Of a DNA stretch of 64,000 nt, positions 1 to 64,000 are shown piece after piece; positions within the stretch are counted from its first letter, which is position 1, and each line of letters opens with the position of its first letter. The position numbers and the translations under genes were made by a program. Where the stretch lies: contig NZ_JACJPI010000084.1 of assembly GCF_014695975.1 (NCBI RefSeq), positions 62,001 through 126,000 on the forward strand. The letters are read 5' to 3'. This DNA is from Leptolyngbya sp. FACHB-321 (GTDB taxonomy: Bacteria; Cyanobacteriota; Cyanobacteriia; Leptolyngbyales; Leptolyngbyaceae). The notes under the pieces were generated by a model. That model did no database searches and was not told where the DNA came from. It saw only the letters and a program-made list of their open reading frames with translations.

Positions 1-113
1 TCTAGCGGTTCGCGATCGTTCGAGGAGTCAAACACTGTGCCATCATCCAGTTTGCCAGTGTAATGAACTTTGACCGTATCGCCAATTTTTGCTTGTGTTG
101 TTGCTTGTGTCAT
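1..113 (-). CDS. FKBP-type peptidyl-prolyl isomerase (N-terminal fragment, runs off window)
   Basis: Only the first 37 codons lie in the window; the gene continues past base 1. The translation begins [20 protein letters not shown] and goes on with [11 protein letters not shown], the typical first strand and loop of an FKBP/SlyD-type prolyl isomerase. Such enzymes catalyse cis-trans isomerisation at proline bonds and often act as chaperones. The ATG at 111-113 is preceded on the minus strand by a GGAG ribosome-binding site. The catalytic part and any metal-binding tail of SlyD type are outside the window, so the subfamily cannot be decided. Confidence 0.85.
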
Positions 114-280
114 TCTGTTTCTCCTTTCGTTAGCAACTGTATCAGTAATGATGCGATCGCGTGCAGCTCTCGCCTCCCTTAAACTTTTTTTAGATCAATC
201 AAGTTTTTCAATGTGGTAGAAAAACATCGCTTTCACGATAGCTCTACTACGGGTGAGCACAAATCATTCAAAAGTCCAAG

Positions 281-721
281 TCAACACTCATCATCTTTAT
301 CACTATTGAGGCATTGACAGACCTGCTGCCATTCGTGGTGTGAGACTTTAAAGTTAGTGCTGTGCGGTGCCCGAAGCACCTGTAAGTTGCTAAGAATAGG
401 GTCGTAACGTAGTCTGGCTTTAAGCAGAGGACAATTTAACAGTTTGTGCGTAAAGCGAACTGGGGCATAGAATCTGCCCATTGCTCGCATTGGTAGCAAC
501 CAGTAGTTAAGATCGGGCGGCTGTTCAACAAAATGGGTAGACTGCGTCACCTCAGCAAGTGCGTAAATGCCCGCCTCCTTGCCTGCAACCCAAATAAGCA
601 CACGATCGCCTACTGCAATTTGGTCAGCGTACCGAGTCACTAGCCAATGCATGCCCTTCAACTCTCGAATGCCATCGAGAATGCGACTGTACTTGGGATT
701 TGCCTGAAATAACCAGTACAT
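281..721 (-). CDS. EVE domain-containing protein
   Basis: This 147-residue protein is a single EVE domain of the PUA-like superfamily. It opens with YWLFQANPKYSRI, has the GDRVLIWVAGKEAGIYALAEV core strand-turn-strand, and ends with a segment on ligand-pocket positions. EVE domains are known to bind modified bases in nucleic acids, and some are fused to restriction enzymes. I chose the ATG at 719-721 because family members start directly at the YWLFQ strand; the reading frame stays open ten codons further upstream. No restriction gene lies next to it, so its ligand is unknown. Cytoplasmic. Confidence 0.8.
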   Translation of the reverse strand: MYWLFQANPKYSRILDGIRELKGMHWLVTRYADQIAVGDRVLIWVAGKEAGIYALAEVTQSTHFVEQPPDLNYWLLPMRAMGRFYAPVRFTHKLLNCPLLKARLRYDPILSNLQVLRAPHSTNFKVSHHEWQQVCQCLNSDKDDEC

Positions 722-1023
722 TACACACGACCTGAAGGGCTGAAAGATCAACCTGAAGGCAAAAAAAAGCAGCCTACCTACCCGGTGACAGACTGCTTAA
801 TTAGAAAGATGATGAGCTTCTCAACACTTCGCTGATCAACTAGCCACTCTCATTAACGCTTCTACCTTCTGGTAGATTCCGTATCGTGTACGGGTGTGAT
901 TAAGCGTTTGCTTTTAGAAGAATAATCAATTCATCATCCAGCTCTAGGTTAGCAAGAACCCCAGCTTTTAATTGGGTTTTCAACTATGACTGCTAGCTGC
1001 CAGATATAGTAGCTACGCGTCGA
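722..1023. other. Intergenic stretch
   Basis: About 300 bases between two minus-strand genes. Apart from the terminator-like hairpin near 761-799, it holds only weak inverted repeats, such as ACCC/GGGT around 958-980 followed by four T. No open frame with a family signature and no RNA gene was seen. Confidence 0.5.
761..799 (-). terminator. Probable Rho-independent terminator
   Basis: Read on the minus strand, an AAGCAG/CTGCTT stem encloses about 20 bases and is followed directly by a run of eight T. It lies downstream of the gene ending at 1024 and upstream of the EVE gene, so it would separate the two transcripts. The stem is short, hence the moderate confidence. Confidence 0.5.
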
Positions 1024-2358
1024 TCAGCGCTGGAACCCTTTTTTAGCCTTTTGTCCCTCTTTCTCTTTTGGTTTGGTTTTGCTGACTTCCTTAAGTGCTT
1101 CTTGAAACAGGTCATGTAGATGGAGAGGGACACTAGCAATTTCGGGCAGTTCTGGCTGTAGCGGTTTTTTGTGCTGTTGCAGCAGTGCATCCAGGTCAGC
1201 CTTCAGGTCAAAGGTGGGACGATCGAGCACCGATCGCAACACGTTTTCTAAAGCAACTGGACGTGCCTCGGCTAACCGATGCCAGATAAAAGCATTGATA
1301 GTGGCATCGTCTAAGTATTTACGAACCAGCTTTTCGGCACCGGGTACACTCTGCCAGTCCTCGGCTTGAAGCAACGTTTCAAACTGAGTATAGGTTGGCA
1401 AAAACATTTGTCCCCAGCGGGGATGCGCCAGCACAGTAACGTTTTCTGCCTTTTTCAGTTCGGGCGGCAGATCAATTTTGGGCGTTACCATTTTGGCAGC
1501 AGTTTCTTTGCTCTTTAGCATGGTTGAAACCGCTTTGGCATCGGCTCCCATCGTTGCGGCTGCCTCCTCAATTTCTGCCTCATCCATGCCCGCTTCTGCG
1601 GCTAGATCAGCCAGCGATTTTGATTCATCAATACCGGCTTCTGCCAGCTGCTTCTTGGTCAGTACGTCCTGAAATTCAGCAATTTTCTTACCAAGCTGAT
1701 AGCCTGGCAGCGTTATGGCATCACTACCAAAAAAGTCCAAAAAGTCCTGATGATAGCGTTCGACCGATCGCCATGCTTCCTCTAACAGTTCTGGCGCGTC
1801 GCTGTAGAGCGACTCTTTATAGTTCTGCTTGAAGTTGCCGATCGCCACTGCTAGCTTTGGTTTGCCCAGGTTGCCCATTGCCTTCCACGGCGCTGAAAAC
1901 GTCCAATACGTTTCGGTGATCGGTGCAATTTGAGTTAGCAGAATTTCACCGAGCTTAAACCGCTGCATTTCTTCTAAGACGGCAGGATCATTGGGCTTGA
2001 CGGTGTAGGGCTTTGCGGTCAGCCAGTTCATCAACTCAAACCCATCTGGCAATTTTGCTGTGACGGCAAATAGCCCCACAAAGCTTTGCTGCCAGCTTTT
2101 GAGCAGTTTTTGATCGCTCTCCGATAGATCCTCTGCCTCTGCCAAAAACAGGTCGATCGGCGTTTGATTTTCTACCATTCCTTCGATCACAAAGCGATCA
2201 ATGACCAGCGCTTGCTGATGCTGATCGGGCTGCTGCGATCGTGCTAACTGCTCTGCGGAATAGCGCTCTAGGGCGACTGCCAGTTCTCCTTCAGCATCTA
2301 GCACAAAATCGACTAAGGCTTGTTTCAGTGGTCGCGATCGCGCCAAAATTGCATCCAC
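1024..2358 (-). CDS. Conserved hypothetical protein, 444 aa
   Basis: A soluble, acidic and highly helical protein that I do not recognise. There is no signal peptide and no membrane segment. Residues about 235-285 are rich in Ala, Glu and Lys and probably helical (DESKSLADLAAEAGMDEAEI). The C-terminus from about residue 425 is a very basic tail (KTKPKEKEGQKAKKGF). The start is a GTG at 2356-2358 with GAGG upstream in the correct spacing; no better ATG is in frame. It stands alone, divergent from the deaminase gene. No function is proposed. Confidence 0.75.
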   Translation of the reverse strand: MDAILARSRPLKQALVDFVLDAEGELAVALERYSAEQLARSQQPDQHQQALVIDRFVIEGMVENQTPIDLFLAEAEDLSESDQKLLKSWQQSFVGLFAVTAKLPDGFELMNWLTAKPYTVKPNDPAVLEEMQRFKLGEILLTQIAPITETYWTFSAPWKAMGNLGKPKLAVAIGNFKQNYKESLYSDAPELLEEAWRSVERYHQDFLDFFGSDAITLPGYQLGKKIAEFQDVLTKKQLAEAGIDESKSLADLAAEAGMDEAEIEEAAATMGADAKAVSTMLKSKETAAKMVTPKIDLPPELKKAENVTVLAHPRWGQMFLPTYTQFETLLQAEDWQSVPGAEKLVRKYLDDATINAFIWHRLAEARPVALENVLRSVLDRPTFDLKADLDALLQQHKKPLQPELPEIASVPLHLHDLFQEALKEVSKTKPKEKEGQKAKKGFQR

Positions 2359-2527
2359 AGGCTAACCTCAATACGTTTCTTGCCAGCATACGCCTTTAGC
2401 ATCAAGACAGGCAAACATTTACAGCTAGACTCTCTGTAGTAGGGATGTTCTATCTAATCCCCCTGTGGATGAGAATGAGGCTAGCCACTTTAAAGCAGCC
2501 CACTTCCCTTTTACTGAGACATGCGTC

Positions 2528-3859
2528 ATGATTCCGGCTTCCGATCACTATTGGCTGAGAAACGCTCATATCCCAAAACCGCTGCTAGACCAGAGCCAGC
2601 CCATACTTACAGGGAGCACTCAAGAGCTTCAATTCACCAACCTGGAACCCAGCGATTTTTTGCAGGTCGATCTTAAAATTGACAACGGCACGATCGCCGC
2701 GATCGTCCCTGCTGGACAAGTGATCGACGACAGCCCCTCTGCTGATCTACAAAACGGTATTGTCTTTCCCTGCTTTGTCGATCTGCATACGCATCTTGAT
2801 AAAGGGCACGTTTGGGAGCGGGCACCAAATCCTGATGGCACCTTTAACAGCGCGATCGCTACCATACAAACCGATACGCGGCACTGGGATGCAGACGATC
2901 TATATCGTCGGATGTCGTTTGGGCTGAAGTGCAGCTATGCCTACGGCAGCAAAGCTGTCCGCACACACATTGACGCTTCTGGTGAACAAGCGGCAATTAG
3001 TCTAGATGTTTTCAAAACCCTTCAAGCAGAATGGTCAGAGCGGCTGTTGTTGCAAGCGGCTTCCTTGGTGCCACTAGAGTATTACCTCACGCCAGCAGGC
3101 GAACAGCTTGCCGATCAAATTGCCGCAGTGGGTGGCATTTTAGGCGGGGTTGCCTACATGGACGCCGCGATCGCGCAACAGGTCGATCGCGCTTTCACGC
3201 TGGCAAAAGAACGAAATCTTGCGTTGGACTTTCACGCAGACGAGACGAATGAGCCAAATTCAGCAACATTGCGCGTTATTGCTGAAACCGCTATTCGACA
3301 TCAATATCAGGGGCGAGTCGTCTGTGGACATTGTTGCAGCCTTGCCGTGCAATCAGACGAAATAGCAGCAACGACGATCGCCCTCGTTAAGCAAGCCGGG
3401 ATCGGCATCGTCAGCTTGCCAATGTGTAACCTTTACCTGCAAGATCGGCAAGTTCGTCGTACACCTCGTTGGCGGGGTGTTACGCTGTTGCACGAGCTAC
3501 AGCAAGCTGGAGTGCCCGTTGCGATCGCCAGTGACAACTGTCGTGATCCCTTCCACAGTTTTGGCGACCATGATGGTCTACAAGTATTTAGCCTCTCAGT
3601 CAAAATTGCCCATCTAGATCGTCCTTACGGTACCTGGTGTCGCTCCATTACAACCACTCCGGCTAACTTAATGGGTTTGCCGACAGTGGGACGTATCGGC
3701 GTAGGCTTGCCTGCCGACCTCGTTTTGTTTAAGGCGCGCCGCTATAGTGAACTGCTGTCTCGCTCTCAGCACAATCGCACGGTTCTTCGTGCTGGTAGGG
3801 CGATCGACACCACACTACCCGACTATGCCGAACTGGATGATGTTCTTACCAAAACATAG
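2528..3859 (+). CDS. Cytosine deaminase-like amidohydrolase
   Basis: A 443-residue metal-dependent hydrolase of the cytosine deaminase/AtzC branch of the amidohydrolase superfamily, which removes amino groups from pyrimidine or triazine rings. Visible metal and catalytic motifs are HTHLD near residue 88, a THIDAS strand, FHADETNE (metal His plus catalytic Glu), GHCC, and SDNCRDPF (metal Asp). The C-terminal part returns to the small beta-domain (VGLPADLVLF). I chose the ATG at 2528; the frame is open 21 codons further upstream but that part is not family-like. Substrate is inferred from family only. pdxA follows on the same strand after 127 bp. Confidence 0.78.
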   Translation: MIPASDHYWLRNAHIPKPLLDQSQPILTGSTQELQFTNLEPSDFLQVDLKIDNGTIAAIVPAGQVIDDSPSADLQNGIVFPCFVDLHTHLDKGHVWERAPNPDGTFNSAIATIQTDTRHWDADDLYRRMSFGLKCSYAYGSKAVRTHIDASGEQAAISLDVFKTLQAEWSERLLLQAASLVPLEYYLTPAGEQLADQIAAVGGILGGVAYMDAAIAQQVDRAFTLAKERNLALDFHADETNEPNSATLRVIAETAIRHQYQGRVVCGHCCSLAVQSDEIAATTIALVKQAGIGIVSLPMCNLYLQDRQVRRTPRWRGVTLLHELQQAGVPVAIASDNCRDPFHSFGDHDGLQVFSLSVKIAHLDRPYGTWCRSITTTPANLMGLPTVGRIGVGLPADLVLFKARRYSELLSRSQHNRTVLRAGRAIDTTLPDYAELDDVLTKT

Positions 3860-3986
3860 AAAGGTTCAAAAGGGTAAAGAAGTAGATGAGAGTCACTGCA
3901 AATACCTCTAAAGCATTGATCAAAGCAAGGTAGCGCTAGATCTCGCTACAGTAGTTTTTGAGACGGATGAATGACGAAAATAATTA

Positions 3987-5111
3987 ATGCTATCCGATAC
4001 AAAGACCTATACGCCTCAGTTAGCTGTCACTCTCGGTGATCCAGCAGGCATTGGTACAGAAGTAATCCTCAAAGCCTTGGCGGCTCCACTTGCAGGTTGC
4101 GTCATCACACTTGTGGGCAGTCGATCGCGCCTCGTAGCCACCTATCAACAATTGCGATCGCGTCATCCAACGCTGCCCCTGGCAAACCCAGACGATTTGC
4201 AGATTCTCGATATCACGCTTGCTCCTGACCTTGAGCAGCAAATTGCGATCGGTCAGGAAAGTGCTGCCAGCGGAGCCGCCAGTTTTCAATATCTCGAAAC
4301 GGCGATCGCCCATGCCCTCTCTGGAGCTTTTCATGGCATCGTCACAGGACCAATTTCTAAAGCTGCCTGGAGTGCTGCGGGTCATCCATACCCCGGACAA
4401 ACGGAATTGCTGGCAGAACGAGCAGGGGTCGATCGCTTTGGGATGTTGTTTGTTGCTCGATCACCGCACACAGGTTGGATCTTGCGAACGCTGCTTGCTA
4501 CAACTCATATTCCCCTACGCGACGTTGCAGATGCGCTCACCCCTGCCTTGCTGACCCGTAAGCTCGATCTATTGCTTGATTGTCTGCGACAAGACTTTGG
4601 GCTAGAAGCACCACGAATAGCGATCGCGGGACTCAATCCTCACAGTGGCGAACAAGGCAAGCTGGGGCACGAAGAGCAAGATTGGCTGATCCCCTGGCTC
4701 GAAGACACTCGTTTGCGGTTGCCGCACCTTCGATTAGATGGACCCACGCCACCCGATACACTATGGGTCAAACCAGGGCAAGCGTGGTTTGGCAGCACCC
4801 AGACAGCGGCAGCGTTTAATCCTGCCGACGCTTATTTAGCCCTCTATCATGATCAAGGACTGATCCCAGTCAAGCTGATGGCATTCGATCGAGCAGTCAA
4901 TACGTCGATCGGACTACCTTTTGTGCGAACATCCCCTGATCACGGTACAGCCTTCGACATTGCTGGGCTGGGCATCGCAGAAGCAACCAGCATGAGAGCA
5001 GCACTAGAACTGGCAGTCGCACTATGTCACGAGCGCTATAAAACTGGGAACACTGAAACGTCTGACCAGCTCTCTAGTGGCAGCGCTAATGTAGCTGTTA
5101 CAGGCATTTAG
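3987..5111 (+). CDS. pdxA: 4-hydroxythreonine-4-phosphate dehydrogenase PdxA
   Basis: PdxA oxidises 4-phosphohydroxy-L-threonine with NAD in the DXP-dependent pathway to pyridoxal 5'-phosphate (vitamin B6). Recognisable family blocks are [16 protein letters not shown] at the N-terminus, TGPISKAAW plus [13 protein letters not shown], and the three metal-binding His contexts [14 protein letters not shown] and [23 protein letters not shown] lies near the C-terminus. At 374 residues it is about 25-40 longer than usual; the extra residues form a polar tail after the last conserved helix. Cytoplasmic homodimer by family knowledge. Confidence 0.95.
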
Positions 5112-5349
5112 TAGCAGCAAGGCTCAAACCGGCAATCTACTTAAAACAGCGATCGCCAGTCGACCATCACACATCAGCCGTAACGGGCTAGACTCATAGC
5201 AATTGTTAATCGGTCGTAATAATAATTTAAATCTGTCCCTGAATCTACTGAGGGAAGGCTATTTCAGTTCAAGAGTGACAACAATTGAGTTAAGGTTTGA
5301 TGACTTTTTCAACGGTTCTTAATACAATCAAGGAGGATTTAGCGCGAAA

Positions 5350-5547
5350 ATGAAAACTGATCAGTATACAGGACTACAGTCCTCCTCGTTAAATCCTAAG
5401 CTTGAGTTTTTATCTATTGCTACCGCTTCTATTCCTACCGCTACAGTAACCTTGGGTTACCCTGCCAAGCTCCTCCACTTTTATCAAAGCTCCATTAACC
5501 AATACAAGGGTGAGATCCATGCTTCAATCTGCACAATATTCTCTTAG
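5350..5547 (+). CDS. Possible small ORF upstream of DUF4327 gene (doubtful)
   Basis: A 65-codon frame that starts 13 bases after an AAGGAGG sequence, a spacing too long for an ideal ribosome-binding site. It overlaps the start of the DUF4327 gene by 29 bases. The peptide is Ser/Thr-rich and resembles no family I know. It contains a perfect GTAACC/GGTTAC hairpin at 5446-5460. It could be a leader peptide or simply an open stretch of the 5' untranslated region; the latter seems as likely. Confidence 0.25.
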   Translation: MKTDQYTGLQSSSLNPKLEFLSIATASIPTATVTLGYPAKLLHFYQSSINQYKGEIHASICTIFS

Positions 5548-5740
5548 TGTCATCCAAGACGAAGCGCGTGAACTTGTTCAAAAGGGTATGGTCAGCCGTC
5601 ATCAGCCGATCTATATTCTCTGCCAGTTCATTCCAGCACGCGAGTGGGCATCCATCGAGTGCGAACTTGAGCGCTGCAACTTTCTACTGCGCGATCGCAT
5701 TGGCGATTTAGTCGGCCGTGAGCAGTGGGACAACGACTAA
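5519..5740 (+). CDS. DUF4327 family protein
   Basis: A 73-residue protein of the cyanobacterial DUF4327 family, of unknown function. The recognisable core is VIQDEARELVQKGMVSR followed by QPIYILCQFIPAREW and ECELERCNFLLRDRIGDL. The length is typical for the family. The start was placed at the ATG at 5519 because family members begin a few residues before YSLSVIQDEA; a GTG three codons earlier is also in frame. No membrane segment; probably cytoplasmic. It stands alone in this strand, with a hairpin 60 bases downstream. Confidence 0.85.
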   Translation: MLQSAQYSLSVIQDEARELVQKGMVSRHQPIYILCQFIPAREWASIECELERCNFLLRDRIGDLVGREQWDND

Positions 5741-5799
5741 GCGATCGTCTTGCCCCACTGCTCAGCATTAGCGCTATGCCTATACCTTTGGAAATTATT

Positions 5800-5819
5800 T
5801 GAGGGATGTTGATCCCTCA
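5800..5819. repeat. Perfect hairpin downstream of the DUF4327 gene
   Basis: TGAGGGAT and ATCCCTCA form an 8-bp stem with a GTTG loop. No T run follows, so it is at best a weak terminator; another ATCCCTCA lies 7 bases further on. It sits between convergent genes. Confidence 0.45.
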
Positions 5820-5930
5820 CAAATATCCCTCAAACGGGAGCGTTGTAGCCGCTACTCGCTTGTTAATCAACCTCAACCCGACTCTGACAGAGCTAACTGA
5901 GTAGACGCAGCTTAGTGATCATTCGTTCCA

Positions 5931-6308
5931 CTAAGAGGGTGCGTTTTGGTTTCTGAGTGTTTCCAACTCAGCACGCATCGCTGCAATCTGCGCGGTTAGC
6001 TCCTGCAACTCTAGCTGGATTTCAGGTGCGGCAGATGTCGTAGTAGCGGTTGTACTAGTCGTACTTGAAGCTGGAGGCTGGTTATTGCGCTGAGCCAGAA
6101 GCGTATCCACAAAGTTACGAGCCTCTTGCTCTGTAACCTCACCCTTTTGTGCCCATTCGGATGAGAGTACGCTCCACTCCTGATTCAGCTTTGAGAGGTT
6201 CTCATGACGTTTCTCGGAGTCTTGTATCACTTCTACTAAAGATGCTGTTGCACCAAGTGTGACGCGAAAACCGTTCTGAAGCAGTTGTACAAGATTGTCA
6301 GCATTCAT
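5931..6308 (-). CDS. Small cyanobacterial protein, phasin-like features
   Basis: A 125-residue cytoplasmic protein with an N-terminal helix NLVQLLQNGFRVTLGATASL, a polar helix, and EARNFVDTLLAQ. A Thr/Ser/Ala/Pro-rich linker (about residues 73-92) follows, then a C-terminal coiled coil (LQELTAQIAAMRAELETLR). This layout resembles short phasin-type or scaffold proteins, but I cannot assign a family with certainty. The ATG at 6306-6308 was chosen for its AAAGGA ribosome-binding site; the open frame continues 28 codons upstream without similarity. It lies 103 bp downstream of another small gene on the same strand. Confidence 0.7.
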   Translation of the reverse strand: MNADNLVQLLQNGFRVTLGATASLVEVIQDSEKRHENLSKLNQEWSVLSSEWAQKGEVTEQEARNFVDTLLAQRNNQPPASSTTSTTATTTSAAPEIQLELQELTAQIAAMRAELETLRNQNAPS

Positions 6309-6411
6309 TTCAGCCACGTCCTTTACTAGCGATGCGAATAGTCTAAGCCCATTTTTTTCAAAACTTCGATTTGTGCAAAAATTCAATGCCAAAATCGACG
6401 TTCTTTTTCAC

Positions 6412-6753
6412 TTAGGATTGCTCTAAATATTGATTGATGTCTTCTATCAGACGGCTGAGTTCCGCTTCTGTTGTCAAACGAATGCGATCGTCTCTTACCG
6501 TGATCAAGACTTTAGCGGCAAAGGGCGTTGCCCAAATGTTAGGGTTGCAAAAAATTTCGAGAAACACATCACCTGTGTACTGATACTCCATTGGCTTTTG
6601 CGGCGTAGCGCGACTGCCAGGGGCTGTCTTTACGGCTGTGGCTTTGAGGCGATCCATTAACTGAGAGAGTGCCGTTTGCAGTTCTGCGGCAGCCTGGGGC
6701 GTAAAACTAATGGCAACAGACCCCTCGAGAAGATTGATAGTGAACCGAGACAT
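6412..6753 (-). CDS. Conserved hypothetical protein, 113 aa
   Basis: A small soluble protein starting MSRFTINLLEGSVAISF. It has a predicted beta-helix pattern, a polar linker near residues 45-55, and a block GDVFLEIFCNPNIWATPFAAKVLITV followed by RIRLTTEAELSRLIEDI. I do not recognise the family; it appears cyanobacterial because of its setting. The ATG at 6751-6753 is preferred over one four codons upstream. It precedes the small coiled-coil gene on the same strand and they could share a transcript. Confidence 0.7.
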   Translation of the reverse strand: MSRFTINLLEGSVAISFTPQAAAELQTALSQLMDRLKATAVKTAPGSRATPQKPMEYQYTGDVFLEIFCNPNIWATPFAAKVLITVRDDRIRLTTEAELSRLIEDINQYLEQS

Positions 6754-6993
6754 AGCTGCTTGCACTCAACGATCGGCACTCTAAATAGTACTGGTGATAG
6801 TAACTGAAAAGATCTTCTCTTTACGAATGGGCTACTTTCATTACCGCGAAGGCTTAGCTACCACTAGGGCATCATGCCACTAAACAGCTGCTGCTATTGA
6901 ACGATCGTAACCGCCGCCAACTACTGCGAATCTTTGCCTACAAGCGCGTCATGCCAGTAGTGCTGGCGCGATCGCTGCCCTACAGTAAGGGGA

Positions 6994-7917
6994 ATGAGTT
7001 TGCTTAATGCTGTGGTTGTAGATAATCGATCGCAGGTTCGGAAGGTGTTGTTAATCACACTGCTGCTTAACCTGTTTGTGATGGTATTGAAGGCTGGCAT
7101 TGGCTGGCTGACTGGGTCGCTTAGTTTGATAGCAGATGCACTACATAGCGTGACCGACAGCGCAAACAACATTTTGGGGTTAGTTGCCAGTCGGTTTTCA
7201 TCACCCGAACCCGATCGCGATCATCCTTACGGACATCAAAAGTTTGAGGCAGTCGGTGCCTTAGGCATTGCTGCCTTTCTAGGGATCGCCTGCTTCGAGA
7301 TTTTGCAGGGCGCGATCGAAAACCTCTTGAAACCCAACCATGCTCCGGTAAAAATCTCATCTCAAGAACTCTGGCTGTTGTTGATCGTGCTAGGCATTAA
7401 CATCTTTGTTGCCTTCTACGAACGACGGGAAGGGCTGCGTATTGGAAGCGCCATTCTCATTGCCGACGCGAAACATACTATGAGTGATATTTGGGTCACA
7501 ATCAGCGTGATCGGCGGTTTGATTGGCATCTGGGCGTGGGGGCTTCAGTGGCTTGACGTGGTGCTTGCCTTTCCGGTCGCGTTGCTAGTCTTTTTTAGCG
7601 GCTGGTCAGTGCTCAAAGAGAACCTGCCGTCCTTAGTCGATGAAATGGCGATCGCTCCCGAAGCCATCCATACGATCGCCATGCAGGTTCCCGGTGTCAT
7701 CAACTGCCACGACATTGCGTCTAGAGGGGTTGTGGGTCGGCAAAGCTTTATCGAGATGCACTTAATTGTTAGTGCAACTGACGTCGAAACGGCTCACCAA
7801 GTTACCGAAGCTGTAGAAGCTAAATTAGCAGAGCGCTTCAGTCCAGTTCGCGTTCTCATTCACCTTGAGCCGCCGTCTTACACATCAGAGCAGATCACGT
7901 ATGAACCAAAAGCTTGA
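6994..7917 (+). CDS. Cation diffusion facilitator (CDF) family transporter
   Basis: A 307-residue inner-membrane metal/proton antiporter. Six membrane segments are visible in the first ~205 residues, followed by a cytoplasmic ferredoxin-like C-terminal domain of about 90 residues (VPGVINCHDI ... VRVLIHLEP). The metal-binding HxxxD motifs are in TM2 (ADALHSVTDSANN) and TM5 (ADAKHTMSDIW), with the family loop DRDHPYGHQKFE between TM2 and TM3. The likely substrate is Zn, Fe or Mn, but the sequence does not decide. Stand-alone gene with its own terminator. Confidence 0.92.
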   Translation: MSLLNAVVVDNRSQVRKVLLITLLLNLFVMVLKAGIGWLTGSLSLIADALHSVTDSANNILGLVASRFSSPEPDRDHPYGHQKFEAVGALGIAAFLGIACFEILQGAIENLLKPNHAPVKISSQELWLLLIVLGINIFVAFYERREGLRIGSAILIADAKHTMSDIWVTISVIGGLIGIWAWGLQWLDVVLAFPVALLVFFSGWSVLKENLPSLVDEMAIAPEAIHTIAMQVPGVINCHDIASRGVVGRQSFIEMHLIVSATDVETAHQVTEAVEAKLAERFSPVRVLIHLEPPSYTSEQITYEPKA

Positions 7918-7971
7918 GATGAAGCGGTCGATCGTCAACTAGCGCCTATTTTTCTCTTAAAAATATGAAAG

Positions 7972-7993
7972 CCCCAGGTTGCCCTGGGGTTTT
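7972..7993 (+). terminator. Rho-independent terminator of the CDF transporter gene
   Basis: CCCCAGG and CCTGGGG form a 7-bp GC-rich stem with a four-base loop, followed by TTTT. It lies 55 bases after the transporter stop codon on the same strand. Confidence 0.8.
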
Positions 7994-8178
7994 GGAGTCA
8001 TCAGCTCTTTGCACTATTGAAGTTAAAAGAAATCGCAACGCTTTTACTCTACCTAAGGGTGGAGGAACGGGTTTAAAGCTAAAGAAAGATCAAGCGAAGC
8101 CTTATGAAGCAACCATTACAATCAGTGTAGGTTGTTATAAGGACAGCACTAAAGGTCAAAACACGGAGTTAATTTGTC

Positions 8179-9756
8179 ATGGAGTTTGTCACCGATCCGT
8201 CGATCGCGACCAAAATCCTCAAGATGCGTCAGCGCGTCCGTTGGGGTGAACAGGCGATCGTGCAGCGAGACATTGACCAAACTCGTCTGGTGCTGGATGA
8301 CAACCAGGAGGACAGCCCAGAGTTTTCCTTTCTAGTGCTAGGAGACAGCGGTTCTGGTGCACATCGGGGACACAACCCTCAGCGGCGCATTGCCGAGCAA
8401 ATGGTGCAGCAGCGAGACGGCTGTCGCTTTGTGCTGCATACAGGTGATGTTGTTTACCTGACTGGCTCAAGTACCTTTTACCCTCCCAACTTTATTGAGC
8501 CGTATCGGGAGTTTCTGGTCGGCGGCAATGACTCCAAGCACATTGCCTACGATCGCATGGTGTTCAACCTGCCGTTTCTGCCCATTCCCGGTAACCACGA
8601 CTATTACGATATGTCTGTGCTGTTTGGCGTGCTGTCACAGATCACGATCCCGCTGCGTAGACTGCTGCGGGCACACCTTGATTTAGACGTCAGTTGGCGT
8701 GGTTCGATGCAGGGAAACGCATACGCCCGCGCCTTTTTGGACTACCTTAAAGCCTACCAGCCCGGAGCCGAGCTAGAACGGCATCTGGATCAACACTACA
8801 CGGCTAAAACCGAAACGGGACGCTGCTTAAGCTATCAACCGGGACGCTTCACTCGCCTGCCCAACCGCTACTACACGTTTCGGTCTGGCGGCATTGACTT
8901 CTTCGCGCTGGATTCAAACACCATCAATGCACCGATCGCCCTACCCAATAACCCTGCTGGAGACCAGTACCGCCGCCAGTTAGAACAGCAACGAACAGAC
9001 ATAGACAACCAGATACAGGAAATTTTGCTGACCCTTACGAAACTGAAGCCTGATGACCCAGATGATGCAGAACGGATGGATGACCTACACGCTAAGCTAG
9101 AGCAGCTCACCGAAGTCACGCAAGATATTACGAAGCAGCTTGCCTCTGACGGAAGAACAGAGACGGATTCAGAGCAATTGGCATGGTTAGAGAAGCGGCT
9201 GATTGAGTCATGGCACACAGACGCAGTACGGGGGCGAATCCTCTTTTTCCACCATCCGCCCTATGTGACAGAAGCAACGAAATGGCACCAGGCACAAACG
9301 CTAGCCGTGCGCGATCGACTCCGCCAGGTGTTAAACGTCGTAGCTAAAGCGGTGGGCGATCGGGCGGGCGATCGTCCTATTGTTGATCTCGTGCTGAATG
9401 GTCACGCTCATTGCCTGGAATATCTCCGCACAGCCGATACGGGGCACGCTGACGCAAACACAAACTGGATTATCTGTGGCGGTAGTGGCTTTAGTCTACG
9501 CCGCCAGCGAGAAGAAGGCGCAAACGTAACAGAATGGCTCAGTCGGTCTGGGGCAGCGAGTGAAACCGTAGTCGCCAAGTCAGAATTGTTTGTGGGGCGG
9601 AGCGGGCAAGGATCACAGCGACGACGACCCTATTCGTTTCTCCGCATTGATGTGCAAGCGGGCACGCCACCCAAATTCGTAGTACGACCCTTTGTTGCAG
9701 AGCGGTACCAGAAGGCGTGGAACGATTATAAACTTGACCCTTTTGTGATTGGCTAA
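8179..9756 (+). CDS. Metallophosphoesterase (calcineurin-like)
   Basis: A 525-residue two-metal phosphoesterase. All five metal motifs are present: LGDSGSG near residue 55, HTGDVVYLTG near 92, PGNHDYYD near 138, FHHPPY near 356, and NGHAHCLEYL near 413. Between the third and fourth motifs there is a large insertion. It includes a YYTFRSGGIDFFALDSN strand and a charged coiled coil (about residues 270-325). There is no signal peptide, so it is probably cytoplasmic. The ATG at 8179 has GGAG upstream. The substrate cannot be told from the sequence. Confidence 0.88.
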   Translation: MEFVTDPSIATKILKMRQRVRWGEQAIVQRDIDQTRLVLDDNQEDSPEFSFLVLGDSGSGAHRGHNPQRRIAEQMVQQRDGCRFVLHTGDVVYLTGSSTFYPPNFIEPYREFLVGGNDSKHIAYDRMVFNLPFLPIPGNHDYYDMSVLFGVLSQITIPLRRLLRAHLDLDVSWRGSMQGNAYARAFLDYLKAYQPGAELERHLDQHYTAKTETGRCLSYQPGRFTRLPNRYYTFRSGGIDFFALDSNTINAPIALPNNPAGDQYRRQLEQQRTDIDNQIQEILLTLTKLKPDDPDDAERMDDLHAKLEQLTEVTQDITKQLASDGRTETDSEQLAWLEKRLIESWHTDAVRGRILFFHHPPYVTEATKWHQAQTLAVRDRLRQVLNVVAKAVGDRAGDRPIVDLVLNGHAHCLEYLRTADTGHADANTNWIICGGSGFSLRRQREEGANVTEWLSRSGAASETVVAKSELFVGRSGQGSQRRRPYSFLRIDVQAGTPPKFVVRPFVAERYQKAWNDYKLDPFVIG

Positions 9757-9778
9757 CGGGTGCTGTCGCGGTAGCACC

Positions 9779-9811
9779 AAACACACAACCGACGCAGTAG
9801 TTTGTGTGTTT
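9779..9811. terminator. Bidirectional terminator-like hairpin
   Basis: A perfect 10-bp inverted repeat, AAACACACAA/TTGTGTGTTT, with a 13-base loop. It lies exactly between the convergent phosphoesterase (ends 9756) and ExoD-family (ends 9822) genes. Both outer ends are T- or A-rich, so it could serve both strands. Confidence 0.6.
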
Positions 9812-9821
9812 CGGGTAAAGC

Positions 9822-10427
9822 CTAGCGAAACAAGTTCTGAAAAAAAGTGGGAGACTGCCAAAGCATATAGCCAATGCCTGCCACTGCCAGGGTGATCGCG
9901 ATCGTCATGCCATACGCAATACACATTAACAAGCCATCTGCTTCTAGTGTGGCAACTGCCAACAGCAGAATTCCAGTCGTGGGGATGGGGTTGGTAAAGG
10001 GAATAGGGAGCATGAGCAAAAAAGCTAACCACGCAATGCACACCCCGTTGAGCCGCCAGATCTGATGACTTTCAGCAAGCCGTCGCAGCCGTGGTCGGGC
10101 AATTTTCTCCAGCAGCCCCGTCACTTGTCGAAGCAAGGTTAGTAACTTGAGCGCGAGCCAGTTTGGAAACTGAAATCGGGCGATGCGTTTGGGTAACCAG
10201 GGCGATCGTCGTCCCAACGCCATCTGCGCTGACAACACCAGACAGCCAAAACCTAACGGACCTGCAAACCCTGGTGGCATTGGCAGTAAAAACGGTAATG
10301 CCATCAGCACAATCACCAGACCAAAGCCTCGCTCCGACGTTTCTGCCAGAATGTCGCCCAGCGTCAGCGGCTTTTCAATGAGGCGATTAAGCAGGTTCTC
10401 CAGGTCTTGCGAAAATCTCAGGTTCAT
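9822..10427 (-). CDS. ExoD family exopolysaccharide-related membrane protein
   Basis: A 201-residue integral membrane protein of the ExoD family, named after a Rhizobium gene needed for exopolysaccharide production. The start NLRFSQDLENLLNRL and TLGDILAETSERGFGLVIVL is followed by the MPPGFAGPLGFGCLVLSAQM block. Further hydrophobic segments follow at about residues 125-150 and 165-190, with LPIPFTNPIPTTG between them. Length is normal. The biochemical role is not established for the family. Its start faces leuD, which is divergent. Confidence 0.85.
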   Translation of the reverse strand: MNLRFSQDLENLLNRLIEKPLTLGDILAETSERGFGLVIVLMALPFLLPMPPGFAGPLGFGCLVLSAQMALGRRSPWLPKRIARFQFPNWLALKLLTLLRQVTGLLEKIARPRLRRLAESHQIWRLNGVCIAWLAFLLMLPIPFTNPIPTTGILLLAVATLEADGLLMCIAYGMTIAITLAVAGIGYMLWQSPTFFQNLFR

Positions 10428-10621
10428 GAGTTGGACGATCCTAGTTCCACCGCTAGACTAACGTGTTCAGGCTGATGTTCCCATGCAACTGTTGTCCAAG
10501 TGTGTATCGAGGACGATCACCGTTAGACTAGTGCCTCTAAACCCAGTTTCCCATGCCAACACACTGACGTTGTACTATTAATCCGTTCTATACTGGATCT
10601 TCTTTATTAGCGGTAGATCCT

Positions 10622-11224
10622 ATGGTGAGCGAAGTCAAAACAGTTTCGGGACGCGGCATTCCGGTTGTTGGCAATGATATCGACACCGATCGTATTATTC
10701 CCGCCCGCTTTTTACGCTGTGTGACGTTTGATGGGCTGGGTGCCGAAGTGTTTGCCGACGATCGCACACAGGCGAAGGGACAGCACCCCTTTGATTTGCC
10801 GACCTATCAGGGCGCAACAATTCTCGTTGTAAACAACAACTTTGGCTGCGGCTCGTCGCGGGAACATGCACCGCAAGCGATTGCCAAATGGGGCATTCAG
10901 GCGATTGTTGGTGAAAGCTTTGCCGAAATCTTCTTTGGGAACTGTGTAGCAATGGGCATTCCCTGCGTAACGGCTACTCCTGAAGCGGTGAAGCAGTTGC
11001 AGGACGCGATCACGGCAACTCCTGACCTACCTGTAACCATCAATTTAGAAGCGTTGACAGTACAGTATGGTGATGTTGCAGTGCCCGTAGTGATCGGCGA
11101 AGGCGTGCGTCAAATGATGATCAGCGGCACCTGGGATGCATGCGGGCAGTTAGTTGCGCAAGCAGAGGCAGTAAAAGCAACAGCATCACGCTTACCCTAC
11201 GTTGCGTGGAGCAAAGCTAGCTAA
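10622..11224 (+). CDS. leuD: 3-isopropylmalate dehydratase small subunit LeuD
   Basis: LeuD pairs with LeuC to isomerise 2- to 3-isopropylmalate in leucine synthesis. Signature blocks are [33 protein letters not shown] (substrate-binding swivel domain) and [17 protein letters not shown]. The 200-residue length is that of the bacterial small subunit. leuC is not adjacent; ExoD is divergent upstream and fraE converges from downstream with only 18 bp between stop codons. Cytoplasmic. Confidence 0.95.
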
Positions 11225-11242
11225 AGCAATCCCAGCCTAGAG

Positions 11243-12016
11243 TCAAAACTCACGGCGCGAGAAGACGAAGGTGGCGATCGCCAGCAGCGCCACAATGTAG
11301 AGAATCCCATAAAGAGCATTCTCCAGCAGCGCTGTGAGGCTGGGCAGTTGACCATACACTGCCTGATTTTTAAGATCTAACCGCGCCAGATCGGGAAGCA
11401 CCAAATAGAGGCTTCGGGTCATGTTTTCAATGGCTGGGTTTTTACTGAGAGTGCCCAGCGTCACCAGATCGCGGCTAAAGTTGCCCATAAAATAAACCGC
11501 AAACGTGAGCAGCGTTGCTAGTAGCGAACTGGTAAACACGCCAAACGCGATCGCCACAGCAGTAATCAGCGAAAGCTGGAGAAATAAGTAGAGTGACGAA
11601 ACAAGGATACTACCAGCAGGAAATGGCACGCGACCAAAGACCAGAATTGCCATATAAATAGCGGTCATCGTTGCCACCAGTACCGCCAGCACTGCCGATA
11701 AGCCCAGATGTTTGCCAACAATAAACTCGGTGCGGCTGATTGGTTTAGCAAGTAGCGCCAGCACAGTTCGTTTCTCAATTTCTTTGTTAATTAGTCCCGT
11801 ACCAACAAAAACCGCAATAACCAGACCTAGTAAGCTCATTGCTGCTAGACCCACATCCAGCAGAATTTTATTTTCGGTTGCGGCGGCAATTTCGGGCAGC
11901 AGGCGCAAACAGGCAACGAGAAACAGCGCAAACAAGCCAATGAGATAGAGGACGCGATCGCGCATCACCTCACGAAACACATTTGTTGTAATAACCAATG
12001 TTCTAGCCGCATTCAT
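11243..12016 (-). CDS. fraE: FraE-like ABC-2 type permease (filament integrity)
   Basis: A 257-residue membrane protein with six hydrophobic segments and the ABC-2 permease pattern. It has an N-terminal coupling region REVMRDRVLYLIGLFAL, then GTGLINKEIEKRTVLALLAKPISRTEF on the cytoplasmic side. It is the third gene of a set whose first two match FraC and FraD. In Anabaena the fraC-fraD-fraE operon is needed for filament integrity and cell-cell septal structures, and FraE is the permease-like member. No ATPase subunit is encoded next to it. Assignment rests on family plus gene order. It lies 147 bp downstream of fraD. Confidence 0.8.
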   Translation of the reverse strand: MNAARTLVITTNVFREVMRDRVLYLIGLFALFLVACLRLLPEIAAATENKILLDVGLAAMSLLGLVIAVFVGTGLINKEIEKRTVLALLAKPISRTEFIVGKHLGLSAVLAVLVATMTAIYMAILVFGRVPFPAGSILVSSLYLFLQLSLITAVAIAFGVFTSSLLATLLTFAVYFMGNFSRDLVTLGTLSKNPAIENMTRSLYLVLPDLARLDLKNQAVYGQLPSLTALLENALYGILYIVALLAIATFVFSRREF

Positions 12017-12163
12017 ACTTACTTTCTCAAACTCATGCTTGTTGTAAACTTGTCAAACCCCTTCTAGCGAAGGCTTCCATAACATCACGACAGAAAATTT
12101 GCGGCAGCGCTGCCGATGGGCAAGGGATCGATCAGTGCTGGCTCACTTAGCCCCCCTACCTCT

Positions 12164-13351
12164 TTACTCCTTCACTCCTTCACTCATCATCCCTCCTCCA
12201 TCCCCTGGTTGCCCTGCGGTCGGGTCTGTCACAGCATCACACGTTACTCTAGCAATCTGAGTCGATGCCACTGTGCGTGCGATCGATCGACGCGTATCAG
12301 GCACACGAGTTATTTGGCAGGGCTTCATCAAATAATACCCAGTGCCATCAGCCGATGGTCCTTGCCAAACCGCCATCATCTGCATCTGGTACTCTGTTCT
12401 CGGCAAGACTTGACCCTGCAAACCCCACAACGAGTTCTCTTTTACAGGCGAAATGCGGGTCATCACAACATCTTCTAGCTGCTGCATTTGCGGCTCTAAC
12501 TCTAGCAACCACCGCTCTACCTGTGACCACGATCGCCCATCCAACTGTTCTTTCAAAACAACCTCAGCTTGATCTAAAATCGTCACACCACGAGATTCAG
12601 TAGGATTGTTCACAAACTTAATCACAAACGCACTTTTACTTAAGTCTTCAGTGATGAGGCTAGGGTAATCAACCAGCCAGGATTGTGTTAGAAAGAAAAG
12701 CTGAAACCAACAGCTCAAGAGAAGGTTGGAAAGCAATAAGATGACAAGATCTTGACGTGCCTCCGGCTTGGGAGTTTTATACTTTGGACCGATCCCAATA
12801 AACTTTGGCAACGCTGCAATTACGGCTGAAATCGGTGGCCAAGAAAGCAAGGCGATGCGAGTGCGCTCCTCCTCCGGCAAACCAGAAAAAAGAAGGGTAC
12901 AGATTAAGGCACCTGTTATCCAGGGAGCAAGATACAAACCACCAATAGTTAGCCCTTTTTTGATATTAAGCGTCAGGTCAAAAACCTTGAACTTTTCCTC
13001 ATGCATGAACCAGTGAATGCCTGGAATCAGAAAGAACCAGGCACATGTGGCAATAAAACCTTGCATCCATTCGCGGGCAGGCAAAAGCGACATTGCCCAG
13101 GAAAAGATGCTAATCCAGAGCAACGTTTGCCACGAGTCGGGCTTTGGTGGCGTGAGCGTTTTGCGTAACTGCTTAAAGATCTCATCAATACTAAGAAGAG
13201 ATAAGAAAAATTGTCTAATCGCAAGATTAAAACCTAAGTTTACAAAGAAGAAAATAAAGACACCCAGCCAAAAAAATGTCTGCCAAGAAAGTAGACTGGG
13301 AGGAATTAAGCTAGAGATTAATTGTCCTAAAAAACTTAAAATATTTTCCAT
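12164..13351 (-). CDS. fraD: Septal junction / filament integrity protein FraD
   Basis: A 395-residue protein with about five membrane segments in the first 235 residues, including SWQTLLWISIFSWAMSLL near 70. A periplasmic domain follows with WSQVERWLLELEPQMQQLED, which looks like a coiled coil. This is the FraD layout; in Anabaena FraD is part of the septal junction plugs linking neighbouring cells. The ATG at 13349-13351 is preferred to an in-frame TTG three codons earlier. The extreme C-terminus (GQPGDGGGMMSEGVKE) is encoded by short CTCCTTCA-type repeats and is probably not conserved. It follows fraC by 14 bp. Confidence 0.82.
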   Translation of the reverse strand: MENILSFLGQLISSLIPPSLLSWQTFFWLGVFIFFFVNLGFNLAIRQFFLSLLSIDEIFKQLRKTLTPPKPDSWQTLLWISIFSWAMSLLPAREWMQGFIATCAWFFLIPGIHWFMHEEKFKVFDLTLNIKKGLTIGGLYLAPWITGALICTLLFSGLPEEERTRIALLSWPPISAVIAALPKFIGIGPKYKTPKPEARQDLVILLLSNLLLSCWFQLFFLTQSWLVDYPSLITEDLSKSAFVIKFVNNPTESRGVTILDQAEVVLKEQLDGRSWSQVERWLLELEPQMQQLEDVVMTRISPVKENSLWGLQGQVLPRTEYQMQMMAVWQGPSADGTGYYLMKPCQITRVPDTRRSIARTVASTQIARVTCDAVTDPTAGQPGDGGGMMSEGVKE

Positions 13352-13365
13352 TCTAGTCAACGTAT

Positions 13366-13923
13366 CTAACGAGGAAGGTAAGATTGTTCAACCAGACGGA
13401 AGAAAAGTAGCAGCAGAATAGCACTAAAGCTACAAGCATTGGCAACCAGTACAGCATAGACTCTGCTGTTGGCACGGACGCCCACAAGCTGACCTTGTCG
13501 ACCACGAAAGCGCATCGGTTTCACTTCGCTTGTGGCTTTGGGTTTGGGATTTTTTTCGAGCAGAATATCCAAAAAATCTAACCCTTTAAGTTTGACAAGA
13601 AAGGTACCCAAAAACATACCAAGGGCACAAAATACCAGCACCGGTGCCACATTAAGTAGCATGGGGTCTGCATAAAAGTGCTCAAAAAAGATAAAGCTAA
13701 TGAGCTGAACGCGCCATTCTAGTGGTAACAATGGTTGAGTGAGAAAAAAGCAGATCCAGCCAAGAAATGTGGAGAGCAGATTGACGCTGACAGCATATTG
13801 CATACTGGTTTTGTAATCCAGGCTCAACGTTCTATGTAGAACATATGCTTCGATCGCGATCGCAATCAGCAAAAATAAGCATTGAAACACCACAGCTCTT
13901 AGTGGCAAGACTTCAAAAGACAT
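13366..13923 (-). CDS. fraC: Filament integrity protein FraC
   Basis: A 185-residue membrane protein, first gene of the fra set. Membrane segments are seen at about residues 8-28, 40-62, 90-117 and 160-178. The loop EAYVLHRTLSLDYKTSMQYA is characteristic of the family, and GRQGQLVGVRANSRVYAV lies before the last segment. FraC in Anabaena localises to septa and is needed for filament integrity and diffusion between cells. Presence of the whole set argues for a filamentous organism. The upstream gene on the same strand is the ArsA-like ATPase's neighbour region, 89 bp away. Confidence 0.82.
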   Translation of the reverse strand: MSFEVLPLRAVVFQCLFLLIAIAIEAYVLHRTLSLDYKTSMQYAVSVNLLSTFLGWICFFLTQPLLPLEWRVQLISFIFFEHFYADPMLLNVAPVLVFCALGMFLGTFLVKLKGLDFLDILLEKNPKPKATSEVKPMRFRGRQGQLVGVRANSRVYAVLVANACSFSAILLLLFFRLVEQSYLPR

Positions 13924-14012
13924 CGCTCCTTTCCTTCAAAGGTTAACCAGGCGGCTCATGCAGAATGAATGAGTACCAGTATTTTAGCCGTGACTGCTGA
14001 CCATACTGACCG

Positions 14013-15965
14013 TTAAAATAATAATTTTGCTGCCATCTGAATGCGATCGCTAGGCGAGATCGATCGGGGCAACCCTGGTAAATGGACGATCGTCTGTTCC
14101 GAAAACAGCCCTTCTGCTAGCTTTTGTCCCGCTTCAAAGCGATTTTGGACGATGTAGTGTTGAGCCATGCCCATGTCGTTTAGCGTTATGGCTAGCCGTT
14201 GGGCTTCGGCTGTAATTGCCGCTTGCGCTTGAATCACGCCAATAAACTCAGTGTATTTTGGATCTTTCAGCTTTTTTTGTGCCTGCATCACCCGTTGCCG
14301 TAGCGTCCGTAGCCGTCCAATTAAATCAGTGCGTCCCAGCACATCCTGATACTTGATCCACAGCTTAAAGATCCAGGCAAGCCAGTCACCCATTGCCGAT
14401 GGCATTTCCAAAAAGCGCAGTAAGTGTCCTGTGGGAGCCGTATCCAGCACAATCAAATCTTGTGCTTTGGACTCCAGCAGTTCCATTACTGTTACCAACG
14501 ACAGCATCTCATCAATACCCGGCAACGCCTGCGCCACAATTTTTCGCCACGCCTCAGGACCGTAGGCAAGCTTGAGCGTGGTCTCGCCATCACTGGTTTC
14601 GCCGCTCATCATCTCTGCCAGTTCCCACAGGTAATCTTGCCGAAACTGATCGAGCACCTGTTCAGCATCCACTTCTTGCGCGCTCAAGTTGGATGTCAGC
14701 GCGATCGCCTCATGCCCCAAGACTTGCCCAAAGGCATCTCCCAGCGAATGGGCGGGATCGATCGAAATCACCCGAATCTTACGATCGCTATAACGCTCTG
14801 CCATCCCCCATGCGATCGCTGCTGCTACCGTCGTTTTGCCCACGCCACCCTTGCCACCTACCAAAATCAGTTGTCGTCCCGCCGCTATAAAATCGCCAAA
14901 CCCAGGCGGAATCTTCTCTGGCATTTGTATCTGCGGTGCCGTAATGACGACTGACTCTACCGTTGCTGGCTGAATTTGGGTGAAAAGATGATCTAGCGCG
15001 ATCGTCCCCGCTGGCTCTTGCGCTTGCTGCGGTACAGCAAAAATTGGCTTCTGATCTGCCAGGGCAATGAATTTAGACAGAAGTTGTTGCTGCTCAGCGA
15101 GGCGATCGAGAAGGGCGGGGGATGAAGGATGAAAAGATGCTTGATTGCTGCCCTCTGCCTCCCCTGTTTCTGCCTCTTGCCTTCTGCCTTCTGCCTCCAC
15201 TAGACGATTCACAAACACCCCACCAACTGGAATCTTCAAAGTTTCTAACGCTGTAAGAAAGCGTTGAGTTTCCAAAAGGCTCATCGGTTCGGCGATCGCC
15301 ACGACCAAGCAAGCAGTGGCATCCTGATTCTGAAGTAGCTGCCGTCCACCCACAAGGTCTGCTTTCATGTCTTGCAAAAACGCATCAGCATGATCGGCGG
15401 TGTAGCGTCCGGTAAAAGATTGGCTAATGACACGGTGCTTTTCTTGAAAGAGCTCCAAGGCACTTAGAAACTCATCCAGAAAATCCATTAAGCCGAAGAG
15501 ATTGAGCGTATGTCCGCTGGGAGCCATATCGACCACGACACGATCGGCTTCATGTTCGCGCAGCAGCCGCTGGATTTCCAAAATGCCCATCAGTTCATCT
15601 AATCCGGGCCAACTTAGATCCCAAACGGGTGTCAGGTCTTCGTTTTCGACAAAGCTACCTCGTTCGACCAACAGCTCTAATACATTGCCGTAATCGCTCT
15701 TGAACGCTTGTAGGAGGATTTCTGCATCGAGCGATCGCACCTTGAGATTCGGCAGATCTACAGCAGGTTGAGGGTCGTCTGTAACCGTCATTTGCAGTAC
15801 ATCACCCAATGAGTGCGCTGGGTCGGTAGACAGCAGCAAAATTGACTCATCAGGAAATCGTTGTGCCCATTGTCGCGCAAAGCCGCAGGCGAGAGTTGTT
15901 TTGCCAACACCTCCCTTGCCGCTAAACATAGTCAGGTGAAGCGAGTCATAAAGCTGAAGTTCCAT
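14013..15965 (-). CDS. Tandem-domain ArsA/GET3 family ATPase
   Basis: Two homologous P-loop ATPase domains are fused in one 650-residue chain. The first P-loop is FSGKGGVGKTTLACG near residue 15 and the second is VGGKGGVGKTTVAAA near 375. Each is followed by a STDPAHSLGD/SIDPAHSLGD switch and a DMAPSGHTL/DTAPTGHLL motif. ArsA pumps arsenite with ArsB, and GET3 delivers tail-anchored proteins; no ars genes are nearby, so the role is open. The ATG at 15963-15965 is preferred to an in-frame TTG. The inter-domain part, about residues 255-290, carries a 7-base-repeat insertion. Confidence 0.88.
   Translation of the reverse strand: MELQLYDSLHLTMFSGKGGVGKTTLACGFARQWAQRFPDESILLLSTDPAHSLGDVLQMTVTDDPQPAVDLPNLKVRSLDAEILLQAFKSDYGNVLELLVERGSFVENEDLTPVWDLSWPGLDELMGILEIQRLLREHEADRVVVDMAPSGHTLNLFGLMDFLDEFLSALELFQEKHRVISQSFTGRYTADHADAFLQDMKADLVGGRQLLQNQDATACLVVAIAEPMSLLETQRFLTALETLKIPVGGVFVNRLVEAEGRRQEAETGEAEGSNQASFHPSSPALLDRLAEQQQLLSKFIALADQKPIFAVPQQAQEPAGTIALDHLFTQIQPATVESVVITAPQIQMPEKIPPGFGDFIAAGRQLILVGGKGGVGKTTVAAAIAWGMAERYSDRKIRVISIDPAHSLGDAFGQVLGHEAIALTSNLSAQEVDAEQVLDQFRQDYLWELAEMMSGETSDGETTLKLAYGPEAWRKIVAQALPGIDEMLSLVTVMELLESKAQDLIVLDTAPTGHLLRFLEMPSAMGDWLAWIFKLWIKYQDVLGRTDLIGRLRTLRQRVMQAQKKLKDPKYTEFIGVIQAQAAITAEAQRLAITLNDMGMAQHYIVQNRFEAGQKLAEGLFSEQTIVHLPGLPRSISPSDRIQMAAKLLF
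15120..15200. repeat. Heptamer repeat inserted in the ArsA-like coding region
   Basis: On the plus strand this reads as repeated CTGCCTC/TTGCCTTC/TGCCTTC units. In the gene it encodes a Glu-Arg-Gln-Ala stretch (EAEGRRQEAE) inside an otherwise conserved domain. Confidence 0.75.
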
Positions 15966-16135
15966 ATCCACAGAGTACCCCGCTGACTGCAAGGAACTCT
16001 ACTCCTTCTCATCTGATAGTGCAACGAACCAGATGGGAACCCTTCATGTAATGAGTGTTACTTCATAGCGCGTTTGAGTGATGAGATAGTCGGGTGCAAC
16101 GCAACGAAGTTAAACCCTGTAGGCGTATCAGTGCT

Positions 16136-16861
16136 ATGTACAACCTGACAAACTTTACTCTAAGCGATATGACCGAATGTGGCACTGCTCTACGAAAGCT
16201 GGGTGTAGGGGCGACGAGTATGGAGCAAGCAGCCGATCGGATCGTTCGCTATTTCTATGAACAGTTTAGCGATGAGCAGACGGAGGCTAGTGCATTTGCG
16301 CTCACACGCTTTTTCAAAACTCACTCCTATGAGGATTTAACGATCGAACTCCAACAATTTGCTGATCGAATGTTGGGCAAACAGCCAGATGTGCCTACAA
16401 CCAAATGCCTGACGCTACTGGCTACGGCTGGCGATCGCTCCGAATGGAATGCCAGACAGGCATCGATCGGTCATCAAGCGATTCCATTGGTTAGTGAACA
16501 GTTGGTCGCCCAATCACCAATGATCTCTCAACTGATCCAGCAGTTTGGGCTAGAAATCGGTGCTGTGCTGGCTCCTGATCCCAATTTACTGGCCGATCTA
16601 GAGCAGAAAACCTACAACGTTTTTCATGTAGCGCAGGCAGCTAATAGTGCGTTTGTTCCGGCACAGGCAGAGTTTGTCACTCCTTGCGGAGTGCAATCAG
16701 TACTGGGCTTTGGCGGCATTTTACCCTCTGGTAACCTCATAGCCATCATTCTGTTCTCTAAGGTGCCTATCCCCGACGCTACGGCAGATATGTTCAAAAC
16801 GTTGGCTCTCAACGCCAAAATGGCAGTGCTCCCCTTTGACAAAAGCACCGTGTTTGCCTAA
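16136..16861 (+). CDS. Conserved protein upstream of a sensor histidine kinase
   Basis: A 241-residue soluble protein, MYNLTNFTLSDMTECG at the start. Strong blocks are ALRKLGVGATSMEQAADRI, a helix FALTRFFKTHSYEDL, and GVQSVLGFGGILPSGNLIAIILFSKVPIP near the end. The last block looks like the core strand pair of a GAF-like sensory fold, but I cannot name a domain. From memory such proteins often sit directly before sensor kinases in cyanobacteria, as here (27 bp to the kinase). An input or partner role is inference. The ATG at 16136 is preferred to an upstream GTG. Confidence 0.75.
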   Translation: MYNLTNFTLSDMTECGTALRKLGVGATSMEQAADRIVRYFYEQFSDEQTEASAFALTRFFKTHSYEDLTIELQQFADRMLGKQPDVPTTKCLTLLATAGDRSEWNARQASIGHQAIPLVSEQLVAQSPMISQLIQQFGLEIGAVLAPDPNLLADLEQKTYNVFHVAQAANSAFVPAQAEFVTPCGVQSVLGFGGILPSGNLIAIILFSKVPIPDATADMFKTLALNAKMAVLPFDKSTVFA

Positions 16862-16888
16862 CTGAGACCGCTATAGTGCAAGGCTCCA

Positions 16889-18463
16889 ATGGTTGCATCG
16901 ACAGTCCGACAATCACCCTTCTGTATAGGGAAAATATTTAGCGTGAACGATACAAACCATGTCACTGAGTCTCAAGAAGTTGAGCAACTCCGAGCGCAAG
17001 TTGTTGCATTGGAGGAACTACTAGAGGTTTATGAGCAAGAAACCTTAGAAAAGTCGGTGCGGTTAGAAGCGGCACTGGTAGACCTACAGGAACGCGCACA
17101 GCAGTTAGCCTACTCCGAAGAAGCCTTACGAGTCCTGAAATCGATTTTGGAAAGTATGGGCGATGGTGTCATGGTGGCGGATGAAGCCGGTCGTTTTTTG
17201 TTCATCAATCCGGCTGCCAAGCAGGTGCTTGGGGTGCAGCCTGATAGTAGCTCGTTAGAGCAATGGACAACGCAGCAAGCCAACCTTGGCAGTTTTTACC
17301 TACCCGATGCTAAAACGCCGTACCCAACCGAGCAGTTTCCGTTAGTCCGTGCCATTCAAGGAGAAGCTGTCAACGCAACCGAAATGCTGGTGCGATCGCC
17401 CCAAAAAGACGAAAGTATCTGGCTGAGTGCGACAGCGCGATCGTTGCGGGATGATAGCGGCATTCTTTGCGGGGGGGTTGCTGTTTTCCACAACATTACA
17501 ACGATCAAGCAAACAGAAGAGGCGCTACGTCAGTCGGAGGGGCGATCGCGCGAGCAAGCACAGCGGTTGAAACAAACGCTACGAACCCTTCAAGACACTC
17601 AGTCAAAACTCGTACAGAGCGAAAAGATGTCCAGCTTAGGGCAATTGGTTGCTGGGGTTGCACATGAAATTAACAACCCAATCAATTTCATCTACGGAAA
17701 CATTCACCCAGCCGAGCAATATGTACAAGACTTGCTCCACCTAGTTGATCTCTACCAACAATATTATCCAGAGCCACTTCCAGCCATCCAGACCGAAATT
17801 GAGACGATGGATTTGAGTTTTTTACGAGCAGATCTGCCTAAACTGCTGTCCTCCATGCGAATTGGCTCCGATCGCATTCGTCAAATTGTGCTTTCCCTAC
17901 GAAATTTCTCCCGACTGGATGAAGCGGGAATGAAACCAAGCAATCTGCATGAAGGCATTGACAGCAGCTTACTCATGCTCCAAAACCGTTTAAAGCCAAA
18001 CGCTGAAAGCCCTGGTATTCAAATTGTCCAGCACTACGGCAAGCTGCCTCTGGTTGAGTGCTACGCCGGACAAATTAATCAGGTTTTTATGAACCTTCTG
18101 GTCAATGCGGTTGATGCACTAGCAGAAACGCACAACGCCCAACCCAATGAGCAACTCAGCAGCAGAGCCGTTGACTCACCCTTACCCACTATCACAATCA
18201 TTACAGAATGTTCTGATACACAGGTCATCGTCCGCATTCGAGATAATGGTCCTGGCATTTCTCCATCAGCACTGCCACGCTTATTCGATCCCTTCTTTAC
18301 AACTAAATCAGTTGGGCAAGGCACTGGATTGGGGTTATACATCAGCTATCAAATCATTGCGGAGCAGCATCGAGGCTCACTAGAATGCTACTCGGAACCC
18401 GGACAGGGCGCAGAATTTCAGGTTTGTATCCCAGTTCAACAGACAACCGTTTGTAAGATGTAA
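16889..18463 (+). CDS. PAS domain sensor histidine kinase
   Basis: A 524-residue cytoplasmic kinase. Residues about 25-85 form a coiled coil. A PAS domain follows (ILESMGDGVMVADEAGRFLFINPAAKQVLG). A second linker leads to the HisKA helix with GQLVAGVAHEINNPINF, whose His is the phosphorylation site. The HATPase part has the N box (NLLVNAVDAL), RIRDNGPGIS, FDPFFTTK and GTGLGLYISYQI. There is no membrane segment and no receiver domain, and no response regulator lies next to it. A GTG at 16943 after AGGGA is an alternative start. It follows the uncharacterised gene at 16136 closely. Confidence 0.9.
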   Translation: MVASTVRQSPFCIGKIFSVNDTNHVTESQEVEQLRAQVVALEELLEVYEQETLEKSVRLEAALVDLQERAQQLAYSEEALRVLKSILESMGDGVMVADEAGRFLFINPAAKQVLGVQPDSSSLEQWTTQQANLGSFYLPDAKTPYPTEQFPLVRAIQGEAVNATEMLVRSPQKDESIWLSATARSLRDDSGILCGGVAVFHNITTIKQTEEALRQSEGRSREQAQRLKQTLRTLQDTQSKLVQSEKMSSLGQLVAGVAHEINNPINFIYGNIHPAEQYVQDLLHLVDLYQQYYPEPLPAIQTEIETMDLSFLRADLPKLLSSMRIGSDRIRQIVLSLRNFSRLDEAGMKPSNLHEGIDSSLLMLQNRLKPNAESPGIQIVQHYGKLPLVECYAGQINQVFMNLLVNAVDALAETHNAQPNEQLSSRAVDSPLPTITIITECSDTQVIVRIRDNGPGISPSALPRLFDPFFTTKSVGQGTGLGLYISYQIIAEQHRGSLECYSEPGQGAEFQVCIPVQQTTVCKM

Positions 18464-18487
18464 GCCCGACTCCCAAAGTGGGCTTAC
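18460..18487. repeat. Hairpin spanning the kinase stop codon
   Basis: GTAAGCCC and GGGCTTAC form a perfect 8-bp stem with a 12-base loop; the kinase TAA is inside the left arm. No T run follows, so it might only reduce, not end, transcription into the AAA ATPase gene 45 bases later. Confidence 0.45.
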
Positions 18488-18531
18488 TAGAGGTAAACCC
18501 ACTGTCGGGATACCATTGTCGAGATAGAACG

Positions 18532-20376
18532 ATGAGCGATTTGTTTAAGGGGTTTGAGCAACTGCTTGAACTGGCGAAAGTCCTGGAAGAAAAAGCCGAG
18601 AAGGGAGAGTTAAAAACCAACTTTCAGATTAATGCCCGTAGTTTAAGCAGCATACCCCGACAGGGCAATATTCCTGGTGGTATTGGGGTTAGTCGAATGC
18701 CATCGAATGCAGGGGGAGCAGGGGACGCAACGGCGGCACCAGATGTTATTGTGACACCGCCTCTCAGCGATCGTGATGCCAGTGATGGTGAAACAGCGGC
18801 TTCGCTCAACGATGTGGGTGGACTGTCTGACGTGCTGAAAGAACTGCGGGAACTGGTGGAGATTCCACTGAAGCGTCCCGATCTATTGGCAAAGCTGGGG
18901 TTAGAACCGCCGCGTGGTGTGCTGTTAGTGGGTCCACCAGGAACAGGAAAAACGCTCACAGCGCGAGGGTTGGCGCAGGAACTGGGCGTGAACTACATTG
19001 CGATCGTCGGTCCCGAAGTGATGGGCAAATACTACGGGGAAGCAGAGGCACGCCTGCGCGGCATTTTTGAGAAAGCAACAAAAGCGGCTCCCTGCATTGT
19101 ATTTATTGATGAAATTGACAGCCTTGCACCCGATCGCAGCAAAGTGGAAGGTGAAGTCGAAAAGCGTCTAGTGGCACAACTGCTGGGCTTGATGGATGGC
19201 TTTGCTCAAACGAAGGGCGTGATCATTCTGGCAGCGACCAATCGCCCCGATCATCTTGATCCAGCGCTGCGTCGTCCCGGTCGGTTTGATCGCGAAGTGC
19301 AGTTTCGTGTACCTGATCGCCATGGTCGCCTGGAAATTCTCACCATTCTCACCCGCACCATGCCGCTAGATGAGTCAGTGGATTTGGCGATCGTGGCTGA
19401 TTTAACAGTAGGTATGGTGGGTGCCGATATCAAAGCGGTTTGTCAAAAAGCTGCTTATAGCGCTTTACGTCGCCAGGTGCCCTCGCTACAAGGAGCCATT
19501 CCAGACGACATGACGCTTAACCAGTCAGATTTCCTGCAAGCGCTCAAAGAAGTGAAACCTTCAGTGCTGCGATCGGTTGAAGTTGAGTCGCCTAACATAC
19601 CGTGGGAGCAAATCGGTGGACTGGAAGCGATCAAGCGCACGTTGCAAGAATCGGTGGAAGGAGCCTTACTGTATCCCGAACTCTACCAGCGTACCGGAGC
19701 CAAAGCGCCACGCGGCATCTTACTATGGGGACCACCGGGAACCGGCAAAACCTTGCTGGCAAAAGCGGTTGCCTCGCAGGCAAGAGCCAACTTCATTGCC
19801 GTGAACGGTCCCGAATTGTTAAGCCGCTGGGTAGGTGCTGCTGAACAAGAAGTGCGTGAGTTATTTGCCAAAGCACGGCAGGCGGCTCCATGCGTGGTTT
19901 TTATTGACGAAATCGATACGCTGGTGCCCGTGCGCGGTAAATTCAACGGTGATTCGGGAGTGAGCGATCGTGTGGTTGGGCAACTCCTGACCGAACTCGA
20001 TGGGCTTCAGGGCTGCCTCAATGTCTTGCTCATCGGTGCGACCAACCGACCGGACGCGATCGATCCAGCCCTTCTCCGCGCTGGACGGTTAGACCTCCAA
20101 CTCAAAGTTGATTTACCCGATCTGCCCACACGGCTGGCAATTTTGCAGGTTCATAACGACGATCGTCCTCTAGCAGCCGTCGATCTGATGCATTGGGCAA
20201 CTCAAACTGATGGCTGGAATGGAGCAGATCTGGCGCTTCTTAGCAACCAGGCAGCGCTAGAAGCAATTCGGCGCTACCGAGCCGCAGGTTCTACTGATGC
20301 ATCCACTATCCAGATATTTACGGATGACTTTCTGGCAGCTTACCAACTATTGTCAGATCAACGTCGGTCGGTTTAG
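18532..20376 (+). CDS. Double AAA ATPase, CDC48/p97-like
   Basis: A 614-residue protein with two full AAA modules. Walker A motifs are GPPGTGKTLTARGLA and GPPGTGKTLLAKAVA; Walker B motifs are VFIDEIDSLAP and VFIDEIDTLVP. Second-region-of-homology blocks AATNRPDHLDPALRRPGRFD and GATNRPDAIDPALL carry arginine fingers. The usual CDC48 N-domain is missing. Instead there is a short helix (FEQLLELAKVLEEKAEKGEL) and a low-complexity stretch to about residue 90. By family it unfolds or remodels proteins in the cytoplasm as a hexamer. The ATG at 18532 was chosen; the frame opens 18 codons earlier without similarity. Confidence 0.9.
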   Translation: MSDLFKGFEQLLELAKVLEEKAEKGELKTNFQINARSLSSIPRQGNIPGGIGVSRMPSNAGGAGDATAAPDVIVTPPLSDRDASDGETAASLNDVGGLSDVLKELRELVEIPLKRPDLLAKLGLEPPRGVLLVGPPGTGKTLTARGLAQELGVNYIAIVGPEVMGKYYGEAEARLRGIFEKATKAAPCIVFIDEIDSLAPDRSKVEGEVEKRLVAQLLGLMDGFAQTKGVIILAATNRPDHLDPALRRPGRFDREVQFRVPDRHGRLEILTILTRTMPLDESVDLAIVADLTVGMVGADIKAVCQKAAYSALRRQVPSLQGAIPDDMTLNQSDFLQALKEVKPSVLRSVEVESPNIPWEQIGGLEAIKRTLQESVEGALLYPELYQRTGAKAPRGILLWGPPGTGKTLLAKAVASQARANFIAVNGPELLSRWVGAAEQEVRELFAKARQAAPCVVFIDEIDTLVPVRGKFNGDSGVSDRVVGQLLTELDGLQGCLNVLLIGATNRPDAIDPALLRAGRLDLQLKVDLPDLPTRLAILQVHNDDRPLAAVDLMHWATQTDGWNGADLALLSNQAALEAIRRYRAAGSTDASTIQIFTDDFLAAYQLLSDQRRSV

Positions 20377-20487
20377 TGTTCCTCGTTGACGACTCCACGG
20401 GCGTTCCCTTGATTCTCACTTAATTTGAGTCAAGGGAAATGCTCTCCAGCAGTTGGTTTACACTTCATCCTTTCACTTTTGTTACCA

Positions 20488-20757
20488 ATGCTTTCTGAAC
20501 AGACGCCCGATCCAATTCGTCAACACGCGCTTGCTGCGTTAACCGCCACATTCATGACGCAAGGGCATCCAACAGAGTACGCCAAGCACATGGCGACTGC
20601 TGCTATCTTTCAAACTGACTTAGAGCTACGTAACGCGCAATTAACGCGCTTACTAGGATGGGTAAAGCAAGAACACAGCGACATTTATCCAGAAGCGCTT
20701 GCTCTGCTTGAAAGCACCCGCGAAGAATTTGAACGACGGATACAGATTGGCGGTTAG
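20488..20757 (+). CDS. Small conserved protein, 89 aa
   Basis: An all-helical soluble protein beginning MLSEQTPDPIRQHALAAL and containing ATFMTQGHPTEYAKHMATAA and a C-terminal Glu-rich helix. Unrecognised. The ATG at 20488 is preferred because the preceding 21 open codons are unlike a protein start. It lies 111 bp after the AAA ATPase on the same strand and may belong to its transcript. Confidence 0.65.
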   Translation: MLSEQTPDPIRQHALAALTATFMTQGHPTEYAKHMATAAIFQTDLELRNAQLTRLLGWVKQEHSDIYPEALALLESTREEFERRIQIGG

Positions 20758-20785
20758 TGTCCAAAACACCATTTCTAAAAACTCT

Positions 20786-20818
20786 AGATCCCCGATTTCT
20801 TAAAGAAGTCGGGGATCT
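20786..20818. repeat. Palindromic repeat AGATCCCCGA...TCGGGGATCT
   Basis: A near-perfect inverted repeat in which AGATCCCCGA is mirrored by TCGGGGATCT and the inner TTTCTT by AAGAAG. Elements with this sequence are, from memory, dispersed in cyanobacterial genomes between genes. Here it follows the small gene ending at 20757 and precedes the riboswitch, so it may also end transcription. Confidence 0.65.
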
Positions 20819-20861
20819 AAACTATTCGTGGATCTGGTTTCTAAGATCTTCCTAATCACGT

Positions 20862-21062
20862 ATGCTGAGTCTCACGACTCGGTTCTGGCGGAAAGCCGTC
20901 AGAGGAAACAGGGAAAGTGTAGTGAAACTCTACCGCTGTCCCGCAACTGTGAGAAAAGTGATGAGTTTTGAATGATGGGTTTTGAGTTGGGCTAACCAAC
21001 AGGAAATTTAAGATTGAAAACTCAATACTCTTTAAGTCAGAACACCTGCCAAGTCGTTTAAG
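20862..21062 (+). promoter_or_regulatory. Cobalamin (B12) riboswitch controlling cbiMN
   Basis: Conserved landmarks of the cobalamin riboswitch are in order. These are a GTTCTGGCGGAAAGCCGTC stem, the ACAGGGAA ... GTGAAACTC core, the CGCTGTCCCGCAACTGTGA block, and the 3' B12 box AGTCAGAACACCTGCC at 21035-21050. Between them is a species-specific arm with GAGTTTTGAAT pairing to ATTGAAAACTC. It ends 28-40 bases before the cbiM ATG and most likely represses the cobalt uptake genes when adenosylcobalamin is plentiful. Confidence 0.92.
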
Positions 21063-21089
21063 GATACCGTCTTATCTGCGAGGCACAGG

Positions 21090-21848
21090 ATGAAGACACG
21101 CTACCGGAAATGGGTCAGCCTTGGATTAATGGCTGGCTTAAGTTGTTATTTATTGCTAGGTTCTGCCCAGCCAGCCTATGCAATGCACATTGCAGAAGGA
21201 TTCTTGCCTATACAGTGGGCTGCTTTTTGGTGGGCTGTGTCGCTACCGTTTTTTCTAGTAGGGCTGCGATCGCTCACTCGCATCACAAAGCAAAATCCTG
21301 AGTTAAAGCTGCTGTTGGCATTAGCAGGCGCATTCACGTTCGTTCTTTCAGCTTTAAAGATTCCCTCTGTCACCGGAAGTTCTTCGCACCCGACCGGGAC
21401 TGGGTTAGGTACTATTTTGTTTGGTCCGCTTACCATGACGGTGCTAGGTACTTTGGTGCTCATCTTTCAGGCAGTCTTACTCGCACACGGTGGCATTACA
21501 ACGCTGGGCGCAAATGTCTTCTCAATGGCGATCGTCGGTCCATTAGCCGCCTATGTGGTTTACAACACTGTGATGAAAACGGGTCAGCAAAAGCTGGCGG
21601 TGTTTCTGGCTGTAGTCTTGCAAGACTTACTAACTTACCTGATGACCGCTATTCAACTCGCGTTAGCGTTTCCGGCGGTGCAGGGTGGTTTCATTGCTTC
21701 ATTGCTTAAGTTTACGGGCATCTTCGCTGTCACTCAATTGCCACTAGCGATTAGTGAAGGGCTGCTAACAGTGCTGGTTTGGGGCTGGCTGCAACAGTAT
21801 GGCAAACAAGAATTGCAAACGCTCAAACTTTTGGAACAGGATGCATAA
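21090..21848 (+). CDS. cbiM: Cobalt ECF transporter S component CbiM
   Basis: CbiM is the substrate-binding membrane component of the CbiMNQO cobalt importer. The 252-residue protein has a cleavable-type signal ending AQPAYA. It is directly followed by MHIAEGFLP, whose N-terminal His is the metal ligand in the mature protein. About six membrane segments follow, with SGSSHPTG-type loop VTGSSSHPTGTGLGTILFGP and LLAHGGITTLGANVFSMAIVGP. The riboswitch directly upstream supports cobalt for B12 synthesis. cbiN follows after 3 bp. Confidence 0.95.
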   Translation: MKTRYRKWVSLGLMAGLSCYLLLGSAQPAYAMHIAEGFLPIQWAAFWWAVSLPFFLVGLRSLTRITKQNPELKLLLALAGAFTFVLSALKIPSVTGSSSHPTGTGLGTILFGPLTMTVLGTLVLIFQAVLLAHGGITTLGANVFSMAIVGPLAAYVVYNTVMKTGQQKLAVFLAVVLQDLLTYLMTAIQLALAFPAVQGGFIASLLKFTGIFAVTQLPLAISEGLLTVLVWGWLQQYGKQELQTLKLLEQDA

Positions 21849-21851
21849 GCG

Positions 21852-22151
21852 ATGAAGAAACTACCCGGTAATTGGTTGTTAATCATTGGGGTTTTGGTTC
21901 TAGCATTTGGTCCGTTGTTGGTACTCCAAGGCAAAGAATTTGGCGCAACTGATAGCAGTTTTGTGACTGCGATCGAGAAAGATCATCCAAACTATAAGCC
22001 CTGGTTTGAACCTATCCTTAAAGATTCTGGTCCTGAAGTGCAAACGTTCTTATTTGCGGCTCAAGCAGGTGTAGGCGCGGGCGTAACGGGCTACGTTTTA
22101 GGGCTGTATAAAGGACGATCGGAGCGACGCAAAAAAGACGAGCAAGGTTGA
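21852..22151 (+). CDS. cbiN: Cobalt transporter component CbiN
   Basis: A 99-residue protein with two membrane segments, KKLPGNWLLIIGVLVLAFGPLL at the N-terminus and QAGVGAGVTGYVLGLYKGR at the C-terminus. A periplasmic loop carries the family block GATDSSF and YKPWFEPI. CbiN assists CbiM in cobalt loading. Three bases separate it from cbiM. A short stub gene starts four bases after its stop codon, and the cbiQO half of the operon begins only 1.2 kb further on. Confidence 0.92.
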   Translation: MKKLPGNWLLIIGVLVLAFGPLLVLQGKEFGATDSSFVTAIEKDHPNYKPWFEPILKDSGPEVQTFLFAAQAGVGAGVTGYVLGLYKGRSERRKKDEQG

Positions 22152-22154
22152 GCG

Positions 22155-22247
22155 ATGCAGCAACACATTTTGTTCATCTGTACGAGCTGTGAGAGTGCGA
22201 GTCCTGGCAAAGATTTCATCATTGCTCAGAACATTATCAGCACTTGA
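22155..22247 (+). pseudogene. Truncated DUF1636-like (putative 2Fe-2S) gene stub
   Basis: A 30-codon frame starting four bases after cbiN (TGAGCGATG). Its first dozen residues, MQQHILFICTSCESAS, look like the N-terminus of DUF1636 proteins. These are small thioredoxin-like ferredoxin-type proteins of about 120 residues found, from memory, with cobalamin genes. The similarity ends after about 18 residues and the frame stops at 22247, just where the reverse-oriented GIY-YIG gene region begins. I infer a gene cut off when the operon was interrupted. The match is short, so the call is tentative. Confidence 0.45.
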
Positions 22248-22276
22248 GGTTGATGAGGATTAGTAAGGGTATCGAG

Positions 22277-23212
22277 TTAAAACTCCAAGCTAGGCACTGG
22301 ATCACTATGGACAGCAGTCATTTTAGGATGCTGCTCTTGAAGATTTAAATGGTCTGAGAGTAGGGCTTGTAGTTGGCTATCAGTTAAACAAAGAATTTCT
22401 ACACCACTAACAGTACGGAATTGCGCCGCACATTCTAATGGAAATAATTTTTGACCAATTTCTGAACTACGAGCCAATTCTAGCCTTTCTCTAAATGACA
22501 TTGCTTTTACTTCCTGTCGCATAGATTCATACTCAGGTGCAGGAATTGAAGTCCGTGTATTAAACCGCTTCTCTACCATCACTTCATACATACTGGGATT
22601 ATGCATGACGCATTCTCCAAACCAAGGGATTAGTTGAATTTCGATCCCATTACATCTTGTCAACCAATGAGCACCATCTTTGCGTCGAGTAACCTCTGTC
22701 CATCTAAATAAACTATTTGGTTTTTTTGTGATCGCCTGTAAGCTTTTACGAAGAGTAGCTGTTGAAAGCTGCATTTCTCTATATCCAGCTAAGTAACCCA
22801 AAAACAATGTTTTCAACTGTTGGTTATCTGCGGGACATGCTCCAAAACAGATTACTCGTTCGCTCAATTTCTTTAATGACAGCGTGAGCATCTGGAAGCT
22901 GGGTATGAGCTGTCGCTCCGGTATTTTCGTTTGGTTTAAGGTTGGACAGTAATATTCAATGTACTGTTGCTCAAGCTCATTAAGCTCTTTCTGAGCACAA
23001 CTAAGCCAAAATAGCCTGACTTCACATCGTTTATTGATTGCTTCAAGTTGAGGTGAACGATGATGCTTTTGCCAACGATTTCTTAAGTTTGTTGCCAGAC
23101 CAACGTAGAGAACCTGATCACGAGCGATCGCAAAGTAAATTGCAGAACATTCTGGTAATCTTTCCCTCTCTAAAAGCTTTAGGTTTGGTAATGTACTAAA
23201 TTCTTGTAGCAC
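22277..23212 (-). CDS. GIY-YIG nuclease family protein
   Basis: A 311-residue protein with an N-terminal GIY-YIG domain (about residues 15-95). The two motifs appear as SAIYFAI and VLYVGLATNLRNRW, and the metal-binding Glu region is LEQQYIEYYCPTLNQTKIP. The rest, about 200 residues, has no domain I recognise and may bind DNA or be a host-specific part. GIY-YIG enzymes cut DNA and occur in homing endonucleases, repair and mobile elements. The gene runs against the surrounding cobalt operon, lacks GCGATCGC sites and is AT-richer than its neighbours, which suggests insertion. No flanking repeats were found by eye. Confidence 0.82.
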   Translation of the reverse strand: MLQEFSTLPNLKLLERERLPECSAIYFAIARDQVLYVGLATNLRNRWQKHHRSPQLEAINKRCEVRLFWLSCAQKELNELEQQYIEYYCPTLNQTKIPERQLIPSFQMLTLSLKKLSERVICFGACPADNQQLKTLFLGYLAGYREMQLSTATLRKSLQAITKKPNSLFRWTEVTRRKDGAHWLTRCNGIEIQLIPWFGECVMHNPSMYEVMVEKRFNTRTSIPAPEYESMRQEVKAMSFRERLELARSSEIGQKLFPLECAAQFRTVSGVEILCLTDSQLQALLSDHLNLQEQHPKMTAVHSDPVPSLEF

Positions 23213-23333
23213 GGCTTTACTTAACTCATTAGGTGTCTTACTCTATGTTCCCCAGCTTATGTGATTACCTAAACATTCACGCCCTTACAAATAATCTAAA
23301 GCTGCCTAAAACTTTTTAACTTGCTAACGGTTT

Positions 23334-24137
23334 ATGGCTCTGCAAATTGACACACTGGCATACACCAATCGGCTGCGGCAGCTGCCACCGGAACATAAGC
23401 TACTGTTTGCGATCGCCCTTTTGCTGATCACCTACTGCACTAGTGTTTCTATTCAGCTTGTGATCGCGGTTTGGCTCAGCGTGTGGACTGTGATTTATGC
23501 TGAAATTCCAGCATTCATTTATCTTCGGCTGCTCTTGATTCCGATTGCTTTCTGGTTGACCAGTTTGCCCGCTTTTATCATCAGTGGCGTAGGTGTAGAG
23601 CATCTGGCAGCGGTGCAGGCAGATATTTGGCAGGGCATTACCTGGGGCAACGTTTACCTGTATCTCAGTAGGCATGGCATACAGCAAGCAGGAGCATTGG
23701 CGGCACGAGCGATCGCCTCCACAGCTTGCATCTACTTCATCATGCTCACCGTGCCCTTTACTGAACTGCTAGACAGTCTGCGCCGCGTTGGGTGCCCAGC
23801 ATTGCTCACTGAATTGTTGCTGTTGATGTATCGCTTTATCTTTGTGATGCTACGGACTGCCAGTGAAATTTGGACAGCGCAGCAAGCACGCGGCGGCTAC
23901 CGCACTTGGCGACTGTGGATGAAAAGCTTGGGGCTATTAGTAGGTCAATTGCTCCGCCGCACGCTCGAAAACTATCGTCAGGTGTCTCAAGCTCTCGACT
24001 CTCGCGGCTTTACAGGCGATATTCGCATCTGGCATTCTCGTCGTTACAAAACCTCTAAACGCTATAGTCTAGAAGCACTCTTTGGCTGCGCAGTTTTGGT
24101 GGCGCTTACGGGATGGCAGTATGTTGTTGGAGTTTGA
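23334..24137 (+). CDS. cbiQ: Cobalt ECF transporter T component CbiQ
   Basis: CbiQ is the transmembrane coupling protein between CbiM and the ATPase CbiO. The 267-residue chain starts with a cytoplasmic helix (IDTLAYTNRLRQLPPEHKL). It has about five membrane segments. The coupling helices include QQARGGYRTWRLWMKSLG and the family motif SRGFTGDI (a variant of the ARG motif). It overlaps the cbiO start by 17 bases, so the two are translated together. The cbiMN genes are separated from it by the GIY-YIG gene, so it needs its own promoter or read-through. Confidence 0.93.
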   Translation: MALQIDTLAYTNRLRQLPPEHKLLFAIALLLITYCTSVSIQLVIAVWLSVWTVIYAEIPAFIYLRLLLIPIAFWLTSLPAFIISGVGVEHLAAVQADIWQGITWGNVYLYLSRHGIQQAGALAARAIASTACIYFIMLTVPFTELLDSLRRVGCPALLTELLLLMYRFIFVMLRTASEIWTAQQARGGYRTWRLWMKSLGLLVGQLLRRTLENYRQVSQALDSRGFTGDIRIWHSRRYKTSKRYSLEALFGCAVLVALTGWQYVVGV

Positions 24138-24960
24138 GCAAGTTGGTTACACCTATGTAGGGAGTCCTCAGCCTGCCCTTCAAGGTTTAACACTTGGCAT
24201 TCCAACTGGCAAACGCTGTGCGCTTATTGGGCAGAATGGGTGTGGTAAAACGACGCTGTTTCTGTTAGCAAATGGTTTGTATAAGCCGCAGCAGGGTATG
24301 GTGCGGTGGCAGGGGAAGCCATTACAGTACGATCGCACCTCACTGATGGCACTGCGACAGCAAGTAGGGCTGGTGTTTCAAGACCCTGAGCAGCAGCTAG
24401 TTGCCTCTACAGTAGAAGAAGATATTTCCTATGGGCTTTGTAATTTAGGCTTGCCAGAAGATGAGATCGCGCAACGGGTCGGAGAGGCGATCGCCGCGTT
24501 TGGGCTGACCGAATTAGTGGATCGTCCGGTGCATCATCTTAGCCTGGGGCAAAAGAAGCGCGTCTCATTGGCAGATGTAATGGTTATGCAACCTGAACTG
24601 CTGTTGCTGGATGAACCTACTGCTTACCTCGATCGCCTGCACACTCGCGATTTAATGGTTAAGCTTAAACAAATCTGGGCAGCAGGCACGACAATTCTGA
24701 TGGCAACCCACGATTTAGATCTGGTCTACAGTTGGGCAGACTGGGTGTTTGTGGTCGATCAAGGAAAGCTGGCGCTAGAAGGTGCCCCTCAAGACGTGTT
24801 TGCCCACCGCGATTTCCTAGAAAAACTGCATCTGGGTGTGCCTCAGGTTTTTGAAGTGCTCGATCGCGTGGAAGCTGCTTGGTCTTCTCAGGCAGAGCTT
24901 TACCCCAGCGACTTTAACCTCTTGCGTCAGCGTATTCTCAATGAATTTAGACAGGGATGA
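24121..24960 (+). CDS. cbiO: Cobalt ECF transporter ATP-binding protein CbiO
   Basis: A 279-residue ABC ATPase: Walker A GQNGCGKTTLF, Q-loop VFQDPEQQL, signature LSLGQKKR, Walker B LLLLDEPTAYLD and switch His in MATHDLDLV. This is the energising subunit of the CbiMNQO cobalt importer. The ATG at 24121 (MLLEFEQVGYTY) was chosen because it is where ABC domains begin; an upstream in-frame ATG lies inside cbiQ. The Gln-for-Gly change in the signature (LSLGQ for LSGGQ) is common in ECF-type ATPases. Confidence 0.94.
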   Translation: MLLEFEQVGYTYVGSPQPALQGLTLGIPTGKRCALIGQNGCGKTTLFLLANGLYKPQQGMVRWQGKPLQYDRTSLMALRQQVGLVFQDPEQQLVASTVEEDISYGLCNLGLPEDEIAQRVGEAIAAFGLTELVDRPVHHLSLGQKKRVSLADVMVMQPELLLLDEPTAYLDRLHTRDLMVKLKQIWAAGTTILMATHDLDLVYSWADWVFVVDQGKLALEGAPQDVFAHRDFLEKLHLGVPQVFEVLDRVEAAWSSQAELYPSDFNLLRQRILNEFRQG

Positions 24961-25096
24961 ACGAGGCGATCGCAGCAGAGATAAACGCGATCGCCCGCTT
25001 TCGTCGTTGATTGTGTTAGTTGAGTTGTTAGTCTCTGTGTTGAAGGAGATTCAAAGCAGCAGAGACAGCAAGGTGTAGGTTTAGCGCTCTTTAAGA

Positions 25097-25801
25097 TTAA
25101 GTGAGGGCTCGCTCTTGCTGGTATTGGGTCACATCTTCAGCTTGTTCTAACTGCTGAAGCGAATTCAAAGCTAAGAATCCGAAGCCAACCTTAGCCGCCA
25201 CATCCAGAATCGTATAACAGGCAGATTCGGCAACACTTCCGATTACGTTAAAACCAGTACTTGCAAGAATCCAAACGATCGGATAAGCCGTCCAAATAGC
25301 AATGTGAACTGTTAATAAGCGTTTAAAGGTTTTCTTGGATCGGGGGTAATGTTGCTCTGCTTGCTGGCGATAGTATTTCAACAACAAATACACCAAGCCT
25401 GCGTAAGCACCACAGCTCACGATATACCAAACGTTACTAATTGGTTTGGATGAAATTGTGGCAACAAACCCAGTCACAATCATGTAAACATCAGCACCGA
25501 TCATACTGGCTGCAATGACAATACTGGTTCGCCCAAGATAGCTAAGTAAGATGAGTGTTAATGGGGTAGAAAAAGTCCAGGTTAAGTATCGAGTTAGGTA
25601 GGCAGGACGATCGCCAATATAGGTAAAGCCTTGCTTAAAAATCATTGCCAGATACAACGATGCGGCAATAGCACAAATAAAGAAATTCAAACAATAAACA
25701 ATCTGCCACGACTTACCTTTTGCACGATCGGCTCCAAAGCCAAAAAAGATTGATCCTACGGTCATGCTGATGCATCCCAGCCAAAGCCAAACCTGTGTCA
25801 T
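25097..25801 (-). CDS. Microbial (type I) rhodopsin, halorhodopsin-like
   Basis: A 234-residue seven-helix retinal protein. Helix C reads RYLTWTFSTPLTLIL, which aligns with the bacteriorhodopsin helix-C block. Arg71 is the Arg82 equivalent; the Asp85/Thr89/Asp96 positions are Thr74, Ser78 and Leu85. Helix G has LDVAAKVGFGFLAL with Asp200 and the retinal Lys204. Thr/Ser at the first two positions is typical of halorhodopsins, so an inward chloride or other anion pump is the likely role. MTQ(V/A)WLW and VTGFVAT resemble, from memory, the Mastigocladopsis pump MrHR, which has Asp at position 85. Leu there is unusual. No retinal-forming oxygenase lies nearby. Confidence 0.9.
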   Translation of the reverse strand: MTQVWLWLGCISMTVGSIFFGFGADRAKGKSWQIVYCLNFFICAIAASLYLAMIFKQGFTYIGDRPAYLTRYLTWTFSTPLTLILLSYLGRTSIVIAASMIGADVYMIVTGFVATISSKPISNVWYIVSCGAYAGLVYLLLKYYRQQAEQHYPRSKKTFKRLLTVHIAIWTAYPIVWILASTGFNVIGSVAESACYTILDVAAKVGFGFLALNSLQQLEQAEDVTQYQQERALT

Positions 25802-26079
25802 TGCTTCTACTCGAACATTTTTCTCAATGTAGAAGGGGTAACCAAAAAAAATCCTCTATCTAATGAAAGAATTATGTCTATATACGTATAGGGCTTTTAA
25901 TTAAGCGTAAACGCAATCTCTGCCCAAACTATTGGAGACTTAATATTAAGATTAACGGACATTTTAAGAGGAGCTAGTCAGGATAAACCTGAAGGCTGAA
26001 ACAGTAGGCTTTCGCGATTTCTGCGTCAGTGCTTATAGCTTGTAAGACATTAGCTCCTCTACAAACTGGCTCTCGACTG

Positions 26080-27081
26080 CTACCGCGATCCTCGTCTGCG
26101 GAGTCGATCGATCGTCACTGCAACAATAATCACCAGACCTTTAACAACGAGCTGCCAGAAGTAGGACATATTCAGCAGCGTCAGACCGTTGTTTAGCACG
26201 GCGATGATCAGCGCACCCAGTAATGTACCGGGCATGGTGCCAATGCCGCCCGTGAAGCTAGTGCCGCCCAAAATAACTGCGGCGATCGCATCTAACTCGT
26301 ACCCATTGCCTAACATTCCTGTCGCGCTGTAGAGACGACTGGAACTCATAACGCCCGCCAATCCTGCCAGCAAACCGCTCACGCCATAGACAAACAGCAG
26401 CACACGGTTGACCTTGATACCTGTGAGTCTTGCTGCACGCTGATTGCCACCGACCGCGTAAATCTGTACACCCAAAACAGTGCGCTTCAGGATGAACCAA
26501 CTTGCCCCGATCGCCAGCAGCGCAATTACCACTAGCCAGGGCAACGGACCCAAATATTCATTGCCAATCCAGGCAAAACCGAGGTCACGATTGATCACCG
26601 TCGTGCCGTTTGCAACGAGATAGGCCCCACCTCGCCATGCCGTCAGTGCACCCAAGGTGACAATAAACGGCGGCAAATCAAGGAAGGCAATCAGGGCACC
26701 ATTGACTAGCCCAATCAGCAAACCTGTGAGCAGCGCGACAGGAATTGCTGCCCAACTTAAGGCAGGCAAAAGGGACACCAGCACGGCAACCACTGCCGAC
26801 ACACCTAGAATGGAACCAACAGAAAGGTCAATACCGCCCGTGAGGATCACGAATGTCATCCCTGTTGCCAGCACGATATTGATCGAAGCTTGGCGGGCAA
26901 TGTTAACCATATTGCCCGCATTGAGAAAGTTCGGCGAGAGAACGGTAAAGAGAATGCAGATCAGCAGCAGAATGGGCAGAATACCTGCCACTTGCAGCCA
27001 GTTTTTCGTGCCGCCCCGCGATCGCGCTTTGGGTCGATCGCCGGTGTTCCGTCCTAACGGTCTTAGCTCAGTTTGGCTCAT
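26080..27081 (-). CDS. rbsC: Ribose-type ABC transporter permease RbsC
   Basis: A 333-residue inner-membrane permease with eight to ten hydrophobic segments. Family blocks are [41 protein letters not shown], and near the end [19 protein letters not shown]. The N-terminus has a basic cytoplasmic stretch ([15 protein letters not shown]). Its start overlaps the rbsA stop by four bases (ATGA), so it is translated with rbsA. It is the last gene of rbsB-rbsA-rbsC. Substrate ribose is inferred from the adjacent ribokinase. Confidence 0.9.
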
Positions 27082-28631
27082 GATGCTGTTACCTCCGATG
27101 CGCCTGTAGCGTATGCCATGATGTTTTCCTGTGTAATCGCTGTACCGGTCGTACCGCCCAACTCACCCACCAATTCCCCCTCGCGCATCACGAGGACGCG
27201 ATCGCTCATGCCCACGATTTCTGCCAGTTCGCTAGACACCATGAGAATGGCAACGCCTTGAGCGGAAAGGTCACTGATGATGCGATAAATTTCACTTTTG
27301 GCACCGATGTCAACGCCGCGAGTGGGTTCATCCAGCAGAATGACTCTGGGTTTAATCGCTAGCCAGCGTGCCAGCAGCAGCTTTTGCTGGTTGCCACCAG
27401 ACAAATCCATCGCGCGGATCTCCAGATTTGCCAACCGGATGTTAAAGCTCTCGACCGCATCCGAGGCAATTTTGCCGATCGTGCCGAAGTTAATCATCCC
27501 GGCTCTAGAATCTTGTTGCAGCGAATTGAGTGCGATATTCTTGCCAGCACTCATTTCTAGAAATAAACCCTGGTCTTTGCGATCTTCAGGCACATAACCA
27601 ATACCTGCATCAATCGCGTCTCCTGGCGAGTTAATCTCTAGTCTCTTGCCATTCAGGATGACTTCACCCGATACTTTTGGATCAGCACCAAAAATGAGCC
27701 GCGATAGCTCAGTACGTCCCGCGCCCACCAAGCCCGACAGTCCAACGATTTCACCTGCATGGAGCGTTAGATTAGCTGGCTTTACCTTCCGTCCATCACT
27801 GATGTTTCTGACTTCCAGCACGGGAGCACCAACGTTGGTTTGCCGCTGATGTTCGTAAAAATCCCCTACGGCTCTGCCAACCATCATTTGCACCAGACGA
27901 TCTGCCGAAATTTCGTCGCGGGTGAGGCTACCAATATATTCGCCATCACGCAGCACACTAATGCGATCAGCTAGGGCGTACACCTCCTCCATACGGTGGC
28001 TGATGTAGATGATGGCAATACCGTCACTGCGAAGTTTGCGAATTACCTCAAACAGGTGCTCGGTTTCGCGATCAGACAGGGCTGCCGTGGGTTCATCCAT
28101 AACCAGAATGCGGCTTTGGTCTTTGAGCGCGCGCGCAATCTCAAGCTGCTGTTGCTCGGCGATCGACAGACTAGATACCACATCATTGGGCGCAAAGTCG
28201 GCTCCTAGTGTTGCTAGTACGTTGGTTGCTTGTTTTGCCATCTGGGCGCGATCGAGAAACTGCCCCCGTCGCAACTCGCTGCCCATAAAGATGTTTTCCG
28301 TCACCGTCAAATTAGGCGCAACGTTCAACTCCTGATAAATCAGCGTGATACCTGCCCGTCGTGCCCGACCTGGGTCAGCAATATCAACGGGTTCGCCATT
28401 GATGCGGATCTCACCCTCATCAGCAACGTACGCACCCGCCAGAATTTTCATCAGCGTGCTTTTGCCCGCGCCGTTCTCGCCCATCAACGCATGCACTTCA
28501 CCTGGATAAATCGTCAAATTGACGTTTTGCAGCGCTGGCACACCATTAAAGCGTTTAGTAATACCCTGCATCTCTAGAACGGGGGTGGCGATCGACGCAT
28601 TGGAACCAGAGGTTTGTGTATCGATGGTCAT
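27078..28631 (-). CDS. rbsA: Sugar ABC transporter ATP-binding protein RbsA
   Basis: A 517-residue ATPase with two ABC domains. The first has Walker [13 protein letters not shown], signature [15 protein letters not shown] and Walker [13 protein letters not shown]. The second has the degenerate Walker [11 protein letters not shown] usual for RbsA-type proteins, [15 protein letters not shown] and [12 protein letters not shown]. It drives uptake of a pentose with RbsB and RbsC. The gene starts three bases after the rbsB stop. Start at the ATG at 28629-28631. Confidence 0.93.
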
Positions 28632-28634
28632 GAG

Positions 28635-29675
28635 TTATTCTCCTGTCCAGCCTTGGTACTGACTGACGTTTTCGCGGGTAATCAATTTGACGGGAATCAA
28701 AATGTTGGGATTAGCCGGTTTTTTGCCGTGCAAAATGTCGTTGCCGACTTGAACCGCTTTTTGCGTCATCCCTAACGGATCTTGAGCAGCCGTAGCGACA
28801 AAAAGGCTTTTGGGATCTTCGATCGCCTGTTTTGCTTCGGGCGCACCATCCACACTCACGATGAAGAATTCGCTCCGTTTTGCCTGTTTGGCTGCTAGCT
28901 CTGCCCCAATACCGCTGGGGTCGTTGATGGAAAAAACGGCATCAATGCGAGGGAAAGAGGTGAGCAAATCGGTCATCACGCGCAAGCCGCCATCACGGCT
29001 ACCCTCAGCGTTTTGGTCTTTTGATAACACCTTGATACCAGGATTTTTTGCAAAGATGCTTTCACAGCCTTCGACGCGATCGATGACCGAATTAACCGGC
29101 GGACCATTGACGATGACAACATTACCTTTTCCTTTGAGGCGATCAACAATGTATTGGCAACTCAGCTCTCCCGCCTGCACATTGTTAGAAGTAATGGTGG
29201 CATCGACCCCACCTTCAGCGCCTGTATCAACCGCAATGACGATCGCCCCTGCTTGCTTGGCTTTTGCCACTGCTGGCGCTATGCCCTTGCTGTCGGCTGC
29301 ATTCAGCACAATGATATTTGTCTTCGATGCAACGAAGTTTTCAATCTGATTAAACTGTTGGTTTAAGTCATAACCGCTGGAGACGATTGTTGTTCTCACC
29401 TTGTCCCCACCGATCTTTTTTGCCTCAGTTTCAGCACCGCGACCCATCAAGACAAAAAAGGGATTGCTGAGATCACCAACGGTTACAGCGATCGATTGCA
29501 AATCGCCAGTTTGGACGGGCGGACTCAGACTGTTATTAGTTTCAGCACCAGGCGTACAAGCAACAAACGCGCTACCAGCCAACCCAACCATGCCAGCTAT
29601 AACAATGCCAGCCACACTACTGTTCTGTCGTGGGGAACTGTAAGTGGCAATCTCTTTAAAGTCAATTTTCTTCAC
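28635..29675 (-). CDS. rbsB: Ribose-type substrate-binding lipoprotein RbsB
   Basis: A 346-residue periplasmic binding protein. After a basic N-terminus comes a hydrophobic segment (SVAGIVIAGMVGLAGSAFVAC) ending in a lipobox, so the mature protein is probably lipid-anchored. The binding fold starts at SIAVTVGDLSNPFFVLMGRGAE and includes NAADSKGIAPAVAKAKQAGAIVIAVD and FSINDPSGIGAELA. The GTG at 29673-29675 is preferred because AGGA lies at the right distance; an in-frame TTG five codons upstream has none. First gene of rbsBAC, divergent from rbsK. Confidence 0.9.
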   Translation of the reverse strand: MKKIDFKEIATYSSPRQNSSVAGIVIAGMVGLAGSAFVACTPGAETNNSLSPPVQTGDLQSIAVTVGDLSNPFFVLMGRGAETEAKKIGGDKVRTTIVSSGYDLNQQFNQIENFVASKTNIIVLNAADSKGIAPAVAKAKQAGAIVIAVDTGAEGGVDATITSNNVQAGELSCQYIVDRLKGKGNVVIVNGPPVNSVIDRVEGCESIFAKNPGIKVLSKDQNAEGSRDGGLRVMTDLLTSFPRIDAVFSINDPSGIGAELAAKQAKRSEFFIVSVDGAPEAKQAIEDPKSLFVATAAQDPLGMTQKAVQVGNDILHGKKPANPNILIPVKLITRENVSQYQGWTGE

Positions 29676-30235
29676 GTTTATTCCTGCCAACTCGTTATGA
29701 GGGAGCCAGAAGAATCAAGATCTACAATTCAATTCGCAACACAATTAATTTGAGTCGCCAAAACTCAATTAGATGCGGCTATAAGTGTCTGGACTATTAG
29801 CTTTTCAAAACCTCACCTTATTATGTGAAACGCTCATTTTTTGAGGAACTTTGAGAGAATGGAGCATTCGCTAATTTGATGCTTGCTTTATTCCAAGACA
29901 ACAAGATTACAATCTTTCAAAGCATCAAGTTGCTTGTATTAAAGCATCATTAAACAGGTATAAGGTAAATATAGCCAATAGTTAAACGGTTGAAAGATCG
30001 TGTTATTAAATGTTGCAGACTTCAATTCAATTTAGCTCTCTAAGCTCTATCCTACCGTGGCGATTTGCAAAATAAACTCATACTTCAATCACCTATTCCT
30101 CAAGATAGATTCCTGATGCCTATATGTTCAAAGCGTTACTGATAGTTGCTTTCGGCGTTTCTCCTACTCTTAAAACAGCAGCAGGCGTAATAAAAAGTAA
30201 CTTCTAGGCTCTCATTTAACCTACCTGACAGACTT
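29676..30235. promoter_or_regulatory. AT-rich divergent promoter region between rbsB and rbsK
   Basis: About 560 non-coding bases that must hold the promoters of both the transport operon and the kinase gene. The motif AAGCATCA appears three times within 75 bases. One copy is inverted, giving a 9-bp inverted repeat TTGATGCTT (29876-29884) and AAGCATCAA (29920-29928), and a further direct copy lies at 29942-29949. An imperfect CG-centred palindrome (TTAAACGGTTGA) lies near 29990 and resembles LacI-family operators. No regulator gene is present in the window. Confidence 0.5.
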
Positions 30236-31189
30236 ATGAACTCCCCATCTATCATCGTCTTTGGCAGCATCAATATGGATCTCGTTGCTAGAACTCCATC
30301 GCTACCCGTTCCTGGAGAAACGCTGCTTGGCTACAGTTTTACGACTGTTCCTGGTGGCAAGGGCGCAAATCAGGCTGTAGCGGTGGCACGGCTTAATGTA
30401 CTAACCGTAATGATTGGTCGTGTTGGTAGTGATAGTTTTGGGCAGGAGCTACTCTCTAGTCTCCGCTCGGCTGGTGTTCATACAGAGGACGTTTTAGCGG
30501 ATGAATCCCACCATTCCGGTGTGGCAATCATTGCCGTGGATGATCGCAGTGAAAACTACATTATTGTGATTCCAGGGGCAAACGGCACGATGGGTGCAGT
30601 GGATGTTGATCGCCTGAGCCAGCATCTACCCGGAGCCACCGCCCTCCTGTTGCAGCTTGAAATTCCGTTACCTGCTGTAGTGGCAGCCGCACAAGCCGCT
30701 CATAACGTAGGCGTAAAAGTAATTTTAGATCCCGCGCCTGCCCAGGCAGATCTGCCGACTGACCTCTATGCACTGATTAGCATCATCACACCCAACGCGA
30801 TCGAAGCCGCACAATTGGTGGGGTTTCCAGTCCATGATGCTGATACCGCTGCCCAAGCTGCTACCCTCTTGCAGCAACGAGGCGTTGAAACAGTTGTAAT
30901 CAAGCTAGGCGCAACCGGGGTTTTCTGCGCGACACCGGAGGAATCGTTCTTTATACCAGCGTTCAAAGTGGAGGCAGTAGACACCGTTGCAGCTGGTGAT
31001 GCTTTTAATGGCGGGCTTGCCGCCGCCTTAGCAGAAGGGTTATCGATCCGAGAGGCGATCGTCTGGGGTGCAGCCACCGGAGCACTATCGGCAACGAAAG
31101 CAGGTGCACAGTCATCCTTGCCCGATCGCGCTACAGTTGAAGCCTTTCTTAAAGAACGCGATCGCTCGGTTTCAGTCTTTAGCCATTGA
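30236..31189 (+). CDS. rbsK: Ribokinase RbsK
   Basis: Phosphorylates ribose to ribose 5-phosphate. The 317-residue PfkB-family protein shows GSINMDLVARTPSLPVPGET at the start, GGKGANQAVAVARL for sugar binding, and the catalytic/anion-hole motif DTVAAGDAFNGGLAAAL near residue 250. VVIKLGATGVF precedes it. It is transcribed away from rbsBAC and completes the ribose uptake and use pathway. The ATG at 30236 immediately precedes the first strand, as expected. A strong hairpin follows. Confidence 0.94.
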   Translation: MNSPSIIVFGSINMDLVARTPSLPVPGETLLGYSFTTVPGGKGANQAVAVARLNVLTVMIGRVGSDSFGQELLSSLRSAGVHTEDVLADESHHSGVAIIAVDDRSENYIIVIPGANGTMGAVDVDRLSQHLPGATALLLQLEIPLPAVVAAAQAAHNVGVKVILDPAPAQADLPTDLYALISIITPNAIEAAQLVGFPVHDADTAAQAATLLQQRGVETVVIKLGATGVFCATPEESFFIPAFKVEAVDTVAAGDAFNGGLAAALAEGLSIREAIVWGAATGALSATKAGAQSSLPDRATVEAFLKERDRSVSVFSH

Positions 31190-31216
31190 CTCGATCGGGC
31201 TTATTCTTCAAAAAGA

Positions 31217-31247
31217 AGTGGGTTCAACTGGTTAAGTTGAACCCACT
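31217..31247. terminator. Bidirectional terminator after rbsK
   Basis: A perfect 13-bp inverted repeat (AGTGGGTTCAACT / AGTTGAACCCACT) with a 5-base loop. It lies between the convergent rbsK and the oxidoreductase gene. The A-rich left flank gives a T run on the minus strand, so it fits best as the terminator of the minus-strand gene. Confidence 0.75.
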
Positions 31248-31300
31248 CAAATCATTGAACTATCTAGTTGAAGCAATAAAACAGGTCTAACTTGCAGCGC

Positions 31301-32368
31301 TTAAACGGCTACAGCTTGAGCAAGACCATTCAACTGCATATCTTTTTGTTGCCATGCCTGACCATCGAGCGCCATTTGCTCAATTAAACTGGCAAGGCGC
31401 AGCGCTTTCAGCGCCTGTTCACCACCGACTGACGGCTGGCTGCCGCCTCGCACACAGCCAACAAAGTGTTCCAACTCAGCATTAAGTGGTTCGATATTGC
31501 TGGTGTAGACTTTTTCGATCAGACCATCCTGCCGATACAACACCTGACCGTGATCAGTGATGCAGTTAGCAGTCGTGCGCCGATGAATCAAAATCTCATT
31601 GTTGAGGAAATCGGCTTCGGTGAGAGAATTCTTGCAATGGGCAGCAATGCGGCGGATCTTGCGATGCGTTACCTTGCTAGAGGTAAGGGTGGCAACGATA
31701 CCATTCGCAAAGCCGAGGGTCGCGGTCACATAGTCTAAAAAGCCAGAGTCAGAAGCACGGCTACCGCTAGCTGTAAGCTTAACGACGGGAGAGGCTGCTA
31801 GTTCTAGCATCAGATCAATGTCATGAATCATCAGATCCAGCACTACAGACACATCGTTGGCACGATCGGCGTAGGGACTCATGCGATGTGCTTCTAATGC
31901 CAGCAGCTCTTCAGTTTTAAGAATTTTATTCAGTTCTTGAAACGCAGGGTTAAACCGCTCAATATGCCCAACTTGCAGAATACATTGAGATTCTGCGGCT
32001 GCATTCACTAATGATTCGGCTTCGGCAATGCTGGCAGCGATCGGTTTTTCGATCAACACGTGTACACCTGCTTGAAGACAGGTCATGCCAACCGAATGGT
32101 GTAAGCGAGTTGGCACAGCAACACACACTGCATCGACATGTAATAAGAGATCGCGATAATCTTCAAAAAAGCGAACTCGATATTTGCTAGCAGTATCAAT
32201 GCCACGTTCGACATTGACATCTGACACGCCCACCAACTCGACATCCTTCAGCATACTGAGGACGCGAGTGTGATGCTGACCCATATTACCGACACCGATC
32301 ACGCCCACCCGAATTGGTTCCGGATGACTTCTCTGTGACTGTACGCTCGTAAGATGAGCGTTTGCCAT
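31301..32368 (-). CDS. Gfo/Idh/MocA family oxidoreductase
   Basis: A 355-residue NAD(P)-dependent sugar or cyclitol dehydrogenase-type protein. The Rossmann motif is VGVIGVGNMGQHHTRVL. The second block VCVAVPTRLHHSVG leads to the catalytic EKPIA motif, and QVGHIERFNPAF and DLMIHDIDLMLEL give the substrate-side helix with HDID. Family members act on UDP-sugars, inositols and others; the substrate here is not decided. The ATG at 32366-32368 is preferred; an in-frame TTG lies 37 codons upstream. Confidence 0.85.
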   Translation of the reverse strand: MANAHLTSVQSQRSHPEPIRVGVIGVGNMGQHHTRVLSMLKDVELVGVSDVNVERGIDTASKYRVRFFEDYRDLLLHVDAVCVAVPTRLHHSVGMTCLQAGVHVLIEKPIAASIAEAESLVNAAAESQCILQVGHIERFNPAFQELNKILKTEELLALEAHRMSPYADRANDVSVVLDLMIHDIDLMLELAASPVVKLTASGSRASDSGFLDYVTATLGFANGIVATLTSSKVTHRKIRRIAAHCKNSLTEADFLNNEILIHRRTTANCITDHGQVLYRQDGLIEKVYTSNIEPLNAELEHFVGCVRGGSQPSVGGEQALKALRLASLIEQMALDGQAWQQKDMQLNGLAQAVAV

Positions 32369-32697
32369 TTGTATACCTGAACAAGCCGACGAAATGCGAT
32401 TGGGCACTTCCACTTCTGTACTCTCCTCCACCACCAAAAAAATGACTAAGGAACGATTTAAAGCCGTGTTAGCCACCAAGATGGTAGCATAGCGTCTCTA
32501 TTTGTGAAGAATTTCAAAGTCGTGTCAAGGTTCCCCATTTTGTTGTGAATTTATCTACAGACTCCTTGCAGCAATATTTTGCCTCTGTTTCTTTTTAAGA
32601 TTTTGCATAGCCTCGAATAAGCGGCTTAGGAATGCTAGAAAATAGGGAACTCTTTATAAATAAGCCCACTTGTTCTCTTTGATACTTGTACGTGCTG

Positions 32698-34350
32698 ATG
32701 AAACGCTTTTCACCTCAGTTTGATCGTCATTCAATCCGGCAGTATGGCATGGCAGGGGTGATGGGTCTGCTCCTTGTTATGGGCGGACTGGCGTTAAAGC
32801 CTGCTTCCAGGTCGATCGCCAACACCCCTGAATTGCTAGCAGGAAATCGTCCACAAAATCAGGCAAAAGCTGTTTCGAGAGCCGCGCAGCGTCAGGAGCA
32901 GAGTCGTCAAATTCGCCCTGAGAACTTCAGCCTTGATCGCTATCCGGTCACTAACCAAAACGAGAAACACTGGCGCAATTTGCTCTGGACAACGGCTGTT
33001 GTGCGGCCACAAGAAGCGTTTGCTGCTGACGCGATCGAGCAAATTCTCTCGCTGGGAACCCGCCCAGGACTATCAGATGCACAGAAACGTACGATCGATA
33101 TGGCAGCGCGAGTGGGCACACAACTGTACGTGAGCAATCCCACTCGGTACGCCAGCATTGGCAACCAATTTCGGGAGACGATCGACCGTAGCACTGACCC
33201 CGAATGGGTTGCCATGTCACTGTCTGGGCTAGCAAACGGCGGACTGTCGCCCGAACAAATTCAACCACTTGTGGGACGGGTCAAAGCACGGTTTCCCAAG
33301 TGGGCAACAACGATTCCGTTACAGACAACCCTGCGTGAGATGGCAGAGTTAATTTCACCCAGCACGTTGCCGCCTCTAGGGGATTTGTTGAACTGGACGA
33401 TCGCGCCCAAGCAGGCGCATTTATACGTCCTCTGTCAGCGCGATCGAACTGTACTGTGTCAGGCTTTGCTTAAAGACCGTAATGGTGCTTTTGTACGCCA
33501 GTCAAACGGGCAGCTTTGGTCAGTGCCGCTACTGCTGCGATCGATTCATGACCTAAGCTCAAACTTTGTCCGTGGCGAAACTCCGCAAGGTGTTTACCGG
33601 ATGGAAGGCGCAGTGCCACAGCCCGATGATGAATTCTTCAGGGCATACGGTCAATTTCCGCTGGTGAACCTATTCGTGCCCTTTGAGCCAGGTGCAAAGC
33701 AGTTTACGCCCGGGAAGCCCGGACCGTTTCAGGGCAGCCTGGGGGATTATAAGCGCTTGCTGCCTCCCACCTGGCGCAATCATGGGGGCATTCAGGAAAG
33801 TTTCTGGGCAGGTAAAGCGGGGCGATCGCTCTTCCGCATTCACGGTACAGGCGAATCACCAGACTTTTTCAGCGGCAAAGACAAAAACCCCGATACCTAC
33901 AACTGGAACCCGACCATCGGCTGTCTGTCGGCGCTAGAGCTGTATAACGAGCAAGGGCAGCTACTCCAAGCGGATATGCCCAAAATTTTGAAGGCATTGC
34001 AAATCGTTGGTGGCAAGAAATTTACAGGCTATATGGTTGTGGTTGATTTGCCAGGAAACGCACGTAAACCAGTTGCAATGAAGACGATCGAAACTGCCTT
34101 ACGCAATGGCAAACTCTCGCTAGGCAATCAACCAGTGAAGGTCTCTACCTCAGTGCCGCAGGCAGCAAATCCACAGCCTGCTGACCTCAAGCCTTCTGCT
34201 AAGCCTAAAGCAGCGGAATCCCCTGTCGAATCGATCGCGATCGCACCCTCAGACAACACCTCTGCTCCTGCTGCTGAGATGCCCTCAGTCGTGTTGCCAG
34301 ATCAGCCAGAGATTAATCCCAACATACGACCCTTGCCGATAGCGTATTAG
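32698..34350 (+). CDS. Putative YkuD-like (L,D-transpeptidase fold) membrane-anchored protein
   Basis: A 550-residue exported protein with an N-terminal membrane anchor (YGMAGVMGLLLVMGGLAL). A helical middle part is followed by a domain with ETPQGVYRM, FRIHGTGESP and NPTIGCLSALELYN at about residues 300-430. The order TPxG, IHGT, xxGC matches the active-site layout of YkuD L,D-transpeptidases, which cross-link peptidoglycan. The usual SHGC is TIGC here, so the catalytic His is replaced by Ile while the Cys stays. The C-terminus is Pro/Ala/Ser-rich. A role in the cell wall is inference. The ATG at 32698 is preferred to an upstream TTG. Confidence 0.6.
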   Translation: MKRFSPQFDRHSIRQYGMAGVMGLLLVMGGLALKPASRSIANTPELLAGNRPQNQAKAVSRAAQRQEQSRQIRPENFSLDRYPVTNQNEKHWRNLLWTTAVVRPQEAFAADAIEQILSLGTRPGLSDAQKRTIDMAARVGTQLYVSNPTRYASIGNQFRETIDRSTDPEWVAMSLSGLANGGLSPEQIQPLVGRVKARFPKWATTIPLQTTLREMAELISPSTLPPLGDLLNWTIAPKQAHLYVLCQRDRTVLCQALLKDRNGAFVRQSNGQLWSVPLLLRSIHDLSSNFVRGETPQGVYRMEGAVPQPDDEFFRAYGQFPLVNLFVPFEPGAKQFTPGKPGPFQGSLGDYKRLLPPTWRNHGGIQESFWAGKAGRSLFRIHGTGESPDFFSGKDKNPDTYNWNPTIGCLSALELYNEQGQLLQADMPKILKALQIVGGKKFTGYMVVVDLPGNARKPVAMKTIETALRNGKLSLGNQPVKVSTSVPQAANPQPADLKPSAKPKAAESPVESIAIAPSDNTSAPAAEMPSVVLPDQPEINPNIRPLPIAY

Positions 34351-34560
34351 GGCAGAAGGCAAAAGGTAAAAAAGGCAGAAGGTGGAAGGCAAAAGGTAAA
34401 AGGTAAAAAAAGGCAGAAGGTAAGAAAGCAGTGGTCAGAATCAACTCGAAACTCTCTGGCAAGGCGCTGTAAAACGCTACTCCAAACTTATTCCCCGCTG
34501 CTGCTTCTGCCTCCCCTGTGACCTCTGCCTCCTAGCCTCCCCTGCCGTCACAACTCTCCT
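34351..34560. repeat. Cluster of degenerate heptamer tandem repeats
   Basis: The first part (34353-34430) consists of repeats of GGCAGAA, GGCAAAA and GGTAAAA. The second (34495-34545) is its complement-like counterpart of CTGCCTC/CCCCTG units, so the RNA could fold back. These are the short tandemly repeated repetitive sequences known from cyanobacteria. No gene lies here. A TATAAT at 34574-34579 might be the -10 element of the MgtC gene, without a clear -35. Confidence 0.75.
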
Positions 34561-34611
34561 TACCCCTTCACCCTATAATTAGCTTGCGAATTCTGACATG
34601 AGGTAGGTGAA

Positions 34612-35097
34612 TTGACGGTATCGGTAGCATCTCTAGGAGCCGGCGCTGGTGAATGGTGGGGGTTGAGTTGGCGGTTAATCTTGGCAGCGTTGCTAGGTGG
34701 GGCGATCGGCGTCAATCGACAAATGGCTGGCAAAGCGGGTGGGTTGAGAACACATATGCTGGTGAGCCTGGGCGCAGCACTATTTCTTGTGATTCCCACA
34801 TCGATCGACGCCACTATCCATCCAGATGCGATCAGCCGATCGATTCAAGGTGTTGCAACGGGGGTCGGCTTTCTGGGCGCGGGTGAAATTGTGCATCAGT
34901 CAAGGGCAAAGTCTGGTAAACCAGAAGTGAAAGGCTTAACGTCTGCTGCCGCTATCTGGGCAACAGCAGCGTTGGGCATGATTGCCAGCGCTGGCTTATG
35001 GCAGGCTAGCCTGATCGGGACGCTGCTCACACTGTTCATTTTGGGCGGTGCCAAGTGGCTCGAAGCGTTTATACCTGTAAAGCGCAAAGAAGAGTAA
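34612..35097 (+). CDS. MgtC/SapB family membrane protein
   Basis: A 161-residue protein with four to five membrane segments. The family core is WRLILAALLGGAIGVNRQMAGKAGGLRTHMLVSLGAALF, with the conserved Arg and Asp/Ser positions. TGVGFLGAGEIV and GLTSAAAIWATAALGMIASAG follow. MgtC proteins are linked to magnesium stress and ATP synthase control in pathogens; the role in cyanobacteria is not known. The start is a TTG at 34612 after GAGGTAGGTGA; no ATG is suitably placed. Confidence 0.85.
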   Translation: MTVSVASLGAGAGEWWGLSWRLILAALLGGAIGVNRQMAGKAGGLRTHMLVSLGAALFLVIPTSIDATIHPDAISRSIQGVATGVGFLGAGEIVHQSRAKSGKPEVKGLTSAAAIWATAALGMIASAGLWQASLIGTLLTLFILGGAKWLEAFIPVKRKEE

Positions 35098-35148
35098 GGG
35101 CGCTAGATTTAATGTCCCGACTGCGGCTAATTTCCTCGAAATCTCCCC

Positions 35149-36894
35149 ATGCTTCGCAAACCTCTTCCTTGGGATCACTCAAGTTCTGCATTAATCGGTG
35201 ATCGCTGGATTGATCGCCTTTGGCTGCTGGGTCTCTTGCTGGCAGCAGTCGTGTTGTATAGCGTAAGCCTGGGTGATTTGCCCCTGCGAGATTGGGATGA
35301 AGGAACGGTGGCTCAGGTAGCACGGGATATCTGGCGATCGTCCCCTGGGTCGTGGGTCTGGTTGCATCCGACGATCGCAGGTGAGCCGTATCTCAACAAA
35401 CCGCCCCTGGTGCACTGGCTGATGGCATTAGCGTTTCGTCTGGGTGGCGTCACCGAAAGTATGGCGCGACTGCCAGGTGCGATGCTCACAGCGGTTTCGG
35501 TGCCCCTGCTGTATGGGCTAGGGCGGGAGTTGTTTGCCCGCCGCACGCCAGCAATCTTTGCAGCACTGACCTACTTAACGCTGCTGCCAGTGGTGCGGCA
35601 CGGACGCTTGGCAATGCTGGATGGAGCAGTGCTGTGCTTCGGTCTGCTGCTGCTTTTTTGCGTCTTGCGATCGCGGCGAGATTTGCGCTGGGGCTTGGGT
35701 GTGGGCATCGCGTTTGGGCTGCTTTGCCTGACTAAAGGCATCGTGGCGCTGCTGCTGGGCGCGATCGCGATCGCCTTTATGCTTTGGGATACGCCCCGCC
35801 TGCTGGCATGTGGCTATGTATGGAGTGGTGTGCTGCTAGGCAGTATCCCCGTTCTCGCCTGGTACTGGGCGCAATGGCAGCATTATGGACAGGCATTTGT
35901 GAGTGTAAGCCTGTGGAATCAAGCGCTCGATCGCGTGGTGGTATCAGTCGAGGGGAATCGGGGTGCGCCCTGGTACTACGTGCTAGAAATCCTGAAATAT
36001 AGCCTGCCCTGGCTAGTGTTTTTTCCTCAGGGCTATCGGTTGGCATGGGAGCACCGCAACCTGAGTTGGGCAAAGCTTGTGCTGCTCTGGGTGACGGGCT
36101 ATCTGCTCATCATTTCTGTCATGAGTACAAAACTGCCCTGGTATGTGATGCCTGTTTACCCAGCCCTTGCGCTGGCAGTAGGAGCCTATCTAGCCGAAAT
36201 TTGGCAGCTTTCAGATTGGGTTGGCACCCGTTTGGTTAACATACACTCAGTTGATGCACCTTCAGTTAGCACCACTCCAGCGGAGCGCCGTCGCTACCCG
36301 ATCACCTGGATCATTCTGTTTAGCCTAGTGGCGATCACAGGCTGGATCGGCAGCGTTTACTTCAGCCCGATGGGGTCTGCTCCGCAGGCTGGCTTACCGC
36401 TCATTTTGGGAGCCGTTGCACTCACGCTGACAGTGGCGACCGTCCTCATTGTGAAGCGAGATTCGCAATTTATTCTGGTGTTGTTTTGGGGAATGTATGT
36501 CTCGCTGTTGCTGTTCGTGACATCGCCCTACTGGGTATGGGAATTGGATGAGTCCTATCCCGTTAAGCCCGTAGCAACGCTGGTACGCGAAAATACTCCG
36601 CCCAACGCTACCGTTTGGACGCTGTATCCCTATAGTCGTCCCTCGCTCAACTTTTACAGCGATCGCCGAATCGTACAATCCTCTGCTAGCCCTAGCCAGC
36701 TTCCCGCAGCGCTGCAAGACTACTGGCAAAAAGACCCACAGCCCTATCTGTTGGTTGAACAGACAGCCCTCACGCAACTTGCCCTACCTTCTGTGCAGCC
36801 AGTAAGTTCTGCCGCAGACTGGGTACTGTTAACACGTCAACCCCGTAGTGAAACAGGGAAAGCTAACACCCGTGTCGATTTACCGCTAAAGTAA
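35149..36894 (+). CDS. ArnT-like glycosyltransferase family 39 protein (first copy)
   Basis: A 581-residue polytopic protein with about twelve membrane segments. The first periplasmic loop holds PLRDWDEGTVAQVARD, the acidic motif of GT-C family 39 enzymes, which use polyprenyl-phosphate sugars as donors. GEPYLNKPPLVHWLMAL and the RLAMLDGAV and TKGIVALLLG blocks are typical. The C-terminal ~120 residues form a soluble periplasmic domain (TVWTLYPYSRPSLNFYSDRRIV). A paralogue follows 111 bp downstream, so they may act together in glycosylating lipid or protein at the envelope. Confidence 0.87.
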   Translation: MLRKPLPWDHSSSALIGDRWIDRLWLLGLLLAAVVLYSVSLGDLPLRDWDEGTVAQVARDIWRSSPGSWVWLHPTIAGEPYLNKPPLVHWLMALAFRLGGVTESMARLPGAMLTAVSVPLLYGLGRELFARRTPAIFAALTYLTLLPVVRHGRLAMLDGAVLCFGLLLLFCVLRSRRDLRWGLGVGIAFGLLCLTKGIVALLLGAIAIAFMLWDTPRLLACGYVWSGVLLGSIPVLAWYWAQWQHYGQAFVSVSLWNQALDRVVVSVEGNRGAPWYYVLEILKYSLPWLVFFPQGYRLAWEHRNLSWAKLVLLWVTGYLLIISVMSTKLPWYVMPVYPALALAVGAYLAEIWQLSDWVGTRLVNIHSVDAPSVSTTPAERRRYPITWIILFSLVAITGWIGSVYFSPMGSAPQAGLPLILGAVALTLTVATVLIVKRDSQFILVLFWGMYVSLLLFVTSPYWVWELDESYPVKPVATLVRENTPPNATVWTLYPYSRPSLNFYSDRRIVQSSASPSQLPAALQDYWQKDPQPYLLVEQTALTQLALPSVQPVSSAADWVLLTRQPRSETGKANTRVDLPLK

Positions 36895-37005
36895 GGTCTG
36901 AAGAGGCGCTAGTAGAGCCACTTAAGCATTTTGTTAGGTTGCAAAAGCAACGGTTCAGACTAAGCCTGCACATGGATGAAGGATGTTGGACGGCAAGGAA
37001 ACCGC

Positions 37006-38823
37006 ATGAGTGTAAAATTTGCTCGCGTCACGCAACCGCTGCAATACTACTGGAAGCAATACCCTGCACTTGCCTGGGTGATGCCTTTACTCTGGCTCCT
37101 GGCGATCGCAGCCGTCACGCTGGTTTGGCACGTGAGCAGCATTGGGCTGATTGATGAGACCGAGCCACTCTTTGTCGAAGCGTCACGTCAAATGGTTGTC
37201 ACTGGCGACTGGGTAACGCCCTACGTCAATGGGGAACCCCGCTTCGACAAACCACCGCTCATTTATTGGCTGATGGTCTTTGCCTTCCAAAGCTTTGGCG
37301 TTAATGAGTTTGCGGCTCGCCTGCCATCTATCCTTGCCGCTGTGGCGATCGCGCTTTTCTGCTTCTACATTCTTCAGCGCTACGAAGAGGCAGAAGGCAG
37401 AAGGCAGAAGGCAGAATCTGAGAGGACGGATTCACTCCTCACTCCGCTGCAAAGCGGCAACAAGCTACACTTTTCACCCTCTTACCTTGCTGCTTTACTC
37501 GCTGCAACGATGCTCATCCTCAACCCCAACACCTTCTTTTGGGGCCGGACTGGCTATGCCGATATGCTGCTGAATGCGTGCATTGGTAGTTCGCTGCTAG
37601 CGTTTTTTCTAGGGTATGCTCAGCCCGATCGCCCTCTACGGCAAAAGCGTTGGTATTTCGCCTTTTACGTGCTGATGGCACTGGCAGTTTTAACGAAGGG
37701 ACCGATCGGGCTCCTCTTACCCGGTCTCATCATTGGCTGCTTTTTGCTGTACGTTGGCAACGGCAGAGCAGTGCTACGAGAAATGCAGTTACTGCGGGGT
37801 GGACTGGTAGTACTGATCATCGCGCTGCCTTGGTATGTGTTGGTCACGCTGGCAAATGGCGACGCATTCATCGACTCCTTCTTTGGTTATCACAATGTCG
37901 AGCGGTTTACGCAGGTGGTGAATAGCCATGCAGGACCGTGGTATTTTCACATTCTGGTCATTGTGGTTGGCTTTTTGCCCTGGTCAGCTTATCTGCCAGC
38001 GGCGATCGCGCACATCAAGCCCTTGCAACGCCGCTACTGGCAACGGCAGCCCCGCTGGCAGCAACTGGGTCTTTTTGCACTCTTCTGGTTTTTGGCGATC
38101 CTTGGCTTTTTTACGATCGCCACAACGAAATATTTTAGCTACACCTTACCGTTGATGCCTGCGGCAGCGATTTTAGTAGCGCTGCTGTGGACGGATTATG
38201 TAAGACGCCCACAAACTCGTAAGCAAGCTGGATTCATCATCAGCGGAGTCTTGAATCTACTGCTCCTCGCGATCGCAGCATTTGTCCTGATCGAAAGCCC
38301 TCGCTGGCTAGGCTCTGACCCGTGGATGCCCAACCTGGGGCTACGGCTGCAACAGGCAGATCTGCCCTTCCTGGGTGGCGTGATCTGGGGCACGACGGCG
38401 ATCGCGGCGATCGGGCTACTGCTATGGCGGAGTCGTTGGCTCTGGATCACTAACCTACTAGGGTATCTCGCCTTCCTTATCTTGGTGGTGCATCCACTAG
38501 TCTTGATTGCGGATGTCGAGCGTCAGCTACCGTTACGCCAACTGGCGCAAGTTGCTGTGCAGACCAAACAACCGACTGAAGAGTTAGTGATGCTGGGGTT
38601 CCAAAAGCCTAGCCTGGTCTTCTATACGCGCCAGCACGTCACCTACTTAACGCAGCCAACAGAGGTAATTAACTACCTTCAAACGCAGCCGGGCGATCGT
38701 ACTGGGGCACTCGTCGTTGCTGGAGAAAAACCCCTCCGGCGATCGGGGCTACAACCACAGCAGTATCAAGAGATTAGCCGCGCTGGAGTTTATCGTTTGG
38801 TGCGGGTGGCTGGGCAGCGGTAA
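37006..38823 (+). CDS. ArnT-like glycosyltransferase family 39 protein (second copy)
   Basis: A 605-residue paralogue of the preceding protein: LIDETEPLFVEASRQMVVTG, NGEPRFDKPPLIYWLMVF, RTGYADMLLNACIG and TKGPIGLLLPGL show the GT-C fold, with about twelve membrane segments. A C-terminal periplasmic part follows (ELVMLGFQKPSLVFYTRQHV). The ATG at 37006 has AAGGA upstream and follows better than the one ten codons earlier. Residues about 127-155 are a repeat-derived insertion (EGRRQKAESE) in a loop between membrane segments. Substrate unknown. Confidence 0.87.
   Translation: MSVKFARVTQPLQYYWKQYPALAWVMPLLWLLAIAAVTLVWHVSSIGLIDETEPLFVEASRQMVVTGDWVTPYVNGEPRFDKPPLIYWLMVFAFQSFGVNEFAARLPSILAAVAIALFCFYILQRYEEAEGRRQKAESERTDSLLTPLQSGNKLHFSPSYLAALLAATMLILNPNTFFWGRTGYADMLLNACIGSSLLAFFLGYAQPDRPLRQKRWYFAFYVLMALAVLTKGPIGLLLPGLIIGCFLLYVGNGRAVLREMQLLRGGLVVLIIALPWYVLVTLANGDAFIDSFFGYHNVERFTQVVNSHAGPWYFHILVIVVGFLPWSAYLPAAIAHIKPLQRRYWQRQPRWQQLGLFALFWFLAILGFFTIATTKYFSYTLPLMPAAAILVALLWTDYVRRPQTRKQAGFIISGVLNLLLLAIAAFVLIESPRWLGSDPWMPNLGLRLQQADLPFLGGVIWGTTAIAAIGLLLWRSRWLWITNLLGYLAFLILVVHPLVLIADVERQLPLRQLAQVAVQTKQPTEELVMLGFQKPSLVFYTRQHVTYLTQPTEVINYLQTQPGDRTGALVVAGEKPLRRSGLQPQQYQEISRAGVYRLVRVAGQR
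37385..37425. repeat. GGCAGAA heptamer repeat inside the second glycosyltransferase gene
   Basis: Four direct copies of GGCAGAA in frame with the gene, giving the peptide EAEGRRQKAE. The insertion falls in a cytoplasmic or periplasmic loop and would be tolerated there. Confidence 0.85.
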
Positions 38824-38941
38824 GCACCACGATCACGGGTTTCTTGGTCCAGGCAAAGCCACACAGTCTGTTCACTACTAGTTACGAATTAAGCTCTCCT
38901 TTTTTTCGCTGATGTAGTCTAGCTTATGTAGTCCAGTACCT

Positions 38942-40801
38942 ATGCTGAAGCGCTTGCCGAATCGTATGCTGCTGCTAGCTGTGCTGGCAGTGTCGATACT
39001 CCTCTCGTTCACCCCAACGATCGCTATGTCTGCCAAACCAACACTCTTGACCGAGCCGTTCCTGCAACTGCCAACCGAGTCGTCTGTGCGGGTAGTCTGG
39101 TTCACTAAGTTTGCGGGTGCCAAGCATACGGTTGCTTATGGCGCAGGGTTGTCGAAGCAGGCAATCGCCCAAACAACACAACTCAGCCGCACCCGCGAAG
39201 ACTCAGAATCTAAACGTGCGGTGAAATATACCAGCGTTACCGTCCGTCCCATCTGGCGACATGAGGCGGAAGTTATCGGATTGAAGTCCGATCAATCTGT
39301 ACGGTATCAAGTAACAAGTGTGCGTGAAGATGGCATTGCGGTGAATAGTGCAGTCTATAACTTAACTGCCAAACCTTCACCAGGAAAGCCACTCAAGATC
39401 CTGCTGACTTCCGACCATCAAGTAAAACCGATGGTAGCGGCGAATCTGCAAAAAGTGGTAGAAACTGTGGGGCAGGTCGATCTCGTGCTGTTTGCAGGTG
39501 ATCTAATCAATGTTGCCGATCGCGCCTCCGAATGGTTTGACGACAACTGTGGCGGTTCCTTCTTTCCTGCCCTTCAAGGTCGTGCCTGCTATGACTTGGA
39601 GAAAAACGGCATCAAGACTCGCTACAACGGTGGGGCAATCCTTCAGAATGCACCGATGTATACTGCAATCGGCAACCACGAAGTTATGGGACGTTTCTCC
39701 AATGAAGAGCCTCTAAACGAGCAGTTCTACAATACGGTGCCGTACGAAATTGCCGAAGTATTCCATGATGCTGATTTCAGAACAATTAACCCAACAAATG
39801 ATCCAGTCATTCATAAGAAATGGGTAAAAGATCATTCGTTTAATACAGACACCTACGAAGAAATTTTCACACTGCCTCAAAGCCCTCAAGGTGGAAAGCG
39901 CTATTACGCAGAAACCTTTGGCGATATGCGTTTAGTCGTACTGTATATCACCAACGTCTGGCGAGTGCCCAGCCTCGCAGCAGACGCAAAAGGAAAGTAT
40001 CGGGAACGCGATCAGGATATTAAAGAGGCACAGAGTATACAGGACTGGGGTTGGGGACAACACCTTTTTGAGCCGATTGCTAAAGGCACCCCACAATACA
40101 ACTGGTTAGAACAAGAACTCAACAGCCCAGAGTTCAAACAAGCCAAATATAAGCTAGTCATGTTCCATCATCCTCCCCATTCGTTAGGTGAGAACATTGT
40201 TCCTGCTTACACTGATCCGGTGCAAATAATGGATACAGAAGAAGTGGAAGTTAAACCGGACGGTTTGGTGATTATCACGCAAGCCTCCCCAAGGAATCAA
40301 TCAAAACCTCAAATAGATACATCTAAGCCCTTTAAACAGACTGTTACCAAAGCTATTCGTTACGAGTATCCCATCAAAGACGATTACATCATTCGAGACG
40401 TGGTGCCGCTGCTCGAAAAAGCGAACGTCCAACTAGTGTTCTATGGGCATTCACATCTGTGGAATCGGTTTGTTAGCCCCAGTGGAATGCACTTTTTAGA
40501 AACCTCGAACGTCGGCAACTCCTACGGTGCTTTTGTGGGCGATCGAAAGCGCAATGTACCTACAGGCTACAAGGAAGACTACGCTGCCACAGGTGACCCT
40601 AATGGGCTAGAGCCGATCTTACCCACGATCACCCCACTTCTTGATGCTAAAAAACAGCCTATGTCATACGTTGCCAGCAACGATATTACCGTCTTCAGCA
40701 TTTTTGATACGGGTACAGGCACCATCAGCAGCTATCGATTTGATACACGCGATCCAAAATCTGCGGTAGTCAAATTTGATGAATTTACGCTGAAGAAATA
40801 G
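38942..40801 (+). CDS. Secreted purple acid phosphatase-like metallophosphoesterase
   Basis: A 619-residue protein with an N-terminal signal (MLLLAVLAVSILLSF) and a fibronectin-type N-terminal domain (about residues 35-145) as in purple acid phosphatases. The catalytic domain shows LLTSDHQ, LFAGDLINVAD, AIGNHEVMG, MFHHPPHS and FYGHSHLW. The first motif has Gln in place of the usual second Asp. An insertion of over 100 residues lies between GNHE and the HHPP block. It is likely periplasmic or extracellular and may release phosphate from organic esters. It follows the glycosyltransferases by 118 bp. Confidence 0.88.
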   Translation: MLKRLPNRMLLLAVLAVSILLSFTPTIAMSAKPTLLTEPFLQLPTESSVRVVWFTKFAGAKHTVAYGAGLSKQAIAQTTQLSRTREDSESKRAVKYTSVTVRPIWRHEAEVIGLKSDQSVRYQVTSVREDGIAVNSAVYNLTAKPSPGKPLKILLTSDHQVKPMVAANLQKVVETVGQVDLVLFAGDLINVADRASEWFDDNCGGSFFPALQGRACYDLEKNGIKTRYNGGAILQNAPMYTAIGNHEVMGRFSNEEPLNEQFYNTVPYEIAEVFHDADFRTINPTNDPVIHKKWVKDHSFNTDTYEEIFTLPQSPQGGKRYYAETFGDMRLVVLYITNVWRVPSLAADAKGKYRERDQDIKEAQSIQDWGWGQHLFEPIAKGTPQYNWLEQELNSPEFKQAKYKLVMFHHPPHSLGENIVPAYTDPVQIMDTEEVEVKPDGLVIITQASPRNQSKPQIDTSKPFKQTVTKAIRYEYPIKDDYIIRDVVPLLEKANVQLVFYGHSHLWNRFVSPSGMHFLETSNVGNSYGAFVGDRKRNVPTGYKEDYAATGDPNGLEPILPTITPLLDAKKQPMSYVASNDITVFSIFDTGTGTISSYRFDTRDPKSAVVKFDEFTLKK

Positions 40802-40974
40802 AAGCGAGAGGCTTCGCTTTTTATGACTATGGATTAGCAGTTAAAGATAGCCAAAAATTAGCGTAATGCTCCGTTCACCCGCCGCTAGAAGCTTTTTGGG
40901 CTGATCAATTTGCCTGCCTGATTCAGTCGGTGTGCAACAGAATTGTTAGACCGTGCCTTACTGATTGCTCTGCT

Positions 40975-41246
40975 TTACTTCAAGGCTTCGATCATCACAT
41001 TACCGCCTTTAACCGCCTCAATTTGAATCTTAAACCCATACAGCGAACCCATTCCCACTAATGGATCTGTGTCAGAAGCTGCTACATCAACAATCTGTGA
41101 TCTGTGATGACGGAAAGCGGTAAAGATAAGAAGCTCGTAAAGCCCGTATTGATGATTGCATCAACGGTTATTTTGGGTGAGCCAATACGTCCTACTGCAA
41201 CTTTGATGATGGCTTCACAATTGTTAGTAACCAAGCCAAACATCAT
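40975..41246 (-). pseudogene. Decayed clan AA (retropepsin-like) aspartic protease gene
   Basis: The minus strand first encodes MMFGLVTNNCEAIIKVAVG and then IINTGFTSFLSLP. The latter is the flap-and-active-site region of small cyanobacterial aspartic protease-like proteins, with NTG instead of DTG. It runs into a stop near 41106. The family C-terminus DTDPLVGMGSLYGFKIQIE continues in another frame to the stop at 40975. At 272 bases it is shorter than the roughly 360-390 of intact genes, so there is an internal deletion as well as a frame change. It overlaps the stop of the small gene at 41243 (ATGA), the usual arrangement of an active pair. Confidence 0.7.
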
Positions 41247-41518
41247 ATGAACTTCTTTAGACTGCGGCTACCGAAACGGAAGACTGCTCGATGTCCAATC
41301 CGAATCACCCAGGGTTGAGCATCGGGCTTACGCTGATAAAGACGATCGACTGCTTCCATCGGCGTATCAGCCACTTCAAAGGCTCCAGTTTCAATATCGA
41401 TCGCCACAATCTTGCCGTAATTACTTTCCTCGACTTGAGAACGCACCTGAGATTCATAAATCTCATTGCCACGTCGAGCAAATTCCTCTTTACTGTAGCG
41501 GGGTTGTCGAAAGATCAT
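41243..41518 (-). CDS. Small conserved protein paired with the protease pseudogene, 91 aa
   Basis: A soluble basic-acidic protein: MIFRQPRYSKEEFARRGNEIYESQ, then GKIVAIDIETGAFEVADTPMEAVDRL and VIRIGHRAVFRFGSRS. It resembles the small proteins that precede clan AA aspartic protease genes in cyanobacteria, here with a four-base overlap. The function is unknown; it is intact although its partner is decayed. Start ATG at 41516-41518. Confidence 0.75.
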   Translation of the reverse strand: MIFRQPRYSKEEFARRGNEIYESQVRSQVEESNYGKIVAIDIETGAFEVADTPMEAVDRLYQRKPDAQPWVIRIGHRAVFRFGSRSLKKFI

Positions 41519-41806
41519 AAGACATAGTTCTAAATTAATGCCCTATACGCCACATGTTTAGCGCACAGGGCATAAGCTACTCAGGACGTAACAGACAGAT
41601 AGAGCTTAATTGCTCCCTCCAAAATGGATAGCTAGAATATAAAAATTTTCAGATGTTGAAAGACAAGTTAACCCTTAGTTGGCGTATGGAGCTACTACAA
41701 TCGCCAACCACCTGACCACAACTTCTCTCACCGTGACTTTGAAGGCATCTATAATGGGGCGATCGCATCCAATCAGGCCCTCAATATTAACACGCTGGCG
41801 TGTAAA

Positions 41807-42307
41807 ATGTCTAGTCAAGGTGAAAAACAAGGTGGCAGTAAATATCAACCGTTGTTAGATGCATTGCGCCAGAGCGATCGAACCCACGTCACGTTAACCT
41901 TTACCGAAATCGAAGCCTTACTGGGTGGAGCCTTGCCCCCGTCTGCTCGCAGCAAGCGTGGTTGGTGGAGCAACCGCAGCAAAGGCGCACTGCAAGCCAC
42001 TGCCTGGATGTCGGCAGGGTATCTGGTTGACGCGATCGATCTGGAGAACGAACGGGTGACCTTTACCAAACCGCCTGCTGTCTACCGAGTACAGTGCATC
42101 AACGACACCTTGCAGTGGAACAGCGAGTTAATCCGTGCGTTGCGGCTGCATATGGGGCTGAATCAGGCAGCAATGGCGAAAGAACTAGGTGTGCGGCAAC
42201 AAACGGTCAGCGAGTGGGAGAAGGGGGTTTACACTCCGACCCGCGCCAGTTCCAAACATTTAACGTTAGTGGCAGAGAAAGCAGCGTTTCGCTATGAAGT
42301 TTACTAA
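41807..42307 (+). CDS. XRE-type helix-turn-helix regulator with N-terminal DUF7662-like domain
   Basis: A 166-residue DNA-binding protein. Residues about 12-80 (KYQPLLDALRQSD, LTFTEIEALLGGALPPSARSKRGWW) form a DUF7662-like module found in small prokaryotic proteins. Residues about 108-150 are a helix-turn-helix of the Cro/CI type (LRLHMGLNQAAMAKELGVRQQTVSEWEKG). It is soluble and probably dimeric. No neighbour is obviously its target, and no toxin partner is next to it. A TATAAT lies at 41750-41755. Confidence 0.82.
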   Translation: MSSQGEKQGGSKYQPLLDALRQSDRTHVTLTFTEIEALLGGALPPSARSKRGWWSNRSKGALQATAWMSAGYLVDAIDLENERVTFTKPPAVYRVQCINDTLQWNSELIRALRLHMGLNQAAMAKELGVRQQTVSEWEKGVYTPTRASSKHLTLVAEKAAFRYEVY

Positions 42308-42602
42308 TCTGCCTGTTGCCGCACGTTGCAAAGCAGTCAGCGATCGCGCTTTGTGAAGGATCTTGTAACGGCGTAAAGAAGTGCAGCGCCAGCAAGTGAA
42401 ATGAGCTGGAAGTAGGCTAGAAGTAAAGGGATGCAGCACCGATCGTGTGTAAAGATCAATCAGACGTTGCTTTGATAGGCTTCCAGGCTAGGCACTACAC
42501 TTAAATGAGTTGCACTGAAGCCTGTAGATCAGACGATTGGTACGGCATCAGCGATCGCGTTTAGACTAGAAACAACACACTCCTGACTGAAGCACCCTCA
42601 GA

Positions 42603-43667
42603 ATGCAAGTTCTCTTTAAAGTCATCCGCCAAGACCAAACCGCTGCGCCTAGAGTGGAAACCTTTACACTCGACGTTGATCCAGGCAGCACAATTTTGGA
42701 CTGCTTAAACCGCATCAAATGGGAGCAGGACGGCACGCTGGCATATCGCAAAAATTGTCGTAACACGATTTGTGGCAGTTGCTCTATTCGCATTAACGGT
42801 CGCTCGGCGTTGGCGTGCAAAGAGAATGTTGGCAGCGAACTAGCGCGTGTTCAGCAGTCGCTGCCGTCTCAGGCAGACGAGACGGCGCAGCACAATGCTG
42901 AGATTCCCACTATTACGCTCGCACCGATGGGCAATATGCCCGTCATCAAAGATCTGGTAGTGGATATGCAAAGCTTTTGGTCTAACTTGAAAGCGATCGA
43001 TCCTTACGTCAGCACTGCCGCACGACAAATACCAGAACGCGAGTTTTTACAGACTCCAGAAGAACGTGCCAAACTGAACCAGACAGGCAATTGCATTCTT
43101 TGTGGTGCTTGTTATTCCGAGTGCAATGCGTATGAGGTCAATCCCAACTTTGTGGGACCGCACGCCTTGGCAAAAGCCTATCGCATGGTGGCTGACTCTC
43201 GTGATGATCAAACTGAAGCGCGGCTAGAAAAATATAACCAGGGTACAGACGGTGTTTGGGGCTGTACTCGCTGTTACTTCTGCAACTCGGTTTGCCCAAT
43301 GGAAGTCGCACCGCTGGATCAGATCAGCAAAATTAAAGGCGAAATTTTAGACCGTAAGGGCGCTCAGTCCAGCCGCATTATTCGTCATCGCAAAACGCTG
43401 ATTGAGCTGGTCAAGCAAGGTGGCTGGATCGATGAACGTTTGTTTGGTCTAAAAGTGGTAGGTAACTCCTTCCGCGATCTAAAAGGGCTAGCCAGCTTAA
43501 GTCCGTTAGGGCTGCGGATGATTGTGAAAGGCAAGTTTCCGCTCGGCTTCGAGCCATCCGAAGGCGCTTCTACAGTGCGATCGCTCATTGAATCGGTGCA
43601 AGTGCTAGAAGCATCTCAAGTGCAGCTTGAAACCCTTGCGGAGACACCAGAGCCAGTCGGTGGTTAG
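42603..43667 (+). CDS. sdhB: Succinate dehydrogenase/fumarate reductase iron-sulfur subunit SdhB
   Basis: A 354-residue electron-transfer subunit of complex II. The N-terminal plant-type ferredoxin domain has CRNTICGSCSIRINGRSALAC for the 2Fe-2S cluster. The C-terminal domain has NCILCGACYSEC and GCTRCYFCNSVCP for the other clusters. In cyanobacteria it links succinate oxidation to the plastoquinone pool in the thylakoid membrane. It stands alone; sdhA is not next to it. The ATG at 42603 begins the family-typical MQVLFKVIRQD. Confidence 0.93.
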   Translation: MQVLFKVIRQDQTAAPRVETFTLDVDPGSTILDCLNRIKWEQDGTLAYRKNCRNTICGSCSIRINGRSALACKENVGSELARVQQSLPSQADETAQHNAEIPTITLAPMGNMPVIKDLVVDMQSFWSNLKAIDPYVSTAARQIPEREFLQTPEERAKLNQTGNCILCGACYSECNAYEVNPNFVGPHALAKAYRMVADSRDDQTEARLEKYNQGTDGVWGCTRCYFCNSVCPMEVAPLDQISKIKGEILDRKGAQSSRIIRHRKTLIELVKQGGWIDERLFGLKVVGNSFRDLKGLASLSPLGLRMIVKGKFPLGFEPSEGASTVRSLIESVQVLEASQVQLETLAETPEPVGG

Positions 43668-43698
43668 AGCCTGGAGGGAACTGGACTGTCATTAGCTA

Positions 43699-43744
43699 AA
43701 CCGTTAGAGCCGCTAGCGAAAATCCGTCAGCGGCTCTAACGGTT
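43699..43744. terminator. Bidirectional hairpin overlapping the end of a lipoprotein gene
   Basis: A perfect 16-bp inverted repeat, AACCGTTAGAGCCGCT / AGCGGCTCTAACGGTT, with a 14-base loop between convergent sdhB and the lipoprotein gene. The right part contains the lipoprotein stop codon (43713-43715) and its last codons. No long T run follows. Confidence 0.6.
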
Positions 43745-44228
43745 GCCCGTCACGGTTGTACAGCAGAATATCCCACTGCCCATCAGCACTTGATTCAAAG
43801 GCGATCGTATTGCCATCAGCCGTAATAGTAGGATTGCGAACCTCTGCCTTCAGGTTTTCCGTCAAGTTACGCAGCTGCCGTGTTTCGCGATCGTAAAGAT
43901 AGATACCGGAGCGCCCTTCACGAGAGCCAGCAAACACAATCAAGCGACCGTTCTCCGAAATACTAGGGCTGGAGACAAGCAGATCGATCGCATTCAACCC
44001 TGGCAGTTCCACCAAATTATGGATAACCGTGTCGTAAAGATACAAATTTTGGCTGCCACTGCGGTCAGACACGAAGACAATGTATCGCTCCGAGACCCGC
44101 GGCTGTAGATCGGCGAAACTACTGTTGAGACTACGACCACCTGGATCAAACGGAAAATTGACTAGTTGGGGACCACAGCCACTCAAGACGGTGGCAAAAC
44201 AGAGCATAAGTGAGAGACGGCGCTGCAC
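43713..44228 (-). CDS. TolB-like beta-propeller lipoprotein (first of pair)
   Basis: A 171-residue exported protein: signal peptide MQRRLSLMLCFATVLSGC with a lipobox Cys at about residue 18. Three PD40/TolB-type repeats follow (VSDRSGSQNLYLYD, FAGSREGRSGIYLYDRE, FESSADGQWDILLYNRD). Three repeats are too few for a closed propeller, so it may dimerise or be a cut-down member. The next gene upstream on the same strand is a paralogue. Likely membrane-anchored on the periplasmic side. Function unknown. Confidence 0.78.
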   Translation of the reverse strand: MQRRLSLMLCFATVLSGCGPQLVNFPFDPGGRSLNSSFADLQPRVSERYIVFVSDRSGSQNLYLYDTVIHNLVELPGLNAIDLLVSSPSISENGRLIVFAGSREGRSGIYLYDRETRQLRNLTENLKAEVRNPTITADGNTIAFESSADGQWDILLYNRDGQPLEPLTDFR

Positions 44229-44361
44229 AAATGAATGAGGGATGAAGGATAAAAGATCAGGAATGAAGCGTTTTGAGTTTTGAGTTTAGTCCTAGCCTCC
44301 TTGTCTTCGCTGCGCCCTCTTTTCCCCCCGCCCCTTGTGCTTCCCCAATGCCTCACGTTTG

Positions 44362-44955
44362 CTAAGGAAAAGCTTGCGATCGCCGCCCATCAGGCATATC
44401 TGATTCTACATTCGGTCCTCGATCCATCACTTCAATATCCCACTGCCCTCGACCACCGGTTTCAAAGGCAATATAACGTCCATCGGGGCTAATGCTAGGG
44501 TTACGAAACCAGCCGCGATAGTGGGCAGTCAACACTTGCGGTTGCTGGAGTACACGATCGTACAGTTCGATTTCAGGACGAACGCTATCGCTAGCAATAT
44601 AAACAATGTAGCGTCCCGTATAGCTCAAACTGGGTGACTCTGCGATCGCGTCGCTTCGATTCAAGCGAGGCAACGACACAACCTGCCGTTCCTTCAAGTC
44701 ATACAGCAAAATACCACGATTGCCGCTACGGTTTGAAACAAACGCCAAAAAGCGACCATCACCACTAAGGGCTGGTTGCTCATCATTATGGCGACTATCA
44801 AACTCAGCAGAAATGGTTGGAGGGCTATCTTCTTGACTGCAAGATCCTAGCAGTAGACCGATAAGACTTAAAGACACACTCGCAGTGCGCCAAGCCCAGC
44901 CCTTTCGCTCAACATTACGGCTCACCCTTGCGGTAGCCTCAAGGGGCTTACCCAA
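44362..44955 (-). CDS. TolB-like beta-propeller lipoprotein (second of pair)
   Basis: A 197-residue paralogue with the same plan. There is a hydrophobic segment SVSLSLIGLLLGSCSQ ending in a lipobox, then repeats FVSNRSGNRGILLYDLK, VYIASDSVRPEIELYDR and FETGGRGQWDIEVMDRG. The basic stretch before the signal is about 20 residues and long, so the true start may lie further in. The two genes are separated by 133 bp of repeat-rich DNA. Probably arose by tandem duplication. Confidence 0.76.
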   Translation of the reverse strand: MGKPLEATARVSRNVERKGWAWRTASVSLSLIGLLLGSCSQEDSPPTISAEFDSRHNDEQPALSGDGRFLAFVSNRSGNRGILLYDLKERQVVSLPRLNRSDAIAESPSLSYTGRYIVYIASDSVRPEIELYDRVLQQPQVLTAHYRGWFRNPSISPDGRYIAFETGGRGQWDIEVMDRGPNVESDMPDGRRSQAFP

Positions 44956-45078
44956 GCTTGCCAGTCCTCACGTACACAACGCTAAAAACGTCTCCAGATC
45001 AGAGACCAACCTTAAGTTGAAGGGTGAAAGCCTGCCTTTTCAGCACTTTTAACCCTTCAAAAATATTTGACACTACTG

Positions 45079-45861
45079 CTAGTAGTTACCCCAATTGTCC
45101 TCTTCATCAACATCGACCGGGCGGTAATCGACGTACTCTGAGGAAGACGAACCATTCCTTACATCACGTCGATCGCGGGGTGAAACGTCGTCACCAACCG
45201 GACGAGACCGCTTGGGTCGGGATGCTGATGTTGGTGGCTGATTGCCTGAGCGCGAAGGAGAAGTACTGCGGCTACGGGCAGGTCTGTCATCCCAAAGGTC
45301 TGAGTCTTCACGGCTACTGGGTGCATCAAACGACGCATCGGTTGAACGAGGACGGCGCTTGCGAGTGCGATCCCCTGCACCAGTACCTAGACGAGCTTCA
45401 CCAGTACGGCTAGTCGAACGACGGCGCGACTCTTCTTCGTATTCATCACGCTCAGAGCGCGCATCGCGAGTACCTCGAATACGCCGAGCAGCGGGGCGGT
45501 CTTCGTAAGGATTCAACTCTTCCAGATCAGCTCGGTAGACCCGACTAACTGGACGCTCATCGTCAACAATTGGCGTATTCCGCTTTGCCTGTTCTGTAGC
45601 AGCGCCACGCAAACGGATACTTTCATAAGCAAAGAAAATAGCTGTACCCGCCAGCAAGAACTGGTTGAACTGCAAGATCGGGTCAAGTCGCCAGCCTTGA
45701 AAAAAGAGAATGCCACCACAGAGAAGTGCGATCGCAGCAAAGAAAATATCATGATCGCGAGCAAGCCGGGGGCGCAACGATCGCAGCGCATATAGACCAG
45801 CACCAGAGGCTGCCAGCGCAATGCCCACAAAACTTGCCCAATTCAGTGAGGCGTTTACCAT
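45079..45861 (-). CDS. ycf66: Ycf66 family protein
   Basis: A 260-residue protein with Ycf66-type N-terminal membrane segments in the first ~95 residues (LNWASFVGIALAASGAGLYALR, DIFFAAIALLCGGILFF, FNQFLLAGTAIFFAYESIRLRG). A long, highly charged, probably unstructured tail rich in Arg, Ser and Asp follows. Ycf66 proteins are known from plastids and cyanobacteria; a function is not established, with possible photosynthetic roles. The tail is variable between species. The gene stands alone. Confidence 0.83.
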   Translation of the reverse strand: MVNASLNWASFVGIALAASGAGLYALRSLRPRLARDHDIFFAAIALLCGGILFFQGWRLDPILQFNQFLLAGTAIFFAYESIRLRGAATEQAKRNTPIVDDERPVSRVYRADLEELNPYEDRPAARRIRGTRDARSERDEYEEESRRRSTSRTGEARLGTGAGDRTRKRRPRSTDASFDAPSSREDSDLWDDRPARSRSTSPSRSGNQPPTSASRPKRSRPVGDDVSPRDRRDVRNGSSSSEYVDYRPVDVDEEDNWGNY

Positions 45862-46402
45862 CGCATCCCTTCTCCTAAGTACATCCTATGTTAACGACTG
45901 ATGCCCAAAATCTCCAACAAACCTGAGTAAGAAAGAGAGCTTCATACAGAATACTCTCAACCAGAGCTAGCAGCAAAAAGTAATGGCTGACGCACAAGTA
46001 GGTGCCTAGCGTCATACAGCATAGTAAGGCACTGATGCCGCTGGAATATCCCAACGTTCAGGCTAACCCAGATTCTATAGCCTTGTCTGTAAAGCTAGCT
46101 GGTGCGATCGCAGCGTTGAGCCAATGCCACTTGTACAAATAGCAAAAGCAAAACCCTGACATCACCTTCAAAAACAGATTATGAGTTCTGCTTGTAAGAC
46201 GACTCAGGGCTTTCGCTTTTTTGCAGCTTCGCTCTGGCACGGAGTAGAACGATCTGCACACAACCTTTGATCAGTACCTTTGACGAATGCCTTTGCGCAA
46301 GCCTTTTACGCCTGCGCTGTCGATCGCTCTAGGGAGAATTCATCCACTTATTAACTCATCCACTCAGCACCAAACCGTTCTTTCTGCCGCTGGCGCACCA
46401 GA
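45862..46402. other. Gene-free region between Ycf66 and psbX
   Basis: About 540 bases without a credible protein gene. It contains the structured hairpin at 46142-46224. The rest shows no conserved element that I can name. Confidence 0.5.
46142..46224 (+). ncRNA. Candidate structured RNA or isolated terminator
   Basis: The left arm GCAAAAGC-AAAA-CCCTGA can pair with TCAGGG-CTTTC-GCTTTTTTGC, with a small internal loop. A 44-base loop contains a further CAGA/TCTG hairpin. The right arm is T-rich, as in a Rho-independent terminator on the plus strand. No gene on that strand lies upstream within 2 kb, so it could end a small RNA starting around 46000-46100. The orientation and extent are inference. 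Confidence 0.3.
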
Positions 46403-46516
46403 TTAACGTTGAATTTTATCTTGTTGGCTAATGAAAAGCGCCCCAGCGAAAATTCCTCCAACTACAACAGTACCTGCTAGCAGGCTGATGAAAAAGTTCA
46501 TTAAAGAAGGAGTCAT
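46403..46516 (-). CDS. psbX: Photosystem II protein PsbX
   Basis: A 37-codon gene: MTPSLMNFFISLLAGTVV then GGIFAGALFISQQDKIQR. PsbX is a single-helix subunit of photosystem II near cytochrome b559. The MTPSL start and the FISQ(Q/K)DKIQR end are typical for the family. GAGG lies before the ATG at the right distance on the minus strand. It faces yggT, which is divergent. Confidence 0.92.
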   Translation of the reverse strand: MTPSLMNFFISLLAGTVVVGGIFAGALFISQQDKIQR

Positions 46517-46697
46517 ATTAGTTTGCCTCTTTGGTACAACATTACTGTAAGCATCATTTTAACGGTCTGTTACACACTTGAGAAGCGGCAGCAAAAGGTT
46601 TTTAACTACATCTGCACGATTTTCTTACGGGTAGGCACTTGAATGGCGCTAAAATTAATGAGAAAGCTGTTTACAATGCTTAAAACTTTCTTCTGAT

Positions 46698-46997
46698 ATG
46701 GATTTTGTCGCGATCGCCACGTTGGTTCTGGGTCTATTGCTAGGCGCGATGACCTTTCTATTTATTTTCCGTATTGTGCTGACCTGGTATCCCCAGGCTG
46801 ACCTGACTCGCTTTCCGTTTAATGTTATTGCAGTGCCGACCGAACCCTTTCTGGCACCGTCCCGCAAGATAGTGTCGCCGATCGGTGGTGTCGATATCAC
46901 TCCCATTCTTTGGGTTGCCATCTTTAGCTTTGTGCGCGAAATTCTTTTGGGGCAGCAGGGGCTTTTGACGATGATGCTCCAGGGAAAAAGCTTTTAA
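46698..46997 (+). CDS. YggT family membrane protein (Ycf19-like)
   Basis: A 99-residue protein with two membrane segments (LVLGLLLGAMTFLFIFRIVL and the C-terminal ITPILWVAIFSFVREIL). Between them is the YggT core TWYPQADLTRFPFNVIAVPTEPFLAPSRKIVSPIGGVD. Relatives in cyanobacteria and plastids affect thylakoid or nucleoid organisation. It lies between psbX and accC; the accC gene converges from the right. Confidence 0.88.
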   Translation: MDFVAIATLVLGLLLGAMTFLFIFRIVLTWYPQADLTRFPFNVIAVPTEPFLAPSRKIVSPIGGVDITPILWVAIFSFVREILLGQQGLLTMMLQGKSF

Positions 46998-47141
46998 GGA
47001 GAAGGGAAAGGGATAAAGGGTGAAAGATGAGGAATGAAGCTTTGGTGGCATAAGCCTCTGCCTCTGCTTCCCCTGCTCCCTACTTCCACCTCTAACCCCA
47101 AAATTCTCTCAAAAAATGCCTCTGCCTCACGGCTTCTTGTC

Positions 47142-48500
47142 TTACCCGTCCTGCGCTTTCTGCATCATTTGTTCGACGAAGTTTGTGTACACATCCCCTT
47201 TCTGAAAGTCTGGGTTGTCCAGGATCTTTTGATGAAAGGCGATCGTGGTAGGTAAGCCAGTGACAGCACACTCACGGAGCGCACGGCGCATTCGTTTAAT
47301 GGCGGCGGGACGATCGTGCCCCCACACAATGAGTTTGCCAATCAATGAATCGTAGTAGGGTGGAATTTCATAGTCAGTATAGACATGAGAGTCCATCCGT
47401 ACACCGGGACCGCTAGGCGGCAGGTAACCACTAATACGCCCAGGATGAGGACGGAAGTTGTGTTCAGGGTCTTCTGCGTTAATGCGGCACTCGATCGCGT
47501 GCCCCCGCAGCATGACTTGATCCTGCGTCAAGCTTAATGGTTCGCCCTGAGCAATCCGAATTTGTTCAGCGATGAGATCTAGCCCTGTCACCATCTCTGT
47601 CACGGGATGCTCCACTTGAATTCGAGTATTCATCTCCATGAAGTAAAATTCGCCAGACTGGTCGAGCAGAAATTCGACCGTGCCTGCACCCACATAATTA
47701 ATCGACTTTGCTGCCATGACAGCGGCTGTGCCCATTTTTTCACGCAGCGTAGGAGTGAGCGCAGGGCTTGGTGATTCTTCAAGCAGCTTTTGGTGACGTC
47801 GCTGGATTGAACACTCCCGTTCACCCAAATGAATTACGTTGCCGTGAGTGTCTGCAAGAATCTGAAACTCAATATGGCGCGGCTTTTGAACAAACTTTTC
47901 CAGATAAACACCAGCGTTGCCAAAGGCAGCTTCAGCCTCTCCTTGTGCCGCCGCAAACAGCTTACCCAATTCGCTTTCTTCTTGCACCAGGCGCATCCCT
48001 CGCCCACCACCGCCTGCTGTAGCTTTGATAATGATGGGATAGCCAATTTTACGAGCGATCGCCTGAGCCTCTGCCTCATCTAACAAGAGTCCAGCGCTAC
48101 CAGGCACTGTTGGTACGCCGACTCGCTGCATCGTCTTTTTTGCCGTTGACTTGTCGCCCATCGAGCGAATTGAATCCGGCGAGGGACCAATAAACACGAT
48201 CTGGTGATCGGCGCAAATTTCGGCAAAGCGGGCATTCTCTGCTAAAAAGCCATAACCGGGATGAATGGCTGTCGCATTGCGAGTCAATGCCGCCGCAATG
48301 ATGTTGGGAATATTCAGATAGCTTTTGTTACTCGGTGGTTCGCCAATGCAAACGGACTCATCGGCAAGCTCGACGTGGAGCGAGTGGCGATCGACCGTCG
48401 AATGAACCGCAACCGTAGCGATCCCCATCTCCTCACACGTACGGAGAATGCGAAGAGCGATTTCGCCACGATTGGCAATCAAAACTTTTGAAAACTGCAT
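47142..48500 (-). CDS. accC: Acetyl-CoA carboxylase biotin carboxylase subunit AccC
   Basis: Carboxylates biotin on the carrier protein in the first step of fatty acid synthesis. The 452-residue ATP-grasp enzyme starts [18 protein letters not shown]. It has [14 protein letters not shown] for ATP binding, [33 protein letters not shown] with catalytic residues, and [19 protein letters not shown]. Length is normal. The ATG at 48498-48500 fits family starts. No accB is next to it. Confidence 0.95.
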
Positions 48501-48639
48501 TCTTAATTGTTGGGTTCTGTAATAAGTAGAATAAACGCTTCTGTGAACCCCTGGAAGAGGCAGACAGGAGTATGAGGATCAGAGGCGCTGGAAACCGAAG
48601 GAGCTAGGGAAACGGAGAGGCTGGAGGAGCGAGAGCAAA

Positions 48640-48745
48640 GAACCATTTTGAGTTAACTTCTCTGCCCCCCTGCTTCCCTAGCCCCCTGCTTCCTTATCCT
48701 CCCTTGCCTTTAGCCTTTCCTTCTGCGCTCTGACCTCTGCCTTTC
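48640..48745. repeat. Repeat-rich end of the DUF2459 gene and downstream
   Basis: Degenerate CTGCTTCCCTAGCCCC / CTTTCCTTCTG units. They supply the last ~25 codons of the DUF2459 gene and continue after its stop, so the end of that protein is probably not conserved. Confidence 0.6.
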
Positions 48746-49466
48746 CCTCAACAGCCAACTGCTCCTTGTGCCCGCAGTCACACGTATCCTTCAGTTGACG
48801 CATTACAGCAGGGGCAAGTCCGCCCCAGAGAGGTGTGTTTACATCAGCGGTTCGTAGTCCTTCTGCAACCCAGGAGTTACAGGTTCTGAGGCTGGAGTAG
48901 CGTCCCGTAGCAGCGTAGAAACTACTGTCGCCGTCTTGCCCGGTGCCGATGCGTAAAGGCTTGCCCTGATTCGTTTGAAACGAGGCTTTGATAAAGTGCA
49001 TCAGCTTGAGATAGTTGCCTCTGCTCAGGCTAATACACTTGAGGGTTTCATTAGGATATTGAGGAACAGACGGATGCCCTTTAACAAAGAGTGCGGCGGG
49101 GTTTTGCAAAAGGAGCGATCGCAGCGCGCTAAAGATATTGATTTGGTCCCAGGAGGGCGTTTCAAGATAGAAGATGCGATCGCCCCAGCCAAATTGCAGA
49201 TAGCGGTCGTTAGTAGCTGGCTTACCAAGAGTTGCCAGATCGAGATGCTGGCTCCAATCAAACGCCTCATTGCGGACGGGCACAAAAAAGTTGGTGTGCA
49301 TCGCACCGCCAGAGACGTAAACGCTGAACCGACAGTCTGCTGGCTGGGACGAAGCGTGCCATTGACGCGGGGTGAGGGCAGCAATCGTCAGTAGCGCGAT
49401 CGCCGCTAGTGCACCGCACAGCCCATAGAACCCGACTCGCTTCCAAACAGACCGATCCGTCATCAA
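48678..49466 (-). CDS. DUF2459 (TIGR02117 type) membrane-anchored protein
   Basis: A 262-residue protein with one N-terminal membrane segment (GFYGLCGALAAIALLTIAAL). The DUF2459 domain follows: VYVSGGAMHTNFFVPV, LQFGWGDRIFYLETPSW and YAATGRYSSLRTCNSWVAEGLRTA. Family members may be periplasmic; a catalytic Cys/His set is suggested by CNSW and HTN, but no reaction is established. The C-terminal ~25 residues (EGKAEVRAQKERLKAREDKEA) are encoded by short repeats. Confidence 0.83.
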   Translation of the reverse strand: MMTDRSVWKRVGFYGLCGALAAIALLTIAALTPRQWHASSQPADCRFSVYVSGGAMHTNFFVPVRNEAFDWSQHLDLATLGKPATNDRYLQFGWGDRIFYLETPSWDQINIFSALRSLLLQNPAALFVKGHPSVPQYPNETLKCISLSRGNYLKLMHFIKASFQTNQGKPLRIGTGQDGDSSFYAATGRYSSLRTCNSWVAEGLRTADVNTPLWGGLAPAVMRQLKDTCDCGHKEQLAVEGKAEVRAQKERLKAREDKEAGG

Positions 49467-49715
49467 TGCGCCAAACGTATTGAGTTAACCTACTATGAAG
49501 CAACGCGCTCACCCTTAAGTGACCTTAACTAGATTGGTTTAAGGCAACTGGTTTAGGACAACACCGCTAAATGCTGTGGGCAATCACTTGCAGAAGCGTT
49601 AAAGAGGTAAATGCTGCGAGGCTTTCAATGTCTATCCTACGCCCATTCGTCAGCTGACGGCTGTAGGGTTGATTGAAGGGTTAGTTCTTCACCCGCTATT
49701 TCTTGTGACCTGACT

Positions 49716-51236
49716 ATGGTGAAACAACGGCTTTTTCTTGGCTCTGTCGCTTTTGGCATCAGTTTTGGCATCAGTTTTTTGACAGGTCGTGGTCTTGGCT
49801 CTGCGATCGCATCCGGTGTCACAACGATGGCGGCAACAGTGGTGGCAGCAGCAGTAGTCGATCGGCAGCAGCATCAACACGCCCACAGCAGAATTGCCGA
49901 ACTGAAAAATCACATCCAGGCATTGCAGCAACGACGTGCAGAAGCTTATCAGGCATATATGCAGCTAGAAGCTGAAAAAGAGCATCTAGCGATTAGTCTG
50001 AACACGCTGGCGTTTCAGTCTGGTCAGCCGTCGTTTCAGTCTGGTCAGCGCTACATAACGGAATCGCCTGCACCCAGAATGCTGCCTGCATCCCCTAGAC
50101 CGCTAAGTTGGAATTTAGCCGCATCCGCAGTGTCGCAACCGTCAGTTAATGCTAGTACCAGGGTGCCAGCATACGAGCTACCAACCGAGATTTCAGCCAG
50201 TGGTGTAGTCACCAGTAGCCCGGATTGGGGGCGATCAGAAACACAAATTAGCCCACAGATTTTGTCAGACGCTGCTGCCGCTAAACAGAAAATCGAAATT
50301 AGTCTGGCTGCACTTCAGACAGAGCTAAGACAAATTAAGGGACATATTACTGACCATCGCCAAACCAGAGAGAAACTGTCGCGCGATGTCGCCGATATCA
50401 GGGAAGAAAAACGGCAACTTGATGCAACGGTAAAAACGCTACGGGGTGAAGTTCAGGAGTTAGAGCCCTGTCGGGTAGAGCTAGAGCAGTTTTTAGCCTA
50501 TGCAGAAGCAAAGAAACAAGAGTTAGAATCTGGCTCCAATCCACTTCAGGAAGCGCTTAAGCAGTTGCAAACGCAAGTCGAGTTGCTGCAAGAAGAACTG
50601 CGCGAACTGGAGGTGCAAATCCTCGATCGCCGCAGCCAAAAAGAGTTGCTCGAACAACAGGTAGCAGCACTTAACGCATTACAGCAAGCCTCCCAAGCGC
50701 CACTGGTTGTACTAGAGGAGACTGAGGTAACCAGCAAAAATGGTAGTGTCAGGAACGGCGGTAGTAACAATCAAGGTGATGCAACCGCAGTGGTACGCGC
50801 CAAGAAGACGATCGTGACTCAGGAAACGGCAGCCAAACGCCCAACCACGATCGCCAAACCTGCCCGTCCGCTTAAGTCCGGTGCGGGTCAGTTCAGCACG
50901 GCGGCGGTGCTGCCAGAGCCGCTTGTTGCTGACAAGCCCTCAACAGAGCTGCCAAATGAATGGACTGAATTTATGGTGCAGTCGCCAGAGTATGAGCTGC
51001 AAGTACTGAAAGTTATTGTCGAGCAAAACAACCCAGCAGCCGTGCTGAAGCACATTGCCGAGGAAAATTTGACCATGCCTGAGCTATTGATTGACTCCAT
51101 TAATGAACGGGCACTGGAAACGATCGGCGATCTGTTGATTGATGCGAGTGCCGGAGCCGGATCAGCTGCGATCGTGCGCGACCACCTTAAAGCAGTTAAA
51201 AAGCTGCTGAGAACCTACGAATACCTGGTGAATTAG
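49716..51236 (+). CDS. Coiled-coil protein with TerB-C-like C-terminal part
   Basis: A 506-residue protein. The N-terminus has glycine-rich hydrophobic stretches (GSVAFGISFGISFLTG, AIASGVTTMAATVVAAAVV), which could sit in a membrane. Two long coiled coils follow (about residues 60-95 and 185-325; LREEKR, LEEELRELEVQILDRRSQKELLEQQ). A Ser/Thr-rich linker leads to the last ~90 residues, NEWTEFMVQSPEYELQVLKVIVE and PELLIDSINERALETIGDLLID. These resemble the TerB-C domain of tellurite-resistance-type proteins. Function unknown. It converges with the next gene and overlaps it by 4 bp. Confidence 0.72.
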   Translation: MVKQRLFLGSVAFGISFGISFLTGRGLGSAIASGVTTMAATVVAAAVVDRQQHQHAHSRIAELKNHIQALQQRRAEAYQAYMQLEAEKEHLAISLNTLAFQSGQPSFQSGQRYITESPAPRMLPASPRPLSWNLAASAVSQPSVNASTRVPAYELPTEISASGVVTSSPDWGRSETQISPQILSDAAAAKQKIEISLAALQTELRQIKGHITDHRQTREKLSRDVADIREEKRQLDATVKTLRGEVQELEPCRVELEQFLAYAEAKKQELESGSNPLQEALKQLQTQVELLQEELRELEVQILDRRSQKELLEQQVAALNALQQASQAPLVVLEETEVTSKNGSVRNGGSNNQGDATAVVRAKKTIVTQETAAKRPTTIAKPARPLKSGAGQFSTAAVLPEPLVADKPSTELPNEWTEFMVQSPEYELQVLKVIVEQNNPAAVLKHIAEENLTMPELLIDSINERALETIGDLLIDASAGAGSAAIVRDHLKAVKKLLRTYEYLVN

Positions 51237-51838
51237 GCTTCCATCGCTTCATAAGGCAGCGATCGAGCGATAGCAACAGTGACCAATCCTGATTGCCCTG
51301 CGTTGCGAACAATTTGTTTGGGAACGTAGAGACTGGAAGTCGGGGATTGGGAGGGGGGAATGGGGAGTCGGGAGTCGGAAGTCGGTAAGTGCGGCTTGCC
51401 TGCTTCACCTTGCGGTAGTTTCTTCTGTTCCTGTTGCTCCTCTTTACCACTTCCCTGCTCCTCTGCTCCCCCCGCCGCCCTCTCTCTCCCCACCTCCCGA
51501 CTTGCCAGAAGCGCAGCCGCTTCAGCAACGCTGGGTGTACCCACAGCAGCTAAAATTGCGCCTGATGGATGAGGTACAGCGATCAAGCGCAGTTGGTCAG
51601 CCGAAAAGCAGTGCAAGGGCAGATGGCGATCGCGGCAAAACTCGATCAGTCCCGCTTCATCCGCTTTGGTGTCAATGGTGGCAAGACCGGCGATCGCGTC
51701 TTCTGGCAGGTGATGCGCCTGAAAGACAGCACAAACTGCCTGCTCAATCAGTCCCCTGGACGTACCGCGTCTACACCCAATGCCCACCCAGAAAACTCTG
51801 GACGGGCATTGTATCGTTAGACCTTTGGCTGCAACCAA
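51233..51838 (-). CDS. CobE/CbiG C-terminal domain protein with repeat insertion
   Basis: A 201-residue cobalamin-synthesis protein domain: FWVGIGCRRGTSRGLIEQAV, LATIDTKADEAGLIEFC and AAVGTPSVAEAAALLAS are the family blocks. VTVAIARS follows near the C-terminus. The domain is homologous to the C-terminal part of CbiG (cobalt-precorrin-5A hydrolase). Between GTPSVAEAAALLAS and the last strand are about 50 extra low-complexity residues (117-168) encoded by short repeats. The start is a TTG eight bases after ndhB's stop, suggesting co-transcription. Confidence 0.78.
   Translation of the reverse strand: MVAAKGLTIQCPSRVFWVGIGCRRGTSRGLIEQAVCAVFQAHHLPEDAIAGLATIDTKADEAGLIEFCRDRHLPLHCFSADQLRLIAVPHPSGAILAAVGTPSVAEAAALLASREVGRERAAGGAEEQGSGKEEQQEQKKLPQGEAGKPHLPTSDSRLPIPPSQSPTSSLYVPKQIVRNAGQSGLVTVAIARSLPYEAMEA
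51335..51500. repeat. Short tandem repeats inside the CobE-like gene
   Basis: Units such as GGGAGTCGGGAGTCGGAAGTCGG and CTCCTCTGCTCCCC occur in frame within the gene. They supply the residues 117-168 insertion. Confidence 0.8.
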
Positions 51839-51846
51839 ATCAGCCT

Positions 51847-53442
51847 TTAGCCTCTTAGATCAACGTTATTTAACTGACGTAGTGCCGCTGCTTTAGCGAC
51901 TTGAGTTGTCATCGTCTCCTTGCTGGCGGTCAGAGACAATTCCAGCATTGGCGTTTGCATGACAGCATTATTTGCCAGCGTAAACAGCGGGTTTGAGAGA
52001 ATGCCTGCCAGTGAGGTGATTATCACCGTCATCACTAGACCAACCTGGAGCGATCGCAGCCCCGGTAGATCCCAGGTGATAGGGGGATAGTTCTTCACAG
52101 ACTCAGACATCTCGTGCGGTTCTTTAACCACCATCATCTTGACGACGCGGATATAGTAGTAAATCGAGATCACGCTAGTCACTAGCCCCAGCAGCACCAA
52201 GCCATACGCACCCGCTTGCCAACCAGCCCAGAAAAGATAGATCTTACCGAAAAAGCCTACCAGTGGTGGAATGCCACCCAAAGAGAGTAAACAGATACTT
52301 AGGCAGAGCGTCAAGAGCGGATCTTTCTGATACAAGCCTGCGTACTCGCTGATCTGGTCAGTACCCGTTCTCAGAGAGAACAAAATCACGCCAATAAACG
52401 CGCCCAGGTTCATGAACAGGTACGAAAACAGGTAAAAGAGCAAACTGGCGTAGCCAGCATCGCTATTGATGACCAACCCGATCATGACAAAGCCAGCCTG
52501 ACCGATCGAAGAATATGCTAGGAGCCGCTTCATGCTGGTTTGTGCCAGTGCGACAACGTTTCCTAAGATGAGGCTTAGAATTGCCAGCACGGTCATCACC
52601 AGATGCCACTCGTCTGTTAGTAAGGGGAATGCTGTCACCAACAGGCGAATTGCCAGAGCGAAACCAGCCGTCTTAGAGCCGACAGAGAGGAACGCAACGA
52701 CGGGTGTTGGCGCACCTTCGTACACATCTGGAGTCCACTGATGGAATGGGACAGCGGCGATTTTGAACGCAATGCCCGCGATCGCAAACACCAGCGCAAT
52801 CACCAGCCCTAGCGACTGTAAAGAGCCTGTTTCCGAAATGTTGGCGGCAATGCGGCTGAGCGTTGTTTCGCCACCCGACAGCCCATACAGCAGCGAAAGA
52901 CCATAAAGGAAAATAGCAGAACTGGATGCCCCAATCAGCAGGTACTTTAATGAGGCTTCATTCGAGCGGGGATCGCGCTTGGTATAGCCCGTTAGAAGAT
53001 ACGACGCAATACTCAACGTTTCAAGCGAGACGAAGATCATGACCAGTTCGTCTGCGCCCGACAAAAACATCCCGCCGATCGTCGCTGTAAGTAAAATCGA
53101 CAGAAACTCTGCTACAGCTGTACCAGACTGATTAATGTAGCTGACCGACATCAGAACGGTGATCACTGCCGATAACGCAATGATGCCTCGGAAAAGGACA
53201 CTCAACGAATCGCCGTTGAAGCTTCCCAGAAAGGCGATCGGGTCAGCCGCATCCCACTGGTAGTAGAGGGCAACCACAGCAGCTAAAAGCCCCCCGATCG
53301 CCACAGAGGGTGTCCAACGCGAGGAGGCAGTTCGCCCTACAATCAAGTCCCCCACAATGACAAGCATGAGGGTAAGAATCACAATGCCTTCTGGCAGAAT
53401 CGCCCCGGTATTGAGCTGGGCAGCAAGCGTGGCAAAATCCAT
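51847..53442 (-). CDS. ndhB: NAD(P)H-quinone oxidoreductase subunit 2 (NdhB)
   Basis: A 531-residue membrane subunit of the photosynthetic NDH-1 complex, used in cyclic electron flow and respiration. About fourteen membrane segments are visible. Proton-channel blocks are [49 protein letters not shown], and [27 protein letters not shown]. Length is close to the cyanobacterial norm. The gene is divergent from topA; 423 bp separate them. A CobE-like gene follows closely on the same strand. Confidence 0.96.
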
Positions 53443-53865
53443 GAGGTCTAGCTCTATGAATACGGTGTTAGGGTTACGTTAAGAGGACGTGCGATCGTTC
53501 TCGTTGAATGAACAAGGAGGCGCACGAGTCAGAAATCCTCTACAGTGGATTCTACATCGCAATTTGGTGTAGTGCTGTAGTTAGCCGCATTCGGTTTGTC
53601 ACATTGGGTTTAAAGTTAGCTTCAGTTAGGCTCGTTCCACACACGATCGTTTCCAGGCGTTGTTTAGCCTCTCGACAAAGAAACTGAATGACCCTTCTAG
53701 CCGTCCATCTAGCCAAATATGAGTGCGAGATCGCACCTGCCACCGTTCAAAAGATAGTTCAGGAAATACTCACTTCTCTCTGGTAGTCTCGGCAAGATTA
53801 GCTATAAGAGAGAGTAAGACACCTGCTCACTGCCCCATTCTTTTCAGTGTTAACGATTCCCACCC
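53443..53865. promoter_or_regulatory. Divergent intergenic region between ndhB and topA
   Basis: About 420 bases that must contain both promoters. A 63-codon minus-strand frame at 53552-53743 shows no family resemblance and no good start. No other feature seen. Confidence 0.45.
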
Positions 53866-56622
53866 ATGTCAAAGCTTGTCATCGTTGAGTCCCCCACCAA
53901 AGCGCGCACCATCCGTAACTACCTTCCTGCTGGTTATCGGGTCGAGGCATCCATGGGGCACGTCCGTGATTTGCCCCAATCTGCAAGTGAGATTCCGGCA
54001 AGCGTTAAGGGCGAAAAGTGGGCACCGCTAGGCGTAAACGTGGAGGCAAACTTCGAGCCGCTGTACGTCGTACCACAGGACAAGAAGAAAATTGTCAAAG
54101 AATTAAAAGAAGCGCTTAAAGACGTAGACGAACTCTTTCTGGCAACGGACGAAGACAGGGAAGGGGAGAGCATTAGCTGGCACTTGCTGCAACTGCTGAA
54201 GCCCACCGTGCCGATTAAGCGCATGGTGTTTCATGAGATTACTGAAGAGGCAATTCGCCAATCCATCACCAATTGTCGTGATGTGGATGAACGGTTGGTA
54301 CGTGCTCAGGAAACGCGCCGGATTCTCGATCGCCTCGTCGGTTACACCCTCTCCCCCCTGCTGTGGAAAAAAATTGCCTTTGGTTTATCGGCTGGACGTG
54401 TGCAGTCAGTTTCGGTACGCCTACTGGTCAGACGAGAGCGCCAGCGACGAGCCTTCCGGCAGGGCAGCTATTGGGATTTGAAAGCGACGTTAGAGGCAGC
54501 CAGTCAAGAGTCGGGAGCCAAGAGTCAGGAGAAGCAAGCCTTTGAAGCACGGTTAGTGACGCTGGCAGGTGTGCGCGTTGCTAACGGCGGTGACTTTGAT
54601 GAGGCAACCGGACAGGTGATTGCAGGACGTAACGTAGTGCTGCTGAGTGAAGCGGAAGCGCGGACGTTGCACGATCGCATTCGCGATCGCTCCTGGACAG
54701 TCACAAATCTGGAAGAGCGCCCCACCACCCGCAAGCCTTCGCCCCCGTTTACAACCTCCACGTTGCAACAGGAGTCCAACCGCAAACTTGGTCTTTCTGC
54801 TCGTGACACCATGCGTACCGCGCAAAGCCTGTACGAGCAAGGCTACATCACCTATATGCGGACGGACTCTGTAAGCCTTTCTCAGCAAGCAATTACAGCC
54901 GCTCGTGATTGTGTGCAGTCGATGTATGGTGCCGAGTATCTCAGCCCTGAGCCGCGCCAATACTCCACCAAAAGCAAGGGCGCACAGGAAGCTCACGAAG
55001 CAATTCGTCCGTCTGGTAGCGTCTTCCGTACACCGCAGCAAACAGGTTTGAAAGACCGAGAATTTCGCCTTTACGACCTAATCTGGAAGCGTACCGTGGC
55101 GACTCAAATGGCGGAAGTGCGCCAGACCAATGTCACTGTGCAAATACAGGTTGAGGATGCTGGCTTTCGTGCCAGTGGCAAGCGAATTGACTTTGCAGGC
55201 TTCTTCCGCGCTTATGTAGAAGGATCAGATGATCCCAATGCGGCGATCGAAGATCAAGAAATCATTCTGCCCCCGCTCCAAGTGGGTGACACGCCAAACT
55301 GCGCTGACCTAGAAGCGATCGGGCATGAAACCCAACCGCCAGCCCGTTTTACCGAAGCCTCTCTGGTCAAAACGCTGGAAAGTGAAGGCATTGGTCGCCC
55401 TAGCACCTATGCCAGCATCATTGGCACAATTATCGATCGGGGCTACGCCAACATGGTCGGCAATGCTCTGGTGCCTACCTTCACCGCCTTCGCCGTCACC
55501 GCACTGCTAGAAAAACACTTTCCCGACCTTGTAGACACCAGCTTCACCGCTCGCATGGAGCATGCCCTGGACGAAATTTCCACGGGTGCAGTTGAATGGC
55601 TCCCGTATCTGAAAGAGTTTTACCTGGGCGAAACCGGACTAGAAACGCAGGTCAAAGAACGCGAAAGCGAGATCGATCCAACAGAAGCCCGCACGGTTGA
55701 TTTAGAGAACCTGGCAGCAAAAGTGCGGATTGGTCGCTTCGGTGCTTATATCGAAGCTGAAAACGGTGATGGCTCAGTCAAAGCCTCGATTCCCAAAGAT
55801 TTGACTCCTGCCGATCTTGATCCCGCGCAGGTCGAAGTCCTGCTCCGCCAAAAAACCGAAGGACCCGATAAGGTTGGGCTGCATCCCGAAACAGGTGAAC
55901 CCATCTACCTGAAAATCGGTGCGTATGGTCCCTACGTGCAGCTTGGCGATGAATCAGACGCGAACCCCAAGCCCAAACGAGCTTCTTTGCCCAAAGGCGT
56001 TACGCCTGACACACTAACCCTCGAACAAGCAGTTGGGTTGCTTAAGCTGCCCCGTCTTTTAGGCACGCATCCCGAACTAGGGGGCAAAATTCAGGCTAGC
56101 CTAGGTCGTTTTGGTCCTTACGTGGTGCTGGATCAGGGGAAGGGCGTGAAAGAGTATCGCTCGATCAAAGCAGGCGATGATGTTCTGACGATTACCCTTG
56201 ATCGCGCCCTCGAAATGCTGGCAGAACCCAAAACCGGACGGGGCAAACGTGCCGCAGCTAAACCCCTCCGTGAGCTAGGTGCCCATCCCGAAGACGGTGA
56301 ACCTGTCAATATTTACGATGGTCCCTATGGTCCTTACATTAAGCACGGCAAGGTGAATGCCTCGCTGCCCGAAGGCGAAACCGTCGAAGCGATCGCGATG
56401 CCAACGGCTGTCGAAGCACTCAACGCCAAGGCGGGAACGAAGAAGGGAGGGCGATCGCGCAAAGCTAGTACTTCTGCCGCAACTGAAACCACCAAAGCCA
56501 CCAAAACTAGCGGCACAGCCAAAAAGACCGCCGCCAAAACAACGACTGGCACCAAAAAGACAACCGCCAAGAAAACCACCACTAAAAAATCCACCACCAG
56601 CAAAAAAGCCTCTACGACGTGA
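53866..56622 (+). CDS. topA: DNA topoisomerase I (TopA) with basic tail
   Basis: A type IA topoisomerase that relaxes negative supercoils. The 918-residue protein has the Toprim motif [18 protein letters not shown] and [14 protein letters not shown] (metal-binding acids), and the active-site Tyr in [15 protein letters not shown] near residue 328. Its C-terminal region contains repeats of the FGPYV/YGPYI type instead of cysteine zinc fingers. The last ~75 residues are Lys/Thr/Ala-rich and resemble histone-H1-like tails; the distal part recurs as a separate gene at 57529. Residues about 211-225 are a repeat-derived insertion ([11 protein letters not shown]). Confidence 0.95.
54497..54540. repeat. 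Short tandem repeat inside topA
   Basis: Two approximate copies of AGTCAAGAGTCGGGAGCC / AAGAGTCAGGAG encode [11 protein letters not shown] in frame. Confidence 0.6.
56398..56622 (+). repeat. Proximal copy of duplicated topA 3' end
   Basis: These 75 codons at the 3' end of topA recur at 57529-57750. The shared segment includes an internal ATG that is the start codon in the distal copy. The two copies share the Thr/Lys-rich codons closely. Aligned by eye, there are about 21 silent differences, four amino-acid substitutions and one codon gap (with a TS-to-P change). Confidence 0.9.
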
Positions 56623-56805
56623 TCTTGTCCTAACGCTACGAACGCGATCGCAGACTATTTGCTCGGTAAGAGGAAGAGGCGCTCGCGCAACACAAGGGTT
56701 AAAAAATTGATGCCGAGGGTTTTGCCGTCGATGTCATTTCAAGGGGGACAATCGCGATGCTAGAATTCTTACATCTTTCTTACTTTTTATCCTACAGGTC
56801 GTTCA

Positions 56806-57069
56806 ATGGAAACCACTCGCTTATCCAGTAAGGGACAAGTGATTATTCCCAAGGCATTGCGTGCTGCCCATCATTGGGAAGCTGGGCAAGAACTCATTGC
56901 TACTGCCTTTGGCGACGGCATTTTGCTAAAACCCAAAAAGCCCTTCCAAGAAACGACGCTGGCAGACGTTGCAGGCTGTTTGCACTATCAAGATAAGCCA
57001 AAGAGTCTTGATGACATCGAAAACGCTGTGCAGCAGGGTTTCCTGGAGCAGTGGCATGATTGCCATTGA
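56806..57069 (+). CDS. AbrB/MazE-type antitoxin (VapB-like)
   Basis: An 87-residue protein with an N-terminal SpoVT-AbrB swapped-hairpin DNA-binding domain, TTRLSSKGQVIIPKALRAAHHWEAGQELIA, and a C-terminal part likely to bind the toxin (DDIENAVQQGFLEQW). It overlaps the PIN toxin gene by 14 bases, so they are translated together. As in other modules it should bind its own promoter and neutralise the toxin. The pair sits between the two copies of the topA 3' end. Confidence 0.88.
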   Translation: METTRLSSKGQVIIPKALRAAHHWEAGQELIATAFGDGILLKPKKPFQETTLADVAGCLHYQDKPKSLDDIENAVQQGFLEQWHDCH

Positions 57070-57445
57070 TACGAATGTGCTTGTACGCCTGCTGACGCGA
57101 GACGATAAGCAGCAGTACAACAAAAGCCTCAAGCTGTTTCAAGAGCAAGCTATTTTTATCGCGGATACAGTCATTCTTGAAACGGAATGGGTTTTAAGAT
57201 TTGCTTACCAGTTCAAACCGGATGAGAACTGCCAAGCGTTGAGCAAACTTTTTGGGTTGCCTAATGTGCAACTTGAAAACGCCAGTTTAATGGCACAAGT
57301 TTTACAGTGGCACGAGCAAGGTTTGGATTTTGCGGATGCATTTCATTTAGCCAAAAGTCAGAGCTGTTCGACCCTTTATACGTTCGACAACAAATTTGTG
57401 AAAAAAGCCAAAGATCTGACCGATTGTGCGGTGCAGCAACCCTGA
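57056..57445 (+). CDS. PIN-domain toxin (VapC-like)
   Basis: A 129-residue PIN domain RNase: MIAIDTNVLVRLLTRDD with the first catalytic Asp, ADTVILETEWVL with the Glu, GLDFADAFHLAKS with the third acid, and LYTFDNKF with the fourth. Such toxins cleave tRNA or other RNA when the antitoxin is lost. The ATG at 57056 (MIAIDTN) is the family start; an upstream ATG lies inside the antitoxin gene. CTGACGATTGCCCTTG overlaps its stop codon and matches topA at 15 of 16 bases, so the toxin gene abuts duplicated topA DNA. Confidence 0.88.
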   Translation: MIAIDTNVLVRLLTRDDKQQYNKSLKLFQEQAIFIADTVILETEWVLRFAYQFKPDENCQALSKLFGLPNVQLENASLMAQVLQWHEQGLDFADAFHLAKSQSCSTLYTFDNKFVKKAKDLTDCAVQQP

Positions 57446-57750
57446 CGATTGCCCTTGCCTTATCCGAGCGATCGTGATCTGCCCGATCTCAGCCGATTTG
57501 AACGGTAAAGGGAGAGAAGGCGATCGCCATGCCAACTGCGGTTGAGGCACTTAATGCTAAAGCAGGCATGAAGAAGGCAGGGCGATCGCGCAAAGCCAGC
57601 CCTGCCACGACTGAAACCACCAAAGCTACCAAAACCAGCGGCACAGCCAAAAAGACAGCCGCCAAAACAACGACTGGCACCAAAAAGACTACAGCAAAGA
57701 AAACAACCACTAAAAAATCCACCACCAGCAAAAGAGCCTCAACGACCTGA
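57442..57750 (+). repeat. Distal copy of the topA 3' region (partly degraded)
   Basis: The last 222 bases match the topA end. Upstream, AAG GGA GAG and GCG ATC GCC correspond to topA GAA GGC GAA ... GCG ATC GCG with two codons missing. CTGACGATTGCCCTTG at 57442-57457 matches topA 56185-56200 at 15 of 16 positions. The middle is unlike topA. This suggests an original copy reaching back about 440 bases into topA, later reduced. Confidence 0.6.
57529..57750 (+). CDS. H1-like basic ORF derived from the topA tail
   Basis: A 73-codon frame equal to the end of Top[19 protein letters not shown], then [20 protein letters not shown] and a Lys/Thr tail. The ATG corresponds to an internal Met of TopA and has GGGAGAGAAGG upstream. 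The protein would be very basic, like histone-H1-like nucleoid proteins. Most base changes from topA are silent. That means it was under protein-level selection at some time, either as a separate gene or as part of another topA before transfer. Expression is unproven. Confidence 0.5.
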   Translation: MPTAVEALNAKAGMKKAGRSRKASPATTETTKATKTSGTAKKTAAKTTTGTKKTTAKKTTTKKSTTSKRASTT

Positions 57751-57896
57751 ACCAGTTAGACTTTTGTAGAGATGTCTATAGCGAGGTCAGAAGCAAGGAG
57801 ATAGACGGCATTTAGGATGAAAAAACGTGGAGGCTTCTGACTCATGGATTTTGCTGTGTATGTCAGTTCTTGAGGATTCTAAATCAGGAGTTTGCA

Positions 57897-58394
57897 ATGG
57901 CGAAACTATTGAAACGTCTGTTAATTATTACTTCTCGACTGTTTATCGCTTTGGTTCTTTCTGGGGTGGTTTTCCTAGGTCTCATTCTGTTCGTTGCTCC
58001 AGCTTTGCTGGATTCGGGCAATGTTTTGCCAACCCATAGTGGGACTTGTACTGGGTTTTACCTGATGTATCCAAGTCTTACCGGAAAAGTGAATAATCTC
58101 AACTGCCGGACTAATGGACTAGGTCTAGACGGTTATTCTTATTTCTGCCGCTTTAATGTGGAATCATCAAATATTGAGCGATTCATTAGGGAGAGTCAGC
58201 TGGTTAGGCAACCGGGACTAGAGTCTTGGAAGTGTAACCGATTATATGAGGGGTGGATTCCTAAAGATTCTTGGTGGAAACCGTTAGAGCTTAAGGGCGA
58301 AAGCCAATGCTACGAAAAACATGAAGGAAGCTACTCTGCGGTATTATATTCCTCAAAAAGTCAACTTGCTTACATAAATGAGGCTGATTACTAA
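57897..58394 (+). CDS. Hypothetical exported or membrane protein, 165 aa
   Basis: An unrecognised protein with one N-terminal membrane segment (LFIALVLSGVVFLGLILFVAP) and an extracytoplasmic domain. That domain has five Cys (GTCTGF, LNCRTN, YFCRFN, WKCNRL, SQCYEK) and many aromatic residues, typical of a disulfide-containing periplasmic domain. CAGGAG lies before the ATG at 57897; the frame opens nine codons earlier. The DNA is AT-richer than the neighbours and lacks GCGATCGC. Function unknown. Confidence 0.65.
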   Translation: MAKLLKRLLIITSRLFIALVLSGVVFLGLILFVAPALLDSGNVLPTHSGTCTGFYLMYPSLTGKVNNLNCRTNGLGLDGYSYFCRFNVESSNIERFIRESQLVRQPGLESWKCNRLYEGWIPKDSWWKPLELKGESQCYEKHEGSYSAVLYSSKSQLAYINEADY

Positions 58395-58565
58395 GCTGTT
58401 TCAGTAGAGTTAAGTCTAACGAAACCCTACAAAACCTAGCTAATTTACGCAATTGAGGATGACTTGTAACAGATTGCCATAATCGCTATTCGCAAACGTC
58501 CACCCTAAGACTACGACGATTTAGATGCTTTACTAAGCAGCTTGGAATAATCCATACGATCGCCC

Positions 58566-60224
58566 TTACCATCCCGCCTCAATCTGCCTCACAGTCGTTA
58601 ACGCTGAGTAGCTCACCCCTGCCGTGCCCTCACCGGGATGAGTCGAGTCTCCCACCAACCAGAGATTACGAATGGGTGTACGGTTTGCAAAGCCAAAGGG
58701 ACCAAACGTTGGCACCCGCTGACCAATCCCGCCGACAGTGCCCCGATCGCGTCCCGTAAAATGTGCAAACGTTCGAGGCGTTGCCGCTTCAACGTGCAAA
58801 ATCGTTTTGTCATTGAGGTTAAAGAATTGCGACAGACGAGCGATCGCCGCCTCGGTATAGCGCTGCTTCAGCAAATGGTGTGAGGTGTGAGGTGTGAGGT
58901 GTGAGATGTAAGTATCAAATTCAGCCTTTTGCCTTTTACCTTTTACCTTCTGCCTTCCGCCCTCTGCCCTCTGCCTTCCGTCGGCTGACGCTCTGGGAAG
59001 CCTGCCTTCTGCCTCCCCCTCTTCCCACCACAGCCTGGTATCCGTAAACGACGATGCAATAATCGTTGCTTTCCCTACTGGTGCCCGACCATCACCCGGA
59101 CGGCTAACTGACACGAAGAGGGAATTATTCTCGGCGATCACACCCTCATAGTCATACAAAAACTGAAGATGGGGCGGGCAGTCTTCGGGGATAGCGCGTT
59201 CATCCACACCGAGATACACCACAAACGCACCAGAGCCAGATGGCAGTTTCTCGACTCGTCGCTGATAGCCTCTAGGAGCATTCTCGCCCAGCAAGTCCAT
59301 CAGATTTTGTACCGTCACGTTCGCTACCACATGGTCGGCAGGCTCTGTCCAAACGTCTTCTGTTTTCTGGTTACGGATAGTCACATCTGCAACCCGATCG
59401 TTTTCAATATGGACGGCTTCCACCGTATGACGCATGAGAAGCTTGCCACCATCGCGTTGCAATGCCGCAACAAGACGATCGCTCAACGCCTGCATACTGC
59501 CGTGAAGATGAAACAACCCTTGTGGCTCCTGAGAAACTCCCAAGGCTGTCGCTGCATAAAGCAACGCCGTTTCTTCTGCATTCACCTGCGAATAAAGCTT
59601 GAGTTGCAAATCAAGAAAGGTGCGTAGCCGCTGATTATCTGCCAAGCCGTAGCCGCGAAGAGCGTCACCCACGGTCGAAAACGTATGAGGCAGCGTCAGC
59701 AGCGTGTCTGGTCGGACTGCCTTCGTTAACTGCCATAGATCCCACAGGTTGCGCGGCGGCAGCACCGGATCGCGTGACTGAAACGCCCAACTGTAGCGAA
59801 ATAAGTCTGTTAACAACTGCCAAAATGGTTCACTGCCAGGAAACTGTCGCTGACGTTCTGCCTGCCAGCGTTGGGGGTCACGCCAAACGTTGATCGGCTC
59901 AGTTTCTCCAGGTAAGTAAACGGCACAGGCAGGATCGCAGTGAGTTGCGGGTGGCAGATCAATGCCCAGCTCGGCAAAAATCCGGTGATGAATGCCGCCA
60001 GGTTCCAGCCCCGCCACCTGAGTCGCACCGACATCAAACGTGAAGCCCTGTCGTTTGAAGGTTGACGCGCAGCCACCGGGTACTAACGCTTGATCAAGCA
60101 CCAGCACAGAGTAGCCTCGATGCGCCAGCAATGCGCCAGCCGTTAACCCGCCAATACCTGCCCCAATGACAACAACATGAGGAGCCTGATGTCGATCGCG
60201 CTGATTACCTGACATACCCGGCAC
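58566..60224 (-). CDS. crtD: C-3',4' carotenoid desaturase CrtD-like
   Basis: A 552-residue FAD-dependent oxidoreductase of the phytoene-desaturase family. The FAD motif VVVIGAGIGGLTAGALLAHRG is near residue 18, then GGCASTFKRQGFTFDVGATQ, and C-terminal LWLVGDSTHPGEGTAGVSYSAL. In cyanobacteria CrtD desaturates carotenoids on the way to myxol glycosides; subfamily by overall resemblance. Residues about 399-449 (EAEGRLPRASADGRQRAEGG) are a repeat-encoded insertion. An ATG three codons downstream is an alternative start. Confidence 0.8.
   Translation of the reverse strand: MPGMSGNQRDRHQAPHVVVIGAGIGGLTAGALLAHRGYSVLVLDQALVPGGCASTFKRQGFTFDVGATQVAGLEPGGIHHRIFAELGIDLPPATHCDPACAVYLPGETEPINVWRDPQRWQAERQRQFPGSEPFWQLLTDLFRYSWAFQSRDPVLPPRNLWDLWQLTKAVRPDTLLTLPHTFSTVGDALRGYGLADNQRLRTFLDLQLKLYSQVNAEETALLYAATALGVSQEPQGLFHLHGSMQALSDRLVAALQRDGGKLLMRHTVEAVHIENDRVADVTIRNQKTEDVWTEPADHVVANVTVQNLMDLLGENAPRGYQRRVEKLPSGSGAFVVYLGVDERAIPEDCPPHLQFLYDYEGVIAENNSLFVSVSRPGDGRAPVGKATIIASSFTDTRLWWEEGEAEGRLPRASADGRQRAEGGRQKVKGKRQKAEFDTYISHLTPHTSHHLLKQRYTEAAIARLSQFFNLNDKTILHVEAATPRTFAHFTGRDRGTVGGIGQRVPTFGPFGFANRTPIRNLWLVGDSTHPGEGTAGVSYSALTTVRQIEAGW
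58877..59030. repeat. Tandem repeats inside crtD
   Basis: First four copies of GTGTGAG (58877-58905). Then TTTTGCCTTTTACCTTTTACCTTCTGCC and CTCTGCCTTCCG units of the heptamer family. All are in frame with the gene and account for its extra ~50 residues. Confidence 0.88.
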
Positions 60225-60304
60225 TTTACACTTCTTAATAGTTCCATCATAAAGCTTTATGCTTGATCTAGGGTTGGGTTGAGTTTGTAAATGCCACGCT
60301 GGCT

Positions 60305-60395
60305 TTGCTATCAGCTTTCAGCCTTCAGCTTTTAGATTCCCTGCTGACCGCTGACGGTTAACGCTGACCAAGGACCGCTAACTGCTTAGATAATT
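60305..60395. repeat. Intergenic TCAGCTT / GCTGACC-type repeats
   Basis: Units such as TCAGCTTTCAGCCTTCAGCTTTTAG and GCTGACCGCTGACGGTTAACGCTGACC. This is a second repeat family, also seen inside the following peptidase gene (61128-61180). Confidence 0.7.
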
Positions 60396-60465
60396 TACCT
60401 TTGCCGCTGCGACGCTCTCGTTCAGATTAAGATAGGTGAAGCCCCTCCACTGAAGAGCGCACCGC

Positions 60466-61800
60466 ATGACTTCAACTTTAAGGAAACCTGCCGCTCAGCC
60501 GCTCAATGCGCCAACACTGCACCGTCTTGCTAATGGCTTGACGATCGTTGCAGAACAGATGCCCGTTGACGCTGTAAATCTGAATGTCTGGCTCAATGTT
60601 GGATCAGCTGTTGAAACAGATTCAATCAATGGCATGGCGCACTTTTTGGAGCACATGATCTTTAAGGGCACCGCGCAACTTCAGAGCGGTGAATTTGAAC
60701 GCTGCATTGAGCAACGAGGAGCCGTAACCAATGCAGCGACCAGTCAGGATTACACTCATTACTACATCACTACTGCGCCCCAAGACTTTGCTGACCTGGC
60801 ACCGTTGCAAATTGATGTGTTGATGAATGCCAGTATCCCTAATGATGGGTTTGAGCGAGAGCGCCAGGTCGTGTTAGAAGAGATTCGTCGATCGCAGGAT
60901 AATGTTCGCCGCCGCACGTTTCAGCAGGCAACCGAACTAACCTTCGATCGCCTTCCCTATCGTCGTCAAGTGTTGGGTCCGACCACAGTCATTGAGCAAC
61001 TGACTGCCCAACAGATGCGCGATTTTCACCAGCAGTGGTATCAGCCACAGGCAATGACTGCTGCCGTTGTTGGCAATCTTCCGGTTGATGAGTTGATCCG
61101 CATTGTGGAAGCTAGTTTTGTACAAGCAGCTAGTGGTCAGCGGTCAGCTATCAGCCGTCAGCCATTAGAAGCCCAACACTCAAAACTCAAGCCATTAGCC
61201 CCTGAGCCTCCGTTTGAAACGATCGTGCGTCGAGAGCTAACCGATGCAAGCCTTACGCAGGCGCGTCTGATCATGGCTTGGCGTGTACCTGGGTTGAATG
61301 ATCTCCAGCAGACGTATGTTCTAGATGTGCTGGCTTCGGTACTGAGTCATGGGCGGACAACGCGACTGGTGCAAGATCTGCGAGAACAGCGTGGGCTGGT
61401 TTCGAGCATTTCTGCCAGCAACCTGACCTACCAACACCAGGGTGCCTTCTACATTTCGGCACAACTGCCGACTGAGAATTTAGCCATCGTAGAAGCGGCG
61501 ATCGTCCAGCATCTCCATGACTTACAAGCTGACCTCATTAGCGAAGCTGAAGTTGCGCGTATCCGCACTCGCGTTGCCAATCACTTCATCTTTGGCAGCG
61601 AAACACCCAGCGATCGCGCCGGACTCTATGGTTACTACCAGGCTCTCGTTGGTGACCTTTCGGCGGCGATCGACTACCCAACCCACATCCAGGCACTAGA
61701 TGCCGAAGCAGTCAGGGCGGCAGCTCAAACCTATCTTTCGCCTACTGCTTATGGAGTCGTTACGATTAAGCCAGAAGCGAATGAAGGAGCAGGAACATAA
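60466..61800 (+). CDS. M16 family metallopeptidase
   Basis: A 444-residue zinc protease of the pitrilysin/PqqL/processing-peptidase family. The HxxEH motif is His59-Phe-Leu-Glu62-His63 (GMAHFLEHMIFKGT), and the third ligand is Glu in RQVVLEEIRRSQDN. The C-terminal half contains a second M16 domain (VLDVLASVLSHGRTTRLVQDLRE). Residues about 221-246 (SGQRSAISRQPLEAQHSKLK) come from GTCAGCG-type repeats between the domains. No signal peptide. Start ATG at 60466. It may process cytoplasmic peptides, as inferred from family. Confidence 0.9.
   Translation: MTSTLRKPAAQPLNAPTLHRLANGLTIVAEQMPVDAVNLNVWLNVGSAVETDSINGMAHFLEHMIFKGTAQLQSGEFERCIEQRGAVTNAATSQDYTHYYITTAPQDFADLAPLQIDVLMNASIPNDGFERERQVVLEEIRRSQDNVRRRTFQQATELTFDRLPYRRQVLGPTTVIEQLTAQQMRDFHQQWYQPQAMTAAVVGNLPVDELIRIVEASFVQAASGQRSAISRQPLEAQHSKLKPLAPEPPFETIVRRELTDASLTQARLIMAWRVPGLNDLQQTYVLDVLASVLSHGRTTRLVQDLREQRGLVSSISASNLTYQHQGAFYISAQLPTENLAIVEAAIVQHLHDLQADLISEAEVARIRTRVANHFIFGSETPSDRAGLYGYYQALVGDLSAAIDYPTHIQALDAEAVRAAAQTYLSPTAYGVVTIKPEANEGAGT
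61128..61205. repeat. GTCAGCG-type repeats inside the M16 peptidase gene
   Basis: GGTCAGCGGTCAGCTATCAGCCGTCAGCC within the linker between the two halves of the peptidase. It is in frame and adds about 20 residues. Confidence 0.75.
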
Positions 61801-61831
61801 CCTGTAGCGTAAAATCCGTAGCGTAGACAAG

Positions 61832-61878
61832 CTAGGGGCATGGCTGCGATAAAGCGATGCCATGTCCCTAAGCACTTT
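61832..61878 (+). terminator. Rho-independent terminator of the M16 peptidase gene
   Basis: TAGGGGCATGGC pairs with GCCATGTCCCTA (one G-U pair), followed by AAGCACTTTTTAG. It lies 32 bases after the stop codon at 61800. Confidence 0.72.
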
Positions 61879-61903
61879 TTAGCAAACAAAAGAGATGTTA
61901 AAT

Positions 61904-61953
61904 CAACAAAAATAAGGTCAGTAGCTGGATGGAAAAACATACAGCACCTGACC
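61904..61953 (-). terminator. Rho-independent terminator of the sigma factor gene
   Basis: On the minus strand GGTCAGGTGCTG pairs with CAGCTACTGACC (two central mismatches) and is followed by TTATTTTTGTT. It lies 26 bases downstream of the sigma factor stop at 61979. Confidence 0.65.
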
Positions 61954-61978
61954 CTATTAAGCTTCTTCAGCCAGGACA

Positions 61979-63253
61979 TTAGCCCAGCCAACTCTTCAGC
62001 CTTTCGGCAATTTGAGGACGACGTAGCTTTCGCATTGCTTTGCTTTGAATTTGCCGTACCCGTTCGCGTGAAAGGTTAAACAAGCCACCGACTTCTTCTA
62101 ACGTGCAGGGTTTGCTAGAGGTTAGCCCATAGCGCAGGGAGATAATGTCTTTCTCGCGTTGGGTTAGCACATCGCCTAGCACATCCCAAATTTCCTGACG
62201 CAGCATGGTTTCACTCATCTGTGCTTCTGGCGACTGAGTATCACCATCTTCCAGCAGATCCATGAGTTCTGTGTCCTCACCTTTACCCACACGATGGTTT
62301 AGCGATAAGGACTTACGGCGCACTTGCTGCAAATTTCGTAGCTGCTCTGGTGTAACTTCTAGGGCATTCGCTAGCTCTACTTCAGTGGGGTTGCGGTTTA
62401 ACTCTTTACGCAGATCGCGGTGCGCTTTCTTGAGCTTGTTCAGCTTTTCGACGATGTGGATTGGGAGACGAATGGTGCGGGCATCATTGGCGATCGTCCG
62501 CGTAATACCTTGTCGAATCCACCAATAAGCGTAGGTCGAAAACTTATAGCCCTTGTCTGGGTCAAACTTTTCGGTCGCACGGTTCAACCCTAGGGCACCT
62601 TCCTGAATTAAATCTAGAAAAGGAACGCCCCGGTTGAGATAGCGTTTGGCGATCGATACAACCAGCCGCAGGTTCGATCGAATCATCTTACGCTTGGCAA
62701 CCCGGCTGCGGTACAAACGATGCTCTAGCTGCCGTTCGGTTAGTTCGACAGCGGCAGCAAGTTCTGCCCGAGTCGGAACGCGATCCAATTCCTCAATTAG
62801 CCGCGATTGCACAGCATCCATGTCAACCAGATAGCGAATCCGCCGCGCTAGCTCAACTTCCTCATTCGGTTTCAGTAAGGGATAGCGCGCCATCTCTTTG
62901 AAAAATGCACCTACCGCATCATCTGAACTAGTTTTGCTATAGCCAGACGGACGCGCACTGGCAATTTGATCTACATCCTCGTCCGTGCTCATCGCTTCGT
63001 CATCATCACTAGCGACAGCATCAAGCAGACTGGCATCGGTAATGACGGCATCAGCCGCGTCGTCGCCCTGAAAAAGTTCAGCTTCGGCAGCATCAATATC
63101 AGCAAAGTCGGGTTCAGCCAAATCGTCAGCAGCTAACCCAATAGGCAAATTTCCATCAGCCACCAGTTGCAACGATTCAAGCATTGCGTCAGCAGGCATT
63201 GCCTCATGCTCAAACGCCGCTACATCTTTAGATTGAATGGTCTCTTGGTGCAT
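61979..63253 (-). CDS. sigC: Group 2 sigma-70 factor, SigC-type
   Basis: A 424-residue RNA polymerase sigma factor. An acidic N-terminus of about 115 residues rich in Asp/Glu/Ala precedes DAVGAFFKEMARYPLLKPNEEVELARRI (region 1.2). Region 2 has NLRLVVSIAKRYLNRGVPFLDLIQEGALGLNRA and KFSTYAYWWIRQGITRTIANDARTIRLP. Region 3 follows, and region 4 has LTQREKDIISLRYGL and LEEVGGLFNLSRERVRQIQSKAMRKLRRP. The sequence differs from SigA in region 1.2 and 2.1. Assignment to SigC among group 2 factors rests on resemblance from memory. It probably directs stress or stationary-phase promoters. Confidence 0.85.
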   Translation of the reverse strand: MHQETIQSKDVAAFEHEAMPADAMLESLQLVADGNLPIGLAADDLAEPDFADIDAAEAELFQGDDAADAVITDASLLDAVASDDDEAMSTDEDVDQIASARPSGYSKTSSDDAVGAFFKEMARYPLLKPNEEVELARRIRYLVDMDAVQSRLIEELDRVPTRAELAAAVELTERQLEHRLYRSRVAKRKMIRSNLRLVVSIAKRYLNRGVPFLDLIQEGALGLNRATEKFDPDKGYKFSTYAYWWIRQGITRTIANDARTIRLPIHIVEKLNKLKKAHRDLRKELNRNPTEVELANALEVTPEQLRNLQQVRRKSLSLNHRVGKGEDTELMDLLEDGDTQSPEAQMSETMLRQEIWDVLGDVLTQREKDIISLRYGLTSSKPCTLEEVGGLFNLSRERVRQIQSKAMRKLRRPQIAERLKSWLG

Positions 63254-64000
63254 AAAAATAATTGGTGTGAGGGGGGCTGCTTACTTAAAAGGGGGGGTAA
63301 GTATACGCTTTTCTAAGCGATGAAATCTCTGAATCCAGCTATGCAAGCTGAGTAAATTACTTAACCTCTAGATTTGCCGAACTCAACGACTCAACTAGGA
63401 ACGTGGGAAAAGGGTGTTGCCTGCAGGCGACATACCAGCAGAGAAACGCTTGACCAGTACCATGCCATGAGCCGATCGCCTTCTGTTAAACTACTTGAAG
63501 CAAATTTTTAGGCTGTTCGCTCGACTACAAAAAAGCCTTTCAACCCTGTTTAATCGCTTCAACAAGTTGGTAGAGAGAAACAAGTAACGCTATAAAAAGA
63601 GATGATGATCGGCAAACTCCAAGGTGCGAATCTCTAGAGCAGGTGCAAATCTTTGGAGTGGAAAGACTTTTGCCCGACAATCACAGTGAAAGTTGCTACC
63701 CCCTTTTCTCTTGCAAACTCTCGGCAGATGCCAGAGACAAACAGGTCTTGAGACGTGCCGCTCAACAGGCATCATTTATAGCTGAACGTAGTTGAACATT
63801 GTCATACGTTTGACAGGAAGACTCCTTGCTTGCTGCACTAATCCGCATACTGCGGTCAAAACGCTGGCTGTGCTCAACTGCTTATCCTTTTAAAAGAGTC
63901 CCATAGAGTTCATACGTCTCCTATCTATCGGTAGGGTGAAAACACCTCTTCCACAAGCTAGAGTGTGAAAAGCTGTAGGAAGAGGGAAAAGCAAACGCCG
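63254..64000. other. Gene-free stretch at the end of the window
   Basis: About 750 bases upstream of the sigma factor gene. It should hold the sigma factor promoter and the upstream region of the next gene. A 61-codon minus-strand frame at 63590-63775 has no similarity or good start. No tRNA, riboswitch or repeat was recognised. Confidence 0.5.

Follow-up and report, generated by a model that had tools for sequence, protein, structure and literature searches.

The window analysed here, a stretch of 64,000 nucleotides from Leptolyngbya sp. FACHB-321 (NCBI RefSeq assembly GCF_014695975.1, contig NZ_JACJPI010000084.1, positions 62,001 to 126,000), carries a gene for a microbial rhodopsin with Leu at the site of Asp96 of bacteriorhodopsin (BR), and the question raised by this locus is which ion such a protein would move, and whether the Leu sets it apart from its relatives. 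A previous sequence-only reading had taken the helix-C triad Thr74, Ser78 and Leu85 (TSL) as the sign of an anion pump of novel make-up. We conclude with high confidence that the protein is a cyanobacterial halorhodopsin (CyHR) of a TSL subclade, which would pump chloride inward and probably sulfate as well, where the transport, its direction and the use of sulfate are what we infer from the sequence.

The rhodopsin gene and its family

The open reading frame starts with the ATG at 25801 and runs for 234 codons on the minus strand, a strand left unstated in the sequence-only reading, while the plus strand of 25097–25801 contains many stops in the frame read. Its product matches the Pfam family PF01036 (Bac_rhodopsin) over residues 2–216 (E 2.1e-44), and it is the sole match to this family in the draft genome (6.7 Mb, 97% complete). 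This domain, the seven long helices of the predicted structure and Lys204 are those of a microbial (type I) rhodopsin. The nearest relatives are L068, from the genus of the window, and L018, which are 86% and 85% identical, respectively. Between the window's rhodopsin (hereafter the query) and L068, dN is 0.084 and dS is 1.09 (dN/dS about 0.08), and the nucleotide differences at the three codon positions number 29, 14 and 90, the third position accounting for 90 of 133. Because of these close relatives, the low dN as compared with dS, and the excess at third positions, the reading frame is not a chance one, and the gene at 25801–25097 is under purifying selection. It is an intact, conserved gene of a known kind and, judged by its sequence, should be functional. 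Broken or truncated CyHR copies, as judged from the assemblies, occur in five further genomes, including one of the window's genus, with L048 as a sixth, and would lend some colour to the view that the query gene, too, is decaying or non-functional; this is extremely unlikely, however, in view of the full-length frame, the low dN/dS with L068 and the retention of the retinal and anion residues.

Several of the broken copies deserve description in their own right. In genome G417, of the window's genus, locus L082 retains at 1504–1629 only the first ~42 CyHR codons (81% identity to the query) in a locus that itself continues, and there is no other match to the query in that genome; this remnant probably reflects a recent loss of CyHR within the genus. 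The gene of Scytonema sp. NIES-4073 (L053) lies in three ordered pieces over ~3.6 kb (2842–3000, 4221–4301 and 6001–6417), as if inserted DNA had interrupted it twice. The frame is broken, an internal piece is missing or an internal stop is present, as assembled, in L048, L051, L054 and L055, several of which are MAGs with assembly error possible; the apparent TSV motif of L051 was rejected as an out-of-frame reading of the broken gene. The CyHR gene seems to decay often.

A search of the PDB sequences retrieved MrHR of Mastigocladopsis repens (6k6i, 6xl3) with E 1.1e-85 and SyHR of Synechocystis sp. PCC 7509 (7zou), a chloride and sulfate pump, with 6.4e-84, the next match being at 2.4e-46. 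Since locus L005 agrees with the SyHR chain at each of the 234 residues, SyHR numbering can be read directly. The AlphaFold2 model of the query, built from 30 rows, has a mean pLDDT of 91.5, and superimposes on MrHR (6xl3) with Z 35.4 and rmsd 0.8 Å over 223 residues, on SyHR (7zou) with Z 35.0 and rmsd 1.0 over 224 residues, and on cyanorhodopsin-II with Z 32.6. The gene and the codons to which the following sections refer are given below, and related rows are named by their triad (TSL, TSD or TSI).

25097–25801, minus strand: rhodopsin gene, CyHR of the TSL type, 234 aa (reading frame, profile, alignment, tree and model)
25580–25582, minus strand: Thr74 codon, BR Asp85 site; an anion ligand in SyHR as described in PMC9617919
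25568–25570, minus strand: Ser78 codon, BR Thr89 site; an anion ligand in SyHR as described in PMC9617919
25556–25558, minus strand: Thr82 codon, BR Leu93/PR Leu105 site in the retinal pocket; Thr in 15/15 TSL rows, Leu in 31/31 TSD and 4/4 TSI rows
25547–25549, minus strand: Leu85 codon, BR Asp96 site, third letter of the triad (alignment)
25490–25492, minus strand: Asp104 codon, BR Asp115 site; Asn104 in SyHR and MrHR (alignment)
25304–25306, minus strand: His166 codon (SyHR His167), the CyHR helix-F His (alignment; described in PMC9617919 and PMC11995866)
25256–25258, minus strand: Thr182 codon (MrHR Glu182, SyHR Thr183), sulfate determinant as described in PMC9525653
25226–25228, minus strand: Glu192 codon (SyHR Glu193), part of the initial sulfate sites proposed in PMC11995866
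25202–25204, minus strand: Asp200 codon, BR Asp212 (alignment)
25193–25195, minus strand: Ala203 codon, BR Ala215, the A/TS colour switch described in PMC8514524; Ser in 30/31 TSD rows
25190–25192, minus strand: Lys204 codon, the retinal Schiff base Lys (alignment)

The five residues on which the sequence-only reading was built (T74, S78, L85, D200 and K204) are borne out by the alignment with their numbers exact, and MrHR, as stated there, carries T74/S78/D85 at the same residue numbers in a gapless alignment with the query. The anion pump of the MrHR/SyHR kind, with a retinal Lys and Asp200, is likewise the type of protein to which the sequence points. R71, T74, S78, H166, E192, D200 and K204 are invariant in all 15 TSL, 31 TSD and 4 TSI rows; these include the helix-C anion ligands T74 and S78 and the helix-F His found in 50/50 CyHR rows, which is described as characteristic of the CyHR clade only (PMC9617919). 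Asp at the BR Asp96 site, a majority state of the family (TSD) rather than a defining one, is replaced by Leu85. MrHR is 57% identical to the query (128/223) and has the same fold, with T74, S78, H166, D200 and K204 at the same numbers, but its Asp85, Leu82, Asn104, Ile136, Glu182 and Ser203 are Leu, Thr, Asp, Leu, Thr and Ala in the query. SyHR, 52% identical (121/233), has in common with the query Thr at the sulfate-determining site, Glu192, Arg71, His166 and its side of the free CyHR tree, and differs from it in Asp85, Leu82, Asn104, Thr137, Ser204 and Lys33, the last of which is Gln in the query. The TSI rhodopsins of Nodosilinea and relatives (L043, L045, L046 and L047) likewise do without Asp85 and keep T74/S78/H166, but unlike the query have Leu82, Asn104, and Ser in place of Asn39. 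The archaeal halorhodopsin (TSA) resembles the query in combining a non-acidic BR Asp96 site with Thr/Ser anion ligands (table in PMC5877348), but has no counterpart of His166 and is phylogenetically distant according to the description in PMC9617919, rather than by our tree.

The same comparison bears on a proton pump like the cyanorhodopsins (CyR and CyR-II). Asp104 (12/12 rows) and Ala203 are common to the query and the DTD/DTE outgroup, and the change T74D is described as turning MrHR into a proton pump (PMC9617919). Cyanorhodopsins, however, have Asp at the BR Asp85 site and Asp or Glu at the BR Asp96 site, whereas the query, with T74 and L85, has a carboxylate at neither, and its His166 is absent from the 12 outgroup rows; proton pumping is accordingly very improbable.

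The TSL clade and the residues that accompany Leu85

The loci compared came from named genomes (50), from a sample across the phylum, in which 11 of 386 genomes had any match to the query at E 1e-10, and from the order (18 matching of 42 genomes), and a MrHR row was added from the PDB. The usable CyHR rows number 50, namely 31 TSD, 15 TSL and 4 TSI (28, 13 and 4 distinct sequences, respectively), the 31 TSD rows including L048 in spite of a break in its frame near codon 19. Rows dropped as broken or partial were L051, L053, L054, L055, L064, L082, L088, L090 and L092; L012 gave no match on re-search, and L007–L011, L065–L067, L081, L083, L086, L087, L089 and L091 were dropped as non-CyHR. Twelve non-CyHR rows of the DTD or DTE type (L006, L056–L063, L080, L084 and L085) served as outgroup. 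In the tree of 63 rows, the 50 TSL, TSD and TSI rows together with L052 form one side of a branch with 100/99 support. L052 itself, from a non-cyanobacterial Rubrivirga MAG, has a TTD motif and a His at the CyHR helix-F site, places beside the CyHR clade, and was assigned to no group.

Within CyHR, a branch with 100/100 support, recovered in 100% of 200 bootstrap trees, sets the 15 TSL rows apart from all others. The triad is therefore not new, contrary to the novelty first claimed for it: alignment with MrHR, SyHR and other CyHRs, the check that had been proposed, yields TSL in 15 of 50 CyHR rows (13 of 45 distinct sequences), and TSL was published as a variant of CyHR as early as 2018, TSV, TSL and TSI being described as accepted motif variants beside the majority TSD (PMC5877348, PMC9617919). 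Eleven of the TSL rows, the query included, come from the window's family (f1); two from Phormidesmis priestleyi map to this family by identity (L020 = L075, L021 = L077), and the last two come from MAGs labelled Hydrococcus and Cyanosarcina. The TSL rhodopsins of P. priestleyi ULC007 and BC1401 and of the MAGs 'Hydrococcus sp. Prado102' and 'Cyanosarcina radialis HA8281-LM2' are 65 to 85% identical to the query and agree with it in the triad, T82, D104, L136, A203 and T182, while the Phormidesmis rows have Ser211 where the query has Ala211. A degenerate DNA pattern for the helix-C signature RYxTWxxSTPxT, with zero mismatches allowed, matched 11 of the 388 genomes searched in the class; these all belong to the window's family and fall in 3 of 160 genera. 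The reversed control of the pattern had no match among the rows listed.

In the free tree, TSL is nested within TSD, the TSI clade is separate from TSL, and SyHR, TSI and TSL group together (97/91), away from MrHR. Approximately unbiased (AU) tests reject neither TSL and TSI as one clade (p 0.376) nor TSD and TSI as one clade (p 0.143), and are compatible both with two independent losses of Asp85 (in TSL and TSI) and with one, as well as with TSL either derived from within TSD or branching off early in CyHR. Three genomes of the window's family, G406, G407 and G414, have four, four and three rhodopsin places, respectively, where TSL pumps occur along with rhodopsins of the DTD, DTE or DTS type, and where the set includes near-copies or fragments.

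Leu85 does not vary alone. A position was counted as fixed if TSL and TSD share no residue there and 14 or more of the 15 TSL rows agree, and eight such differences were found (positions 10, 35, 82, 85, 100, 104, 135 and 136); T82, M100, D104, G135 and L136 occur in 15/15 TSL rows and in none of the 31 TSD rows. Five of the eight (35, 82, 85, 104 and 136) are among 15 residues of the ion-release section of SyHR as described in PMC9617919. This overlap has P 2.7e-5 against 233 positions, and P 0.007 at positions at least 90% conserved in each group (4/7 vs 12/85), values that serve as a guide only, since L82, D85 and N104 were already in view when the test was devised, and residues in contact with each other do not count as independent. 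In SyHR, Asp85 is described as held by Asn39, and Asn39 by Ser212, within a shell of L35, L89, F208, I42 and L82, while a cavity IC2, reported as lacking in MrHR (Ile136), is lined by N104, T137 and H167 (PMC9617919). The TSL rows keep Asn39, L89, F207 and I42, and have Leu at 85, Thr at 82, Val at 35 (14/15), Ala at the Ser212 site (10/15), Asp at 104 and Leu at 136. Thr82, Leu85, Val35 and often Ala211 would thus line the pocket that in other members contains Asp85, and His166 would be flanked by Asp104 and Leu136. Asp104 and Ala203 (both 12/12) and Leu136 (8/12) are also outgroup states, so these three may be ancestral rather than new. The cytoplasmic half of the TSL proteins is, on the best reading, remodelled, and their photocycle and colour are probably altered. 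As the triad was already known, the interest appears to lie in this coherent, co-inherited residue set, and we think that T82, D104, A203 and T182, absent from the sequence-only reading, are more likely to matter than L85.

The anion path and the choice between chloride and sulfate

In the mechanism that we propose, the query would bind all-trans retinal on Lys204, and in the dark an anion would lie near Thr74 and Ser78, the protonated Schiff base and Arg71. Light would cause this anion to be released to the cytoplasm past His166, and the next one would be taken from outside via the Arg71/Glu192 basin, giving an inward chloride pump. Removal of the corresponding His167 of SyHR is reported to impair both chloride and sulfate transport (PMC11995866). 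With Thr182 in place of MrHR Glu182, sulfate would probably be moved too, as in SyHR. Position 182 is Thr in 15/15 TSL, 9/31 TSD and 4/4 TSI rows, so that all TSL members have the non-acidic residue expected of a SyHR-like sulfate pump. The absence of a negative charge at this site is described as key to sulfate pumping, Glu182 being the key residue against it, while the cytoplasmic end of helix F, where SyHR is more basic, supplies residues that help (PMC9525653).

How much weight Thr182 can bear alone is the crux of the rival view, a chloride-only pump like wild-type MrHR in which other residues decide on sulfate, and to which we give a substantial chance, though one clearly short of even. 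The single change E182T is reported to raise the relative sulfate activity of MrHR from 0.008 to 0.092 only, with further residues of the helix-F cytoplasmic end raising it more (PMC9525653); positions 63 and 160 vary within the TSL clade, and the query has Gln at the K33 site. This Lys is described as lying near the crystal sulfate site of SyHR (PMC9617919), but K33A reportedly had no significant effect on SyHR transport (PMC11995866). Against the chloride-only view, the query is SyHR-like, that is, basic, at 156, 157, 160 and 161, in addition to having Thr182 and Glu192, and it groups with SyHR, away from MrHR. Judged on these residues, the odds that the query pumps sulfate seem a little better than even.

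Two of the TSL changes could limit transport. Thr82 could slow the cycle so far that the query pumps poorly. What the Asp at the BR Asp96 site does for a cyanobacterial anion pump is said to be unclear, and a hypothesis cited in the same source holds that it prevents the backflow of chloride (PMC9617919); if this is right, the loss of Asp85 might allow backflow, and L85 could therefore matter for pumping against a gradient.

Photocycle, colour and genomic setting

Counted without gaps from R71 (BR R82), Thr82 falls on the BR Leu93/PR Leu105 site. SyHR L82 is described as part of the retinal-binding pocket and as moving in the K state (PMC9617919), and BR Leu93 as contacting the retinal 13-methyl, L93A giving a long-lived O state with no loss of transport efficiency (PMC3411786). 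By analogy, T82 would be a better kinetic suspect than L85, and we expect the coupled TSL changes to affect ion choice less than they affect colour and retinal re-isomerisation (the late N/O decay). Replacement of BR Leu93 by Ala or Thr is reported to slow N and O decay, according to the title of Subramaniam (1991) as cited in PMC3411786. Such slowing and the fixation of T82 in the TSL clade would suit a slow, weakly pumping or sensory photoreceptor, in which a late state made long-lived by Thr82 and the altered cytoplasmic half would serve for signalling. We regard this as improbable: the tested anion-path residues are kept, a scan of nine neighbouring genes in the window recognised no transducer, none of the other loci tested showed the window's neighbours next to its rhodopsin, and BR L93A keeps its efficiency of proton transport (PMC3411786).

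For the pump, a change of colour relative to MrHR and SyHR is likely. Position 203, the site of the A/TS colour switch (PMC8514524), is Ala in 15/15 TSL and Ser in 30/31 TSD rows, and position 82 is the site of the L/Q switch, where volume rather than hydrophobicity of PR residue 105 is reported to correlate with wavelength (PMC8514524). BR Asp115 is described as bonding Thr90, which keeps it protonated (PMC3411786); given that Thr79, at the BR Thr90 site, is invariant (15/15 TSL, 31/31 TSD), Asp104 may sit protonated against Thr79, or may face His166. Tentatively, and at a likelihood somewhat lower than that of the chloride-only pump, the TSL proteins may even form a functionally distinct type of anion pump, in which Thr82, the Asp85-pocket changes and the His166-exit changes go together: chloride or sulfate would leave past a His166–Asp104 pair without an Asp85 network, the colour would differ, as the L/Q and A/TS sites are altered relative to MrHR and SyHR, and a long-lived late intermediate would make these proteins a natural counterpart of the BR Leu93-to-Thr mutant.

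The TSL clade offers a natural set of CyHRs without Asp85, with an altered surrounding pocket and a different exit-cavity residue beside the His, for comparison with the solved MrHR and SyHR, and its natural Thr at a retinal contact where BR mutants are slow is useful for studies of colour and kinetics, and possibly for optogenetic silencers; if all behaves like SyHR, the query is simply one more member. No measured TSL protein was found in the main text of open-licence PMC papers. A later anion pump has reportedly come from Tolypothrix campylonemoides, and the CyHR found in this species (L022) is TSD.

The supply of retinal in the host is plausible. Four carotenoid-oxygenase genes in the genome pass the family cut-off; L014 matches the Synechocystis apocarotenoid-15,15'-oxygenase (2biw) with E 7.5e-188, and the other three do so with 6.9e-68, 7.7e-69 and 4.1e-42, which makes L014 a likely retinal-forming enzyme.

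The rhodopsin gene stands alone. On one side, a cobalt-type importer (cbiM, cbiN, cbiQ and an ATPase) converges on it, and on the other, upstream, lies a ribose-type transport operon on the same strand as the rhodopsin gene. When eleven window proteins were searched by tblastn against 17 loci, many of them reaching no more than about 1.5 kb to either side of the gene, the rhodopsin was recovered in every case and, apart from it, nothing but weak cross-matches of ABC ATPases (27 to 37% identity). The window's neighbours are thus not conserved within reach of those loci, and genomic context was rejected as a clue to function. Promoter-like matches numbered one, with 2.1 expected by chance, and no terminator-like site was found, with 1.0 expected. 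A viral origin was rejected, as a search of viral contigs gave no relative, and so was a plasmid origin, as the nine plasmid records retrieved all fell below 37% identity.

Some neighbours are common to close relatives (L020 and L021, and L072 and L074). L072 and L074 come from two genomes of genus g154, and in both the TSL rhodopsin converges on a gene pair resembling ABC-transporter ATPases, the ends lying within ~2 bases. In the window itself, a 311-aa GIY-YIG domain protein is encoded between cbiN and cbiQ at 22277–23212 (minus strand), on the strand opposite to the cobalt-importer genes, which it splits.
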